The position numbers were made by a program, and so were the translations under genes. From assembly GCF_000719865.1 (NCBI RefSeq), contig NZ_JOID01000003.1:207593-271592 (forward strand): a stretch of DNA of 64,000 bases, read 5' to 3'. The first letter of the stretch is position 1. Each line of letters begins with the position of its first letter. The notes beneath the pieces were generated by a model. The model searched no databases. It had not been told where the DNA came from and saw only the letters and a program-made list of their open reading frames with translations. The stretch comes from Streptomyces albus subsp. albus. GTDB taxonomy: Bacteria > Actinomycetota > Actinomycetes > Streptomycetales > Streptomycetaceae. This document shows positions 1-64,000 of the stretch, piece after piece.

Positions 1-156
1 GTCGAGCACCAGTTCGCCGATCTCGACGCGGACCTCACGGGGCGGCCGGGCCCGCTCCGGCCCGTCGGACCGCGGCGTCCCGTCGGGCAGAGCTCCCGTT
101 GTCGGCCCCGCCGCGTTCCGTCCCGTCTCGTTCCGACGTGTCCCGTTCAGATCCAT
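1..156 (-). CDS. CIS operon protein, 3' part outside window
   Basis: The first 52 residues are visible, starting MDLNGTRRNE; the gene continues past base 1. Its ATG lies inside the end of the ATPase gene (10-base overlap), so it belongs to the same contractile injection system operon and is probably translationally coupled. The first 40 residues are polar, Pro/Arg/Gly-rich and probably disordered. They lead into EVRVEIGELVLD (residues 41-52), which resembles the VHVEIGRLEV stretch of the protein encoded at 3426-4157. I do not recognise a function. The real product could be much longer. Confidence 0.6.
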   Translation of the reverse strand, partial: MDLNGTRRNETGRNAAGPTTGALPDGTPRSDGPERARPPREVRVEIGELVLD

Positions 157-2228
157 CCGCGGACCTCCGAGGGCGTCAGGGAACGCTCCAGCTTCAGGTA
201 TTCGGTGCGGGCGGCGGCCAGCATGTGCCGCATCCCGAGGGCGTCGCCCTCCTCCGCCGCGAGGAAGGCGCCCGCCAGCGCGATGTTGCGGATGGAGCCG
301 CCCGCCACGGTGAGCTGCGCCAGCCGCTCCGGCTCGATGTCCTTGACCGGCGCCTGCGGGGGCAGCACCCGGCGCCAGATCTCGGCCCGCTCGGCCTCCC
401 CGGGGAACGGGAAGTCGACGACGAAGCGGATGCGCCGCATGAAGGCGGTGTCCAGGGCCTTCTTCATGTTCGTGGTGAGGATCGCCAGGCCCCGGTAGGC
501 CTCCATCCGCATCAGCAGATAGCTGACCTCCAGATTCGCGTACCGGTCGTGGCTGTCCTTGACCTCGCTGCGCTTGCCGAACAGGGCGTCGGCCTCGTCG
601 AACAGCAGCAGGGCCCCGCCGCGCTCCGCCGCGTCGAACACCTTGCGCAGGTTCTTCTCGGTCTCGCCGATGTACTTCGACACCACCTGCGAGAGGTCGA
701 TGACGAAGAGGTCCAGCCCCAGCTCCTTGGCCATCACCTCGGCCGCCAGGGTCTTGCCGGTGCCCGAGCCACCCGCGAAGAGCGCGGTGACGCCGAGTCC
801 GCGGCGCAGTGTCCGCGCGAAGCCCCACTCCTGGTGGACGGTGCCGCGCTGCCGTACGTGCGCCACGATCTCGCGCAGGATGCGCAACTGGCGGTCGTTG
901 AGCACCAGATCGTCCCAGCCCGCCTCCGGTTCGATCCGGCGGCCCAGCTCGTCCAGGCCCATCCGGGCCTCCGTGAGCCCGGCCCGCCAGGCGAGCTCCT
1001 GTGCGTCCAGACCGGAGGCCTCGGCCTCCCCGCCGGCGAGGCCGCGGCGCACGGTCGCGGCGGCGGACCGTACGACGTGCGGCGGCAGCGAGAACTGTGC
1101 GACGAGCTCCCGCAGGTGCCCTTCGCCGACCCCCGGCACACCGCTGAACGCCTCGGTCCACAGCCGCAGTTGCTCCTCGTCGCCGAGGTCCGGGACGGTG
1201 ATCCGCTCGCCCCGGACGGCGTGCGCGGCGGGCCGTGCGTCCGTACTGGCGACGACCAGCGGCACGGCGGCGCCCGCGATGAACGCGTCGGCCGCCGCGG
1301 CCTGTTCGCGGTCCAGCTCGCCGCTCTCCAGCAGCAGCGCGGCGGGCAGCAGGATCGCCTCGCGCTGCCAGAGCCGGGAGAGACGGTCGCGCTCGGCGGG
1401 CCCGGACGGCACGTCCTCGGCGGCCATCGTGTAGAGCCCGAGTCCGCTGCGGCGGGCGGCGGACGCGGCGATCTCCTCCCGGGTGTGCCGGTCGCCGCCG
1501 ACCAGCTCCACGCGCGGCGGCGCGCCCGGTCCGGACTCCGCCCAGCCGGCGGCGATCCGCTGCGCGGCGGCGTCGTACGAGGGTGGGAGGCCGGCGGGGA
1601 GCGGCACGCGCCGCAGCAGCCCGTGCAGCCGGGCGTCGAGATACGGCGAGCCGAGGAGGAAGTGCAGGATGCGCTCGTCCAGGCGCAGGCGGGAGCCGGT
1701 CAGCCGGGTCTCGTCGGCCGGCTCGACCAGCCGCCAGCGGCGCAGCGGGGCCACGGGAGTGAGCGCGCTCCAGTGCGGCTCGGGCAGAGCGGCCAGGGCG
1801 AGGGAGAAGGTCGGGTACGGGCGCTCCGGGTCACCGCTCGCGGCGGCGCAGCGGGAGGAGGTGGTGGGCTCCAGCTCGGCGGCCGCGGCGAGCAGCAGGA
1901 CGTCCCGTTCGAAGGAGCTGAGGCCGAAGCAGGCCACGAGGGCGTCGAGGGAGACGGGGCCCGAGACGGGGTCCGGCGCCGGCACGGGCCCGGACGCGGA
2001 CTCGTCCGGTACTCCGGGCCCGGTGCCGCCGGTGCTGTCCGTGCCGCCGGTCTCCGGGCCGGCGGACGTCCGGGCGCGGGCGGCGTGGGCGTCGAGGCGT
2101 GCCAGGACCGACCGCACGGCAGCGGCCAGCGCCGGACCGTCCCCGGACCCGGATGCGGCTCCGGGTGCGGACGCGCCGGCCGGCCCGGTCCCGCCGGGCG
2201 TCTTCCTGTTCCCGCCTGTCCCCGCCAC
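147..2228 (-). CDS. AAA+ ATPase of contractile injection system
   Basis: 693-residue AAA+ ATPase of the kind found in extracellular contractile injection systems (Afp15/Pvc15-like), thought to act in particle assembly. The Walker A motif GGSGTGKT is near residue 486 and Walker B LLLFDEADALFG near 537. The sensor/arginine-finger region (LTTNMKKALDTAFMRRIRF) follows, with an Arg-rich C-terminal lid. Residues 1-90 are Gly/Pro/Ala-rich and probably disordered; residues about 90-430 are an all-helical region ahead of the ATPase module. The GTG start lies 6 bases after the stop of the DUF4255 gene, and its 3' end overlaps the next gene. The family call is firm; the assembly role is inferred from homologous systems. 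Confidence 0.88.
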   Translation of the reverse strand: MAGTGGNRKTPGGTGPAGASAPGAASGSGDGPALAAAVRSVLARLDAHAARARTSAGPETGGTDSTGGTGPGVPDESASGPVPAPDPVSGPVSLDALVACFGLSSFERDVLLLAAAAELEPTTSSRCAAASGDPERPYPTFSLALAALPEPHWSALTPVAPLRRWRLVEPADETRLTGSRLRLDERILHFLLGSPYLDARLHGLLRRVPLPAGLPPSYDAAAQRIAAGWAESGPGAPPRVELVGGDRHTREEIAASAARRSGLGLYTMAAEDVPSGPAERDRLSRLWQREAILLPAALLLESGELDREQAAAADAFIAGAAVPLVVASTDARPAAHAVRGERITVPDLGDEEQLRLWTEAFSGVPGVGEGHLRELVAQFSLPPHVVRSAAATVRRGLAGGEAEASGLDAQELAWRAGLTEARMGLDELGRRIEPEAGWDDLVLNDRQLRILREIVAHVRQRGTVHQEWGFARTLRRGLGVTALFAGGSGTGKTLAAEVMAKELGLDLFVIDLSQVVSKYIGETEKNLRKVFDAAERGGALLLFDEADALFGKRSEVKDSHDRYANLEVSYLLMRMEAYRGLAILTTNMKKALDTAFMRRIRFVVDFPFPGEAERAEIWRRVLPPQAPVKDIEPERLAQLTVAGGSIRNIALAGAFLAAEEGDALGMRHMLAAARTEYLKLERSLTPSEVRGWI

Positions 2229-2234
2229 CGCGCC

Positions 2235-3422
2235 TCAGCCCTCCCGCTGTTCGCCGGCCGGGCCGGAGGCGCCGTCGGTGCCTCCGGCTGCGGTGCCCGG
2301 GCCCGTGGTGCTGTCCCGCCCGGCCGCGCTCGCCGGCCCCGCCGTGCCCGCCGTGCCGATGGGGAAGGCAGTGGTGCCCCGGCCGGTGCCGGCGGCCGAA
2401 GGGGCGCCCACGGTGCGGGACTTGCGCGCCGCCGCCGTGGGGGCCGCGGGCTCCTCGGCCCGGGTCCGGGCCGCGGGGGACACGGCGCTGGTGCGGCCCG
2501 CCCGGGCCGTGGTCCGCCGGGCGGCCGCGCCAGCTGCCGCCGCCGGCGCTGAGACCGTGGCGGCGGACGGAGCGGAGGAAGCCGCGGAAGTGGCGGGGGC
2601 GGTCGCGGTGGCCGCCGCCGCCCCGGGCCCGGCGGCGGAAGACCCGGGGGCGGCCGGGGAGTTCCGACCGGCCCGCACCCCGCCGCCGCCCACTGGGGCC
2701 GCACCACCCCGCGCCGCGCCACCGGCTCCCGCGCCACCGGCTCCCGCGCCGTCGGCCCGCCCCGCGCCGTCCGCCGCCTCCGTACCGCCGCCCGGGGGCA
2801 CCGGAGCACCCGGGGCGCCGAAGGGCAGGGCCCGTACCGTGTGCCGTTCCACCGGCGGTGCCTGCTCGGGGCGTTCATGGCCCTCGATCAGCACCAGCGA
2901 CGCCTGGTAGGCCACCGACAGCGAGTACGGCGTCTGGTGGAGCATCCCCCAGAGCTTCGAGGTCTCGTCGATGTCCATCTGGGTCGGGGTGAAGCGGACC
3001 TTCTGCACGGCGTCGGCCAGGTCGCTGCCCGTCAGATGGGGGCGTTCGGCGGCCTGCGCGATCACGTCGCGCGGCAGCACCGGGATCTCGTGCAGCGTGC
3101 GCACCACGCAGCCGATGAGCCGCTGCCCGACGAGCTCGGCCTCCTCCCCGTACGCGCTGATCAGATAGTGCAGATCGAGCGCGGCGGCGGCCCGCTTGAC
3201 CAGGGTGCCGTCGGCGGCCCGGGTCGGCAGGTCGTTGCCCCGCATCGAGGCGTTGGGCGTCACCTGGTAGCAGAACACCGTGATGAGCGGGTCGGGCGGC
3301 GGGTCGGCCGGGGGCTTGCGGGTCTCGACGCGGACCGCCTCGTTGAACTCCGGCGCCAGATTGTTCGCGATCAGATGGGCCAGCGCCTGGGTGACCGTCG
3401 CGATGGCGAGTGCGTTGCTCAT
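2235..3422 (-). CDS. DUF4255 tail-terminator (cap) protein of CIS
   Basis: 395 residues. The N-terminal half (about 5-190) is a DUF4255 domain, the Afp16/Pvc16 type that caps the tube and sheath at the distal end and fixes particle length. It begins MSNALAIATVTQALAHLI and contains the conserved VFCYQVTPNASMRGNDLP and LDLHYLISAYG stretches. The second half (about 205-395) is almost entirely Ala, Gly, Pro, Thr and Arg with no recognisable fold, longer than usual for the family and probably disordered. Very tight operon spacing: 3 bases after the upstream gene, 6 before the ATPase. Confidence 0.88.
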   Translation of the reverse strand: MSNALAIATVTQALAHLIANNLAPEFNEAVRVETRKPPADPPPDPLITVFCYQVTPNASMRGNDLPTRAADGTLVKRAAAALDLHYLISAYGEEAELVGQRLIGCVVRTLHEIPVLPRDVIAQAAERPHLTGSDLADAVQKVRFTPTQMDIDETSKLWGMLHQTPYSLSVAYQASLVLIEGHERPEQAPPVERHTVRALPFGAPGAPVPPGGGTEAADGAGRADGAGAGGAGAGGAARGGAAPVGGGGVRAGRNSPAAPGSSAAGPGAAAATATAPATSAASSAPSAATVSAPAAAAGAAARRTTARAGRTSAVSPAARTRAEEPAAPTAAARKSRTVGAPSAAGTGRGTTAFPIGTAGTAGPASAAGRDSTTGPGTAAGGTDGASGPAGEQREG

Positions 3423-3425
3423 GCC

Positions 3426-4157
3426 TCAGCTCCTCCGTCCGCCGCGCGTCAGGTAGTCCTCCAGGCTCAGCGCCGGCGCGGGCCGGCCCGTACGGCCGGA
3501 GCCGTTGCCCGCCCGCTCGCCGGGACGGGCCGTGCCCGCGGCGCTGACCTCCAGCCGGCCGATCTCCACGTGCACCACCTGATCGGCGCCCCGCCCCCGG
3601 CGCCGTCCGGCACCGGAGCGGGCGGCTTCCCGGGCCGCGGCCGTGTCCGCCTCGCGCGGGCGCGGCGGTACGGCGGCCGGGGGAGCGGCGGCCACGCCCG
3701 GGGGGTGGGGCGCGGCCGCCGCGACCATGGGTCCCGGCCCGCCGGCGGCGGGCGCGGGGGCCGCGCCCCGCCGTTCCCGCCGCGGGGTCTCCCGCCCCGC
3801 CGGGCGCGGGCCGGGCGCGACCGGCGCGGCGGGCCGCAGCAGCGGTGTCGCCGGCCGTGCGGTGACCGGCGGCCCGGGCTCGTCGCGGGGCGCCTCGGAG
3901 CGGACGACGGTGTGCCGGTCGGTCCGGACCTCGCGCTCGTGCCGGACGGTCTCGATCACCCCGGGGGCGGCCGGGGCCGCGGGCGCGGAGAGGAATCCGT
4001 CCTCCTCCGGCCCGGGGGCCGCCGCCCGCAGCGACTCGACCCGCTCGAACGGGCCGGGCAGCCGCGGCCGCACCCGCGCCGGGGCGGCGGCGCCGGCCAC
4101 CGCCCGTACGGGGGTGTGCCGGGCCAGCAGCCGGTCGAAGTAGTCGGGGTCAGGCAT
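3426..4157 (-). CDS. CIS-associated disordered protein with VEIG motif
   Basis: 243 residues, mostly Pro/Ala/Arg-rich and predicted disordered. Ordered-looking parts are the N terminus (PDYFDRLLARHTPVR) and a C-terminal block with VHVEIGRLEV (195-204) followed by LSLEDYL (230-236). A similar short beta-strand-like motif occurs in the truncated gene at the left edge. Such small proteins with a V.V.IG.LEV...LSLDDYL tail are, as I recall, common in actinobacterial and cyanobacterial CIS clusters, but no biochemical role is known to me. The start overlaps the preceding gene by 8 bases, supporting translational coupling. Probably a particle-associated or scaffold component. Confidence 0.65.
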   Translation of the reverse strand: MPDPDYFDRLLARHTPVRAVAGAAAPARVRPRLPGPFERVESLRAAAPGPEEDGFLSAPAAPAAPGVIETVRHEREVRTDRHTVVRSEAPRDEPGPPVTARPATPLLRPAAPVAPGPRPAGRETPRRERRGAAPAPAAGGPGPMVAAAAPHPPGVAAAPPAAVPPRPREADTAAAREAARSGAGRRRGRGADQVVHVEIGRLEVSAAGTARPGERAGNGSGRTGRPAPALSLEDYLTRGGRRS

Positions 4158-5100
4158 CTGCGCACAGCTCCAGGTAGTAGCGGCGCCGCAGCGGACTCAG
4201 CGCCAGGATCTCCGGCTCGCTCCAGCCGTAGGCGGTGGCGAGCAGGTGGACGTCGAGCAGCAGGTCCCGCGCCCAGGAGTCGAGTTCGGTCCAGAGGTAG
4301 GAGGCGATGTCCAGCTCGGCCGGGGTGGCCTCGCCGCACTCGGGGCAGGCGACGCGGAGCGTCACCTCGGCGGCCGGGTCGGCGCGCTCGGCGGCCTCGG
4401 CGATCCGCCGCCGCACCCGCTCCGGCAGGACGTCGGGCAGCCGGTCGGCGGCGACCGGTTCGCCGTTCCGCGCGGCGGAGACGGTGCAGCGGGCCAGCAG
4501 CACCCGCCGGGCGGCCGCGGCCGCGCCGGAGGGGCCGGCGGGAGCCCCGCCCGCACCGCCGCCCTCGCCGGAATCCGCGCCCGCCGGGCCGGAGCCCGTA
4601 CGGGAGGAGTCCCGGCCGGAGCCGGCACGGGACGCGGCGCCGCTCCCGGCACCGCCGCCGTCCGCCGTACCGCCGCCGGCCGCCGCCCGGGACGCCGCCG
4701 CGAGGTCGGCGACGGTGGGCAGCCGGAACTCGACCACCCAGCCGTCCTCCGCCACCCGCAACGGCCCCCCGGGCCGCGGCCGCTCACCGAGCAGCCGGCC
4801 CGCGTCGAGGTCGAACTCCATCGACGTCCCGCACGCACGGCACTCGATCCGCACCTGCATCCGCTCGCCGAAGAGCGCGCTCCGCAGCGCGAACAGGTCC
4901 GTCTCCCGCTCGCCGACCGGCATCGCCAGCAGTTCGCCGGTGCCGGCCCCCGGGCGGGCCGTGCGGTGCAGCAGCAGAGCCCGCCCGGGACCGGGCTGGG
5001 CAAGGCCCGCCTCCCACACGGCCAGCAGCTCCGCGGCCCCGGGCACGGTGCCCGCCCCGGGCCACGGGGCTCCCGCCGCCGGCTCCGTCGTCTCCATCAC
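4150..5100 (-). CDS. Zinc-ribbon baseplate-like protein of CIS
   Basis: 316 residues. Two CxxC knuckles (Cys87/Cys90 in CRACG, Cys252/Cys255 in CPECG) could together bind one zinc, as in T4 gp26-like baseplate proteins (T4_baseplate family). A Gly/Ser/Ala/Arg-rich insert (about 138-195) separates them. The C terminus, WARDLLLDVHLLATAYGWSE followed by ILALSPLRRRYYLELC, is the helical tail typical of phage baseplate assembly proteins. Starts 16 bases after the tube gene; overlaps the next gene by 8. Assignment rests on tail similarity and operon position; the exact place in the particle is inferred. Confidence 0.6.
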   Translation of the reverse strand: MMETTEPAAGAPWPGAGTVPGAAELLAVWEAGLAQPGPGRALLLHRTARPGAGTGELLAMPVGERETDLFALRSALFGERMQVRIECRACGTSMEFDLDAGRLLGERPRPGGPLRVAEDGWVVEFRLPTVADLAAASRAAAGGGTADGGGAGSGAASRAGSGRDSSRTGSGPAGADSGEGGGAGGAPAGPSGAAAAARRVLLARCTVSAARNGEPVAADRLPDVLPERVRRRIAEAAERADPAAEVTLRVACPECGEATPAELDIASYLWTELDSWARDLLLDVHLLATAYGWSEPEILALSPLRRRYYLELCADA

Positions 5101-5116
5101 GCGGCCCGCCCGGCGC

Positions 5117-5641
5117 TCAGACCGGGTTGGTGAAGGACGGCTCCGTCGGCTCCGGCACCTCGTAGTCCCGCTCCCAGCCCTCGCACTCCAGCTTGAGGCT
5201 CTGGATCGCGACGGCGTTGGCGTTGGCGTCCAGCTCGCCCAGTACCTGGTACTCGCTGGGCCAGGCCCGGTAGAGCTTGTGCGAGACGGCCACCTGCCCG
5301 GCCTCGTTGAGGACCTGGATCACGATGTCCCGGCGGAAGTCGGCGAGCGACACCTCGGCGCCCAGCCCGGCCCCGACCTGCCAGACCTTGTTGGCCCAGC
5401 GGTCGAATTCCGGATCGTGGGTGACCCCGCGTTCGAGCGTCACGCCCTCGAATTCGGAACGCCCGGGCGATTTGCGCGGAGTGCTGGGGTCGCCGCCATT
5501 GCGGTGCTTGACCACTTCGGTGGTGCGCTTCAGCGGGCTGATTTTGCTGATGCCCGCGACCGTACGCCCGCCCCAGAGAACGAGGAACTTGAAATTCTTG
5601 TACGGGTCGAAGCGATGGGCGTTGATCTGAAACTCGGCCAT
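5117..5641 (-). CDS. Phage tail tube (gp19-like) protein of CIS
   Basis: 174 residues, complete for the T4 gp19-like tube family (usual length 140-180). Characteristic stretches are visible: NFKFLVLWGGRTVAGISKIS near the N terminus, KRTTEVVKHRNGGDPS, TLERGVTHDPEFDRWANKVW, and the C-terminal NANAVAIQSLKLECEGWERD. It should polymerise into the rigid inner tube that the contracting sheath pushes out. It follows the sheath gene by 7 bases. Only one tube paralogue is in view; others may lie further left. Confidence 0.93.
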   Translation of the reverse strand: MAEFQINAHRFDPYKNFKFLVLWGGRTVAGISKISPLKRTTEVVKHRNGGDPSTPRKSPGRSEFEGVTLERGVTHDPEFDRWANKVWQVGAGLGAEVSLADFRRDIVIQVLNEAGQVAVSHKLYRAWPSEYQVLGELDANANAVAIQSLKLECEGWERDYEVPEPTEPSFTNPV

Positions 5642-5648
5642 CGGATTC

Positions 5649-7496
5649 CTAAATCTCGAACTGTCCGGCGATCTGCTGGATCTTGACGACCACGAACTCC
5701 GCGGGCCTGACCGGCGCGAATCCCACGACGACGTTCACCACGCCCTGCGCGATGTCCTGCTCGGTGGTGGTGTCCGCGTCGCATTTCACGTAGTACGCCT
5801 CGCGCGGCGTGCGGCCCTTGAACGCGCCCTGACGGAACAGGGTGTGCAGGAACGACGAGGCGTCGAGCCGGATCTGCTGCCAGAGCTGTTCGCTGTTCGG
5901 CTCGAAGACCACCCACTGCAGCCCGCGGTAGAGGCTCTCCTCGACGTGCAGGGCGAGCCGCCGCACCGGCACGTACTTCCAGTCGCTGTCCAGGCCGTCC
6001 GCGCCCTCCAGGGTGCGGGCCCCCCAGACCAGCGGGCCGAGCACCGGGAAGGTGCGCAGGCAGTTGACGCCCAGCGGGTTGAGGAGGCCGCTCTCCCGGT
6101 CGGTGATCCGCACGGTCAGCGACCGCACGCCGGCCAGCCGGGCCTCCGTGCCCGCCGCGGCCTTCCACACCCCGCGCTCACCGTCCGTACGGGCGGTGAC
6201 GCCGGCGACGGCGCCGGACGGCGGGAAGGCGCGCAGCCGCCCGGTGAGCGGGTCGGTCAGCCGCACCTGCGGGAAGTACAGCGCCGCGTAGTCGCTGCGG
6301 ACCGGGTCGAACGCGGCCAGCCCGGCCCGCGCCCGGTCCACACTGGTCCAGGACGCCGGGGCGTCGACGAGCAGGAAGATCCGCCGCTCCTCGCAGAGCG
6401 CCACCGCCGCCGAGATCACCGTGACCATGTCCTCGGTGGACTCGTACGCCGCCAGCTCGGGCAGCGCCAGCAGGTTGACGTCGTCGGCGTCGCGCAGCGC
6501 GTGCAGCCCCGTCTTGAGGTCCTCGCTGCCGATGAGGTCCTGGGGTCCGGGCGGATCGCCGTCCGCGCCGCCGGTGAGCGGGAAGACGGGCGGATTGACC
6601 GAGCCCTCCAGCCCCAGGTCGTTGGCGCACTCGCCGAGGAACCGGACGGTGTCGCGGGGGTCCGCGGACCCGGCGACCACCTGGATCCGGTTGCCGAAGG
6701 CGGTGGCCTCGGCCCGGGCGAAGGCCCGCTTGCCGGGCGCGTCGGGCAGTGCCCGCAGCTTCCGCTCCAGCAGCAGGGCGAGTTCGGTGACGGTCACCGG
6801 GGCCGGGCCGTCCACCGCGGGGTCGTGCAGGGTGAAGCTGCGCTCCGCCTTGCCGATCTTGACGGTCAGCTCGACGGCCAGGTCGGGCAGTTCGGCCCCG
6901 AACGGCTTCGACACGGTGCCGGACGGATCGGGCCGGCCCTCGCCGGTCACCCGCACCCGCACCAGGTCGGAGCCCTCGTTCACCACGGTCTCCACGAAGC
7001 GCCCGTGACCGGGGTCCATGGACAGACCGGTGTAGCTCTCCCGTGCCTCGCCGTCCGCGTCGGTGATCCGGAGATTGAAGGTCTCGTCCGGGCGCCGGGT
7101 GTCGTGGTCGACGGACACCCGCAGGCCGGAGCCCCAGACACCCGCCTCCCGGGCGGTGACCCGCAGCACCGGGCGGGCGCTGCCGTCCTCGGTGGACTCG
7201 AGCGTGACCTCGGCCTCCTCGCCGGTGCCGGACGCGGCCACGCGCACGATCACCGCGGCGGAGCCGCCGTTGCCGAAGAACTGGTGGACGGCGTGGCCGA
7301 CCGCGCTGCGGGCGGTGAGTCCCCCGAAGCGGCGTTCGAAGTCCGCGAAACTAGTGATCCGCACCGGCTGGTTGAGCGGCCCTCGGCGGGTGTGCCCGAC
7401 GAAGGCGGTCACCGAGGTGGTGACCGCGCCGATGGTGCGGACGCTACTGGGAAGTTCCTCGATGTATACGCCGGGATGGGCCGTTCGCACCGGCAT
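5649..7496 (-). CDS. Contractile tail sheath protein of CIS
   Basis: 615-residue phage tail sheath protein. The N terminus MPVRTAHPGVYIEELPSSVR is the typical sheath handshake strand, and the C terminus (HVEESLYRGLQWVVFEPN; CDADTTTEQDIAQGVV; AEFVVVKIQQ) is the conserved Phage_sheath_1 end. It forms the contractile outer cylinder. I chose ATG 7496 because the conserved MP.RT.HPGVY begins there; an in-frame ATG three codons upstream (7505) is possible. First gene of the visible leftward operon, so the promoter should lie in 7497-8300. The middle third is the variable surface region. Confidence 0.92.
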   Translation of the reverse strand: MPVRTAHPGVYIEELPSSVRTIGAVTTSVTAFVGHTRRGPLNQPVRITSFADFERRFGGLTARSAVGHAVHQFFGNGGSAAVIVRVAASGTGEEAEVTLESTEDGSARPVLRVTAREAGVWGSGLRVSVDHDTRRPDETFNLRITDADGEARESYTGLSMDPGHGRFVETVVNEGSDLVRVRVTGEGRPDPSGTVSKPFGAELPDLAVELTVKIGKAERSFTLHDPAVDGPAPVTVTELALLLERKLRALPDAPGKRAFARAEATAFGNRIQVVAGSADPRDTVRFLGECANDLGLEGSVNPPVFPLTGGADGDPPGPQDLIGSEDLKTGLHALRDADDVNLLALPELAAYESTEDMVTVISAAVALCEERRIFLLVDAPASWTSVDRARAGLAAFDPVRSDYAALYFPQVRLTDPLTGRLRAFPPSGAVAGVTARTDGERGVWKAAAGTEARLAGVRSLTVRITDRESGLLNPLGVNCLRTFPVLGPLVWGARTLEGADGLDSDWKYVPVRRLALHVEESLYRGLQWVVFEPNSEQLWQQIRLDASSFLHTLFRQGAFKGRTPREAYYVKCDADTTTEQDIAQGVVNVVVGFAPVRPAEFVVVKIQQIAGQFEI

Positions 7497-8088
7497 TCCC
7501 TCCATTCCCTTCGCGCACCAAGAGATGAGAAGAAGGGATGAAGGAGTTGTGTACGGCCCATGAACGCGCGCGCACGTTCTCCGTCCCCCCGACGCACACC
7601 CCGCGCGATTTTCTGTACCGCGCGCCCAGGCGTTCATTGCCTGTGGCTCTTGGTGCATGAGTGCCACTTGGAGTCTGGGTGCCCCGTCAAGCGGGGGTCA
7701 AGGACGGTTTCCAGCCTTTCGGTGAAGCGGAAGATTGTATTCCGGAGGCCGTGCTCCGGGTGTGGACGACGGGATTTTTCAGGGCCGGGATGGATGTGTG
7801 CGATCAGGTGAGTGGCGGAATTCAATATTCCGGGGATCGGATTAAGTCGAAAGGGTGAGTGCGTCGGCGCGCCGGTTTGTCTGCCGAAAGGCGAGAAATG
7901 AGCGCTTTGGCCAAGGGGTGCGGGACGCGGGAGTCCGTACGAGATCTGAAGGCGCCGTGTACGGCCCTCGATGGCGCAGGCGGCGTGCGGCGTGCGGCGG
8001 GCGGCAGATGGCAGGCAGCGGGCGGCGGCCGCCCGAGCGCCGGCGGGCCCAGGCCGGGCTGCCGCGCAGCGCAAGCGGTCCTGTGCGC

Positions 8089-8128
8089 CGGCGGCCCGGC
8101 GGCCCGGCGGCCCGGCGATCCGGCGAGC
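8089..8128. repeat. 8-bp GC tandem repeat
   Basis: Five consecutive 8-base units: three perfect copies of CGGCGGCC followed by CGGCGATC and CGGCGAGC. Sits in non-coding DNA, so copy number is free to vary by slippage. Confidence 0.8.
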
Positions 8129-8183
8129 CGGGAACCCGTGAAGCCCGGAAGGAGATGAGGGGGGTGGGGAGGGTTCATGAGAG

Positions 8184-8220
8184 ACGCCCGGCACCGGCCT
8201 CCACCGCTGGTGCCGGGCGT
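8184..8220. terminator. Perfect 12-bp hairpin in CIS-sucC spacer
   Basis: Arms ACGCCCGGCACC (8184-8195) and GGTGCCGGGCGT (8209-8220) pair perfectly around a 13-base loop. There is no T tract, as is usual in this genus. No annotated gene ends just before it on either strand, so it may insulate sucC from upstream transcription or end an unannotated small transcript. Confidence 0.5.
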
Positions 8221-8308
8221 CACCCGGTCGGCGCAGCCGCCCCGGGCGAGGCCACTGTCGCCGATGCCGGGCATATCCCCGGAACGGCGCGCCGCCACTC
8301 CCGTGATC

Positions 8309-8324
8309 TGTGACTGTAATCACC
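8309..8324. promoter_or_regulatory. Crp-like palindrome upstream of sucC
   Basis: TGTGACTGTAATCACC matches the TGTGA-N6-TCACA pattern of Crp/Fnr-family sites at nine of ten half-site positions. It sits about 190 bases upstream of the sucC start. A second half-site, GTGATCTG, occurs at 8303 and again at 8333, 30 bases apart (about three helical turns). Binding by Streptomyces Crp is an inference from the pattern. Confidence 0.45.
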
Positions 8325-8516
8325 GCGCGCATGTGATCTGCGATTTAGGGCGCTCCCGCGTACGGCGATAACCTGCGAGGCGGACATGCCGCGTACCGGC
8401 CAGTGTGTGCGCCTCCCAGTGACCGCGTCGTCACGCTGCCCCTGCGGCACGCCCATGCAGACAACGCACCGCAATCACCACGACAGCGGTATCGAGACGC
8501 AAAGGGACGGACGCGC

Positions 8517-9692
8517 GTGGACCTGTTCGAGTATCAGGCGAGGGACCTCTTCGCCAAGCACGGTGTACCGGTGCTGGCCGGTGAAGTGATCGACACGCCT
8601 GAGGCGGCGCGCGAGGTGACCGAGCGTCTCGGCGGCCGCGCGGTCGTCAAGGCGCAGGTCAAGGTCGGTGGCCGCGGCAAGGCCGGCGGCGTGAAGCTGG
8701 CCAAGGACCCGGCCGACGCGGTCGAGAAGGCCGGCCAGATCCTGGGCATGGACATCAAGGGCCACACGGTCCACAAGGTGATGCTGGCCCAGACCGCGGA
8801 GATCAAGGAGGAGTACTACGTCTCCTTCCTGCTGGACCGCACCAACCGCACCTTCCTGGCCATGGCCTCCGTCGAGGGCGGCATGGACATCGAGGAGGTC
8901 GCGGCCACCAAGCCCGAGGCCCTCGCGAAGATCCCGGTGGACGCCAACGAGGGCGTGACCCCCGAGAAGGCCCGCGAGATCGTCGAGGCGGCGAAGTTCC
9001 CCGCCGACGTGGCGGACCAGATCGCCGAGATCCTGCAGACCCTGTGGAAGGCGTTCATCGCCGAGGACGCGCTCCTCGTCGAGGTCAACCCGCTGGCCAA
9101 GACCGGTGACGACGGCAAGGTCCTGGCGCTGGACGGCAAGGTGTCCCTGGACGCCAACGCCGACTTCCGCCAGCCGGACCACGCGGCGCTGGAGGACAAG
9201 GCCGCGGCCGACCCGCTGGAGGCCGCCGCCAAGGCCAAGGGCCTCAACTACGTCAAGCTCGACGGCGAGGTCGGCATCATCGGCAACGGCGCGGGTCTCG
9301 TGATGAGCACCCTGGACGTCGTCGCGTACGCCGGTGAGGCGCACAACAACGTCAAGCCCGCCAACTTCCTCGACATCGGCGGCGGTGCCTCCGCCGAGGT
9401 GATGGCGAACGGCCTGGAGATCATCCTGGGCGACCCGGCCGTCAAGTCCGTCTTCGTCAACGTCTTCGGTGGCATCACCGCCTGTGACGCGGTCGCCAAC
9501 GGCATCGTGCAGGCCCTGGAGCTGCTGAAGTCCAAGGGCGAGGAGGTCGACAAGCCGCTGGTCGTGCGGCTCGACGGCAACAACGCGGAGCTGGGGCGCA
9601 AGATCCTCTCCGACGCGAACCACCCGCTGGTCCAGCAGGTGGACACCATGGACGGTGCGGCCGACCGTGCCGCCGAGCTGGCTGCTAAGTAA
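8517..9692 (+). CDS. sucC: Succinyl-CoA synthetase (ADP-forming) beta subunit
   Basis: 391 residues, the normal length. Makes the nucleotide-binding ATP-grasp half of succinyl-CoA synthetase, which interconverts succinyl-CoA and succinate with substrate-level phosphorylation in the TCA cycle. [19 protein letters not shown] is the family N terminus, and [20 protein letters not shown] is the conserved ATP-grasp stretch. The C-terminal ligase domain includes [14 protein letters not shown] and [15 protein letters not shown]. The GTG start is fixed by this N terminus and an AAGGGA ribosome site about 10 bases upstream. sucD follows after 21 bases, so the two form an operon. Confidence 0.97.
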
Positions 9693-9713
9693 AGGGAACG
9701 GGTCACCAACACC

Positions 9714-10598
9714 ATGGCTATCTTCCTCACCAAGGAAAGCAAGGTCATCGTCCAGGGGATGACCGGCTCCGAGGGCCAGAAGCACACCAAGCGGATGCTT
9801 GCCTCGGGTACGAACATCGTCGGCGGCGTGAACCCGCGCAAGGCGGGCACCAAGGTCGACTTCGACGGCACCGAGGTGCCCGTCTTCGGCTCCGTCAAGG
9901 AGGCCATGGAGGCCACCGGCGCGGACGTCACCGTGATCTTCGTTCCGCCGAAGTTCGCGAAGGACGCGGTCGTCGAGGCGATCGACGCCGAGATCGGTCT
10001 GGCCGTCGTCATCACCGAGGGCATCGCGGTGCACGACACCGCCGCGTTCTGGGCCCACGCCGGCGCCAAGGGCAACAAGACCCGGATCGTCGGCCCCAAC
10101 TGCCCGGGTCTCATCTCCCCCGGACAGTCGAACGCCGGCATCATCCCGGCCGACATCACCAACGCCGGCCGCATCGGCCTGGTCTCGAAGTCGGGCACGC
10201 TGACGTACCAGATGATGTACGAGCTGCGCGACCTGGGCTTCTCGTCGGCCGTCGGCATCGGTGGCGACCCGGTCATCGGCACCACGCACATCGACGCCCT
10301 GGCCGCCTTCGAGGCCGACCCCGACACCGACCTGATCGTGATGATCGGTGAGATCGGCGGCGACGCCGAGGAGCGGGCCGCGGAGTACATCAAGGCGAAC
10401 GTGACGAAGCCGGTCGTCGGCTACGTCGCCGGGTTCACCGCGCCCGAGGGCAAGACCATGGGCCACGCCGGCGCCATCGTCTCCGGCTCCTCCGGCACCG
10501 CGCAGGCGAAGAAGGAGGCCCTGGAGGCCGCGGGTGTGAAGGTCGGCAAGACGCCGTCCGAGACGGCCCGCCTCGCGCGCGCCGCGCTCGCCGGCTGA
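9714..10598 (+). CDS. sucD: Succinyl-CoA synthetase alpha subunit
   Basis: 294 residues. Binds CoA through an N-terminal Rossmann domain and carries the phosphohistidine of the reaction. The active His is in [17 protein letters not shown] (about residue 251). [18 protein letters not shown] and [14 protein letters not shown] are conserved family blocks. It partners with the sucC product from the same operon; a strong hairpin (10666-10712) follows. Length and motifs are intact. Confidence 0.97.
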
Positions 10599-10665
10599 TC
10601 TCCGGCCACCCGGCCACCCGGCCACCGGCCACCGGCCCTCGGGCTGAACGCCCGCAAGGCCGCCT

Positions 10666-10712
10666 CGCAGGGCGCCGGTTCCCCCTTCCCGGGCGGGAAC
10701 CGGCGCCCTGCG
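10666..10712 (+). terminator. Terminator hairpin after sucCD
   Basis: Perfect 18-bp stem (10666-10683 with 10695-10712) around an 11-base loop, 68 bases after the sucD stop. No T tract follows, as usual in high-GC actinobacteria. Confidence 0.8.
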
Positions 10713-10869
10713 GCATGCCCGGGCCCGCTTACCCGCACCCCGCCTGCCCGGACCTGCCCGGCCGTCCGGGCGTCCGGCCCGGATCATCCGATCAGTCGGG
10801 TGATCCAACGACACAACGAACATATGCGGCTAACCGGATTTACAGGATGCCCCTTGGCAGCATGGCCGT

Positions 10870-12387
10870 GTGAGCCGACCGATCGCCGACCCCGGCCTGC
10901 TGCCCCTGTCCGTCCGTGACCACTCCGCCGCCCCGCCCGCCCGGCTCGGCGACCGTCTCCGCACCGCAGGAGCAGGAATGGCCGGTGGCGCGGTCGCGGC
11001 CGGCGTGGGGCTCGGCGTGCCCGCCGTGGCGGTGCTGGCCCACTGGATCATCTCGGCCGACCCCGGCGCCGGGCCGGAGGGCGCCCTGCGGACCGCCGCC
11101 GCCCTCTGGCTCCTCGGTCACGGCGCCGAACTCCTCCGCGCCACCGGGGCGGACGGCGGCACGGCACCCGTGGGACTGCCGCCGCTGCTGATCGGGCTGC
11201 TGCCGGTGTGGCTGCTGTACCGCTCGGCGCGACGGGCCACGGAGGCGGCGGAGCAGGCGGAGGCCGCGGAAACCGCGGTGCTCGCGGAGGCGGCCCTGGC
11301 GGTGGGCGTCGCACGGACGGAGTTCACGGGACGAGGACGGCCGGCCGGTAACCGCGAAGCGGCACGCGGTGGTGCGCCGGAGGGCCGTGCGGCGGCGGAT
11401 GAGGAGTCCCTGCATGCGCCCGCGTACAGCGCGTTCGGCACACTCGGCTGGCTCTGCGCCGGCTACCTCCTCGTCGGACTCGGCGCCGTCCTCTACGCCG
11501 ACGACGGACCGCTCCGGGCCGTGCCCGCCGAGGCGCTGCCGCGGCTCTGCGCCGTCTGCGCCGTGACGGTGCTGTGCGGCACCTGGGCCTCCGGCGGTCT
11601 GGCCGAGCGCCGGCTGCCCCCGGGCGTGCGCGCCGCTCTGCGCCGGCTGCCGCGCGCGCTGCGCGCCCCGTTCGGCTACCCCGAAGCGGGGGCGGGGCCC
11701 CGGGCGGCGGCCCGGGGCGTCGCGGTTCTTCTCTGCGGCGGCGCGCTGCTGGTGGCCGTGTCGCTCGCCGTGCACGGAACCGAGGCCCGGGACGCGCTGC
11801 TGGTCCTGGACGGGACGGTGCCCGGCCGCGCTTCCGTGCTGCTGCTGTGCCTGGCCCTGGTGCCCAACGCGGCCGTCTGGGCCGCGGCCTACGGGCTGGG
11901 GCCCGGCTTCACGGCGGGCGCGGGCAGCACGGTCACCGCCCTTGCCACCACGGGCTACCCGGAGCTGCCGCGTTTCCCCCTGCTCGCCGCGCTCCCGTCC
12001 GAGGGCCCCGGCTCCCCGCTGACCTGGGCCGCCGGCGCGATCCCCGTGATGGCGGGCCTGGCCGTCGGCCGGCGCGCGGCCCTCGCCGCGTACCGGGCGC
12101 GGGCGGCGGGGCGGCCTGTCCCCGCCTGGTGGCAGACCCTGCTGACCGCCATGTACGGGGCGATGGTCTGCGGGCTCGCGATGACGCTCATCGCGGCGGC
12201 GTCGGGCGGCACCCTGGGCACCGGTGCGCTGGCCCGCCTCGGGCCCGACGCCTGGACCACCGGGGTGGCGGCGGCCGCCTGGACGGGCGCGTTCGGGCTG
12301 CCCACCGCGCTCGTGCTGCACGGCTGGTGGCTCAGGAAGAGCCGGTGGCGCGGCGCGGGCCCGGATCCCGTCACCGCCACGGCCTGA
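10870..12387 (+). CDS. DUF6350 multi-pass membrane protein
   Basis: 505 residues, no known function. Multiple hydrophobic helices are spread along the protein, e.g. [20 protein letters not shown] near residue 40, [15 protein letters not shown] near 110, [19 protein letters not shown] near 195, and a C-terminal set ending [20 protein letters not shown]. A long soluble Ala/Glu/Arg loop lies at about 120-180. The family is a conserved actinobacterial membrane protein usually found just upstream of purN, as here. Starts at GTG 10870; no strong ribosome site is visible, and an upstream 3-codon ATG GCC GTG TGA overlaps it. Confidence 0.8.
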
Positions 12388-12421
12388 CGGCAGGATCCCC
12401 GGCCGGCACGGCCCGCCGGCC

Positions 12422-13423
12422 TCAGTCCGGGACGCCGAGGAGGGGGCGGAGACGCTCGGGGAGGAGTTCCTCGCACTGCTGCTGGGAGGAACGGGTCAGG
12501 GCGTCGTCCACACACGTGTAGTAGTCGCGGTAGACGATCTGGAAGGTGTAGGTCGTCGCCACGACGGCCAGGGCGAGGCTGCCCGTGATCAGGCCGCTGA
12601 CCGCCGCGCTCTTCTGCGACCTGGCCCCGTAACCGCCGTTCTGCGCCGCGCCCTTGGCGGGCCCGGCGGCGGGGGCGCCCCCGGCGTCCGGGGCGCCCGA
12701 CACGTCCTCCGGGCGGGCCGCGGCGGTGCGGGCCGGCGAACGCTCCGGGCGGGGCGCCTTGCCCCGCAGGGAGCTGATGCCCCAGTACAGGGCGAGGGAG
12801 CCCAGCAGCAGGGCGATCTCCGGGAGGCTGAACAGGGCGAGGATGAACGCCCACATACCGGCGACCATCGCGTAGCGTGCGCGCCGCTGGTTCGGGTCCG
12901 TCGGGTCCCAGCGCAGCTCGCCGGGGCCGCCGGGCCCCTCGGAGCGGCCCGGCCCGTCCTGCCGTCCGCCCCCGAAGCCGCCGCTCTGCCGGCCCGGCTG
13001 GCGGCTGCTCCACCGGGAGCTGCCCCAGGAGGGCCGCCGGCCGCCGTCCTCGCCGCCGCCCCGGCCCTCGCCGGGGCCGCCGCGGGGCCGCCACTCCTCG
13101 TCGGGGCGGCCTTCCGGCGGCGGCGCGAAGGGGTTGTCGGGCTCACCGGCCCGGTCGCCGCCGTTCCCGGCGCCCCGGCCGTTCCCGGCGCCCCGGCCGT
13201 CCCGTCCGTTCCCGGCGCCCTCCGGGCCCCGCCCGGTGTCCCGCGGACCGCCGCCGCCCTCACCACCGCCGCCAGTGCCACTGCCGCCACTGCCGCTGTC
13301 GTGTGCGTCACGTCCGTCCCGCCCGCCGGAGGCCGGGGACGCCGATGCCGGGGGGCGTTCGCGCAGCAGCGGAGTCGGGAACGGCGGGAGGCTGGGAGTC
13401 GCGCGGAGGCTTCGGTCCGGCAT
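12422..13423 (-). CDS. Membrane protein with long disordered N-terminal half
   Basis: 333 residues. Residues 1-175 are Gly/Arg/Pro/Asp/Asn-rich, with short [15 protein letters not shown] repeats, and are probably cytoplasmic and disordered. Two membrane segments follow: [20 protein letters not shown] continuing into [10 protein letters not shown], and [19 protein letters not shown]. The short C-terminal tail has two cysteines ([20 protein letters not shown]). Divergent from purN (248 bases apart) and convergent with the DUF6350 gene. Start ATG 13423 has GGAAG 12 bases upstream. Function unknown. Confidence 0.7.
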
Positions 13424-13670
13424 CTGGAGTGTTGTCTTCCCTCGTGTCGTCGTCCGGGCCGCGGGCCCGCGTCGGCGGATTCGGCCCTTGGAGTGACGTC
13501 GGTGTCTGAGACGCACGCTACCTTCCGCGCGCGCCCCCGTCCCGCGGGGGCTGCCCGCGGTGCCGGTATCGTGGCCCCCGGTCGGCGGCTTCGTAGGGTC
13601 TTCCGGACACCAGGATGCTCCTCGCTTGTGCGACCCCACAAACCTGCGCCCCGTGAGAGAGAGTTCCGCC

Positions 13671-14342
13671 GTGTCCTCGCCCCCTCCCAGTGCCCGCTCC
13701 TGGACTCCGGACGAGGGCCGGCCCGCCCGGCTCGTGGTGCTGGTCTCCGGCTCCGGTACGAATCTCCAGGCGCTGCTCGACGCGGTCGCGGCCGCCGAGG
13801 ACGGCTCGTACGGCGCCGAGATCGTCGCCGTCGGCGCCGACCGCGACGGCATCGCCGGCCTGGAGCGCGCCGAGCGCGCCGGGCTGCCGGTGTTCGTCTG
13901 CCGCCTCGGCGACCACCCGGACCGCGCCGCCTGGGACCGGGCGCTCACCGAGGCCACCGCCCGCTTCGCACCGGACCTCGTGGTCTCGGCGGGCTTCATG
14001 AAGATCGTGGGCAAGGAATTCCTCGCCCGCTTCGGGGGACGGTTCATCAACACCCACCCCGCGCTGCTCCCCAGCTTCCCCGGCGCCCACGCCGTGCGCG
14101 ACGCACTCGCGTACGGGGTGCGGGTGACCGGCTGCACCGTCCACTTCGTCGACGACGGCGTCGACACCGGCCCCGTCATCGCCCAGGGCGTGGTCGAGGT
14201 CCGGGACGAGGACCACGAGGACGGCGGAGCGGCGCTCCATGAGCGCATCAAGGAAGTCGAGCGACGGCTGCTCGTCGAGGTCGTGGGGCGTCTGGCCCGC
14301 AACGGCTATCGCATTGAGGGACGAAAGGTACAGATCCCATGA
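13671..14342 (+). CDS. purN: Phosphoribosylglycinamide formyltransferase
   Basis: 223 residues. Transfers the formyl group of 10-formyl-THF to GAR in purine synthesis. [16 protein letters not shown] is the phosphate-binding loop. [13 protein letters not shown] holds the catalytic His (about 129), and [13 protein letters not shown] the catalytic Asp (about 165). GTG start has a purine-rich AGAGAGAG upstream; the first 18 residues are a short actinobacterial extension. Overlaps purH by an ATGA junction, so the two are translationally coupled and supply consecutive folate-dependent purine steps. Confidence 0.95.
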
Positions 14343-15943
14343 CCACTCCTGAAGGCCTCGCGGGCCTGCAAGGCCCCGACGGCACGCAGCGGCCCATCCG
14401 CCGCGCGCTGGTCAGCGTCTACGACAAGACCGGCCTGGAGGAGCTGGCCCGGGGGCTGCACGAGGCCGGCGTCGAGCTGGTCTCCACCGGTTCCACGGCC
14501 GGGCGGATCGCCGCCGCCGGCGTGCCCGTCACCAAGGTCGAGGAGCTGACCGGCTTCCCCGAGTGCCTGGACGGCCGCGTCAAGACGCTGCACCCCCGGG
14601 TGCACGCCGGGATCCTCGCCGACCTGCGTCTGGAGGAGCACCGGAAGCAGCTCGACGAGCTGGAGGTGGCGCCTTTCGAACTGGTCGTCGTCAACCTCTA
14701 CCCCTTCCAGGAGACCGTCGCCTCCGGCGCCGGCCCCGACGAGTGCGTCGAGCAGATCGACATCGGCGGGCCGTCCATGGTGCGCGCCGCCGCCAAGAAC
14801 CACCCCTCGGTCGCCGTGGTCACCAGCCCCGGGCGGTACGGGGACGTCCTCGCCGCCGTCCGTGACGGCGGCTTCGGCCTGGACGCGCGCAAGCGGCTCG
14901 CCGCCGAGGCGTTCCAGCACACCGCCGCGTACGACGCCGCCGTCGCCTCCTGGTTCACCGGGACCTACGCCCCCGAGCACGCGGAGAACGTCACCGCGCT
15001 GCCCGAGTTCCTCGGCGAGACCTGGCGCCGCAAGAGCACCCTCCGCTACGGCGAGAACCCGCACCAGTCGGCCGCCCTCTACACCGACGGCACCCCCGAG
15101 GGCCTCGCCAACGCCGAGCAGCTGCACGGCAAGGAGATGTCCTTCAACAACTACGTGGACACCGAGGCCGCCCGCCGCGCCGCCTACGACCACGACGAGC
15201 CCTGCGTGGCGATCATCAAGCACGCCAACCCGTGCGGCATCGCCATCGGCGCCGACGTGGCCGAGGCGCACCGCAAGGCGCACGCCTGCGATCCGCTGTC
15301 GGCCTTCGGTGGTGTGATCGCCGTCAACCGCCCGGTGTCCGTCGCGATGGCCGAGCAGGTCGCGGAGATCTTCACCGAGGTCGTCGCGGCCCCGGCGTAC
15401 GAGGACGGCGCCGTCGAGGTGCTGGCCCGCAAGAAGAACATCCGGGTGCTGCGCGTCCAGGGCGCCCCGGTCCGGGCGAATGAGCTGCGGCCCGTCTCCG
15501 GCGGCGTGCTCCTGCAGCACAGCGACCGCCTCCAGGCGGAGGGCGACCTGCCCGAGACCTGGACCCGGGTCTCCGGCGACGCGCTGGACGAGACCGGGCT
15601 GGCCGAACTGGCCTTCGCCTGGCGCGCCTGCCGCGCCGTGAAGTCCAACGCCATCCTGCTGGCCAGGGGCGGCGCGACCGTCGGCGTCGGCATGGGCCAG
15701 GTCAACCGCGTCGACTCCGCGAAGCTCGCGGTGCAGCGGGCCGGCGCGGAGCGGGCGGCCGGCGCGTACGCCGCCTCCGACGCCTTCTTCCCGTTCCCGG
15801 ACGGCCTGGAGGTGCTGCTGGAGGCCGGTGTCACCGCCGTCGTCCAGCCGGGCGGCTCCGTCCGCGACGAGCAGGTGATCGAGGCGGCGAAGGCGGCCGG
15901 CGTCACGATGTACCTCACCGGGACCCGGCACTTCTTCCACTGA
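14339..15943 (+). CDS. purH: Bifunctional AICAR transformylase/IMP cyclohydrolase
   Basis: 534 residues, full length. It catalyses the last two steps to IMP. The N-terminal MGS-like cyclohydrolase domain (about 20-165) includes [28 protein letters not shown] and [15 protein letters not shown]. The transformylase domain follows, with [13 protein letters not shown], the catalytic [13 protein letters not shown] and the C-terminal [17 protein letters not shown] block. Coupled to purN through ATGA. A 13-bp hairpin follows at 15975-16015. Confidence 0.97.
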
Positions 15944-15974
15944 GCCGGCCCGCCCCGCACCCCCGCGGGAGCCG

Positions 15975-16015
15975 CCCGGGCCGCGCCCCCCTTCGCCGGG
16001 GCGGCGCGGCCCGGG
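15975..16015 (+). terminator. Terminator hairpin after purNH
   Basis: Perfect 13-bp stem CCCGGGCCGCGCC / GGCGCGGCCCGGG with a 15-base loop, 32 bases past the purH stop. Confidence 0.75.
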
Positions 16016-16122
16016 CCCGTACACCCACGGGCGCCCGCGCCCGCCCCCACCGCACCCGCACTCGCCCCCGTCGCGGCGGACCTCATTGGCCACCGCCGCC
16101 GCCCATCCGGGAGGATGAAGCC

Positions 16123-17004
16123 ATGACTGCCCAGATTCTCGACGGCAAGGCCACCGCGGCCGCGATCAAATCGGAACTCGCCACCCGCGTCGCGGAGCTC
16201 AAGGCCCGCGGCGTCACGCCCGGCCTCGGCACCCTCCTCGTCGGCGACGACGTCGGCAGCCAGAAGTACGTCGCCGGGAAGCACCGCGACTGCGCGCAGG
16301 TCGGCATCGCCTCCATCCAGCGCGAACTCCCCGCGACCGCCACGCAGGAGGAGATCGAGGCGGTCGTACGGGAGCTGAACGAGGACCCGGCCTGCACCGG
16401 CTACATCGTCCAGCTCCCGCTGCCCAAGGGCATCGACACCGGCCGTGTCCTGGAGCTGATCGACCCGGCGAAGGACGCCGACGGGCTCGCCCCGATGAGC
16501 CTGGGCAAGCTGGTGCTCAACCAGGAGGCCGCCCTGCCCTGCACCCCCAACGGCATCCTGGCGCTGCTGCGCCGCCACGGCGTGGAGACGAAGGGCGCGC
16601 ATCTGACCGTCGTCGGCCGCGGGATGACCGTCGGCCGGTCCATCGGGCTGCTGTTCACGCGCCGCGAGGTCAACGCGACCGTGACCCTCTGCCACACCGG
16701 CACCCGCGACCTCTCCGCCCAGCTCCGGCAGGCCGACATCATCGTCGCCGCCGCCGGCGCCCCGCACATCGTCCGGCCCGAGGACGTCAAGCCGGGCGCC
16801 GCCGTCCTGGACGTCGGCGTCAGCCGGGACGAGAGCGGGAAGATCGTCGGCGATGTGCACCCGGACGTGGCCGAGGTCGCCGGCTGGGTGGCGCCGAACC
16901 CGGGCGGTGTCGGCCCGATGACCCGCGCGCTGCTGCTGCAGAACGTGGTGGAGGCCGCCGAACGGCAGGCCGGGATCCGGCCCACCGCGGACCATGCGGG
17001 CTGA
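16123..17004 (+). CDS. folD: Methylenetetrahydrofolate dehydrogenase/cyclohydrolase
   Basis: 293 residues. Interconverts 5,10-methylene-THF and 10-formyl-THF with NADP, supplying one-carbon units to PurN and PurH encoded just upstream. Tyr49 and Lys53 of the catalytic YVxxK (QKYVAGK), Asp120 in KDADGL, QLPLPKG, and the Rossmann [13 protein letters not shown] are all present. The usual DGF/L-His-Pro motif reads DGLAP here (Ala123), see findings. ATG has GGGAGGATGAAGCC upstream. The DUF3017 gene begins inside its 3' end (11-base overlap). Confidence 0.95.
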
Positions 17005-17497
17005 GGCCGGCGTGGAGAGCCGCGCGGCGGGCGACGGCCCCGAGACGCCCGACGGGGCCGGGAGCTCCGGGACGTCCGAGGCCGGCGGCCCGGGCCCGGG
17101 CTCCGGCGCGGGCCGGAGCCGCCGCTTCCCCCGCTTCACGCGAAGCACCGCCAGGCCCGAGGGCGGCGGCCGCGCGGCGCCGGGCGACGCCCCGGCGCCG
17201 GTACGGCAGTGGCCGCTGCTGTCGGTGATGGGCGGCACCGCGGTCGGTCTGGTCCTCGTCGCCTTCGGCGTGTCCCGGATCGGCACCCTGCTCATCGGGC
17301 TCTCACTGCTCGCCGGCGCGGTGCTGCGCCGGGTGCTGCCGTCGGTGGGCATGCTGGCCGTGCGCTCCCGCTTCACGGACATGGTGACGTACGGGCTGCT
17401 GGGCACCCTGATCTCGCTGCTGGCCCTGATGTCGCTCCCCGACCCCTGGCTGGAGATCCCCTGGCTGGAGGAGATCATCCGCTTCGCGGTGCGCTGA
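16994..17497 (+). CDS. DUF3017 membrane protein
   Basis: 167 residues, function unknown. The first 70 residues are hydrophilic and probably disordered. Membrane segments follow: [36 protein letters not shown], and [20 protein letters not shown]3017 proteins are regularly encoded directly after folD in actinobacteria, and here the genes overlap by 11 bases, so co-expression is likely. A strong bidirectional terminator (17549-17588) separates it from the convergent peptidoglycan-binding gene. Confidence 0.82.
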
Positions 17498-17548
17498 CGC
17501 CGGCCACGCCACGGCCGCGGCACAGGCACGGCCACGGCACACACGGGA

Positions 17549-17588
17549 CGGCGGCCCGTCCTCTCCCCCGTGAGAGGACGGGCCGCCG
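17549..17588. terminator. Bidirectional terminator hairpin
   Basis: Perfect 17-bp stem (17549-17565 with 17572-17588) and a 6-base loop CCCCGT, between two convergent genes. Confidence 0.88.
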
Positions 17589-17614
17589 CCGTGTACGGAA
17601 GGAGCCGCCGCCGC

Positions 17615-18031
17615 TTACTTGCCGCGCAGCGCCTTCCAGGTCTTCGGGCCGACGATGCCGTCCGCCTGGCCCGCCCCCATGTACTTCTTCTGGAACCACT
17701 TGACGTGGCTGCGGGTCTTCGGCCCGAAGACGCCGTCGACGGCGATGTTCGCGGAGCCGGAGGCCGTGTCGTTGATGAGCTTCTGGATCTCCTTGACCCG
17801 CGCGCCCCTGTCGCCGTAGTCGGTGTACGCGCGGCCGGAGTAGTAGCCGCAGTAGAAGCCGATGGTCGAGTGGTAGTAGCAGCTCGCGGCGGCCGAGGCC
17901 GGCGCGGCGGCACCCGCGTGGCCGGAGTCGGTGGCGACGGCCGGGGCGGTGAGCAGCCCGGTGCCCAGGACGGCGGCGCCCAGCGTGATGGCGATGCGCT
18001 GGTGTGCGTTCCGGCGCTTCGGTGCGTTCAT
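17615..18031 (-). CDS. Secreted peptidoglycan-binding domain protein
   Basis: 138 residues. N terminus MNAPKRRNAHQRIAITLGAA followed by a hydrophobic core and an AVA-T cleavage site is a Sec signal peptide. A short Cys/Tyr-rich segment (SCYYHSTIGFYCGYYSG) precedes a PG_binding_1 domain (about 75-137; VKEIQKLIN, VDGVFGPKTRSHVKWFQ, VGPKTWKAL). It should bind peptidoglycan outside the cell; no catalytic domain is present. ATG has AGGGGGA about 8 bases upstream. Divergent from a membrane XRE protein carrying the same domain class, which suggests related biology. Confidence 0.85.
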   Translation of the reverse strand: MNAPKRRNAHQRIAITLGAAVLGTGLLTAPAVATDSGHAGAAAPASAAASCYYHSTIGFYCGYYSGRAYTDYGDRGARVKEIQKLINDTASGSANIAVDGVFGPKTRSHVKWFQKKYMGAGQADGIVGPKTWKALRGK

Positions 18032-18363
18032 GTGACGTATTCCCCCTGTGTGGTCGGGTGGTGGTGCGGAGGGCGGCGCGGGGTGGGCCGCGCCGCCCCT
18101 GGTGCCGAACCGATAGTGCGGGCCATTCCTCGGCGGCGCCACGCCTGCCCGCCGGCCGGGGCGATCGTGGGACGGCACCCGCTCCCACCTGCTGGGACGC
18201 CGCCTGGGACGGTGCGGTGCGGGGACGCGTGCGAGGGCCGGGCCCTGACCGGAACCCGTCGGTTCGGTGCCCGGCGTGAGAAACCCCGTGCCTCGCCGTC
18301 AAGTTCTCGGGCGTGGCGGGGGATAACCTCCCTCCGGGGCTCCGGACGCGGATGAGGTGGAGC

Positions 18364-19206
18364 ATGTCGCGTTGGAAGCAGTTGCCGGACACGCTCGACG
18401 AACGGGCGCGGCAACTGGTGGTGCAGTTGAGACGGCTCAAGGACCGCAGCGGCCTGAGCCTGGTCTCGCTCGGCAGGAAGACCGCGTACAGCCGTTCGTC
18501 CTGGGAGCGCTATCTCAACGGGAAGGCGCTGCCGCCGCGCCAGGCGGTGGAGCAGCTCGCCCGGCTCGGCGGGACGGACCCCACCCGGCTGCTGGTGCTC
18601 CACGAACTCGCCGAGGCGGCCGTCCGCGGGCCCGGCGCAACCCGGGCGGCCGGGAGCGCGGACGCGGAGACGGGCCCGGCGGGGGACGCCACGCGAGCGG
18701 GCGGTGCCGGTCCGGAACCGGCCGGTGAGCCGTCGGCTCCCCGCCGCCGCTCGCGGGCACCGCTGGTGGCCGGTCTCGCGGTGGCGGCCGTGGCCGTCGC
18801 GGCCGCGGTGCTGGTCGCCGCGCCCTGGGAGGACGAGGGCGGCCCGGCCGCCTCCACGCCGGCGCAGGGGAGCCCCTCCGCGCCGGCGGAGCCCTCCGCC
18901 CGGGCGCACGACGGTCCGTACGTCTACGAACCGGGCCGCACCTACCACTGCGACGTGCGCCGCGAGAACGGCCTCCTCGGCGCGGGGCACAGCGCGACCC
19001 GCGACGCCGTGCTCCAGACCTCCACCACCGGCTGGGACGTCGTGGAGGCCCAGTGCCTGCTGAAGCACCACGGCTTCTCCCCGGGCGGCATCGACGGCAT
19101 CTACGGTGATCTGACGACCCGGGCCGTCAAGCGCATCCAGGACAAGCACGGGCTCGTGGTCGACGGCAAGGTCGGCCCGCACACCTGGGGAGTGCTGCGC
19201 CGATGA
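18364..19206 (+). CDS. XRE HTH-transmembrane-peptidoglycan-binding protein
   Basis: 280 residues with an unusual layout: a cytoplasmic XRE-type helix-turn-helix (about 18-65; GLSLVSLGRKTAYSRSSWER), a Pro/Ala/Gly linker, one membrane segment (about 134-153), a Ser/Pro linker, and an extracytoplasmic PG_binding_1 domain (about 222-278; VVEAQCLLKHHGF, IDGIYGDLTTRAVKRIQ, VDGKVGPHTW). This could let a DNA-binding protein report on cell-wall state. Start ATG 18364 is chosen because the third gene of the set begins with the matching MPRWK; an in-frame ATG 12 bases upstream exists. Overlaps the next gene by ATGA. Confidence 0.82.
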   Translation: MSRWKQLPDTLDERARQLVVQLRRLKDRSGLSLVSLGRKTAYSRSSWERYLNGKALPPRQAVEQLARLGGTDPTRLLVLHELAEAAVRGPGATRAAGSADAETGPAGDATRAGGAGPEPAGEPSAPRRRSRAPLVAGLAVAAVAVAAAVLVAAPWEDEGGPAASTPAQGSPSAPAEPSARAHDGPYVYEPGRTYHCDVRRENGLLGAGHSATRDAVLQTSTTGWDVVEAQCLLKHHGFSPGGIDGIYGDLTTRAVKRIQDKHGLVVDGKVGPHTWGVLRR

Positions 19207-20249
19207 CCGGCAGCGCGGGACACCCCCGCCCGCCCGCGCGGGAGCGCGAGCCCGCCGCCCGGCCGCCCGGGCAGGCTCCCGAATGCGCCCGTCTGGCCGA
19301 GGAGTTGCGGGACCTGCGGAAGAGGACGGGGCTCAGCCTCGCGGCGCTGGCGGAGCGGACCCCCTACAGCAAGTCCTCCTGGGAGCGGTATCTCAACGGG
19401 AAGAAGCAGGTGCCGCGGCAGGCCGTGGAAGCGTTGTGCCGGCTCGCCGGGGAGCGCCCGGACCGGCTGCTCGTGCTGTGGGACCTGGCCGACGCCGAAT
19501 GGAGCGGCCGCGGAGCCTCCGTGACGACCCCGGCGGCGGCCGGAACGGCCGGCGGAGACACGGCTTCCGGAGGGACCGGTGCCGAAGGCACCGCTGCCGG
19601 AGAGATCGCGGCCGGAGAGACCGGGAACCGGGACGCCGGGGGAGCGGTGGCCGGACGACCGGCCGCCCCGGAGGCCGCCGGCGGCCTGTTCCGGTGGCCG
19701 TACCCGACCCGGCGGCGGACAGCCGTCCTCGCCGCCCTCTGCGTGACCGCCGCGGTCGCGGGCGCGCTGGCGCTCGGCGGCATCCGGCCCGGCGGCACCG
19801 AGCGGGAGGCAGCCGCGGGGAGTTCCACCTCCGCGACACCGAGCCCGCCGCCGCCGGGCTGCCGCGGCGCGGCGTGCGACGGCAAGGACCCGGAGAGCAT
19901 GGGCTGCGGGATCACCGTGCGGACCCTCGGCGGCCACCGCACGGCCCGGGGAGCGGGCATGGAGATCCGCTACAGCGAACGCTGCGGTGCCGCGTGGGCC
20001 CGGATCTGGCAGTCGCGCGTCGGGGACCGGGTCCGGATCACCGCCCCGGGCGGCCGTTTCCAGCAGGCCGCGGTGGCCGACCGGTACGACGCCGAGGGCT
20101 ATGTCTACACACCGATGATCGGAGCCGGAGTGCGGTCCGCCCTCCGTGCCTGCCACCTCCCGGCCCCGGGCGGGGAGCGCGAGTGCTTCGACACCACCGC
20201 GGACGGGGAGGAGACCGGGGATCCGGCCGCCGGCGCGGACGCGACCTGA
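19203..20249 (+). CDS. XRE HTH-transmembrane-DUF2690 protein
   Basis: 348 residues, paralogue of its neighbours. XRE helix-turn-helix at about 28-78 (GLSLAALAERTPYSKSSWER then YLNGKKQVPR), an Ala/Gly linker, a membrane segment at about 173-193, then an extracytoplasmic DUF2690 domain (about 219-335) with CRGAACDGKDPESMGCG at its start, further conserved GMEIRYSERCGAAWARI, and a late Cys pair. The cysteines probably form disulphides outside the cell. Coupled to the upstream gene by an ATGA overlap. Ligand and DNA target unknown. Confidence 0.82.
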   Translation: MTGSAGHPRPPAREREPAARPPGQAPECARLAEELRDLRKRTGLSLAALAERTPYSKSSWERYLNGKKQVPRQAVEALCRLAGERPDRLLVLWDLADAEWSGRGASVTTPAAAGTAGGDTASGGTGAEGTAAGEIAAGETGNRDAGGAVAGRPAAPEAAGGLFRWPYPTRRRTAVLAALCVTAAVAGALALGGIRPGGTEREAAAGSSTSATPSPPPPGCRGAACDGKDPESMGCGITVRTLGGHRTARGAGMEIRYSERCGAAWARIWQSRVGDRVRITAPGGRFQQAAVADRYDAEGYVYTPMIGAGVRSALRACHLPAPGGERECFDTTADGEETGDPAAGADAT

Positions 20250-20800
20250 CGGGCCGCGGCGCCCCCCGCCTTCGGGGCCCTCGGTCCGACGCCGTCAATC
20301 CCCGTATTCGCGCCACGCGTTGACCTGTTGACCCGTCGAGCCCTCGTGTCCCGGTGGGCGGCGGAGCCCGTCCCCTCCCCCGAGCAGGACGAGCTCCGCC
20401 TGCCTCCGAGCCTCTTCGTCCGCGTGTTCGGGATCAAGAGTCAGGGGTGCTCTGTGGCCCGGAGGTGACGGTTCCGGCACGTCGTGATCATGCTGTGCGC
20501 GGTGTGTCGGGAGTCGGTAACGGCTCGGCACGGCCGTGTCCCGGTCCCGCCCGGTCCCGCCCGGTCCCGCACCGTCCCTCGCCCGCGGCCCAACCCGTCC
20601 CGAACGGCACGGATGCGGGCGTACCGCCGCCGGTGCGGGGGGTGATCCGGGGCCCTCGCGTCCCGAACCGGGAACACCCGTGTCGCCGCCGTGGAGGAAC
20701 TGACATCCTGATCCCGAACATCCTTGACGGCAGGCGGTGTTACTGGGAGGTGCACCGCCGCCGGGTACGTGTGCACATGCGGGGGGAACAGGGGGAGGCA
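20250..20800. other. Spacer between XRE membrane genes
   Basis: 551 bases with no gene I can support. It contains three perfect 10-base repeats CCGGTCCCGC at 20541-20570 and two TTGACC sextets near 20320-20333 without a matching -10. The promoter of the third XRE gene is expected here, but I cannot place it. Confidence 0.5.
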
Positions 20801-21982
20801 ATGCCTCGTTGGAAGGTGCTGCCGGAGGAACTGGACCCGCAGATACGGGAGTTCACCGGACAGCTCCGCCGGATCGTCGAACTGAGCGGTCTGGGGGTCG
20901 GGTCCGTCGCGGACCGCACCGGCTACAGCAAGACCTCGTGGGACCGCTATCTGAACGGACGTCTGCTGCCGCCGCTCGGCGCCGTGGTGGCGCTGGCCGA
21001 GGTGACGGGCTACGCCATCGGGCCGCTCACGGCCCAGTGGGAGCGGGCCGAGGCGGCGTGGGCCCGCGCCGAGGCCGGGCAGGAGCCCGCCACGGAGCCG
21101 CCGCCGGACCCGGCGCCGGGCCGGACGGCGTCCGGGCACGCCCCGCCCGGACCCGGGCCGGAAGACGCGCCGCCCGGCCGGTCGACTCCCGGTCGCGGGA
21201 CACCCGGACGGCCGGCCGGTCATGCCGGTCCCGGCCGGACGGCTTCGGAGCGCCCGGACCCCGGGTATCCGACCCCGGACACCGTCGCGCTGTCCGTCGT
21301 GACCGCCCCGGCCGGGCCGGGCGGGGGCCGCGACGCGCGCTCCGGCTCCGGCCCGCGGCCCGGCGGCGGTGCCCGGCGTGCGCTGCTGTTCGGTCTCGGG
21401 CTGGCCGGGGCGCTGGCCGCGGCCGCCGGCGCGGTCTTCTTCCTCGACCTCGGTGACGATGCCCCGGCGGACGGCAAGGCCCGGGTCGCCACCACGCCGG
21501 CGTCCACCCCGGAGCAGGAGCGGACGGAACTCCCGGAGGGCGTCACCTGCTCCGGTGACGACTGCACGGGTGAGGACCCGGAGGAGCAGGGCTGCGGCGG
21601 CGAACATGCCGGTACGGTCACGGAGTTGCGGGTCGGCGCGGCGTTCGTCGAGATGCGGCACAGCGAGGTCTGCGGCGCGGTCTGGGCGCGGATCACCGAG
21701 GCGGCCCCCGGCGACTCGGTGCGGGTGGCCGTGGGAGAGCGGAGCGAGAGCTCGGAGGTCGCGGCCGGGACGGGGACACAGCCCGGGGTGACGGAGGCGT
21801 ACACCCGGATGGTGGCCGCCGAGCGGCCGTCCGACGCCGAGGTCTGCGCCACCACGGCCGCGGGCGAGAAGGGCTGCGCGCGGCCCGGCGCCGCGGAGGG
21901 CTCCGCGACGTCCGCCCCGCCGGGCGACGGGACCGGGACCGGGGCACCCCCGACCCCGGCAGCTCCGCCCGCCGAGGGGTAA
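20801..21982 (+). CDS. XRE HTH-transmembrane-DUF2690 protein
   Basis: 393 residues. MPRWKVLPEELDPQIREFTG leads into an XRE helix-turn-helix (about 20-65; GVGSVADRTGYSKTSWDRYL). A long Pro/Gly/Arg linker (about 85-190) precedes one membrane segment (LLFGLGLAGALAAAAGAVFF). The extracytoplasmic DUF2690 domain starts VTCSGDDCTGEDPEEQGCGG and has FVEMRHSEVCGAVWARITE, followed by a Pro/Gly tail. ATG 20801 has GGGGGAGG directly upstream. Third member of the local family but separately transcribed. Function unknown. Confidence 0.82.
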   Translation: MPRWKVLPEELDPQIREFTGQLRRIVELSGLGVGSVADRTGYSKTSWDRYLNGRLLPPLGAVVALAEVTGYAIGPLTAQWERAEAAWARAEAGQEPATEPPPDPAPGRTASGHAPPGPGPEDAPPGRSTPGRGTPGRPAGHAGPGRTASERPDPGYPTPDTVALSVVTAPAGPGGGRDARSGSGPRPGGGARRALLFGLGLAGALAAAAGAVFFLDLGDDAPADGKARVATTPASTPEQERTELPEGVTCSGDDCTGEDPEEQGCGGEHAGTVTELRVGAAFVEMRHSEVCGAVWARITEAAPGDSVRVAVGERSESSEVAAGTGTQPGVTEAYTRMVAAERPSDAEVCATTAAGEKGCARPGAAEGSATSAPPGDGTGTGAPPTPAAPPAEG

Positions 21983-23555
<1,573 letters not shown>

Positions 23556-23603
23556 TCCCCGCCCCGGACCGGCCCCCGGCCGGTCCCGGCATCTCCCGGC
23601 GGC

Positions 23604-23636
23604 CCGCCGCCCGGTCCGTGACACGACCGGCGGCGG
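23604..23636 (+). terminator. Hairpin after mdh
   Basis: CCGCCG-C-CCGGTC pairs with GACCGG-CGGCGG (12 bp with a one-base bulge) around an 8-base loop, 48 bases after the mdh stop and before a convergent gene. Confidence 0.6.
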
Positions 23637-23712
23637 CCCGCCGTGGTTCCGGCACCGGCCGGAACTCGCAGTGCCGGATCTCCCGGTGCCGGGATGCCCA
23701 GTGCCGGAACTC

Positions 23713-24270
23713 TCAGTGCCGGCCCGGCTGGTAGACGCCCGGCAGGGCCCGGGTGGTCACGGCGATCCGGTTCCAGGCGTTGATGGTGAGGATGAGCCCG
23801 ATGAGCTGGGCGAGCTGGGGCTCGTCGAACTGCGCGGCGGCCCGCTCGTAGACCTCGTCCGGGACCCCGCCGGGCAGCAGGGTGACCGCCTCGGTGAGGG
23901 CGAGCGCCGCCCGCTCCTGCTCCGTGTAGTAGCCGGTGGCCTCCTCCCAGGCGCTCAGCAGGTAGATGCGGTCCTCGCGCTCGCCGGCGGCGCGGGCGTC
24001 CTTGGTGTGCATGTCCAGGCAGAAGGCGCAGTGGTTGAGCTGTGAGGCGCGGATCTTGACGAGCTCCGCCAGCACCGGGTCCACGCCCTCATTGGCGGCC
24101 CGGTCGAGGGCCACCATGGCCCGGTAGACCCCGGGGGCCAGCTTCGGCAGATTCATCCGGGGTCCCCCGAGGGAGTCCCCCGCAGTGCCGCTTTTTCCCG
24201 CGGTGCCGGCCGCGCCGGTCCCGTTCCCCGCTGCCGTGTTGGTCTCGATCTCGGTCGTCGTGTTCGTCAT
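23713..24270 (-). CDS. AhpD/carboxymuconolactone decarboxylase-like protein
   Basis: 185 residues. Alkylhydroperoxidase D-like fold with the redox motif HCAFCLDMHTKDAR (Cys81, Cys84, His88), which in AhpD family members relays electrons or reduces peroxides. The C-terminal half (GGVPDEVYERAAAQFDEPQ; LIGLILTINAWNRI) is standard. The first 38 residues are Thr/Gly/Ala-rich and not part of the fold; MNLPKLAPGVY at 24156, with a GGGGGA nearby, is a credible alternative start. Divergent from an ABC importer. The physiological peroxide is unknown. Confidence 0.82.
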   Translation of the reverse strand: MTNTTTEIETNTAAGNGTGAAGTAGKSGTAGDSLGGPRMNLPKLAPGVYRAMVALDRAANEGVDPVLAELVKIRASQLNHCAFCLDMHTKDARAAGEREDRIYLLSAWEEATGYYTEQERAALALTEAVTLLPGGVPDEVYERAAAQFDEPQLAQLIGLILTINAWNRIAVTTRALPGVYQPGRH

Positions 24271-24411
24271 GACAGGAACGCTACGGGGCGGGTGGCGCAG
24301 ACGGATGGGCCATTTCACCAGTCTGTGTACGGGCCAATCGCCGTGCGCCCGAAGGAGGTTGGCGGCACACCCGGCCGCCCCGGCGGCATTCGGCCATGGC
24401 TGTGCGCGCCA

Positions 24412-24440
24412 TTGACGTGCTCCGGCGAGCGCTCTACGTT
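24412..24440 (+). promoter_or_regulatory. Housekeeping-type promoter of ABC operon
   Basis: TTGACG, a 17-base spacer, then TACGTT, close to the sigma-70/HrdB consensus. The expected start site is near 24447, about 105 bases before the solute-binding protein ATG. Confidence 0.6.
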
Positions 24441-24551
24441 CGTTTCGCTTTCCGCACATTCGTGCACAGAGCGAACGCGTGGTGCATGTTCCCCGCGGAC
24501 ATTCGGGGCGGAACCACCGGCTATCACCGGTCCTCACACTCGGGAGTCTTC

Positions 24552-25523
24552 ATGCACCACCGGCTTTCCGGACTCGTCATCGCGGCGGCCACCGCCGTCG
24601 CGCTGGCCGGATGCGGTTCCTCGGCATCCTCCGACGGCGGCGCCGAGACGGGGGAGGGCGGCACCGCGCAGGTGAAGGTCGGCGTCATCCCGATCCTCGA
24701 CGTCGCCCCCCTCTACCTGGGCGAGAAGAAGGGCTTCTTCAAGGAACGGGGCATCGAACTCACGCTGGAGAGCGGTCAGGGCGGCGCGGTCATCGTGCCC
24801 GGCGTGGTGAGTGGCCAGTTCCAGTTCGGCTTCTCCAATGTGACCTCCCTGATGGTTGCCCACTCCCAGGGCGTGCCGATCCAGTCGGTCGCCAACGGCG
24901 TGGCCTCCACCGGCAAGGACGGCGCCGACTTCGGCGGCGTGGCGGTGGCGAAGGACAGCGGGATCAAGTCGGCGAAAGACCTCGCCGGCAAGAAGGTCGC
25001 CGTCAACACGCTGAAGAACATCAGCGACACCGCCGTCCGCCAGTCGGTGCGCGAGGCCGGCGGCGATCCGAAGGACATCGAGTTCACCGAGCTCGCCTTC
25101 GACCAGATGCCCGCCGCGCTCTCCGAGGGCCGCGTCGAGGCAGCCTTACTGGTCGAGCCCGCGCTCTCCATCGCCAAGGCCCAGGGCGCCCGCGTCATCG
25201 CCTCCAGCTTCGTCGACGCCGCCCCCGACCTGACCGTGGCCACGTACTTCACCTCCGACAAGACCGCCCGGGAGCACCCGGAGCTGGTGAAGAAGTTCAC
25301 CGAGGCGATGAACGAGTCCCTGCGGTACGCCGACGAACACCCGGACGAGGTCCGCGAGATCCTCGGCAGCTACACCAAGATCGACGCCAAGCTGGCGGAG
25401 TCCCTGACGCTGCCGCGCTGGCCCACCGGGACCAACCGCGAATCGATCGAGAAGCTGGCCGAACTCGGCCGGAAGGACGGCGTGTTCACCAAGACCCCCG
25501 ATCTGGACGCTCTCTTCCGATGA
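24552..25523 (+). CDS. ABC importer lipoprotein (NMT1/SsuA-like)
   Basis: 323 residues. Signal peptide with lipobox LAGC (VALAGCGSS) marks a lipid-anchored solute-binding protein. The mature domain is NMT1/SsuA-like (VGVIPILDVAPLYLGEKKGFF; GQFQFGFSNVTSLMVAHSQG; DLAGKKVAVNTLKN), the fold used for sulfonates, nitrate, taurine, riboflavin or thiamine-precursor uptake. The substrate cannot be read from sequence. First gene of a four-gene import operon: it overlaps the first permease by ATGA. Confidence 0.88.
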   Translation: MHHRLSGLVIAAATAVALAGCGSSASSDGGAETGEGGTAQVKVGVIPILDVAPLYLGEKKGFFKERGIELTLESGQGGAVIVPGVVSGQFQFGFSNVTSLMVAHSQGVPIQSVANGVASTGKDGADFGGVAVAKDSGIKSAKDLAGKKVAVNTLKNISDTAVRQSVREAGGDPKDIEFTELAFDQMPAALSEGRVEAALLVEPALSIAKAQGARVIASSFVDAAPDLTVATYFTSDKTAREHPELVKKFTEAMNESLRYADEHPDEVREILGSYTKIDAKLAESLTLPRWPTGTNRESIEKLAELGRKDGVFTKTPDLDALFR

Positions 25524-26338
25524 CCTCCACCACCCTGCCGGGGGAGACGGGCACGGCCGTCCCCGGCCGCCTCGGCCCGGCGCTGCGCGGCCTCGCCGGA
25601 CTCGCCGGCCTGGCCGCGCTGCTCCAGGCGCTGCCGCTCACCGGCCTCGTCTCCCCCGACTACCTGCCCACCACCACCTCCATCCTCGGCGCGTTCACCG
25701 GACTGCTCGGCGACCCGGCGTTCTGGACCGCGCTCGGCGACACCCTGACCGGCTGGGCCCTCGGCCTGGCCATCGCCGTCACCGCCGGCGTCGCGCTCGG
25801 CATCGTCATCGGCTCCGTACCCCTGCTGCGCGCGGTCACGGCCTCCACCATCGAGTTCCTGCGGCCGATCCCGTCCGTCGCGCTCATCCCGGTGGCCGTG
25901 CTGCTCTACGGCACCGACCTCCGCTCCACCCTGCTGCTGGTCGTGTACGCCGCCTTCTGGCAGGTGCTCGTCCAGGTGCTGGCCGGCGTCCACGACGTCG
26001 ACCCGGTGGCCGACGACACCGCGCACAGCTACCGGCTCGGCCGCTGGGGCCGCGTCCGGTACGTGCTGTGGCCCACCGCCCTGCCCTACGTCATGACCGG
26101 GGTGCGGCTGGCCGCGGCCGTCGCGCTCGTCCTCGCCGTCACCGCCGAACTCATCATCGGCACCCCGGGCCTGGGCAAGCGGCTCGCCGTCGCGCAGAGC
26201 TCCGGCGCCGTCCCCGAGGTGTACGCCCTCGTCCTCGTCACGGGACTGCTCGGCGTGGCGATCAACCTCGTGGCCCGCGCGGTCGAACGGCGCACGCTCT
26301 TCTGGCACCAGTCGGTCCGCGGGAAGGAGCCGTCATGA
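25520..26338 (+). CDS. ABC importer permease (SsuC/TauC-like) 1
   Basis: 272 residues, about six membrane helices. The BPD_transp_1 coupling loop is near residues 185-200 (LGRWGRVRYVLWPTALPYVM). EFLRPIPSVALIPVAVLLYG is the conserved SsuC-type loop. ATGA overlaps on both sides couple it to the binding protein and to the second permease. Two different permease genes imply a heterodimeric channel. Confidence 0.88.
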   Translation: MTSTTLPGETGTAVPGRLGPALRGLAGLAGLAALLQALPLTGLVSPDYLPTTTSILGAFTGLLGDPAFWTALGDTLTGWALGLAIAVTAGVALGIVIGSVPLLRAVTASTIEFLRPIPSVALIPVAVLLYGTDLRSTLLLVVYAAFWQVLVQVLAGVHDVDPVADDTAHSYRLGRWGRVRYVLWPTALPYVMTGVRLAAAVALVLAVTAELIIGTPGLGKRLAVAQSSGAVPEVYALVLVTGLLGVAINLVARAVERRTLFWHQSVRGKEPS

Positions 26339-27117
26339 CCATCTCCTCGGTGGCCAAACGGGTCCTGACCGTCCTCGGTCTGCCCGCCGCCCTCATCACC
26401 GTCTGGTGGTTCGCCACGGCCGACAGTACCGACTTCTACTTCCCCGCGCTGCGGGACATCCTCGCCGCCTTCGGCACCGTCTGGACCGGGGAGCGGCTCA
26501 CCACCGACGTGCTGCCCAGCCTCCTCCGGCTCGCCGGGGGCTACCTCCTCGCCTCCGCCGCCGGCATCGCGCTCGGCGTGCTCATCGGCACCCGGCAGGC
26601 CGTGCGCGACGTCCTCGAACCCGTCCTGGAACTCTTCCGGGCCATCCCGCCGCCCGTCCTCGTCCCCGTGATCATGCTGTTCGCGGGCATCGGCGACACC
26701 ATGAAGATCCTGGTCATCGCCAGCGGCTGCCTCTGGCCGGTGCTGCTCAACACCGTCGAGGGCGTGCGCTCCGCCGACGAGGTGCTGAGCGACACCTGCC
26801 GCGCCTACGGCATCACCGGCGCCGCCCGGCTCCGGCACTTCGTGCTCCCCGGGGCCGGACCGCAGATCGTCACCGGCATGCGGCAGGCGCTGTCCATCGG
26901 GATCATCCTGATGGTCATCAGCGAGATGTTCGCCGCCAGCAACGGCCTGGGCTTCACCGTCGTGCAGTTCCAGCGCGGCTTCGCCATCCCCGAGATGTGG
27001 AGCGGCGTCCTGCTCCTCGGCGTCCTCGGTTTCCTGCTCTCCCTGCTCTTCCGGCTCGTGGAGAACCGGGCCCTCGCCTGGTACCACGGCCTGCGCCGGG
27101 CCCAGAGGTCGTCATGA
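26335..27117 (+). CDS. ABC importer permease (SsuC/TauC-like) 2
   Basis: 260 residues, paralogue of the first permease. ELFRAIPPPVLVPVIMLFAG and the coupling loop AYGITGAARLRHFVLPGAGP are conserved. Its TGA stop overlaps an ATG at 27114 that opens a short out-of-frame reading frame rather than the ATPase, see findings. Partner of the permease encoded at 25520-26338. Confidence 0.88.
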   Translation: MTISSVAKRVLTVLGLPAALITVWWFATADSTDFYFPALRDILAAFGTVWTGERLTTDVLPSLLRLAGGYLLASAAGIALGVLIGTRQAVRDVLEPVLELFRAIPPPVLVPVIMLFAGIGDTMKILVIASGCLWPVLLNTVEGVRSADEVLSDTCRAYGITGAARLRHFVLPGAGPQIVTGMRQALSIGIILMVISEMFAASNGLGFTVVQFQRGFAIPEMWSGVLLLGVLGFLLSLLFRLVENRALAWYHGLRRAQRSS

Positions 27118-27172
27118 CCACCGGCACCGCCACCGTCACCCCGGCCGGCCCGTTTCCACCGAGGAGGCGTCG

Positions 27173-28048
27173 ATGCTCGACGTACAAGGTCTGCGCAAGA
27201 CCTACACCGCCCGCGGCCGCACCGTCGAGGCGGTCCGCGACCTGACCTTCCACATCGCGCCCGGCGAACTCGTCTGCCTCGTCGGCCCGTCCGGCTGCGG
27301 CAAGACCACCCTGCTCAAGTGCATGGCCGGGCTGCTCACCCCGACCGGCGGCGAGGTGCGGCTGCGGGGCGAGCCCGTGACCGGGCCGCCGGAGGGCATG
27401 GCCGTCGTCCTCCAGGAGTACGGCCGCTCCCTCTTCGCCTGGATGAACGTCCACGACAACGTGGGCCTGCCGCTGCGCCGCAAGAAGATGTCCAAGGCGC
27501 GCCGCGAGGAACTCGTCGACCGCGCGCTGGAGCTGGTCGGCCTGGCCGACGCCCGCGACGCGTACCCCTGGCAGCTCTCCGGCGGGATGCAGCAGCGTGT
27601 CGCCATCGCCCGTGCCGTGGCCTACGAGCCCCAAGTGCTGCTGATGGACGAGCCGTTCGCGGCCGTTGACGCGCAGACCCGTGCCGAGCTGGAGGATCTC
27701 ATCCGCCGGCTCTGGCACGAGCTGGGCGTGACGGTGCTGTTCGTCACCCACGACATCGACGAGGCCGTCTACCTCGGGCAGAAGACGATCATCCTCTCCA
27801 AGTCGCCCACCGTGGTGCAGGAGGAGCTCGTCATCGACCTCCCAGACGAGCGCGACCAGCTCCACACCCGCTCCAGCGCCCGCTTCGGCGAACTGCGCGC
27901 CCACGTCTACGAGCAGATCCAGCGCGCCAAGAACGGCGCCGCGCCGGAGAAGGCGGCGGGGAAGGCGTCCGAGAAGGCCGTGGAGCGGCCGGACGGTACG
28001 GAGCACGCGGAGCGGCGGGCGGAACCGGAGCGGGTGGAGAAGGCGTAG
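27173..28048 (+). CDS. ABC importer ATPase (SsuB/TauB-like)
   Basis: 291 residues. Walker A GPSGCGKT (38-45), Q-loop VLQEYGRSLF, signature LSGGMQQ (135-141), Walker B VLLMDE (155-160) and switch His193 in THDIDEAV are all intact, so this is an active ATPase. After about residue 250 a charged Ala/Glu/Lys/Arg tail continues to the end. ATG 27173 has GAGGAGG 5 bases upstream. Completes the importer. Confidence 0.9.
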   Translation: MLDVQGLRKTYTARGRTVEAVRDLTFHIAPGELVCLVGPSGCGKTTLLKCMAGLLTPTGGEVRLRGEPVTGPPEGMAVVLQEYGRSLFAWMNVHDNVGLPLRRKKMSKARREELVDRALELVGLADARDAYPWQLSGGMQQRVAIARAVAYEPQVLLMDEPFAAVDAQTRAELEDLIRRLWHELGVTVLFVTHDIDEAVYLGQKTIILSKSPTVVQEELVIDLPDERDQLHTRSSARFGELRAHVYEQIQRAKNGAAPEKAAGKASEKAVERPDGTEHAERRAEPERVEKA

Positions 28049-28209
28049 CGTCCGGGGAAGGCGGAGAGCCCGGCGGCCGGGCCGGGGAAGGCGCGAAGAC
28101 GGTGCGAGGACGGCGCGAGGCTCCTGCTTGACACCCGAATCCGCGGAGTCCTGGCGTCCGCCCGGGATCTGGGCGTGATTCGCGCAGGTCAACGGGGGCA
28201 AGGAGAACG

Positions 28210-29052
28210 ATGACGGACAGCGGTACGGGCAGCGGCACGGCCGGCGGCACCGGCGGCGACACGGGCGGCGGCCCCGACGGCGGGCGCGGCCCCCACTTCG
28301 TCCAGTCGCTGGAACGCGGCCTCGCCGTGATCCGGACGTTCAGCGCCGAGACCCCCGAACTGACCCTCACGGACGTCGCCAAGGCCACCGGTCTCAGCCG
28401 GGCCGCGGCCCGCCGCTTCCTGCTGACCCTGGCCGATCTGGGCTATGTGCGCTCCGACGGCCGGCTGTTCCGGCTCACCCCCCGGGTCCTCGACCTGGGT
28501 TACCCGTATCTGTCCAGCCTCTCGCTGGCCGATGTGGCGGCGCCGCACCTCGAACAACTCGTCGCCGCCGTGCGCGAGTCCTCCTCGGCGGCCGTCCTCG
28601 ACGGCGAGGACATCGTGTACGTCAGCCGGGTGCCCACCCGCCGGATCATGACCGTGTCCATCAGCATCGGCACCCGTTTCCCGGCCTACGCCACCTCCCT
28701 CGGACGGGTGCTGCTCGCGGGTCTCCCGCCCGCCGAGCGGGAGGCGTTCCTGGAGCGGGCCCGGCTCGCCCCGCTCACCCCCCGGACGATCACCTCCCGG
28801 GAGGAGCTGGCGGCCGAGCTGGCGACGGTGCGGGAGCAGGGCTGGAGCATCGTCGACCAAGAGCTGGAGCTCGGCCTGATCTCGGTCGCCGCGCCGGTCC
28901 ACGACGAGCAGGGGCGCGTGGTCGCGGCCGTCAACGTCTCCACCCACGCCAGCCGGGCCACCCCCGAGTCGATCCGGCAGGACCTGGTGCCGGCCCTGCT
29001 GGACACCGCCGCGGGCATCGAGGCCGATCTGCACAAGAACAGCCGCACCTGA
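28210..29052 (+). CDS. IclR-family regulator (PcaR/PobR-like)
   Basis: 280 residues. A Gly/Thr/Asp-rich leader (1-28) precedes the winged helix-turn-helix (about 30-95; FVQSLERGLAVIRTF, LTLTDVAKATGLSRAAARRF). The IclR effector domain follows (about 105-275; PAYATSLGRVLLAG, GLISVAAPVHDEQGRVVAAV). FVQSLERGL is typical of the PcaR/PobR branch that controls aromatic-acid catabolism. AAGGAG lies 6 bases before ATG. It directly follows the ABC operon and may control it. Its 3' end is the apparent source of degenerate repeats downstream. Confidence 0.88.
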   Translation: MTDSGTGSGTAGGTGGDTGGGPDGGRGPHFVQSLERGLAVIRTFSAETPELTLTDVAKATGLSRAAARRFLLTLADLGYVRSDGRLFRLTPRVLDLGYPYLSSLSLADVAAPHLEQLVAAVRESSSAAVLDGEDIVYVSRVPTRRIMTVSISIGTRFPAYATSLGRVLLAGLPPAEREAFLERARLAPLTPRTITSREELAAELATVREQGWSIVDQELELGLISVAAPVHDEQGRVVAAVNVSTHASRATPESIRQDLVPALLDTAAGIEADLHKNSRT

Positions 29053-29340
29053 GCCGGACCGCGCCGCCGGTGCGCCCCGGGGCCGCGCCCGTCGATGGGT
29101 CCCGTGGTCCCGGGAGGACCCGCACCGCCGCGGGCATCGGGCCGGCCCGCGTAAGAACAGCCGCGCTGAGCCGGGCCTGCCGCCCGGGCGCCCGGGTCCG
29201 CCCCGGGCAGGTCCATGGCCGTGGAGAACCCCGCACCGCCGCGGGCACCGCCGCCCCGTTCGAGGAACAGCCGGCCGCCAACCCGCTACAGAACAGTCCC
29301 ACTTGTGCCGGGCCGCGCCGCCGGGTGCGCCCCGGTAGGG
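29004..29340. repeat. Three decayed tandem copies of the IclR gene 3' end
   Basis: The last about 50 coding bases of the IclR gene plus following sequence recur twice downstream with drift. CACCGCCGCGGGCA occurs at 29004, 29123 and 29234, and A(A/G)GAACAGCCG at 29035, 29153 and 29263. The period is about 110-119 bases. Copies two and three are non-coding and fill the gap up to the MocR gene. Confidence 0.75.
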
Positions 29341-29349
29341 TCCGTGGGC

Positions 29350-38773: not shown

Positions 38774-38789
38774 AGTGATGCAGATCACC
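38774..38789. promoter_or_regulatory. Crp-like palindrome upstream of binding protein
   Basis: AGTGATGCAGATCACC is a perfect GTGA-N6-TCAC palindrome with eight of ten matches to the Crp pattern. It ends 65 bases before the GTG start at 38855. Confidence 0.45.
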
Positions 38790-38854
38790 GGTTGGGGGGA
38801 GGGGTGCGGTGCGCCCTTCCGCCGGTGGAGCAGGTGTGCTGTGGGAGGGCTTCC

Positions 38855-40414
38855 GTGGAGTGGTTCCAGTTCCGGGTCGTCGCGATCATCGTCGCGATAT
38901 CGGTGACGCTGGGTGTGATCGGCATCCGTGTGCTGGAGGCCTATGAGAAGGGCGGAAAACCGATCCTCGTGGGGACCACGGACACGGTCTCCACCCTCGA
39001 TCCCGCCGGCGCCTACGACGCCGGCTCCTGGGCGGTCTACTCCAACCTCTACCAGTCGCTGCTGACCTTCGAGCGCGGCCAGGAGGAGCCCGTCCCCGAC
39101 GCCGCCCGCAGCTGCGAGTTCACCGGCGCCGACCTGATGCAGTACACCTGCGAACTCCGCTCCGACCTGGAGTTCGCCAACGGCAACAAGCTGACGGCCG
39201 AGGCGGTGAAGTTCTCCTTCGACCGCATCCGCCGCATCGACAGCCCGCAGGGCCCGGGGCCGCTGCTGGAGACCCTGGGTTCCGTGAAGGCCCGGGACAA
39301 CACCGTCACCTTCTTCCTGAAGACCCCCGACGCCACCTTCCCGTTCAAGATCGCGACAGGTGCCGGCGCGATCGTCGACCCCGCCACGTACGAGAAGGAC
39401 CGGCTGCGCGAGGACGGCGACGCCAATGGCTCCGGCCCGTACCGCATCGAGGCCTACTCGGAGGGCCGGGAGGCCCGGCTGGTGCCCAACACCGGCTACC
39501 GGGGCGCCCTCGCGAGCCTCGGCAACCGGGTCACCATCCGCTACTACGACAGCCCGGACGAGCTCGAGGAAGCCTGGGACAAGCGGGAGATCGACGTCGC
39601 CGGGCGCGGGCTGCCGCCCAAGGCCCTGACCTCCGTGATGGAGTCCACGGCCCGCAACGTCAACATCGAGGAGAACACCGCGTACGCCACCCGCTCGCTG
39701 GTGTTCAACCTCCGTGAGAACGCCCCGCTGAACGAGCCCGCCGTACGGCAGGCGGTCGCCGCCGTCATCGACCGGCAGGCCCTGGCGCGGGACGTCCACG
39801 ACCGCACCGTCACGCCGCTGTACTCGCTCATCCCGACCGGGGTCAACGGCCACACCACCTCGTACTTCGAGAACGACCCCCGGCCCGACCCGGACCGGGC
39901 CCGCGCGCTGCTGGAGGAGGCCGGCGTCGAGACCCCGGTGACCTTCCGCATCGCCTACTCCCAGGGGTCCGCCACGGACGCCGAGGCCGAGCTGCTCCGC
40001 GACCAGCTGGAGGACACCGGGCTCTTCGACGTCAAGGTCACCCGGCACGAGTGGGACCAGTTCCAGAAGGGCTTCGCCGCGGGCAAGTACGACGCCTACT
40101 GCATCGGCTGGGTCGCCGACTTCCCCGACCCGGAGACCTTCGTGACCCCGGTCGTCGGCTCCGGCTCCGCCTTCCACAACGCCTACCGCGACAGCCGCGT
40201 CGACCGGCTCATCCGCGCCACTCAGCGCACCGTCGACCGCCGGGAGGCCGCCCGCGACTTCACGCGGATCCAGGACATCGTCGCCGAGGACGTGCCGCTG
40301 ATCCCGCTCTGGGAGCGGAAGGACTACGTGCTCAGCACGGACGGCATCGCCGGCTACCAGTACCTGTCGGACGGCAGCGGTGCCTGGCGGCTCTGGGAGC
40401 TGAGCAGGATCTGA
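38855..40414 (+). CDS. Family 5 solute-binding protein with membrane anchor
   Basis: 519 residues. SBP_bac_5 (peptide/nickel type) protein: ILVGTTDTVSTLDPAGAYDA, TAEAVKFSFDRI, GSGPYRIEAY, ALLEEAG and PLIPLWERKDYV are conserved stretches. It has no lipobox cysteine. Instead residues 6-25 (FRVVAIIVAISVTLGVIGIR) form an uncleaved-looking N-terminal membrane segment. No permease or ATPase gene is adjacent, so it is an orphan binding protein. GTG start has GGGAGGG 6 bases upstream. Preceded by TGATC and Crp-like elements. Confidence 0.85.
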   Translation: MEWFQFRVVAIIVAISVTLGVIGIRVLEAYEKGGKPILVGTTDTVSTLDPAGAYDAGSWAVYSNLYQSLLTFERGQEEPVPDAARSCEFTGADLMQYTCELRSDLEFANGNKLTAEAVKFSFDRIRRIDSPQGPGPLLETLGSVKARDNTVTFFLKTPDATFPFKIATGAGAIVDPATYEKDRLREDGDANGSGPYRIEAYSEGREARLVPNTGYRGALASLGNRVTIRYYDSPDELEEAWDKREIDVAGRGLPPKALTSVMESTARNVNIEENTAYATRSLVFNLRENAPLNEPAVRQAVAAVIDRQALARDVHDRTVTPLYSLIPTGVNGHTTSYFENDPRPDPDRARALLEEAGVETPVTFRIAYSQGSATDAEAELLRDQLEDTGLFDVKVTRHEWDQFQKGFAAGKYDAYCIGWVADFPDPETFVTPVVGSGSAFHNAYRDSRVDRLIRATQRTVDRREAARDFTRIQDIVAEDVPLIPLWERKDYVLSTDGIAGYQYLSDGSGAWRLWELSRI

Positions 40415-40474
40415 GCCCGGCACCGGGGCCCGCACGCCACCGGGACCCCGCACGCCACCGGGACCCCGCACGGC

Positions 40475-40521
40475 CACCGGGCCCGGTCCGTACGTCTCGC
40501 ACGTACGGACCGGGCCCGGTG
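40475..40521. terminator. Bidirectional terminator between SBP gene and sdhB
   Basis: Perfect 21-bp stem (40475-40495 with 40501-40521) and a 5-base loop CTCGC, between convergent genes. Preceded by near-identical 17-base repeats of CGCACGCCACCGGGACC. Confidence 0.92.
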
Positions 40522-40573
40522 TGGCGTCTGCCGTGAGCCGGGGGCCGCCCGGGGAACCGGGCGGCCGGGCGGC

Positions 40574-41347
40574 TCAGAAGCGGCGCGTGATCAGCGCCCG
40601 CTTGACCTCCTGGATGGCCTTGGTGATCTCGATGCCGCGCGGGCACGACTCGGTGCAGTTGAAGGTGGTGCGGCAGCGCCAGACGCCCTCCTTGGAGTTG
40701 AGGATCTCCAGCCGCTGCTCACCGCCCTCGTCGCGCGAGTCGAAGATGAAGCGGTGCGCGCCCACGATCGCCTGCGGGCCGAAGTACTGCCCGTCGTTCC
40801 AGAACACCGGGCAGGACGACGTGCACGCGGCGCACAGGATGCACTTGGTGGTGTCGTCGAACCGTTCGCGGTCCTCGGCGCTCTGCAGCCGCTCGCGCGT
40901 CGGCTCGTTCCCCTTGGTGATGAGGAACGGCATGATGTCGCGGTACGCCTGGAAGAACGGCTCCATGTCGACCACGAGGTCCTTCAGGACCGTCAGGCCC
41001 TTGATGGGCTCGACCGTGATCGGCTTCTCCGGGTTCATGTCCTTGATCAGCGTCTTGCACGCCAGCCGGTTGCGGCCGTTGATGCGCATCGCGTCAGAGC
41101 CGCAGATGCCGTGCGCGCAGGAGCGCCGGAAGGTCAGCGTCCCGTCGAGCTCCCACTTGATCTTGTGGAGGGCGTCGAGCACCCGCTCCTTCGGGTCGAT
41201 GTCGAACCGGAAGTCCTCCCAGCTCGCCTCGGCCGCCACCTCCGGGTTGAACCGGCGGATCCGGAAGGTCACGGTGATCAGGTCCGCGGCCGTGGCGGAA
41301 GCCGGGGCGTCCTGGGGCTCGTGCTTGTCGAGCGTTGCGGTGCTCAT
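40574..41347 (-). CDS. sdhB: Succinate dehydrogenase iron-sulfur subunit
   Basis: 257 residues. Carries electrons from the flavoprotein to quinone. The [2Fe-2S] ligands are Cys77, Cys82, Asp85 and Cys97; Asp in the third position is also found in E. coli SdhB. CILCAACTSSCP and CRTTFNCTESCPRG hold the [4Fe-4S] and [3Fe-4S] clusters. Its ATG shares one base with the sdhA stop (TGATG), so the two are translationally coupled. Last gene of sdhCDAB. Confidence 0.96.
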   Translation of the reverse strand: MSTATLDKHEPQDAPASATAADLITVTFRIRRFNPEVAAEASWEDFRFDIDPKERVLDALHKIKWELDGTLTFRRSCAHGICGSDAMRINGRNRLACKTLIKDMNPEKPITVEPIKGLTVLKDLVVDMEPFFQAYRDIMPFLITKGNEPTRERLQSAEDRERFDDTTKCILCAACTSSCPVFWNDGQYFGPQAIVGAHRFIFDSRDEGGEQRLEILNSKEGVWRCRTTFNCTESCPRGIEITKAIQEVKRALITRRF

Positions 41348-43101
41348 CAGTACTTACGCTCCATCGGCTGGTAGCGGGTCGTGACGACCGGCTTGTAGTC
41401 GAGCCGGATCGACTCGGTGCCGTCCTCGCCCACCTCGCGGTACGCCATGGTGTGCCGCATGAAGTTGACGTCGTCGCGGTTGGGGAAGTCCTCGCGGTAG
41501 TGACCGCCGCGGGACTCCTTGCGGGCCAGCGCGGACACGGCCGTCACCTCGGCCAGATCGAGCAGGTTGCCCAGCTCCAGGGCCTCCAGCAGATCCGTGT
41601 TGAACCGCTGGCCCTTGTCCTGCACGGACACGTTGAGGTAGCGCTCGCGCAGCGCGCCGATCTCCTCGACCGCCGTCTTCAGCGTCTGCTCGGTGCGGAA
41701 GACCATGACGTTGGTGTCCATGGTCTCCTGCAGCGCCTTGCGGATCTCGGTGACCCGCTCGGTGCCCGTGGCGCTCCGCATCCGCTCCACCTGGCCCACG
41801 ACCTGGGCGGCCGGGTCCTCCGGCAGCTCGACGTAGTCGTGCTCCGCGGCGTACTCGGCGGCGGCGATGCCGGCCCGGCGCCCGAACACGTTGATGTCGA
41901 GCAGCGAGTTGGTGCCCAGCCGGTTGGCGCCGTGCACCGAGACGCAGGCGACCTCGCCGGCCGCGTACAGGCCCGGCACGACGGTGGTGTTGTCCGCCAG
42001 CACCTCGCCCTGGACGTTGGTCGGGATGCCGCCCATCGCGTAGTGCGCGGTCGGCTGGATCGGGATCGGGTCCGTGTAGGGCTCGATGCCGAGGTACGTC
42101 CGCGCGAACTCGGTGATGTCGGGCAGCTTGGCGTCCAGCTGCTCCGGCGGCAGGTGCGTCAGGTCCAGGTAGACGTGGTCGCCCTCGGGGCCGCAGCCGC
42201 GTCCCTCGCGGATCTCGGTGTAGATCGAGCGGGAGACGACGTCGCGCGAGGCGAGGTCCTTCATGACGGGCGCGTACTTCTCCATGAAGCGCTCGCCGTC
42301 CTTGTTGCGGAGGATGCCGCCCTCGCCGCGCGCGCCCTCGGTGAGCAGGATGCCCATCCGCCAGATGCCCGTCGGGTGGAACTGGAAGAACTCCATGTCC
42401 TCCAGCGGCAGTCCGCGGCGGAACGCGGCGGCCTGGCCGTCACCGGTGAGGGTGTGGGCGTTGGAGGTCACCTTGAAGAACTTGCCGGTGCCGCCGGAGG
42501 CGAAGATCACGGCCTTCGCCTGGAAGACGTGGATCTCGCCGGTGGCCAGCTCGTAGGCGACGACGCCCGCGGTGCGCTTGACCCCGTCCGTCTCGTTGAG
42601 GAGGAGGTCCAGGACGTAGAACTCGTTGAAGAACTCCACGCCCTCCTTGACGCAGTTCTGGTACAGCGTCTGGAGGATCATGTGGCCGGTGCGGTCCGCG
42701 GCGTAGCAGGACCGGCGGACCGGCGCCTCGCCGTGGTTGCGGCTGTGGCCGCCGAAGCGGCGCTGGTCGATGGTGCCGCCCGGCGTCCGGTTGAACGGCA
42801 GGCCCATCTTCTCCAGGTCGAGGACCGCGTCGATGGCCTCCTTCGCCAGGATCTCGGCGGCGTCCTGGTCGACCAGGTAGTCACCGCCCTTGATCGTGTC
42901 GAAGGTGTGCCACTCCCAGTTGTCCTCCTCGACGTTCGCGAGGGCGGCGGCCATGCCGCCCTGGGCGGCGCCGGTGTGGGAGCGGGTCGGGTACAGCTTC
43001 GTCAGGACCGCGGTCCGGCTGCGCTTGGTCGACTCGATGGCCGCGCGCATGCCCGCGCCACCGGCGCCGACGATGACGGTGTCGTACTTGTGGATCTTCA
43101 T
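41347..43101 (-). CDS. sdhA: Succinate dehydrogenase flavoprotein subunit
   Basis: 584 residues. Oxidises succinate to fumarate. [18 protein letters not shown] is the FAD-binding loop, and His42 in [11 protein letters not shown] is the covalent FAD attachment site. Catalytic stretches [20 protein letters not shown] and [20 protein letters not shown] are intact. Lies 19 bases after sdhD. Confidence 0.97.
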
Positions 43102-43120
43102 GGTCTCGTCAGCCCCGGCT

Positions 43121-43597
43121 CTAGCGGATGTTCGGGTCGAAGGTGAAGATCACCAGCGTGCCCAGCAGAACGGTGAACACCGTGGCGGTCCACAGCAGCA
43201 TCTTCAGCCAGAAGCGCGTGGTGTCCCGCTCGGCGTAGTCGTTGATGATCGTCCGCAGGCCGTTGGCGCCGTGCAGCATGGCCAGCCACAGCATGGTCAG
43301 ATCCCAGACCTGCCAGAACGGCGACGCCCAGCGGCCGGCGACGAAAGCGAAGTTGATCTTCTGCACGCCGCCGTCCAGCACGAGCTGGAGCAGGAGGTGG
43401 CCGATGACGAGGACGGTCAGCACGATGCCGGACAGCCGCATGAACAGCCAGCCGTGCATCTCGAAGTTGGTCCGGGACGCCTTCGGGGTCTTCTTGGTGC
43501 GGGCCCGCGGCGGCTCGATGACCGGAGCCGGGTTCTCGGGGCCGTACCCGGCGCTGCTGCCGGTCAGCTCGACGGACGAGCTCTCAGTGGTTGCCAT
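43121..43597 (-). CDS. sdhD: Succinate dehydrogenase membrane anchor subunit
   Basis: 158 residues. A 45-residue polar N-terminal extension precedes three membrane helices ([20 protein letters not shown]; the [20 protein letters not shown] helix; [19 protein letters not shown]). Helix-borne His residues (IGHLLL, MLHGAN) are positioned for heme/quinone binding. It anchors SdhAB to the membrane with SdhC. Starts 5 bases after the sdhC stop. Confidence 0.92.
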
Positions 43598-43602
43598 GGT
43601 GC

Positions 43603-43983
43603 TCAGCTCCCGAAGACTTCGCTCGCGGCGTGGCCGAGGACGGGGTACAGGGCCCCGGCCATCAGCACGATCCAGATGGCCATGACCGCCCAGAGCATCT
43701 GCCTCTGGTACTTGGTGCCCTTGGACCAGAAGTCCACCGCGACGACCCGCAGGCCGTTCAGCGCGTGGAAGAGGATGGCGGCGACGAGGCCGTATTCCAT
43801 CAGGGCGACGAGGGGAGTCTTGTAGGTCGCGACCACGTCGTCGTACGCCTCGGGGGAGACGCGGACGAGAGACGTGTCGAGCACATGGACGAACAGGAAG
43901 AAGAAGATGAGGACGCCGGTGACTCGGTGAGCCACCCAGCTCCACATGCCTTCCCGGCCGCGGTAAAGCGTTCCAGCCGGCAC
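43603..43983 (-). CDS. sdhC: Succinate dehydrogenase cytochrome b556 subunit
   Basis: 126 residues with three membrane helices. TLYRGREGMWSWVAHRVTGV followed by LIFFFLFVHVLDT carries Ser/Arg/His residues of the quinone and heme sites, and FHALNGLRVVAVD is the family C-terminal signature. GTG start 43983 is supported by GGAGGG 8 bases upstream; an in-frame upstream start would add a Pro-rich leader not seen in the family. First gene of sdhCDAB. Confidence 0.93.
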   Translation of the reverse strand: MPAGTLYRGREGMWSWVAHRVTGVLIFFFLFVHVLDTSLVRVSPEAYDDVVATYKTPLVALMEYGLVAAILFHALNGLRVVAVDFWSKGTKYQRQMLWAVMAIWIVLMAGALYPVLGHAASEVFGS

Positions 43984-44068
43984 GAACTTACCCTCCGGAA
44001 GCGGGACTGGGGCCTGCCGGCTCGGGTGTCGGTATGGCCCGGCCGGGTACGGTCCACCGGCCCCGGCC

Positions 44069-44123
44069 ATCGTAGCCACGCCTGACCTGATCACTCCCCC
44101 GGGGGGCCTCAGGTGTGATCAAA
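44069..44123 (-). promoter_or_regulatory. Candidate sdh promoter/operator region
   Basis: On the minus strand a TACGAT -10-like box (44074-44069) lies about 85 bases before sdhC. Upstream of it TGATCAC (44088-44094) and GTGATCA (44115-44121) form an inverted pair around a GC-rich block. The second includes TTTGATCA, also present upstream of the binding-protein gene at 38855. Confidence 0.4.
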
Positions 44124-44203
44124 CAGGCACGTACGGGCTACCGGCGGCCCGGCGGGACCGCTCCGCGGCGGGCCGGACCCCGCCGGGCGAGCGGGCGAAC
44201 CGG

Positions 44204-44941
44204 TCAGGCCATCAGCCGGGCGAGCCGCCCGCGGCTCAGCCGGCGCAGCTCCTCCGCCACCACGACCCGCTCCTTCTCCGGCTCGTGGCCGAGCCGGGTG
44301 CGGAGGCCGGCCAGCACATGGTCCAGCGACTCGGCCGGGTCCACCCCGTCCAGGCAGATCACGAAGGCGTGGCCGAAGCGGCTCTCGTACGCGGCGTGGG
44401 CGGCGCGCAGCGCGGTGTGCGCCGCCAGGGCGCCCGGCCGCCGGGCCGGAACGGCGCCCGGCTGCCCGCTGCCGCCGCAGGCGTCGCGCGGCCCGGCCAG
44501 GGCGGGCTGCCTCTCCTCGCCGGAGCGGGACCGGGAGCGCGGCAGCGGCAGTCCCGGCAGCCCGGGCAGGCCGGACAGTCCCGGCGCGGACTCCCGGGCC
44601 AGGGCCTCGGCGAGATCGGCCGCGGTGAGGTCGTAGCTCGCCTCGTCGGCGGCCGCCAGCAGCGCGGCGACGTCCGGGTACGGCCGGTGGCGGATGAGTC
44701 TGCGGGCCCAGCGGCGGCTGCCGCAGCAGGCCGTCAGTGCTTCTTCCGCGGCTTCGGGCGGCTGGGCGTTGAAGTGGTCGAGGCCGGAGACGGTGGACTC
44801 CTCTGGGAGCCCCCTGGCAGGGCCCGGGGGAGGTGAGGTGCGGCAGATGGCGCGGTGCGCGCACCCGCGCGGTGGGCCGGGTGGCGCGAGGTGGCGCGAT
44901 GTGGCGAGGGGGCAACCGTAGCGGGCGATGAAGGCCGCCAT
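44204..44941 (-). CDS. OHCU decarboxylase-like protein lacking HPRIG motif
   Basis: 245 residues. Similar to 2-oxo-4-hydroxy-4-carboxy-5-ureidoimidazoline decarboxylase (ureide/uric acid pathway): LDHFNAQPPEAAEEALTACC, RRWARRLIRHRPYPD, YESRFGHAFVICLDG and LEEL/LRRLSRGRLARL-type helices fit. Where the family has the catalytic His in an HPRIG-like motif, this protein has a Leu/Gly/Pro/Arg/Ser-rich stretch (about 115-140). Only ATG 44941 is available in frame; the first 50 residues look non-native, and an AGAGGAG site sits before a GTC codon at the expected start. Possibly non-catalytic. Confidence 0.6.
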   Translation of the reverse strand: MAAFIARYGCPLATSRHLAPPGPPRGCAHRAICRTSPPPGPARGLPEESTVSGLDHFNAQPPEAAEEALTACCGSRRWARRLIRHRPYPDVAALLAAADEASYDLTAADLAEALARESAPGLSGLPGLPGLPLPRSRSRSGEERQPALAGPRDACGGSGQPGAVPARRPGALAAHTALRAAHAAYESRFGHAFVICLDGVDPAESLDHVLAGLRTRLGHEPEKERVVVAEELRRLSRGRLARLMA

Positions 44942-45174
44942 GCCACAGATGCGCGAATTTCACCCACCGGGGGAGGGTTTTTGACGGAGTGTTGATGGCC
45001 GCCCGGCGCAGCGGTTCCCGCCGGCCGCCGCCACCCGCGTGACCTGCGCGTTCCCCGGATCCGCCGGTCCGCCCGGCGGGGAGCCGCGCGGCCGGTCCGG
45101 GCGGTCCGCGCGTGTGACGGACGGGAAAGCACGTGCGGGGCCTTACCTTCGCGGGTGAACGAGGAGGTTTTCCC

Positions 45175-46800
45175 TTGCCCATGCTTTCCGCGCCGAAGGC
45201 GACCCGGCGGCCGCACTCCGCGCCCGGGATCCGCCGGCGGCTGTCCGCCTGGTGCGCCGTGACGGCCGCGGCGGCCCTGCTGGCCGGATGTTCGGACGGA
45301 CCGGCCGGCGAGACCGGTACCGGGGAGAAGTCGCCGTCGGCCACCGCCACTCGCTCCTATCCGCCGTCGTCCCCGCCCGTGACCATCCCGGCCGTACGGA
45401 AATTCGAGAGCGGCCGCGGGCCCGGCTGGCGCCCCGGCTCCGGCAGCCGCGTCGTCGCCGACCAGGACGGGCCCCTGGCCGACGAGGCCCGCACGGTCGC
45501 CGGCGAGCTGGACCTGCCCCACCACACGGGCCCGGCCCGGCGCGGCGACCTCGAACTCGCCATCGACCGGGAGCAGAAGGGCGGCCCCGAGGCCTACCGG
45601 ATCACCACCCGCGACGGCCGGGTGCGGATCACCGGCTCGGGCGACGCGGGCGTCTTCTACGGCACCCGCACCGTCCTGCAGGTGCTGCGGACCGAGGGCA
45701 CCTTCCCCGAAGGCGTCGTCGACGACCGCCCCGACCGGGCCCAGCGCGGGCTGATGCTCGACATCGCGCGCAAGCACTTCACCCCGGAGTGGATCGAGGC
45801 CCGGATCCGGGAGATCGCCGACCTCAAGTTCAATCAGCTCGGGCTGCACTTCTCCGACGACCAGGGCTTCCGCGTCGAGAGCGACTCGCACCCCGAGGTC
45901 GTCTCCGGACAGCACCTCACCAAGAAGGAGCTGCGGCGGATCCTCGGCCTCGCGAAGCGGCTGCACATCACCGTCATCCCCGAGATCGACTCGCCCGGCC
46001 ACCTCGGCGCGGTCCTGCGCGCGCATCCCGAACTGCAGCTGCGCAATGCCCGGGGCGTGCCCGTGCGCGGCGCCATCGACATCACCAAGCCGCAGTCCGC
46101 CCGGCTGATCGACGAGCTGCTGCGCGAGTACTCCGGGGTCTTCCCCGGCCGGTACTTTCACCTGGGCGCCGACGAGTACCGCGCGCTGATGGCCGAGAAC
46201 CCCGAGGCCGCCTACCCGGACCTCGCCGCGCAGGCCCGCCGGGACCACGGCTCCGCCGGGCGGGTCCAGGACCTGGCGACGGCCTGGCTCAACGACCGGG
46301 CCGAGACGGTGCGGAAGGCCGGCAAGCGGCCCAAGGCGTGGAACGACGGCTTCTTCAGCGGCGGTTCGGTACGGCCCGACGAGGACATCGAGGTCGAGTA
46401 CTGGACCGGCAAGGAGATCGGCGCCCGGCAGCCGGAGGAGTACCTGCGCGAGGGCCGCAAGCTGGTCAACCTCAACGACGAATATCTGTACTACGTGCTC
46501 GGCGAGCCCAACCAGTTCACGTACCCCACCGGCGAGCGCATCTACAAGAGCTGGACTCCGGCGGTGCTGCGCGGCACCGAGCCGGTGCCGGCCGCGCTGT
46601 CCGGCCCGGACCGGGTGCTCGGCGGCCGGCTCGCCGTCTGGTGCGACTTCGCCGACGCCCAGACGGAGGCCCAGGTGGCCACTGGGATCCGGATGCCGCT
46701 GCGGGCCGTCGCCCAGAAGTTGTGGGACCCGCGGAAACCGTCGGCGAGCTGGACGGAGTTCCGGAAGCTCGCCGACCGGCTGGAGGCGGAACGGGAGTAG
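45175..46800 (+). CDS. Secreted beta-N-acetylhexosaminidase lipoprotein (GH20)
   Basis: 541 residues. Signal peptide with lipobox LLAGC (LLAGCSDGP), a Ser/Thr/Pro linker, an N-terminal GH20b domain (about 80-180), and the GH20 barrel (about 185-535). The catalytic pair is Asp333-Glu334 in FHLGADEYRAL. It should release terminal N-acetylglucosamine from chitin-derived or wall-derived sugars outside the cell. The TTG start 45175 has GAGGAGG at 7 bases; ATG 45181, two codons on, is an alternative with poorer spacing. Confidence 0.9.
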   Translation: MPMLSAPKATRRPHSAPGIRRRLSAWCAVTAAAALLAGCSDGPAGETGTGEKSPSATATRSYPPSSPPVTIPAVRKFESGRGPGWRPGSGSRVVADQDGPLADEARTVAGELDLPHHTGPARRGDLELAIDREQKGGPEAYRITTRDGRVRITGSGDAGVFYGTRTVLQVLRTEGTFPEGVVDDRPDRAQRGLMLDIARKHFTPEWIEARIREIADLKFNQLGLHFSDDQGFRVESDSHPEVVSGQHLTKKELRRILGLAKRLHITVIPEIDSPGHLGAVLRAHPELQLRNARGVPVRGAIDITKPQSARLIDELLREYSGVFPGRYFHLGADEYRALMAENPEAAYPDLAAQARRDHGSAGRVQDLATAWLNDRAETVRKAGKRPKAWNDGFFSGGSVRPDEDIEVEYWTGKEIGARQPEEYLREGRKLVNLNDEYLYYVLGEPNQFTYPTGERIYKSWTPAVLRGTEPVPAALSGPDRVLGGRLAVWCDFADAQTEAQVATGIRMPLRAVAQKLWDPRKPSASWTEFRKLADRLEAERE

Positions 46801-46970
46801 ACGGAGCGCCGCAGGGCCGGAGCGCCGGAGTGCCGCTGCGTCGTAGCCGAAGGCGACGCGGCGGGAGGAGCCGGGCAGGGGGACCCCGGGGGCGGGCAGC
46901 GGCGGGAGGGCGGCTGACGCGGCGTCCGGGCCGGCACGCCCCGCCCGGGCCCCGGGCGTACCGGGCGCCG

Positions 46971-47627
46971 TCAGGGCTGCCGGGGGTGCCCGGCCGCCGG
47001 GTCCGTATCCGGCCGCCCGGTGCCGCCGGCCCCGGCGGCCTTCGCCGACCTGGCGGCCTTCGCGGCGCGCTTGGCCTCCTGTTTGACGGCGCGGACCTCG
47101 GCGAGCGACTCCGGCCCGGTGACATCCGCGGCCGACCGGCGGGCGCCCTCCTCGCCGTAGGGCCCCGCCGCCTCCCGCCAGCCCTCCGGCCGCACTCCGA
47201 ACCGCTTGCCGAGCAGCGCGACGAGGACCTGGGACTTCTGCCGGCCGTATCCGGGCAGCGCGTTCAGCCGGCGGAGCAGTTCCGCCCCGCTCCCGGCGTC
47301 GCGCCACACCGCCGCCGCGTCCCCGTCGTACGTCTCGACCAGATGCCGGCACAGCTCCTGTACGCGCCGCGCCATGGAACCGGGGTAGCGGTGCACCGCC
47401 GGTTTCTCCGACATCAGGGCCGCGAAGTCCTCCGGGTCCCGGGCGGCGATCGCGTGCGCGTCCAGGTCGTCGCCGCCCATGCGCCGCGCGATCGTGTACG
47501 GGCCCGTGAACGCCCACTCCATCGGGACCTGCTGGTCGAGCAGCATGCCGACCAGCAGGGCCAGCGGGCTGCGGGCGAGCAGGGCGTCGGCCTCCGGCTG
47601 TTGCGCGATGCGCAGGGTGGTGTCCAT
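46971..47627 (-). CDS. HhH-GPD-type base-excision repair protein
   Basis: 218 residues. LRIAQQPEADALLARSPLAL, VGMLLDQQVPMEWAF and the helix-hairpin-helix LNALPGYGRQKSQVLVALLG fit the compact actinobacterial HhH-GPD DNA glycosylase-like family. No iron-sulfur cysteines are seen. The C terminus from about residue 180 is a basic Ala/Lys/Arg-rich tail that could add DNA affinity. The damaged-base specificity is unknown. Convergent with the hexosaminidase gene. Confidence 0.82.
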   Translation of the reverse strand: MDTTLRIAQQPEADALLARSPLALLVGMLLDQQVPMEWAFTGPYTIARRMGGDDLDAHAIAARDPEDFAALMSEKPAVHRYPGSMARRVQELCRHLVETYDGDAAAVWRDAGSGAELLRRLNALPGYGRQKSQVLVALLGKRFGVRPEGWREAAGPYGEEGARRSAADVTGPESLAEVRAVKQEAKRAAKAARSAKAAGAGGTGRPDTDPAAGHPRQP

Positions 47628-48108
47628 CCGGCCATCGTCGGGCCGCGGCCGCCCCGCCACCCCCGCCGACACGCGGGCCTGCCGCCCGCCGCCCCGGTCA
47701 TCGGCGCGAGGCAGCGGGGCGGCGGGGCCGGTGCGCGGGACGCGGAGGGGAACGCCGGTCCGCCCCCTCCCCTGTGAGGGGCGGACCGGCGTGCGCGGTA
47801 CCGGAGGGCGTGCCCCCGCCACCGCAAACCGTTACGCCGCCGGCACGCCGCCCGAGCGGGCCCGGCCGTGCGCGGTCGCGGCCGGCGGCGGCACGGCGCC
47901 GCCGTTTCCGTACACCCGCGGTCTCCGGAGCCTCACCGGTCGTCGTCTCTCCCTCCGTGCGGCCCCACCCCGATCACCGGTGTGGTGCTACCTGTTCAGC
48001 GCTGCGTGACCGCGGAACGTCACAGCACCCGCCCTCCGGCGCCGGTGTGACGTTTGCCACTCCGGCTGCGCTGTGCCGGTGGACGGGGCGCCACGGAGGG
48101 AGATCACG
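47628..48108. other. Divergent spacer with hairpin
   Basis: 481 bases. Contains the 12-bp hairpin at 47755-47789 and, near its right end, GTGAC/GTCAC inverted elements (48006-48022) and GGTGTGACGTTT (48044-48055). A 34-codon basic open frame on the minus strand (stop 47832-47834, GTG near 47936) ends 43 bases before the hairpin; I cannot support it as a gene. Confidence 0.45.
47755..47789. terminator. 12-bp hairpin in divergent spacer
   Basis: CCGGTCCGCCCC (47755-47766) pairs perfectly with GGGGCGGACCGG (47778-47789), 11-base loop. It is upstream of both flanking genes, so what it terminates is unclear. Confidence 0.5.
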
Positions 48109-48624
48109 GTGGGTTTCTGGGGTTACTTAGTCGTCGGGAAGAGCGACCGCGAACTGGCGGAGTGCTCCACCCTCGCGCCCGGCCGGGAACGGCTGGAACT
48201 GGCCGAAACCTTCGCCGACGGCTGGCAGTTGTGGCAACATCCGAGCGAGCCCGGACTGGGCGACCTCGACGACGTCGCCGGAGCCCTGGCGAGGGAGACG
48301 GGGGCTCCCACGCTGCTGGCGTACGTCATGGACGGCGACTGCGCCGTGCTGGAGGGCGCCGGCCCCGTCCGCGGCTCCTGGACGGCCTGCCTGGGCCGGG
48401 CCGCGATGGCCCGGCACGTCGGCGAGGACGAGATCGTGCTGGACGATGTCTTCCCCTCCCCGGCGGGCGCCGCCGTCCATGCCGCGGGATGGGCCGCCGC
48501 GGCCGGGCGTACGGTGGACTCCCGGCGCCTGGCCGACGTTCTGAGCGCGGAACCGGACCCGGATGTCGAGAAGCTCTTCCACGAAGTACTGGAAAAGCTC
48601 GGCATACAGGCCGCCGGGGCGTGA
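48109..48624 (+). CDS. Conserved Streptomyces protein of unknown function
   Basis: 171 residues, soluble, no signal or membrane segment. It begins VGFWGYLVVGKSDRELAEC and contains WQLWQHPSEPGLGDLDDVAG, LLAYVMDGDCAVLEG and an acidic C-terminal helix (DVEKLFHEVLEKLG). I recognise it only as a family conserved in streptomycetes. GTG start has GGAGGGAG 7 bases upstream. Lies 96 bases before an ECF sigma gene. Confidence 0.75.
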   Translation: MGFWGYLVVGKSDRELAECSTLAPGRERLELAETFADGWQLWQHPSEPGLGDLDDVAGALARETGAPTLLAYVMDGDCAVLEGAGPVRGSWTACLGRAAMARHVGEDEIVLDDVFPSPAGAAVHAAGWAAAAGRTVDSRRLADVLSAEPDPDVEKLFHEVLEKLGIQAAGA

Positions 48625-48628
48625 GGAT

Positions 48629-48699
48629 GTCACCTCCGGGTGACGTGCGCAGTCCGGCCTGCGTGACAAGAGGGCGGACCAGTGCCCGGATGCGTGACA
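48629..48699. promoter_or_regulatory. GTGAC operator-like cluster before ECF sigma gene
   Basis: Palindrome GTCACCTCCGGGTGAC at 48629-48644 and direct repeats TGCGTGACA at 48660 and 48691 (31 bases apart, about three turns), just upstream of the sigma-factor start at 48721. Suggests a dimeric regulator, identity unknown. Confidence 0.45.
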
Positions 48700-48720
48700 G
48701 CGGCGGACGAAGAGGACAGC

Positions 48721-49359
48721 GTGGGCAAGCGTGGGGAGCGCCGACGTACGCAGCAGGGTGACGACGGAGGCCTCGGGGAAGCCGTCGAACGCGCCCAGAA
48801 CGGCGATGAGGAGGCATTCACCCTGCTCTACCGGCTGGTTCAGCCGAGGCTGCTCGGCTACGTACGGGGCCTGGTCGGCGACGACGCCGAGGACGTGACC
48901 GCCGAGGCGTGGCTGGAGATCGCCCGGGACCTCGGCCGGTTCCGCGGCAACGGCGACGGCTTCCGCGGCTGGACGGCGACCATCGCCCGGCACCGCGCCC
49001 TGGACCATCTGCGCCGGCAGCGGAGCCGCCCGCGCACCGCCCTGCTGGAGCAGGACGTGCTGGAGCTGCCGGGCCGTCAGGACACCGAGCGCGAGGCCCT
49101 GGAGACCCTGTCGACCGAGGAGGCGCTGGCGATGGTCGCCGGGCTGCCGAGGGATCAGGCCGAGGCGGTGCTGCTGCGGGTGGTGGTCGGCCTCGACGGC
49201 CCGGCGACCGCCCGTGTGCTGGGCAAACGCAGCGGCGCGGTCCGTACCGCCTCGTACCGGGGCCTCAAGAGGCTCGCCGGGCAGCTCGCCGACCGGGCCC
49301 CGACGGGCGGCCGGTCCGTGACGACTCCCGCCTCTCGGACGCTTGGGGAAGTGGAATGA
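48721..49359 (+). CDS. ECF sigma factor (copy 1)
   Basis: 212 residues. Sigma region 2 (about 27-100: LLYRLVQPRLLGYVRGLVGD, DDAEDVTAEAWLEIARDLGR, FRGWTATIARHRALDHLRR) and region 4 (about 125-195: LPRDQAEAVLLRVVVGLDG, ARVLGKRSGAVRTASYRGL). GTG 48721 has GAAGAGGA upstream and matches the start of copy 2. Coupled by ATGA to a membrane protein that probably acts as its anti-sigma or signal partner. Very similar in layout to the pair at 51131-53349. Confidence 0.88.
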   Translation: MGKRGERRRTQQGDDGGLGEAVERAQNGDEEAFTLLYRLVQPRLLGYVRGLVGDDAEDVTAEAWLEIARDLGRFRGNGDGFRGWTATIARHRALDHLRRQRSRPRTALLEQDVLELPGRQDTEREALETLSTEEALAMVAGLPRDQAEAVLLRVVVGLDGPATARVLGKRSGAVRTASYRGLKRLAGQLADRAPTGGRSVTTPASRTLGEVE

Positions 49360-50699
49360 GCGGGCACCGACACCCCGACGGGAGCGGCGTGAACCGGAAG
49401 AAGGCGGAGCGTTTGCTGAACCGCGAGCCCTCGGGTGTCGCGGGAGGCGCCGCCGGCTCCGAGCTGGATCACCTGCTGGCGGCGGCGGCCCGCCCGCCCG
49501 CGGCCGATCCGGAGCGTGCCCGGAAGCATGAGGAGGCGGCCCTGGCGGCCTTCCGTGCCGCCCGCGTCGCGGGCCGTGCCGCCACCGAGCCGCGGCCGCA
49601 GGACGACTGGCGGCCGGAGCGGCGGGGCCTGGCCGGCCTGTGGGCGCGGCACCGCCCGGCGAAGGCGGTCGTGGGCGGCGTGCTGGCCGGGCTCATGCTG
49701 GGCGGCGTGGCGGTGGCCGCCGGCACCGGCGTCATCCGGGTGCCGTTCATCTCCGGTGACGAGCCCGGGGACTCCCGGCCGGGGGAGAACGGCAAGGAGA
49801 GCCCCGGAGACCACGGGCGGGGCGGGCCGGACGGCTCCCGCCCCGGCGGCTCGGACCACTGGGACGACGGCGCCGGGGAGAAGGACGGCAAGGCGCTGCG
49901 GAAGCTGTGCCGGACGTACGGCCGGGCGAACGCCGATGCCGACGGCGGGGGCGGCGCCAACGGCAAGGGCACCTCCGACGGCGGGAACAACGGTGCCGCG
50001 GGCGGCAAGGGCACCGGGGAACTGAGCGCGGAAGCCTACGAACGGCTGGTCATGGCCGCGGGCGGTGAGAACCGGGTGAGCGACTACTGCGCCTGGCTCA
50101 CCGGTCCGGGTGCCGCCGGCGCGGAGAAGGAGAAGGGGACGGCCGCCAACGGTGGCGCCAGTGGCGATGCCGGCAGCGGCGGCAACAACGCGAACAGCGG
50201 CAGCAGCGGGAACGCCAACAGCGGTGGCAGCAACGCCAACAGCGGCGGCAACAGCGACGCCGCCACCGAGGGGAACAACGCCAACAGCGGCAGCAGCGAG
50301 AACGCGGGCAGCAGCGCCGGCAGCAGCGCCGGGAACACCGACGCCACCACACGGGGCGGCGCGAGTGGCGCCGCACGCGGCAACGCGAACGGCGGCGCAG
50401 GTGGCAATGCCAACGGTGGCGCCGCCGGGAGCGGGGGCGGCGGGAACGCCAACGGCGGAAATGCCAACGGCGGCGGAGCCGCCAACAGCGGCGGCAACGG
50501 GAACGCCAACAGTGGCGGCAACGCGGGCGGCCGCTCCGAGCGGGCTCCCGACGACGCGGACCTCCTCCGGAGCGGCAACGCGGACGAGCCCCGCGGCGCC
50601 GCCGACGCCCGCGCGAGAAGGGCGGACCGGGACACCGGCCGTCCCCGTGCCGCCCGCCGGGGCCGTGATCGCGGGGAGCGCGGTGGCGGCGGTTCGTGA
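49356..50699 (+). CDS. Putative anti-sigma membrane protein, Asn/Gly repeats
   Basis: 447 residues. Cytoplasmic N-terminal part (1-100) with KKAERLLNREPSG and HEEAALAAFRAARVAG, one membrane segment (about 103-126, VVGGVLAGLMLGGVAVAAGT), and an extracytoplasmic domain with two conserved Cys (LCRTYGRAN and VSDYCAWL). The remaining 190 residues are mostly Gly/Asn/Ser/Ala repeats of the GNANSGG type, ending in a basic Arg-rich tail. It shares N-terminal motif, membrane segment and Cys domain with the protein at 51826. No zinc anti-sigma HxxxCxxC motif, so a non-classical anti-sigma role is inferred from coupling. Confidence 0.75.
   Translation: MSGHRHPDGSGVNRKKAERLLNREPSGVAGGAAGSELDHLLAAAARPPAADPERARKHEEAALAAFRAARVAGRAATEPRPQDDWRPERRGLAGLWARHRPAKAVVGGVLAGLMLGGVAVAAGTGVIRVPFISGDEPGDSRPGENGKESPGDHGRGGPDGSRPGGSDHWDDGAGEKDGKALRKLCRTYGRANADADGGGGANGKGTSDGGNNGAAGGKGTGELSAEAYERLVMAAGGENRVSDYCAWLTGPGAAGAEKEKGTAANGGASGDAGSGGNNANSGSSGNANSGGSNANSGGNSDAATEGNNANSGSSENAGSSAGSSAGNTDATTRGGASGAARGNANGGAGGNANGGAAGSGGGGNANGGNANGGGAANSGGNGNANSGGNAGGRSERAPDDADLLRSGNADEPRGAADARARRADRDTGRPRAARRGRDRGERGGGGS
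50190..50530. repeat. Coding repeats for Asn/Gly/Ser-rich tract
   Basis: Imperfect repeats of AACGCCAACAGCGGCGGC-like words encode GNANSGGN and GNANGG units. Expandable without frameshift when the unit length is a multiple of three. Confidence 0.75.
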
Positions 50700-51130
50700 G
50701 CGGCGCACCCGCGCGGCACCGGGAGAGGAGCACCCGGGACAGGACGCTCCGGAAAAGAGGACGACCGGGGTCGCCACCCCCCACAGGAGAGACCCCGGCC
50801 GTCGTTCTGGAGGACCCGTCGGGGTCCGTACTCCCTTCAGCGCCGGACGAGCGATTTGTGTCACAGTGCCGTCCGGCCCGGCGGCTCCCGGCCCGCCGCC
50901 GGGCCCTCGGTGCGCGGCCCGGGGCGTGATCTCGGCCATGGACGGCGCGCGTGGACTTGAACGCTCAACAACCCGTAGCGTTCGGGGAGTGGCACCCGCC
51001 GGGGCCCTTCCGCGACACGACCTGCGGCCCGGAAGGGCCGTACCGCCTCCGGAACGTCCGGCGGGCTCACGGAGCCTCGGCTCCGTGGCCAGGTGTCGGA
51101 AGTCCGGAAATAGTCAGGCAGGATGAAAGC
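50700..51130. other. Spacer upstream of ECF sigma copy 2
   Basis: 431 bases without a supported gene. It holds an inverted repeat GAACGCT/AGCGTTC (50959-50965 and 50977-50983), a 9-bp stem GGCCCTTCC/GGAAGGGCC (51003-51039), and the hairpin CACGGAGCC-TC-GGCTCCGTG (51068-51087) 44 bases before the sigma start, which could be a leader structure or operator. Confidence 0.5.
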
Positions 51131-51826
51131 GTGCTGGGGGACGACGCGGAGCTGACCGCCGCAGTGCACGCGGCACAGGACGGAAACGAGACCGCCTTCC
51201 GTTCTGTCTACCGCGCCGTGCACCCGCGGCTGCTGGGCTATGTCCGGACGCTGGTCGGCGAGCCCGACGCGGAGGACGTGACCTCCGAGGCGTGGCTGCA
51301 GATAGCCCGCGACCTGAGCCGGTTCAGCGGCGACGCGGACCGCTTCCGGGGCTGGGCCGCGCGCATCGCGCGCAACCGGGCGCTCGACCACATCCGGATG
51401 CGCGGCCGGCGCCCCGCCGTCAGCGGTGACGAGACCGAGCTGGCGGACCGCGCGGCCGACGCCGACACCGCCTCCGAGGCCCTGGAGGCGCTCGGCACCG
51501 GCCGCACCCTCCGGCTCATCGCCCAGCTCCCCCGGGACCAGGCCGAGGCCGTGGTGCTGCGGGTGGTCGTGGGGCTCGACGCGAAGAGCGCCGCCCATGT
51601 GCTGGGCAAGCGGGCCGGCGCGGTGCGCACGGCCGCCCACCGGGGCCTGCGGCGGCTGGCCGAACTCCTCGACGAGACGGGCACCGCCGACGGCGTACCG
51701 GCCGTCGGTGAGAACCCCGCGCGCCAGGGCGGACTGGACGGCGTGCCTCCGCAGCGCGGCCCCCGAAGTGGTGCGGCCGCGGCCGGTGTGACGGAAACGT
51801 ATGTGCGGACGCAGAAGGACATGTGA
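51131..51826 (+). CDS. ECF sigma factor (copy 2)
   Basis: 231 residues. Region 2: VYRAVHPRLLGYVRTLVGEP, DAEDVTSEAWLQIARDLSRF, FRGWAARIARNRALDHIRM. Region 4: LPRDQAEAVVLRVVVGLDAK, HVLGKRAGAVRTAAHRGLRR. Clearly a paralogue of copy 1. GTG 51131 has CAGGATG 8 bases upstream; a longer GTG start at 50951 would add an unlikely leader. The C-terminal 45 residues are a Gly/Ala/Arg extension absent from copy 1. The stop overlaps the next gene. Confidence 0.88.
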   Translation: MLGDDAELTAAVHAAQDGNETAFRSVYRAVHPRLLGYVRTLVGEPDAEDVTSEAWLQIARDLSRFSGDADRFRGWAARIARNRALDHIRMRGRRPAVSGDETELADRAADADTASEALEALGTGRTLRLIAQLPRDQAEAVVLRVVVGLDAKSAAHVLGKRAGAVRTAAHRGLRRLAELLDETGTADGVPAVGENPARQGGLDGVPPQRGPRSGAAAAGVTETYVRTQKDM

Positions 51827-53349
51827 TGGCCGAGGACCGCTACAGCTGGCTCGACGAGGACGCCGCGGAGCGGTTGCTGCGCGGCGAACCCCTCGGCGTG
51901 CCGGACGCCGGGGCCGGTGACGGCCGGGCGGAAGAGCGGGCCCGAAGACTTTCGGCCGCCCTGAGATGCGTGGCGGACCCGGCGCGGCTGCCGGCCGGCA
52001 CCGACGAAGAGGGCGCCTTCCTCGGCGAAGCCGTCGTACTGGCCGCCTTCCGCGAGGCGGCCGGTGGCGCGCAGCGCCCCGGTTCCGGCGCCCGGGGCCG
52101 CACCCTGTTCGGGCTTCCCCGCGCCGCCGGAGGCGGCCGCCGGCCGGCCCTGGGACGTCCGCTGCGTGCGGGCCTCGCCGTGGCTCTGGCGGGCTGCGCC
52201 CTGGGCGGGGTCGCGGTCGCCGCGGGCACGGGTGTGCTGCCCACGCCGTTCAACCACTCCGTTGAGCCGGGGCCGTCCGGCAGCGCTCCCGGCACCGGCC
52301 GCGCCCCCTCCGCCCCCGGGCACGGCGCGGGCGGTACGGACGGCGAGTCGCCCCGGGACCACCACGAGACCGACGAGCACGGCGAGAAGAGCCCGGGGGC
52401 CGGGGGCCACGGCGGCACCAAGGGCCTGGGCAGCGACCGGGACGAGCCCGCCGGCGGCCGGGACGGCGCCGCGGACCGCATCCCCGTTCCCCCGGGCTTC
52501 GGTGACGCGAAGACCCGCGGGGCGGTGATCGCGCTCTGCCGGGAGTACACGGCGGACACCCTCGATCGCCGGACCCGCGGCCGGATCGAAGCCGCCGCGG
52601 GCGGCCCCGCTGCGGTGGAGGGCTACTGCGGCCGGCTGCTGGACGGCAAGGACGACAACGATGCCGAGGGCTCCCGCGGCGGAGGCTCCGGCTCGGACAC
52701 CGGCGCCGGCGCGAGGCCGGGGTCCGGAGACTCCGGGGGTTCCGCCCCCGGCACGCGGCCCGGGTCCGGCTCCCACGCCGACCCGTACGTCGGTTCCGGC
52801 CCCGGCGGCGTGAACCCGCCGGGCGCCGGCGGCGGCCGCGACGGCAGAGCCGGGCACGGCGAACGCGGCGGTCACGCGGACCGCCCGCCCGGGCCCCTGC
52901 GCGACGAGCCCCGCTCGGACCGCCGCCACGACCGGGAGCACCCGGCAGACCGGGAGAACCGGGGCCGGGAGAACCGGGGCCGGGAAGACCGGGGCCGGGA
53001 AGACCGGGAGCACCGCCAAGCCCCCCGGGACCGCGCGGACAGCCAGGACGGCAGAGCGAGCGGCGCGCCGAACAGCCGGACGAACGGCGCCGCGAACGGC
53101 CAGCCGGGCGCTGCCGCGAACGGCCGGACTGATGATGCAGGGAACCGCCAGGCGAACAGCCGGCCGAACGGCGCCGCGAAGGGCCGGGCGGACAGCCGCC
53201 ACGCGGCCGACCCGGGCACGGAGCGGGCGGACGCCCCGGGCGGCACGCGGGCTTCGTCCCCGTCGGCCTCTCCGGCCGCACCGTCGAACGCTTCCCGCAC
53301 CGGCACACCGCCCCGCCCCGCGGCAGCGGAATCCCCCGAAGCCGGTTAG
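51826..53349 (+). CDS. Putative anti-sigma membrane protein, repeat tail
   Basis: 507 residues, paralogue of the protein at 49356. N-terminal DEDAAERLLRGEPLG and EAVVLAAFREAAG, membrane segment about 113-136 (AGLAVALAGCALGGVAVAAG), and an extracytoplasmic Cys domain (ALCREYTADTLDRRTRGRIE; VEGYCGRLLDG). The last 250 residues are low complexity: Gly/Ser/Pro, then RENRG/REDRG repeats, then Asn/Gly/Arg/Ala repeats. ATG 51826 shares one base with the sigma stop; GTG 51823 is an alternative. Probably controls its sigma partner. Confidence 0.75.
   Translation: MAEDRYSWLDEDAAERLLRGEPLGVPDAGAGDGRAEERARRLSAALRCVADPARLPAGTDEEGAFLGEAVVLAAFREAAGGAQRPGSGARGRTLFGLPRAAGGGRRPALGRPLRAGLAVALAGCALGGVAVAAGTGVLPTPFNHSVEPGPSGSAPGTGRAPSAPGHGAGGTDGESPRDHHETDEHGEKSPGAGGHGGTKGLGSDRDEPAGGRDGAADRIPVPPGFGDAKTRGAVIALCREYTADTLDRRTRGRIEAAAGGPAAVEGYCGRLLDGKDDNDAEGSRGGGSGSDTGAGARPGSGDSGGSAPGTRPGSGSHADPYVGSGPGGVNPPGAGGGRDGRAGHGERGGHADRPPGPLRDEPRSDRRHDREHPADRENRGRENRGREDRGREDREHRQAPRDRADSQDGRASGAPNSRTNGAANGQPGAAANGRTDDAGNRQANSRPNGAAKGRADSRHAADPGTERADAPGGTRASSPSASPAAPSNASRTGTPPRPAAAESPEAG
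52951..53010. repeat. 15-bp coding tandem repeat
   Basis: Four copies of CGGGAGAACCGGGGC-like units (two identical, two with AAGACC) encode RENRG-RENRG-REDRG-REDRE. Confidence 0.85.
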
Positions 53350-54446
53350 TGCGCCTTCCGGCAGTCCCGCCTGCCCGGGGCGGCGTCGGGCTCGCACTCC
53401 CTGAGCCTCGGCCGGGGGCCCCACGCCGCGTGTCCGGGCTCGTCCCGAGACGCCCGGTGTCGGGACAGTCCTCCGCCTTGCGAGCGCACGCACCCGACGC
53501 CGCCGGGTCCGCCCGCCGGGCCCGCCCTTCGGGCAGACGGCACCACCTGCGGAACACGCTGGAGGCGCCGGGGCGTCGCCCCGTCAGGCGCCGACCGCCT
53601 CGGAAGCCGGCCTCCCCCCGGCCCTCGGCCCCCGTCCCCGGCCGACCTCGCCGGGGCGTGCCTTCCCGGGCTGAGCCCGTACTCGCCCCTGCCCGGCCCC
53701 GCCTGGCGTCATCGGAACGCCCGGGCCGGGCCGCGTGATCGTCGGTCGCCCGACCATCGCCCTTGCCCGGCCCTGCCGCCCGGCCCCGCTGCCCTGCCGC
53801 GCCGCCCAGCCCTGCCGCTCCCAGCCGGGCGGGCGCATCCGTCCTGCTCCGAGCCCGTTGTCGTGCCCCGACCCGAGGGTGATGTCGTGCGGCGATCCGG
53901 GGGGCGAGCCGGGCGGCGAAGGGCATGGGCACATTTTTTCGGCGCCAGGTGTGACGTTTTTCGAGCGGGGGGCGCAGTAAGAAGTGAGCCGACTGGTCAT
54001 CGGCGGCACGTGAGCCCGGGTTCCCCCCGTACCTGAGGCTCCGTGCACGGCGCGGGCGGGGCACGTTCCCCCGGCCCTGCCCGCGCCCTCTCTTCGTCCC
54101 GGCAGCTCTTTCGTCCGAGCTGCCTTTCCCGCCCCGGCCCGACGCGCCGCCCGCGCCTGCCGGGTCCACACCCGGCGTGCGCAGGCCGGCTCCTCCCGCG
54201 TCTGCTCGCGCCCGTCCGCCCCGCTGCCCCCACCTCTGCAGTGCCGCCGGCGCGCCACTGCGCCCCCGCTCGCGCTCCGCCTGCGCCCCGTACGGAGAGC
54301 CCATGCTGTTCTCTGTGAGCAACGTCCCAGCGTGTGGGCCTCCACGGCACACGCGCCGCGCCGCTACAGTCCGTGGCGGACCCAACCGACTACCGGTGAG
54401 TACCGGGCGGCGGCACCCCACCCGCTCTACAGGAGGCAAGGCGAAC
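53350..54446. other. Long spacer before acyl-CoA mutase, no supported gene
   Basis: About 1.1 kb. GC-rich low-complexity sequence, with no frame showing protein-like composition. Notable points: a CGGCGCCAGGTGTGACGTTT element (53939-53958) nearly matching one upstream of 48109; two unusual T runs in an AT-richer patch at 53930-53960; and an AGGAGG ribosome site just before the mutase. It may contain a promoter or an untranslated leader. Confidence 0.5.
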
Positions 54447-56045
<1,599 letters not shown>

Positions 56046-56082
56046 GCGCGCTGCGCCCGTGCCGGCGTGACGGCGCGACGCT

Positions 56083-56127
56083 GTGACGGCGTGACGGCGT
56101 GACGGCGTGACGGCGTGACGGCGTGAC
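56083..56127. repeat. 8-bp tandem repeat GTGACGGC
   Basis: Five perfect head-to-tail copies of GTGACGGC plus GTGAC, starting 38 bases after the mutase stop and ending just before its terminator. Confidence 0.9.
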
Positions 56128-56132
56128 ACGAC

Positions 56133-56176
56133 ACGGCCGGGGCCGCCCCACCGGAAGGGGTGGCGGCCCCGGCCGT
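56133..56176 (+). terminator. Terminator hairpin after acyl-CoA mutase
   Basis: 15-bp perfect stem ACGGCCGGGGCCGCC / GGCGGCCCCGGCCGT (56133-56147 with 56162-56176), followed by TTCC. Confidence 0.85.
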
Positions 56177-56300
56177 TTCCTGCGCGGCCGCGCCTCCCGC
56201 CGGACAGCCGCCCGGCAGCACGCGGCGGTGGCCGCACGGTGACGTCCGGCACCCGGAATCCGCCTGACGCAAAACCGCATTCCTGTGCCAAACTCCGCTC

Positions 56301-57005
56301 ATGCTGGGAGTCACCGATCTTCCGACGTATCTGGTCGGACTTGCCCTGATCATCCTGCTGCCGGGGCCCAACAGCCTGTATGTCCTGTCCGTCGCCGCAC
56401 GCCGCGGGGTGCGGCGCGGCTACGCGGCGGCGGGCGGCGTCTTCTGCGGGGACGCGGTGCTGATGCTGCTGTCCGCCGCCGGTGTCGCCTCGCTGCTCCA
56501 GGCCAACGCCGTGCTCTACAGCATCGTGAAGTACGCGGGCGCCGGCTATCTGACCTGGCTGGCCGTCGGCATGCTGCGCGCCGCCGCGGGGATGTGGCGG
56601 AAGCGGCAGGAGCGGCCGGCCCGCGACGCGGCCGTGCCGGCCGCCCGGGCGGTGCCCGGGGCCGGCGGCTCCGCCGGAGCCCCCCGGTCCGTCGCCGGTG
56701 AGCGACCGTTCCGCCGGGCCCTCGGGATCAGCCTGCTCAACCCGAAGGCGATTCTCTTCTTCGTCTCCTTCTTCGTGCAGTTCGTCGATCCCGGGTATGC
56801 CCACCCGGCTCTGTCCTTCCTGCTGCTGGGCGCCTTCTGCCAGCTCTTCAGCTTCCTCTACCTGACCGCCCTGATCCTCGGCGGCAGCCGGCTCGCGGAG
56901 CGCTTCCGCCGGCGCAGGCGCCTCGCGGCCGGTGTCACCTCCGCCGCAGGCGCGCTCTTCCTCGGCTTCGCCGTGAAGCTCTCCCTCAGCAGCGCGGCGG
57001 GCTGA
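56301..57005 (+). CDS. LysE/LeuE-family exporter
   Basis: 234 residues, about six membrane helices. The signature LPGPNSLYVLSVAARRGVRRG near residue 20 and GISLLNPKAILFFVSFFVQF near residue 145 are diagnostic of LysE/RhtB/LeuE amino-acid exporters. A Pro/Ala/Gly/Arg loop (about 98-135) separates the two halves. The likely role is export of an amino acid or similar small molecule; the substrate is unknown. Convergent with gntR. Confidence 0.9.
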   Translation: MLGVTDLPTYLVGLALIILLPGPNSLYVLSVAARRGVRRGYAAAGGVFCGDAVLMLLSAAGVASLLQANAVLYSIVKYAGAGYLTWLAVGMLRAAAGMWRKRQERPARDAAVPAARAVPGAGGSAGAPRSVAGERPFRRALGISLLNPKAILFFVSFFVQFVDPGYAHPALSFLLLGAFCQLFSFLYLTALILGGSRLAERFRRRRRLAAGVTSAAGALFLGFAVKLSLSSAAG

Positions 57006-57033
57006 GCGGGGTCCGGCCGAGGGCCCCGCACGG

Positions 57034-57082
57034 ACCCGGCCCGGGCTTCGGCCCCGGGGCCGGGGTGCGGGCCGGGCCGGGT
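57034..57082. terminator. Hairpin between convergent LysE and gntR genes
   Basis: ACCCGGCCCGG (57034-57044) pairs with CCGGGCCGGGT (57072-57082), with further GC pairing possible inside. Confidence 0.6.
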
Positions 57083-57094
57083 GGCTTCGCCGTC

Positions 57095-57796
57095 TCAGGG
57101 CGCCAGGACGTCCAGCTCCGCCATGGCGCCCACGGTGATCTGCCGGGTCAGCCGCTCCGCGCGCTCCTCGTCCCGGGCCCGTACCGCTTCCGCGACCTGG
57201 ACGTGCAGGGTGACCGCGGCCGGGTCGGGGTCGGTGAACATCACCCGGTGCTGGGTGCGGCCGGTCAGCACCTCGGCCACGACATCGCCCAGCTTGGCGA
57301 ACATCTCGTTGCCCGAGGCCCGCAGCACCACGCGGTGGAACGCGACATCGTGCACCAGGTAGGCCTCCAGCTGACCGCCGCGTGAGGTCGCCACCATGCC
57401 CAGCGCGTGCCCGGTGAGTTCCGCGCACTGCTCGGCCGTCGCCAGCCGGGCGGCCAGTCCCGCGGCGACGGGTTCGACCGCCGAGCGCAGCACGGTCAGC
57501 GAACGGAGCTGCCGCGGCCGGTCGGAGCCCGCCAGCCGCCAGCGGATCACCTGGGGATCGAAGACGTTCCACTCCTCGGTGGGCCGTACGGTGACCCCGA
57601 CGCGGCGCCGGGACTCCACCAGCCGCATCGACTCCAGCACGCGGACCGCTTCCCGGACGACGGTCCGGGAGACGTCGAAGCGCTGCTCGAGTTCGTCCGT
57701 GCGCAGCACCGTCCCCGGCGGATATTCGCCGGACGCGATGGCGGGGCCGAGCGTCGCCAGCAGCTTGGCGTGCAGTCCCCGCTCCTGGCCCGTCAT
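57095..57796 (-). CDS. gntR: GntR-family (FadR/FCD) gluconate regulator
   Basis: 233 residues. Winged helix-turn-helix (about 8-72; LATLGPAIASGEYPPGTVLR, FDVSRTVVREAVRVLESMRL) plus a C-terminal all-helical FCD effector domain (HDVAFHRVVLRASGNEMF; LHVQVAEAVRARDEERAE). Divergent from gntK-gntP with two FadR-type operator sites between them, so it is probably the gluconate-responsive repressor of both directions. ATG 57796 is the first start ahead of the domain. Confidence 0.88.
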   Translation of the reverse strand: MTGQERGLHAKLLATLGPAIASGEYPPGTVLRTDELEQRFDVSRTVVREAVRVLESMRLVESRRRVGVTVRPTEEWNVFDPQVIRWRLAGSDRPRQLRSLTVLRSAVEPVAAGLAARLATAEQCAELTGHALGMVATSRGGQLEAYLVHDVAFHRVVLRASGNEMFAKLGDVVAEVLTGRTQHRVMFTDPDPAAVTLHVQVAEAVRARDEERAERLTRQITVGAMAELDVLAP

Positions 57797-58096
57797 GCCT
57801 CTGCGTCTCCCCGTGTCCGGCGCACTTCACTGAGTGGACGCAAGCCTACGGGGCGGCCCCGCCCGCTTTATGTATGACATTTCGATGACGAGCTCTTGAA
57901 TAAGTCATACATCTGGGCTTGGGTGGGCTCCGGCGGTCACCGGACGACCCCGCGCCGGCGCCCGACCGCGGGCAGCCGTCAACCGGCCCGCGGAGCGAGC
58001 GCCCCTCCACGGGCAACCTTGACGAGCAACCCGCGGCAGGCACCGAACCAGTACCCCCGACCCGCACCAGCAACCAGCAGAGACAGCGAGGTAGTG
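57797..58096. promoter_or_regulatory. gntR-gntK control region with twin FadR-type operators
   Basis: ATGTATGACAT at 57870-57880 is a perfect TGT-N3-ACA palindrome, and AAGTCATACAT at 57902-57912 repeats it inverted with one change. The ATGTATGAC half-elements face each other over 25 bases. Both sites lie near the gntR-proximal side; 185 bases of leader remain before gntK. Confidence 0.7.
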
Positions 58097-58687
58097 ATGC
58101 CCACCCCCCACGTCGTGGTCGTCATGGGTGTGTCCGGTACGGGCAAGACGACCGTCGGCCGGCTACTGGCGGCCGAACTCGGCGTCCCGTACGCCGAGGC
58201 GGACGACTTCCACCCGCCCGCCAACATCGAGAAGATGAGCGCCGGCATCCCGCTCGACGACCGGGACCGGGCGCCCTGGCTCGACGCGATCGGCGCCTGG
58301 GCGCACGGCCGGCTCGGCCGGGGCGGGGTGGTCAGCTGCTCCGCCCTCAAGCGGGCGTACCGTGACCGGCTGCGCGCCGCCGCGCCCGGCCTCTTCTTCC
58401 TTCACCTGGCGGGCGACCGCGCCCTGATCGCGCAGCGTCTCGGACAACGCCGGGGCCACTTCATGCCCGGGGCCCTGCTGGACTCCCAGTTCGCCGCGCT
58501 CGAACCGCTGGGGGAGGACGAACTGGGCGTCACGGTGACCGTCACCGCGGAGCCGGAGGGGATCACCGCCCGCGCGGTCGCGGCTCTCCGGGCCCTTCCC
58601 GCCGCCACCGATTCCCCCACCCTTCCCCCCACCCTCCCCGCGGAGAAACCGGAGAATCCAATGGAGCGTTCTCATGGAAGCGATTGA
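58097..58687 (+). CDS. gntK: Gluconokinase
   Basis: 196 residues. Phosphorylates gluconate to 6-phosphogluconate for the pentose phosphate pathway. P-loop GVSGTGKTT (11-19), AEADDFHPPANIEKMSAGIP, LDDRDRAPWL and VSCSALKRAYRDRLR are family signatures. The last 25 residues are a Pro/Thr-rich tail. GAGGTAG precedes ATG. Overlaps gntP by 14 bases, so the two are coupled. Confidence 0.95.
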   Translation: MPTPHVVVVMGVSGTGKTTVGRLLAAELGVPYAEADDFHPPANIEKMSAGIPLDDRDRAPWLDAIGAWAHGRLGRGGVVSCSALKRAYRDRLRAAAPGLFFLHLAGDRALIAQRLGQRRGHFMPGALLDSQFAALEPLGEDELGVTVTVTAEPEGITARAVAALRALPAATDSPTLPPTLPAEKPENPMERSHGSD

Positions 58688-60143
58688 CCCGGCCCACGGC
58701 ACCGCCACTCTGCTGCTCATAGCGGCGGGAGCCGTCGCCCTGCTGCTGTTCCTGATCATGAAGGTGAAGCTGCACGCCTTCGTGTCGCTCGTCCTGGTGA
58801 GCCTGCTGACGGCCCTGGTCGTCGGCTTCCCGCTCGCGGACATCCCCGCCGCCATGATGTTCGGCTTCTCCAGCACGCTGGGCTCGGTGGCCCTGCTCGT
58901 CGCCTTCGGCGTGATGCTGGGGCGGCTGATGGAGGTCACCGGCGGCGCGCAGGTGCTGGCCGATACGCTGATCGGCCGGTTCGGGGAGAAGCGGGCCCCG
59001 CTCGCCCTCGGCGTCGCCGCGCTGCTGTTCGGGTTCCCGATCTTCTTCGACGCCGGTCTGGTCGTCTTCCTGCCGATCATCCTGACCGTGGCCCGGCGCT
59101 TCGGCGGCTCCCTGCTGCTGTACGCGCTCCCCGCCGCGGGCGCCTTCGCGGCCATGCACGCGATCGTCCCGCCGCACCCCGGCCCGGTCGCCGCGGCCGA
59201 GGCACTCGGCGGCAGCGTCGGCGTCATCCTGCTGGTCGGCATTCCGGTCGCCGTAGCGTCCTGGTATGTCGGTGTGCTGCTCGTCTCCCGCTATCTCGGG
59301 GCGCGCATCGACGTCTCCGTACCCGTCGCGCTCTTCGGCGAGGTCAACGGCGGACGCGGGCTGGATGGACGCGACGGCGGCGGCGAGGGCGAGCGCGAGC
59401 GCGAGGCCGGCGGAGACAGCGCCGGCCCCACGGCCGGTGAGACCCGGCTCGGCCACCGGCCGCCGTCCTTCCGTACCGTCCTGCTGCTCCTGCTGGTGCC
59501 GCTCGTCCTGATCTCCTTCGACACCGTCCTCGACACCCTCACCGTGTCCGGGGTCCTGAAGGAGGGCGAGGGCTGGGCCGCGTTCCTCGGCCTCCTCGGC
59601 AACACCCCGGTGGCCCTGCTGATCACCGTGCTCGTCGCGATCGCCGTCCTCGGCCGGCCGCGGGCCCGGATGACCGAGGTCACCAAGATCCTCGACGACG
59701 CCCTCGGGCCGATCTGCTCCATCATCCTGATCACGGGGGCCGGCGGTATGTTCGGCGGTGTCCTGCGGCTCAGCGGCATCGGCGACGCGCTGAGCGGCTC
59801 CCTCGCCGACCTCGGTATCTCGCTGATCGTCCAGGCGTTCGTCATCGCCACGCTGCTGCGGGTCGCGCAGGGTTCGGCGACGGTCGCCCTGACCACGACC
59901 GCCGGTCTCATCGCCGGCGCGGTCGCGGACGCGGGCCTCGGCGACGTCCAGATCGCGCTGATCGTCGTCGCCATCGCGGCGGGTGCGACCGTGCTGTCGC
60001 ATGTGAACGACTCCGGCTTCTGGCTGGTCAGCCGGTTCTTCGGGATGGACGAGAAGACCACGCTGAAGACCTGGACGGTGATGGAGACAACGCTCGGCCT
60101 CACCGCCTTCGTGATCGCGCTGGGCTTCTGGATGGTGGTCTGA
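58674..60143 (+). CDS. gntP: Gluconate:H+ symporter
   Basis: 489 residues, GntP family, about 12-14 membrane helices. GFPIFFDAGLVVFLPIILTV and HAIVPPHPGPVAAAEALG are the signature stretches; LSHVNDSGFWLVSRFFGM near the C terminus is also diagnostic. A charged Gly/Glu/Arg/Asp loop (about 222-260) lies between the halves. Imports gluconate for GntK. Translation is coupled through the 14-base overlap. Confidence 0.94.
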   Translation: MEAIDPAHGTATLLLIAAGAVALLLFLIMKVKLHAFVSLVLVSLLTALVVGFPLADIPAAMMFGFSSTLGSVALLVAFGVMLGRLMEVTGGAQVLADTLIGRFGEKRAPLALGVAALLFGFPIFFDAGLVVFLPIILTVARRFGGSLLLYALPAAGAFAAMHAIVPPHPGPVAAAEALGGSVGVILLVGIPVAVASWYVGVLLVSRYLGARIDVSVPVALFGEVNGGRGLDGRDGGGEGEREREAGGDSAGPTAGETRLGHRPPSFRTVLLLLLVPLVLISFDTVLDTLTVSGVLKEGEGWAAFLGLLGNTPVALLITVLVAIAVLGRPRARMTEVTKILDDALGPICSIILITGAGGMFGGVLRLSGIGDALSGSLADLGISLIVQAFVIATLLRVAQGSATVALTTTAGLIAGAVADAGLGDVQIALIVVAIAAGATVLSHVNDSGFWLVSRFFGMDEKTTLKTWTVMETTLGLTAFVIALGFWMVV

Positions 60144-60264
60144 CGGAGCGTCCTGATCGTCCGGCAGTCGTCTGGGGTGTCGTCCGGCAAACCCTCCGGT
60201 AGCTGGCGACCTCCCGGCCCGCAATTGCTTCGACAGGCGCGCGTTCGTTCGGCAGGCTTCCGCC

Positions 60265-60924
60265 ATGGACCCGGACGTCGTGCACCACTGGCCGCTGTAC
60301 GGCCTGCGTATCACCACACCCCGCCTCGAACTGCGTGTGCCGGACATCGCGCTTCTGGACGAACTGGCCGCTGTGGCGGCGGGCGGGGTGCACGATCCGG
60401 CGGAGATGCCGTTCTCGTTCCCCTGGACGGACGGGAGCGCCGAGGAGCGCGGCCGCGCCACCTTCCAGCACGTACTCGGCACCGTCGCGGAGTGGAGCCC
60501 GGCGAAATGGACCTTGAGCCTCGCCGTGCTCTGTGAAGGCCGGGTCGTCGGCCGGCAGGACATGGTGACCAGCGACTACGCCGTGACGCGCGAGGGGGAG
60601 ACCGGTTCCTGGCTGGGTCTGGCCCACCAGGGGAAGGGCATCGGCACCGAGATGCGTGCCGCCGTGCTGCACCTGGCGTTCGCAGGGCTGGGCGCCCGCG
60701 CCATGACCACGGGAGCCATGACGGACAACGCGCGGTCGATCGCCGTCTCCCGCAAGTGCGGCTACCGCCCGGACGGCGAGCAGGTGCTGGCGGTCCGGGG
60801 AGAGGCCCGGACACTCCGCCGGATGCGTCTGGACCGCGCCGGCTGGGAGGCCCACCGCACCGTCCCGGTGGAGATCCGCGGCTTGGAACCGTGCCGCGAA
60901 CTCTTCGGGGTGCCGTTGCGGTGA
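60265..60924 (+). CDS. GNAT-family acetyltransferase
   Basis: 219 residues. Single GNAT domain of the RimJ/RimL type: ITTPRLELRVPDI at the start, acetyl-CoA loop LAHQGKGIGTEMRAAVLHLA (Q/R-x-x-G-x-G/A), and NARSIAVSRKCGYRPDG. The acceptor cannot be predicted; an amino group on a protein or small molecule is likely. Monocistronic. Confidence 0.85.
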   Translation: MDPDVVHHWPLYGLRITTPRLELRVPDIALLDELAAVAAGGVHDPAEMPFSFPWTDGSAEERGRATFQHVLGTVAEWSPAKWTLSLAVLCEGRVVGRQDMVTSDYAVTREGETGSWLGLAHQGKGIGTEMRAAVLHLAFAGLGARAMTTGAMTDNARSIAVSRKCGYRPDGEQVLAVRGEARTLRRMRLDRAGWEAHRTVPVEIRGLEPCRELFGVPLR

Positions 60925-60970
60925 CTCGTCCCCTCCCTGCGAGGGATACGACCCGAGGATGCCGGAAGCC

Positions 60971-61013
60971 AAGCCGAGCCGAGCCAGGCCGAGCCGAGCC
61001 AAGCCGAGCCGAG
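60971..61013. repeat. 15-bp tandem repeat of CCGAG words
   Basis: Three copies of A(A/G)GCCGAGCCGAGCC, the last truncated, in the spacer between the GNAT and SDR genes. Confidence 0.8.
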
Positions 61014-61062
61014 ACGGACCGTCTTGCTCTCGCGGATCGTGGTGCGTAGTGTGCGATCCACC

Positions 61063-61081
61063 GCGAGACGCCGCGTCTCGC
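61063..61081. promoter_or_regulatory. TetR-like operator upstream of SDR
   Basis: GCGAGACGCCGCGTCTCGC is a perfect palindrome of 8-base arms around CCG, 23 bases before the SDR start. Its arms and spacing resemble TetR-family sites. Confidence 0.6.
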
Positions 61082-61104
61082 TAAAGCGAGTCCGGAGCCG
61101 CTCC

Positions 61105-62070
61105 ATGCCCGCCGCAGTCACCCCCGCCAACCCCACCGCCCCCGCACCCACCACCAGCCCCGCCACCGCCGAGACCGCTCCCGCCGGTCCGTGCGCAGAG
61201 CGGGCGAGGGCCGACCGCGTCTGGTTCATCACCGGAGCGAGCCGCGGACTCGGCCGCGCTTTCACCGAGGCGGCCCTCGGCGCCGGCGACCGTGTGGTCG
61301 CCGTGGCCCGGACCGTCACCACGCTTGAACCTCTCGTCGCCGCTCACGGCGATCGTCTTCTCGTCCTCCCCCTGGACGTCACGGACCGCTCGGCTGTCTT
61401 CAAGACGGTCCGCGAGGCGGTGCGGCACTTCGGCCGCCTCGATGTGGTCGTCAACAACGCCGGGTTCCTCGCCATGGGCATGGTCGAGGAATTCGGCGAG
61501 GACGAGGCGCGCGCTCAGATGGACACCAACTTCTTCGGTGCGCTCTGGGTCGGCCAAGCCGTTCTGCCCGTCCTGCGGGCCCAGGGCTCCGGGCACATCG
61601 TGCAGATCTCCAGCATCGGTGCCCTGGGCGGGTTCGCGCTCACCGGGATGTACAGCGCGAGCAAGTTCGCCCTGGAAGGGATGAGCGAGGCGCTGGCCGC
61701 GGAGGCGGCCGGCTTCGGCGTCAAGGTCACCATCGTCGAGCCCGGAGGCTACTGGACCGGTCTCTACACCACGGGACTGGCCGCCACCGAACCGATGGAG
61801 GCCTACGCGCCCCTCCGCGCGGAGCTGGAACGGCGCTTCGCGGAGGAGTCCGTGGACAGCCCGCCGCACCTCGCCGCCGAAGCGGTCATGAGGCTCGTGG
61901 ACAGCGCGGATCCGCCCTCGCGGCTGCTGCTCGGCAGCTCCTGCTACGACGTGGCCTTCGATCTCACCCGCAAGAAGATGGACACCTGGGCGGCCTGGGA
62001 AGAGATCAGCCGCGCCGCCGAACAGGCCACCGAGGCCCCCGGGGAAGACGGGGCGGCGCAGGGCGGATAG
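61105..62070 (+). CDS. SDR-family oxidoreductase
   Basis: 321 residues. Classical short-chain dehydrogenase: cofactor loop TGASRGLG (44-51), NNAG (117-120), and the catalytic triad Ser170, Tyr183, Lys187 in ISSIGALGGFALTGMYSASK. Arg47 in TGASRG and Arg69 near the end of strand 2 favour NADP. A 35-residue Ala/Pro/Thr leader precedes the domain, so the real start could be slightly downstream. A perfect operator-like palindrome lies just upstream. Substrate unknown. Confidence 0.87.
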   Translation: MPAAVTPANPTAPAPTTSPATAETAPAGPCAERARADRVWFITGASRGLGRAFTEAALGAGDRVVAVARTVTTLEPLVAAHGDRLLVLPLDVTDRSAVFKTVREAVRHFGRLDVVVNNAGFLAMGMVEEFGEDEARAQMDTNFFGALWVGQAVLPVLRAQGSGHIVQISSIGALGGFALTGMYSASKFALEGMSEALAAEAAGFGVKVTIVEPGGYWTGLYTTGLAATEPMEAYAPLRAELERRFAEESVDSPPHLAAEAVMRLVDSADPPSRLLLGSSCYDVAFDLTRKKMDTWAAWEEISRAAEQATEAPGEDGAAQGG

Positions 62071-62093
62071 GGCGGCGGAGGCGGTCAAGGTGC

Positions 62094-62120
62094 TCGGGGC
62101 GGTCGGGGCGGTCGGGGCGG
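62094..62120. repeat. 9-bp tandem repeat
   Basis: Three perfect copies of TCGGGGCGG between the convergent SDR and map genes. Confidence 0.8.
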
Positions 62121-62127
62121 ATCGCCG

Positions 62128-62895
62128 TCAGGGCAGGGTCAGGACGCGGGGGCCGTCCTCGGTGATGGCGACGGTGTGCTCGACATGGGCCGCCCGGCTG
62201 CCGTCCGTGGTGAACAAGGTCCAGCCGTCCGGGCCGGTCCAGTAGTCGTCGCCCCCGCCCGCCATGAACATCGGCTCGATGGCGAGCGTCAGGCCATGAC
62301 GCAAGGGATAACCGCGCCCGGGGCGGCCGCGGTTGGGAAGGTGCGGGTCCTCGTGCATGCGCCGGCCGATGCCGTGCCCGCCGAAGTCCCGGGGCATCCC
62401 GCAGCGGGCCTCCAGCGCGGCGGACTGGATGGCGTGGGAGATGTCGCCGAGGCGCCGGCCGACCGTGGCCGCGGCGATGCCCGCCGCGAGAGCCTTCTCG
62501 GTGGCCTCGATCAGGGCCAGATCGGACGGGCGGGGTGTGCCGACAGTGAAGCTGATGGCGGCGTCCCCGGTCCAACCGTCCAGCTCCGCACCGCAGTCGA
62601 TGCTCACCAGATCGCCGTCCCGGAGCCGGTAGCCAGTCGGGATCCCGTGGACGACGGCGTCGTTGACGGAGGTGCAGATCACCGCCGGGAACGGGGTGGG
62701 GGCGAAGGACGGCCGGTAGCCGAGGAAGGGTGAGCGGGCACCCGCCTTGTCCAGTACGGCGCGGGCGGCTTCGTCCAGTTCGTGCAGCGAGACCCCGATG
62801 CCGGCCGCCTCCCGGGCGGCGGCGAGGGCGTGGGCCACGACGCGCCCGGCCTCCCGCATCGCTTCCAGGGCTGTGTCGGTCTTGATCTCCACCAT
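62128..62895 (-). CDS. map: Type I methionine aminopeptidase
   Basis: 255 residues. Removes the initiator Met from nascent proteins. All five metal ligands are present: Asp100, Asp111, His174, Glu207 and Glu239, in SIDCGAELDGWTGDAAISF, GGHGIGRRMHEDP, LAIEPMF and AHVEHTVAI. MVEIKTDTALEAMREAGRVV is the family N terminus and fixes the start. No ribosomal-protein genes are adjacent, so this is a stand-alone copy. Divergent from the XRE-mycoredoxin pair. Confidence 0.93.
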   Translation of the reverse strand: MVEIKTDTALEAMREAGRVVAHALAAAREAAGIGVSLHELDEAARAVLDKAGARSPFLGYRPSFAPTPFPAVICTSVNDAVVHGIPTGYRLRDGDLVSIDCGAELDGWTGDAAISFTVGTPRPSDLALIEATEKALAAGIAAATVGRRLGDISHAIQSAALEARCGMPRDFGGHGIGRRMHEDPHLPNRGRPGRGYPLRHGLTLAIEPMFMAGGGDDYWTGPDGWTLFTTDGSRAAHVEHTVAITEDGPRVLTLP

Positions 62896-62969
62896 GTCCT
62901 GCGGCACCTCGTCCCATCCCCGCGCAGGCGGCGGCCCCACCCTCTCGGCGAGGCCGAGGCGCCTGGCGC

Positions 62970-62997
62970 TTGCCAATTCTTATACCGGTATTAGTAT
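62970..62997 (+). promoter_or_regulatory. Leaderless promoter with internal palindrome
   Basis: TTGCCA (62970), a 16-base spacer and TAGTAT (62992-62997). The -10 ends 6 bases before ATG 63004, so transcription should start at or next to the start codon. The perfect palindrome ATACCGGTAT (62982-62991) fills the spacer, an ideal repressor site. Confidence 0.6.
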
Positions 62998-63003
62998 CAC
63001 GGC

Positions 63004-63282
63004 ATGGTGAGAACTCCTCTGACTCCGTGGGAATGGCAGCGTGGTGAACGGTTCGGCGCTCTGCTGCGCCGGGCTCGCGGCGACCGCAGCATGGTGGAGG
63101 TCGCCGCGGCGGCCGGAGTCTCGGCGGAGACGCTGCGGAAGATCGAGAGCGGCCGGGCCCCGACCCCCGCCTTCTTCACGGTGGCGGCGCTGGCCGGAGT
63201 GCTCGGGGTGTCACTGGACGAACTGGCCGCAGCGTGCGCGCAGGAAGCGGACGGCGACGGGGGAAAGGTGCTGTCGGCATGA
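63004..63282 (+). CDS. Small XRE-family regulator
   Basis: 92 residues, a single XRE helix-turn-helix (about 16-75; FGALLRRARGDRSMVEVAAA, GVSAETLRKIESGRAPTPAF). No ribosome site precedes ATG; the -10 box is 6 bases away, consistent with a leaderless mRNA. Overlaps the mycoredoxin gene by ATGA. A palindrome inside its promoter suggests autoregulation. It may sense redox state indirectly through its partner, as it has only one Cys (AAACAQE), but this is inference. Confidence 0.88.
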   Translation: MVRTPLTPWEWQRGERFGALLRRARGDRSMVEVAAAAGVSAETLRKIESGRAPTPAFFTVAALAGVLGVSLDELAAACAQEADGDGGKVLSA

Positions 63283-63548
63283 CGCGGCAGGATGACGGTG
63301 TGGTCGTCTACTGGCGGCCGGGGTGCCCGTACTGCATGAAGCTGCGCCTGCGCCTGCGTTTCTCCCGGCTGCGGTACACCGAGGTGAACATCTGGCGGGA
63401 CAAGGAGGCCGCAGCCTTCGTCCGCTCGGTGGCGAACGGGAACGAGACCGTGCCGACAGTGACCGTGGCGGGCCTTCCGATGGTGAACCCCTCGAAGCGT
63501 CAGTTGCTGAGCGCCGTCGAGACGTACGCCCCGCACCTGCTGGCTTAG
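63279..63548 (+). CDS. Mycoredoxin/glutaredoxin-like protein
   Basis: 89 residues. Thioredoxin fold with the CPYC active site (Cys16, Cys19 in YWRPGCPYCMKL), cis-Pro in TVPTVTV, and a short C-terminal helix. Actinobacterial proteins of this type use mycothiol and reduce mixed disulphides. Coupled to the XRE regulator by an ATGA overlap, so the two probably work together. Confidence 0.9.
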   Translation: MTRQDDGVVVYWRPGCPYCMKLRLRLRFSRLRYTEVNIWRDKEAAAFVRSVANGNETVPTVTVAGLPMVNPSKRQLLSAVETYAPHLLA

Positions 63549-64000
63549 GTGCCGTTTCTCCTGGCGGTGTCACGGGCGGGGTGAGAGGGGCTGTGGGAGC
63601 CGGGGCCTGCTACGGCTTCCTTTCTGGCATCTGTGCTGATGCCCTGTGAGCGCGCTGACGGAGCCTGAACGGTTCCCCACCGGCGCGGGGTGGTTGTGGT
63701 CGTTGCCCAGGTCGGTATGCGGATCAGGCGGAAGCCGGAAGCCGGAGGACGGAAGCCGGAAGCCGGAAGCCGGAAGCCGGAGGACGGAGGACGGAAGTCG
63801 GGCCTCAAGCCGGGCCTTCGCGGTGGGTCGGGGTTCGGGCGCCGGGTGGGCGGCGCGGTGGTGGTGGCGGGTGCGTCGCGGGCCGTCGGGGGTTGTGGGG
63901 TTGGGGTTACGGCATCCGTGCCGGGGGTTGGCCCGTGGTCGGTCGTCTATCCGGGGCCTTATGCCGCCGGGGTCGGTTGGAAATGCGATGGCGTGGCTGG
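63549..64000. other. Right-edge region, no supported gene
   Basis: 452 bases. It includes the heptanucleotide repeat at 63729-63798, then G/T-rich low-complexity sequence. An ATG at 63718 stays open to the window edge, but its first part is the heptad repeat and the composition is not convincing. Confidence 0.5.
63729..63798. repeat. 7-bp tandem repeat CGGAAGC/CGGAGGA
   Basis: Ten heptamers in a row: six CGGAAGC, three CGGAGGA and one CGGAAGT, mixed. Non-coding as far as I can tell. Confidence 0.9.

Follow-up and report, generated by a model that had tools for sequence, protein, structure and literature searches.

The window, the whole stretch of 64,000 nucleotides that was analysed, carries three paralogous genes on the forward strand, A (18364–19206), B (19203–20249) and C (20801–21982), and a divergent gene, D (17615–18031), on the reverse strand. 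A (280 amino acids) consists of an HTH_31 domain (residues 17–75, E 3.9e-14), a membrane segment (approximately residues 134–152) and an outer PG_binding_1 domain (residues 225–278, E 2.1e-16). B (348 amino acids) has HTH_31 (E 6.7e-16), a membrane segment at about 174–192 and an outer DUF2690 domain (E 5.9e-18); C (393 amino acids) has HTH_31 (E 5.8e-10), a membrane segment at about 195–213 and DUF2690 (E 1.8e-9). D encodes a small secreted protein with a signal peptide-like start and PG_binding_1 (E 7.6e-12). All these Pfam matches lie above the curated cut-offs, and the hydrophobic segment of A, B and C is in each case single, strong and preceded by arginines. The end of A and the start of B share the ATGA at 19203–19206; C starts 551 bp past the end of B and is not coupled to it. 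The starts of D and A were taken at 18031 and 18364, with the longest open reading frames beginning further upstream. The original prediction had described three paralogous HTH and membrane-segment genes with differing outer domains, ATGA coupling of the first two and a divergent secreted gene of the same domain class next door, and on these points it agrees with the coordinates and the Pfam matches. The D–A intergenic region (18032–18363), on which the original prediction was silent, proved the most telling part of the locus.

The HTH domains belong to the XRE/HTH_31 family by sequence match and by fold. With the HTH model, Foldseek finds the DNA-binding XRE proteins C.AhdI, BldD, SinR and lambda repressor as neighbours, with TM scores normalised by target of 0.55–0.73 and an E value of only about 0.03. 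In the majority of the A, B and C proteins the recognition helix follows the identical pattern YS[RK][ST]SW[ED]RYLNG.

A and B form a fixed module. The 4-bp NTGA overlap between them is kept in 82 of the 82 loci compared; B is intact in 75 and interrupted or decayed in 7. Conservation of the neighbourhood, named beforehand as the test that could refute the prediction, thus holds for A–B. The predicted trio does not: C accompanies A–B in only 24/82 loci and has no operator (see below), and it is rejected as a member of the module. Among the 24 loci with C, which include L046 (a duplicate of L045), 23 have folD and/or mdh in the locus and one lies on a short contig; L043 was initially called as carrying C because its A exceeds the threshold with the C model, and is excluded from the 24. 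Nor is domain shuffling seen in A and B, whose architectures are fixed; the part exchanged is the secreted D protein. The unit is D–operator–A–B.

The operator is a 36-bp element (CGTGGGACGTCCCAC..CTGACCTGC..GGGACG) between D and A, made up of the palindrome TGGGACGTCCCA and further GGGACG half-sites. The copy in the window lies at 18166–18201 (forward strand), with the left half of the palindrome intact and the right half degraded; TGGGACG half-sites are located within it at 18168 and 18193, and an additional one follows at 18205–18211 (forward strand). With a matrix built without the window and L017, this copy scores 30.8 bits, the runner-up in the 64 kb scoring −4.7. Across the 6.94-Mb genome, scanned with a model that includes the second A–B copy and excludes the window copy, it scores 25.9 bits (E 7.8e-5), second only to the other A–B locus, whose operator is perfect, so that the top two sites are the two A–B loci of the genome. 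The upstream counts cover 80 loci, leaving out L046 and L077 (contig too short). The operator exceeds 10 bits in 71/80, and in a held-out test trained on divergent loci only, 70/80 exceed 10 bits and 72/80 beat all 100 control tiles. Upstream of C it is absent, with a TGGGACG half-site in one of the 24 C-bearing loci.

The operator is restricted to these loci. Of the 20 A copies in 61 genomes, 18 carry it at their locus (G013 and G045 lack it locally), and all but five of the 27 matches fall in A-carrying genomes. Four of these five read as recF-like coding sequence; the other, in G014, has a secreted gene and a gene with an HTH beside it. Several of the genomes apparently correspond to loci from which the model was built, and the scan is therefore a test of specificity rather than an independent sample. 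The exact TGGGACGTCCCA occurs 14 times in the 61 genomes (10 reversed-control sites), and five of these occurrences lie upstream of A. A genome-wide regulon is rejected: the exact sequence occurs once in the genome of the window, and sites with at most one mismatch number 10 against 15 for the reversed control. For the degraded window palindrome, a simple 14-bp search that allows at most three mismatches gives 2 sites in the window against 10.4 expected by shuffling.

A small secreted gene is the divergent neighbour of A in 51/78 loci compared with 69/467 control genes, and at a distance of 250–400 bp in 40/78 compared with 15/467 (L046, L077, L052 and L061 are left out). Signal peptides were called by a simple script, not SignalP, the control figure of 69/467 being its rate of secreted-looking calls. 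The operator–D distance has a median of 126.5 bp. D proteins (49 analysed of 52 candidates, L026, L062 and L076 being dropped) fall into 15 unrelated sequence clusters, with signal peptides related across the clusters. PG_binding_1 is present in 19/49. The proteins named in the D slot include wall binders, protease- and amylase-inhibitor-like folds and an L,D-transpeptidase-like protein. Secreted DUF2690 reading frames occur near the L076 locus and also elsewhere in the genome of the window. Most off-locus operators outside coding frames adjoin small secreted genes, and the five off-site operators among the 80 loci lie about 103–133 bp from another such gene.

Two further elements occupy the intergenic region. 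A perfect 11-bp inverted repeat with a 6-nt loop (18071–18098, reverse strand) is located between the operator and D, and may be a leader hairpin or a DNA dyad. It is found in 36/81 loci after the spurious-looking L035 and L068 were dropped. Among 14 distinct sequences, 6 of the 11 pairs change on both sides (0/500 shuffles as high), and the window hairpin folds with −37.4 kcal/mol (z −2.64). On the A side, a −35-like ECF element, GGAACC, lies at 18251–18256 (forward strand). GGAACY occurs in 38/80 upstream regions (shuffle mean 14.3). Some A promoters resemble the Sigma-E envelope stress regulon of Streptomyces coelicolor, as given in the available part of PMC6767563, in the GGAAC-type −35 and the 16–17 bp spacer; they differ in the −10, which is CATC in 15/80 and CGTC at that spacing in 0/80, and the window has neither. 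A promoter with GGAAC, a 16- or 17-bp spacer and a CGTC-like −10 was looked for upstream of the window A and was not found; the best −10 candidate for GGAACC at 18251 is poor, and Sigma-E control of the window copy is rejected. The A–B pair was not identified in Table 1 of PMC6767563, as far as the available portion of that source extends.

Our preferred reading, held with moderate confidence, is that A and B are translationally coupled, single-pass transmembrane transcription regulators; they would bind a private operator and regulate both D and the operon that encodes them. The predicted action on DNA is backed by the conserved operator found with the A–B locus, and from this co-occurrence we infer that A and B are its binders. 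Their N-terminal XRE-type HTHs, with near-identical recognition helices, would occupy the 36-bp element, probably as a hetero-oligomer. The outer PG_binding_1 domain of A may anchor the complex to peptidoglycan, and the disulfide-rich DUF2690 domain of B may report some wall state or ligand; the pair would sense the wall. Sensing of peptidoglycan itself is plausible, its basis being the PG_binding_1 label of A and the reasoning of the original prediction. The output would be D, its mature part swapped for unrelated folds, with signal peptide type, operator and regulators held constant.

The operator could instead be owned by another regulator, with A–B, like D, among its targets and the HTHs serving as protein contacts in a wall-linked scaffold. 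RodZ is the precedent, an HTH on a membrane protein that acts as an MreB-binding scaffold; like A and B, it is linked to the wall and joins an HTH in the cytoplasm to an outer domain through a single membrane segment. The domains of RodZ are HTH_25 and DUF4115, whereas A, B and C have HTH_31 with PG_binding_1 or DUF2690, and neither RodZ domain was found in the three proteins at E values up to 10 (Pfam). Loci with a broken B, such as L039, L042 and L066, still have the operator, and deviations in the helix track the operator score weakly (Mann–Whitney p 0.054; Spearman −0.23, p 0.04, not tree-corrected), the score following general divergence of A better (0.40). Against the scaffold stand the presence of the operator with A in the 61 genomes and the well conserved recognition helix and XRE fold, and we regard it as unlikely. 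Another possibility is a self-limiting loop in which A and B chiefly sense D itself, or compete with D for sites on the wall. Both outer-domain families do exist as small secreted proteins, as the D proteins with PG_binding_1 and the secreted DUF2690 frames illustrate; a specific contact would, however, be hard to maintain because D changes fold while the outer families of A and B stay constant, which makes such feedback rather improbable. That D is an unrelated neighbour and A–B regulate themselves only is very improbable: 30/82 loci have no D candidate by the signal-peptide script and most of these retain the operator (23/28), but D is enriched at constant spacing, off-locus operators adjoin other small secreted genes, and signal peptides are related across unrelated D proteins.

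Returning to A–B as operator-binding regulators, we tentatively extend this reading, with somewhat less than even confidence, to an 'effector socket': a fixed, peptidoglycan-tethered DNA-binding receptor pair, served by a private operator and a leader hairpin, into whose slot unrelated secreted proteins would have been plugged in the course of evolution. Any protein in the slot, or with the operator elsewhere, would come under cell-wall control. The swapping of secreted products behind a constant switch resembles a modular slot for exported effectors. If true, Streptomyces would possess a membrane-bound regulator system whose operator is defined and whose output can be measured, and direct wall-to-DNA signalling in antibiotic producers would therefore be testable by one gel shift. 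The module would also give access to DUF2690 and to a large number of small secreted proteins that have yet to be studied. Searches of a collection of open-access papers, which leaves out most of the subscription literature, gave no description of the system.

The DNA-binding domain of ToxR is a winged helix, and the partner in a ToxR/ToxS-type pair is coupled to the regulator and has no DNA-binding domain. BcrR of enterococci has an XRE-type HTH, crosses the membrane several times and lacks an outer domain. The HTH of A and B is of the XRE type, unlike the winged helix of ToxR, and B has its own HTH_31, so that A–B is not a pair of the ToxR/ToxS type. BcrR is like A and B in being a membrane-bound one-component regulator of a Gram-positive organism tied to cell-wall antibiotics; its target is a resistance transporter, whereas the proposed output of A–B is a secreted protein. 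The available part of PMC10269533 includes BcrR in its Table 1 and describes transmembrane transcription regulators (TTRs) with partner genes (ToxR/ToxS, TcpP/TcpH, VtrA/VtrC and CadC). Table 1 of PMC10269533 contains no Streptomyces member, and XRE, peptidoglycan and Actinobacteria are absent from its main text. TTRs are defined by the combination, within a single protein, of a predicted DNA-binding domain with one or more predicted membrane segments, and A, B and C all fit this definition. As far as the available text of PMC10269533 goes, A and B, which would likewise act from the membrane, share with TTRs the predicted DNA-binding domain, single membrane segment and outer domain, and TTR partners are often coupled; A–B differs from these pairs in having an HTH on both coupled partners, outer PG_binding_1 and DUF2690 domains, a private operator and an exchangeable secreted gene. 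A–B is best read as an undescribed variant among transmembrane transcription regulators, and its position beside a private switch and a small secreted protein that differs in kind from species to species suggests that an exchangeable exported protein is controlled in an undescribed manner.

Three genes of the window, A (18364–19206), B (19203–20249) and C (20801–21982), encode proteins with an N-terminal HTH_31 domain, a single strong hydrophobic segment with arginines before it, and an outer domain at the C terminus, which is PG_binding_1 in A and DUF2690 in B and C. D (17615–18031, minus strand), divergent from A and adjacent to it, encodes a small protein that begins with a signal peptide-like stretch and carries PG_binding_1. 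The block is flanked by folD and a DUF3017 gene on one side and by mdh on the other. In the AlphaFold model of A, whose mean pLDDT is 80.6, the HTH (approximately residues 13–88) and the outer domain (approximately 185–280) are ordered; low-confidence linkers and a helix (135–152) connect them. By Foldseek, the outer part resembles proteins that bind peptidoglycan, for example the SleB N-domain, and the HTH resembles DNA-binding XRE proteins, among them C.AhdI, BldD, SinR and lambda repressor; E falls below 0.001 in the top row alone, and the HTH rows lie near 0.03. For the DUF2690 domain of B, the prediction is a compact beta sandwich whose outside cysteines are conserved. DUF2690 is also found alone in secreted-looking small proteins (L015, from 3169; L076, 6370–6861, minus strand), so both outer domain families also occur as small secreted proteins. 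The window's genome encodes a further HTH protein (L011, contig C19, 17122–17337) in which a hydrophobic segment is combined with another type of outer part; the HTH–membrane architecture is thus wider than the A–B module.

Searching with an alignment of 27 A proteins yielded 360 relatives; the best 80, from Streptomyces, Wenjunlia, Actinacidiphila and Embleya, were taken as loci and, with the window and the second copy in its genome, make up the 82 loci compared. The A stop lies within ATGA or GTGA in all 82, and an HTH–DUF2690 protein begins in this overlap in 75; the HTH and DUF2690 of B are in separate frames in L035 and L074, and L039, L042, L061, L066 and L095 have an interrupted or decayed B frame. 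At E 1e-40, A is present in 10 of 246 genomes of a class-wide sample; all 10 belong to the window's genus, one of the 103 genera sampled. Among 61 genomes of that genus, 19 hold A, with 20 copies counted in total, three of them given as split matches. A–B thus forms a fixed module, an accessory yet very tight pair.

The commonest 10-mers upstream of A are pieces of one palindrome. Of 80 upstream regions, 42 contain GGGACGTCCC and 68 contain TGGGACG, against 9 of 2918 and 8.4% of background tiles, respectively. Iteration gave a 36-bp element between D and A, CGTGGGACGTCCCACGCGCTGACCTGCGGGGACGCC, termed the operator, which scores more than 10 bits in 71 of the 80 loci. When each locus was scored by a matrix from loci with A less than 55% identical (at least 19 sites), 72 of 80 scored above all 100 control tiles and 70 of 80 above 10 bits. 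The right half of the palindrome is degraded in the window copy (18166–18201), and a search for the palindrome alone gave 2 sites in the window, no better than the 10.4 expected from shuffles. With a matrix built without this copy and its nearest relative, the window operator scores 30.8 bits; the second-best place on both strands of the 64 kb scores −4.7 bits. In the 6.94-Mb genome, scanned with a 60-site model that includes the second copy and leaves out the window copy, the top two places are the two A–B loci (40.9 and 25.9 bits) and the third, a partial match, has 17.7 bits. At the second A–B copy (L014, contig C1, 4973–7899), the operator palindrome is perfect, and two small secreted genes, of types other than the window D, lie divergently.

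The 61 genus genomes contain 27 operator matches: 16 at A–B loci (15 upstream of A, one downstream of B), five elsewhere adjoining a small secreted gene, four in coding sequence that we take to be recF-like (three translated; the fourth, L151, nearly the same site), one within another coding frame (L154) and one without an adjoining secreted gene (L135). Of 20 A copies, 18 carry a local operator, counting weaker local matches in G048 and G024. Since several of the genomes seem to be ones that supplied loci to the model, the scan is a test of specificity, not an independent sample. The operator is a private element. At L158 (G014, contig C269, 2143–6401), an operator of 32.4 bits and a secreted gene stand beside an HTH-only gene without PG_binding_1, followed by C, possibly a variant or remnant of the module.

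The original prediction grouped C with A and B as a trio. C lies beside A–B in only 24 of the 82 loci (best 80 of 360 plus 2) and was rejected as a module member; folD is present in 25 of the 82, with C in 23 of those 25, and TGGGACG precedes C in 1 of 24 (L095). C is a neighbour, and beyond the recognition helix nothing links it to the module. This helix, YS[RK][ST]SW[ED]RYLNG, is almost the same in most A, B and C proteins, although five of the 82 A and four of the 75 B proteins depart from the searched pattern; since C shares the helix, C may bind a site similar to the operator. In L073, an additional A-type HTH frame (9591–10514) is located between B and C.

A divergent small secreted neighbour, called by an in-script signal-peptide rule, accompanies 51 of 78 A genes and 69 of 467 control genes; with a gap of 250–400 bp, the counts are 40 of 78 and 15 of 467. 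The 82 loci (best 80 of 360 relatives plus 2) gave 52 D candidates, of which 49 were kept, and BLAST places their mature parts in 15 clusters. Pfam at E 0.01 assigns 19 to PG_binding_1, three to peptidase inhibitor I36 and one to YkuD; two, one of them above the cut-off and both within a cluster of nine, match alpha-amylase inhibitor, and the remainder have no convincing family. The signal peptides are more alike across clusters (mean score 29.5) than those of control secreted proteins (8.3). Nine loci at the folD–mdh position carry six different D clusters; L032 and L050, for example, differ in D cluster with A proteins 74% identical. Within the window's genome, D is a PG_binding_1 protein at one A–B copy and belongs to the amylase-inhibitor-like cluster at the other. 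D is exchangeable. A second secreted family (VFVIAPNRxIWHTWKNAGGWKEMPG) adjoins the amylase-inhibitor-like D in L014, L039, L047 and L052.

The operator accompanies small secreted genes, and at D it lies at a median distance of 126.5 bp (46 loci). Away from the A upstream region, 2.6 million positions of 80 loci contain seven matches above 10 bits. Measured from the far edge of the 36-bp site, the five strongest stand approximately 103–133 bp away from a further small secreted gene that lies downstream of B, with the relative orientation that the operator has to D; the other two (L090 and L074) do not fit this arrangement. The operator is still present in 23 of 28 loci with no D candidate, which fits control of A–B itself.

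GGAACC precedes A in the window, and GGAACY occurs in 38 of 80 upstream regions (shuffle mean 14.3). The ECF-type signature GGAACY-N16/17-CATC, about −60 to −90 upstream of A, is present in 15 of the 80 loci, compared with 18 of 14046 tiles, and is absent from the window region upstream of A; these motifs hint at an ECF sigma factor acting on part of the family, the window excepted. Between the operator and D, an inverted repeat (18071–18098, minus strand) recurs in 35 further loci, with compensatory stem changes and an invariant loop, [U/C]CCACC, complementary to the GGGGUGGA ribosome site of many A genes; it has no match in Rfam. A DNA dyad would show the same covariation; the repeat is probably a leader hairpin.

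The recognition helix gives a weak alignment (E 0.83) to a 434-repressor derivative, and the operator palindrome would suit a dimer of such an HTH domain. Through translational coupling, A and B would be made in step; at the membrane, they could bind the operator together in a mixed complex, and the outer domain of A is predicted to hold peptidoglycan. Membrane-bound one-component regulators are a well known class. Single-pass types are the commonest in a survey of them, and none of the characterised members in its Table 1 is from Streptomyces (PMC10269533). A–B differs in having an HTH in both coupled partners, a predicted wall-binding outer domain, a private operator and an exchangeable secreted output.
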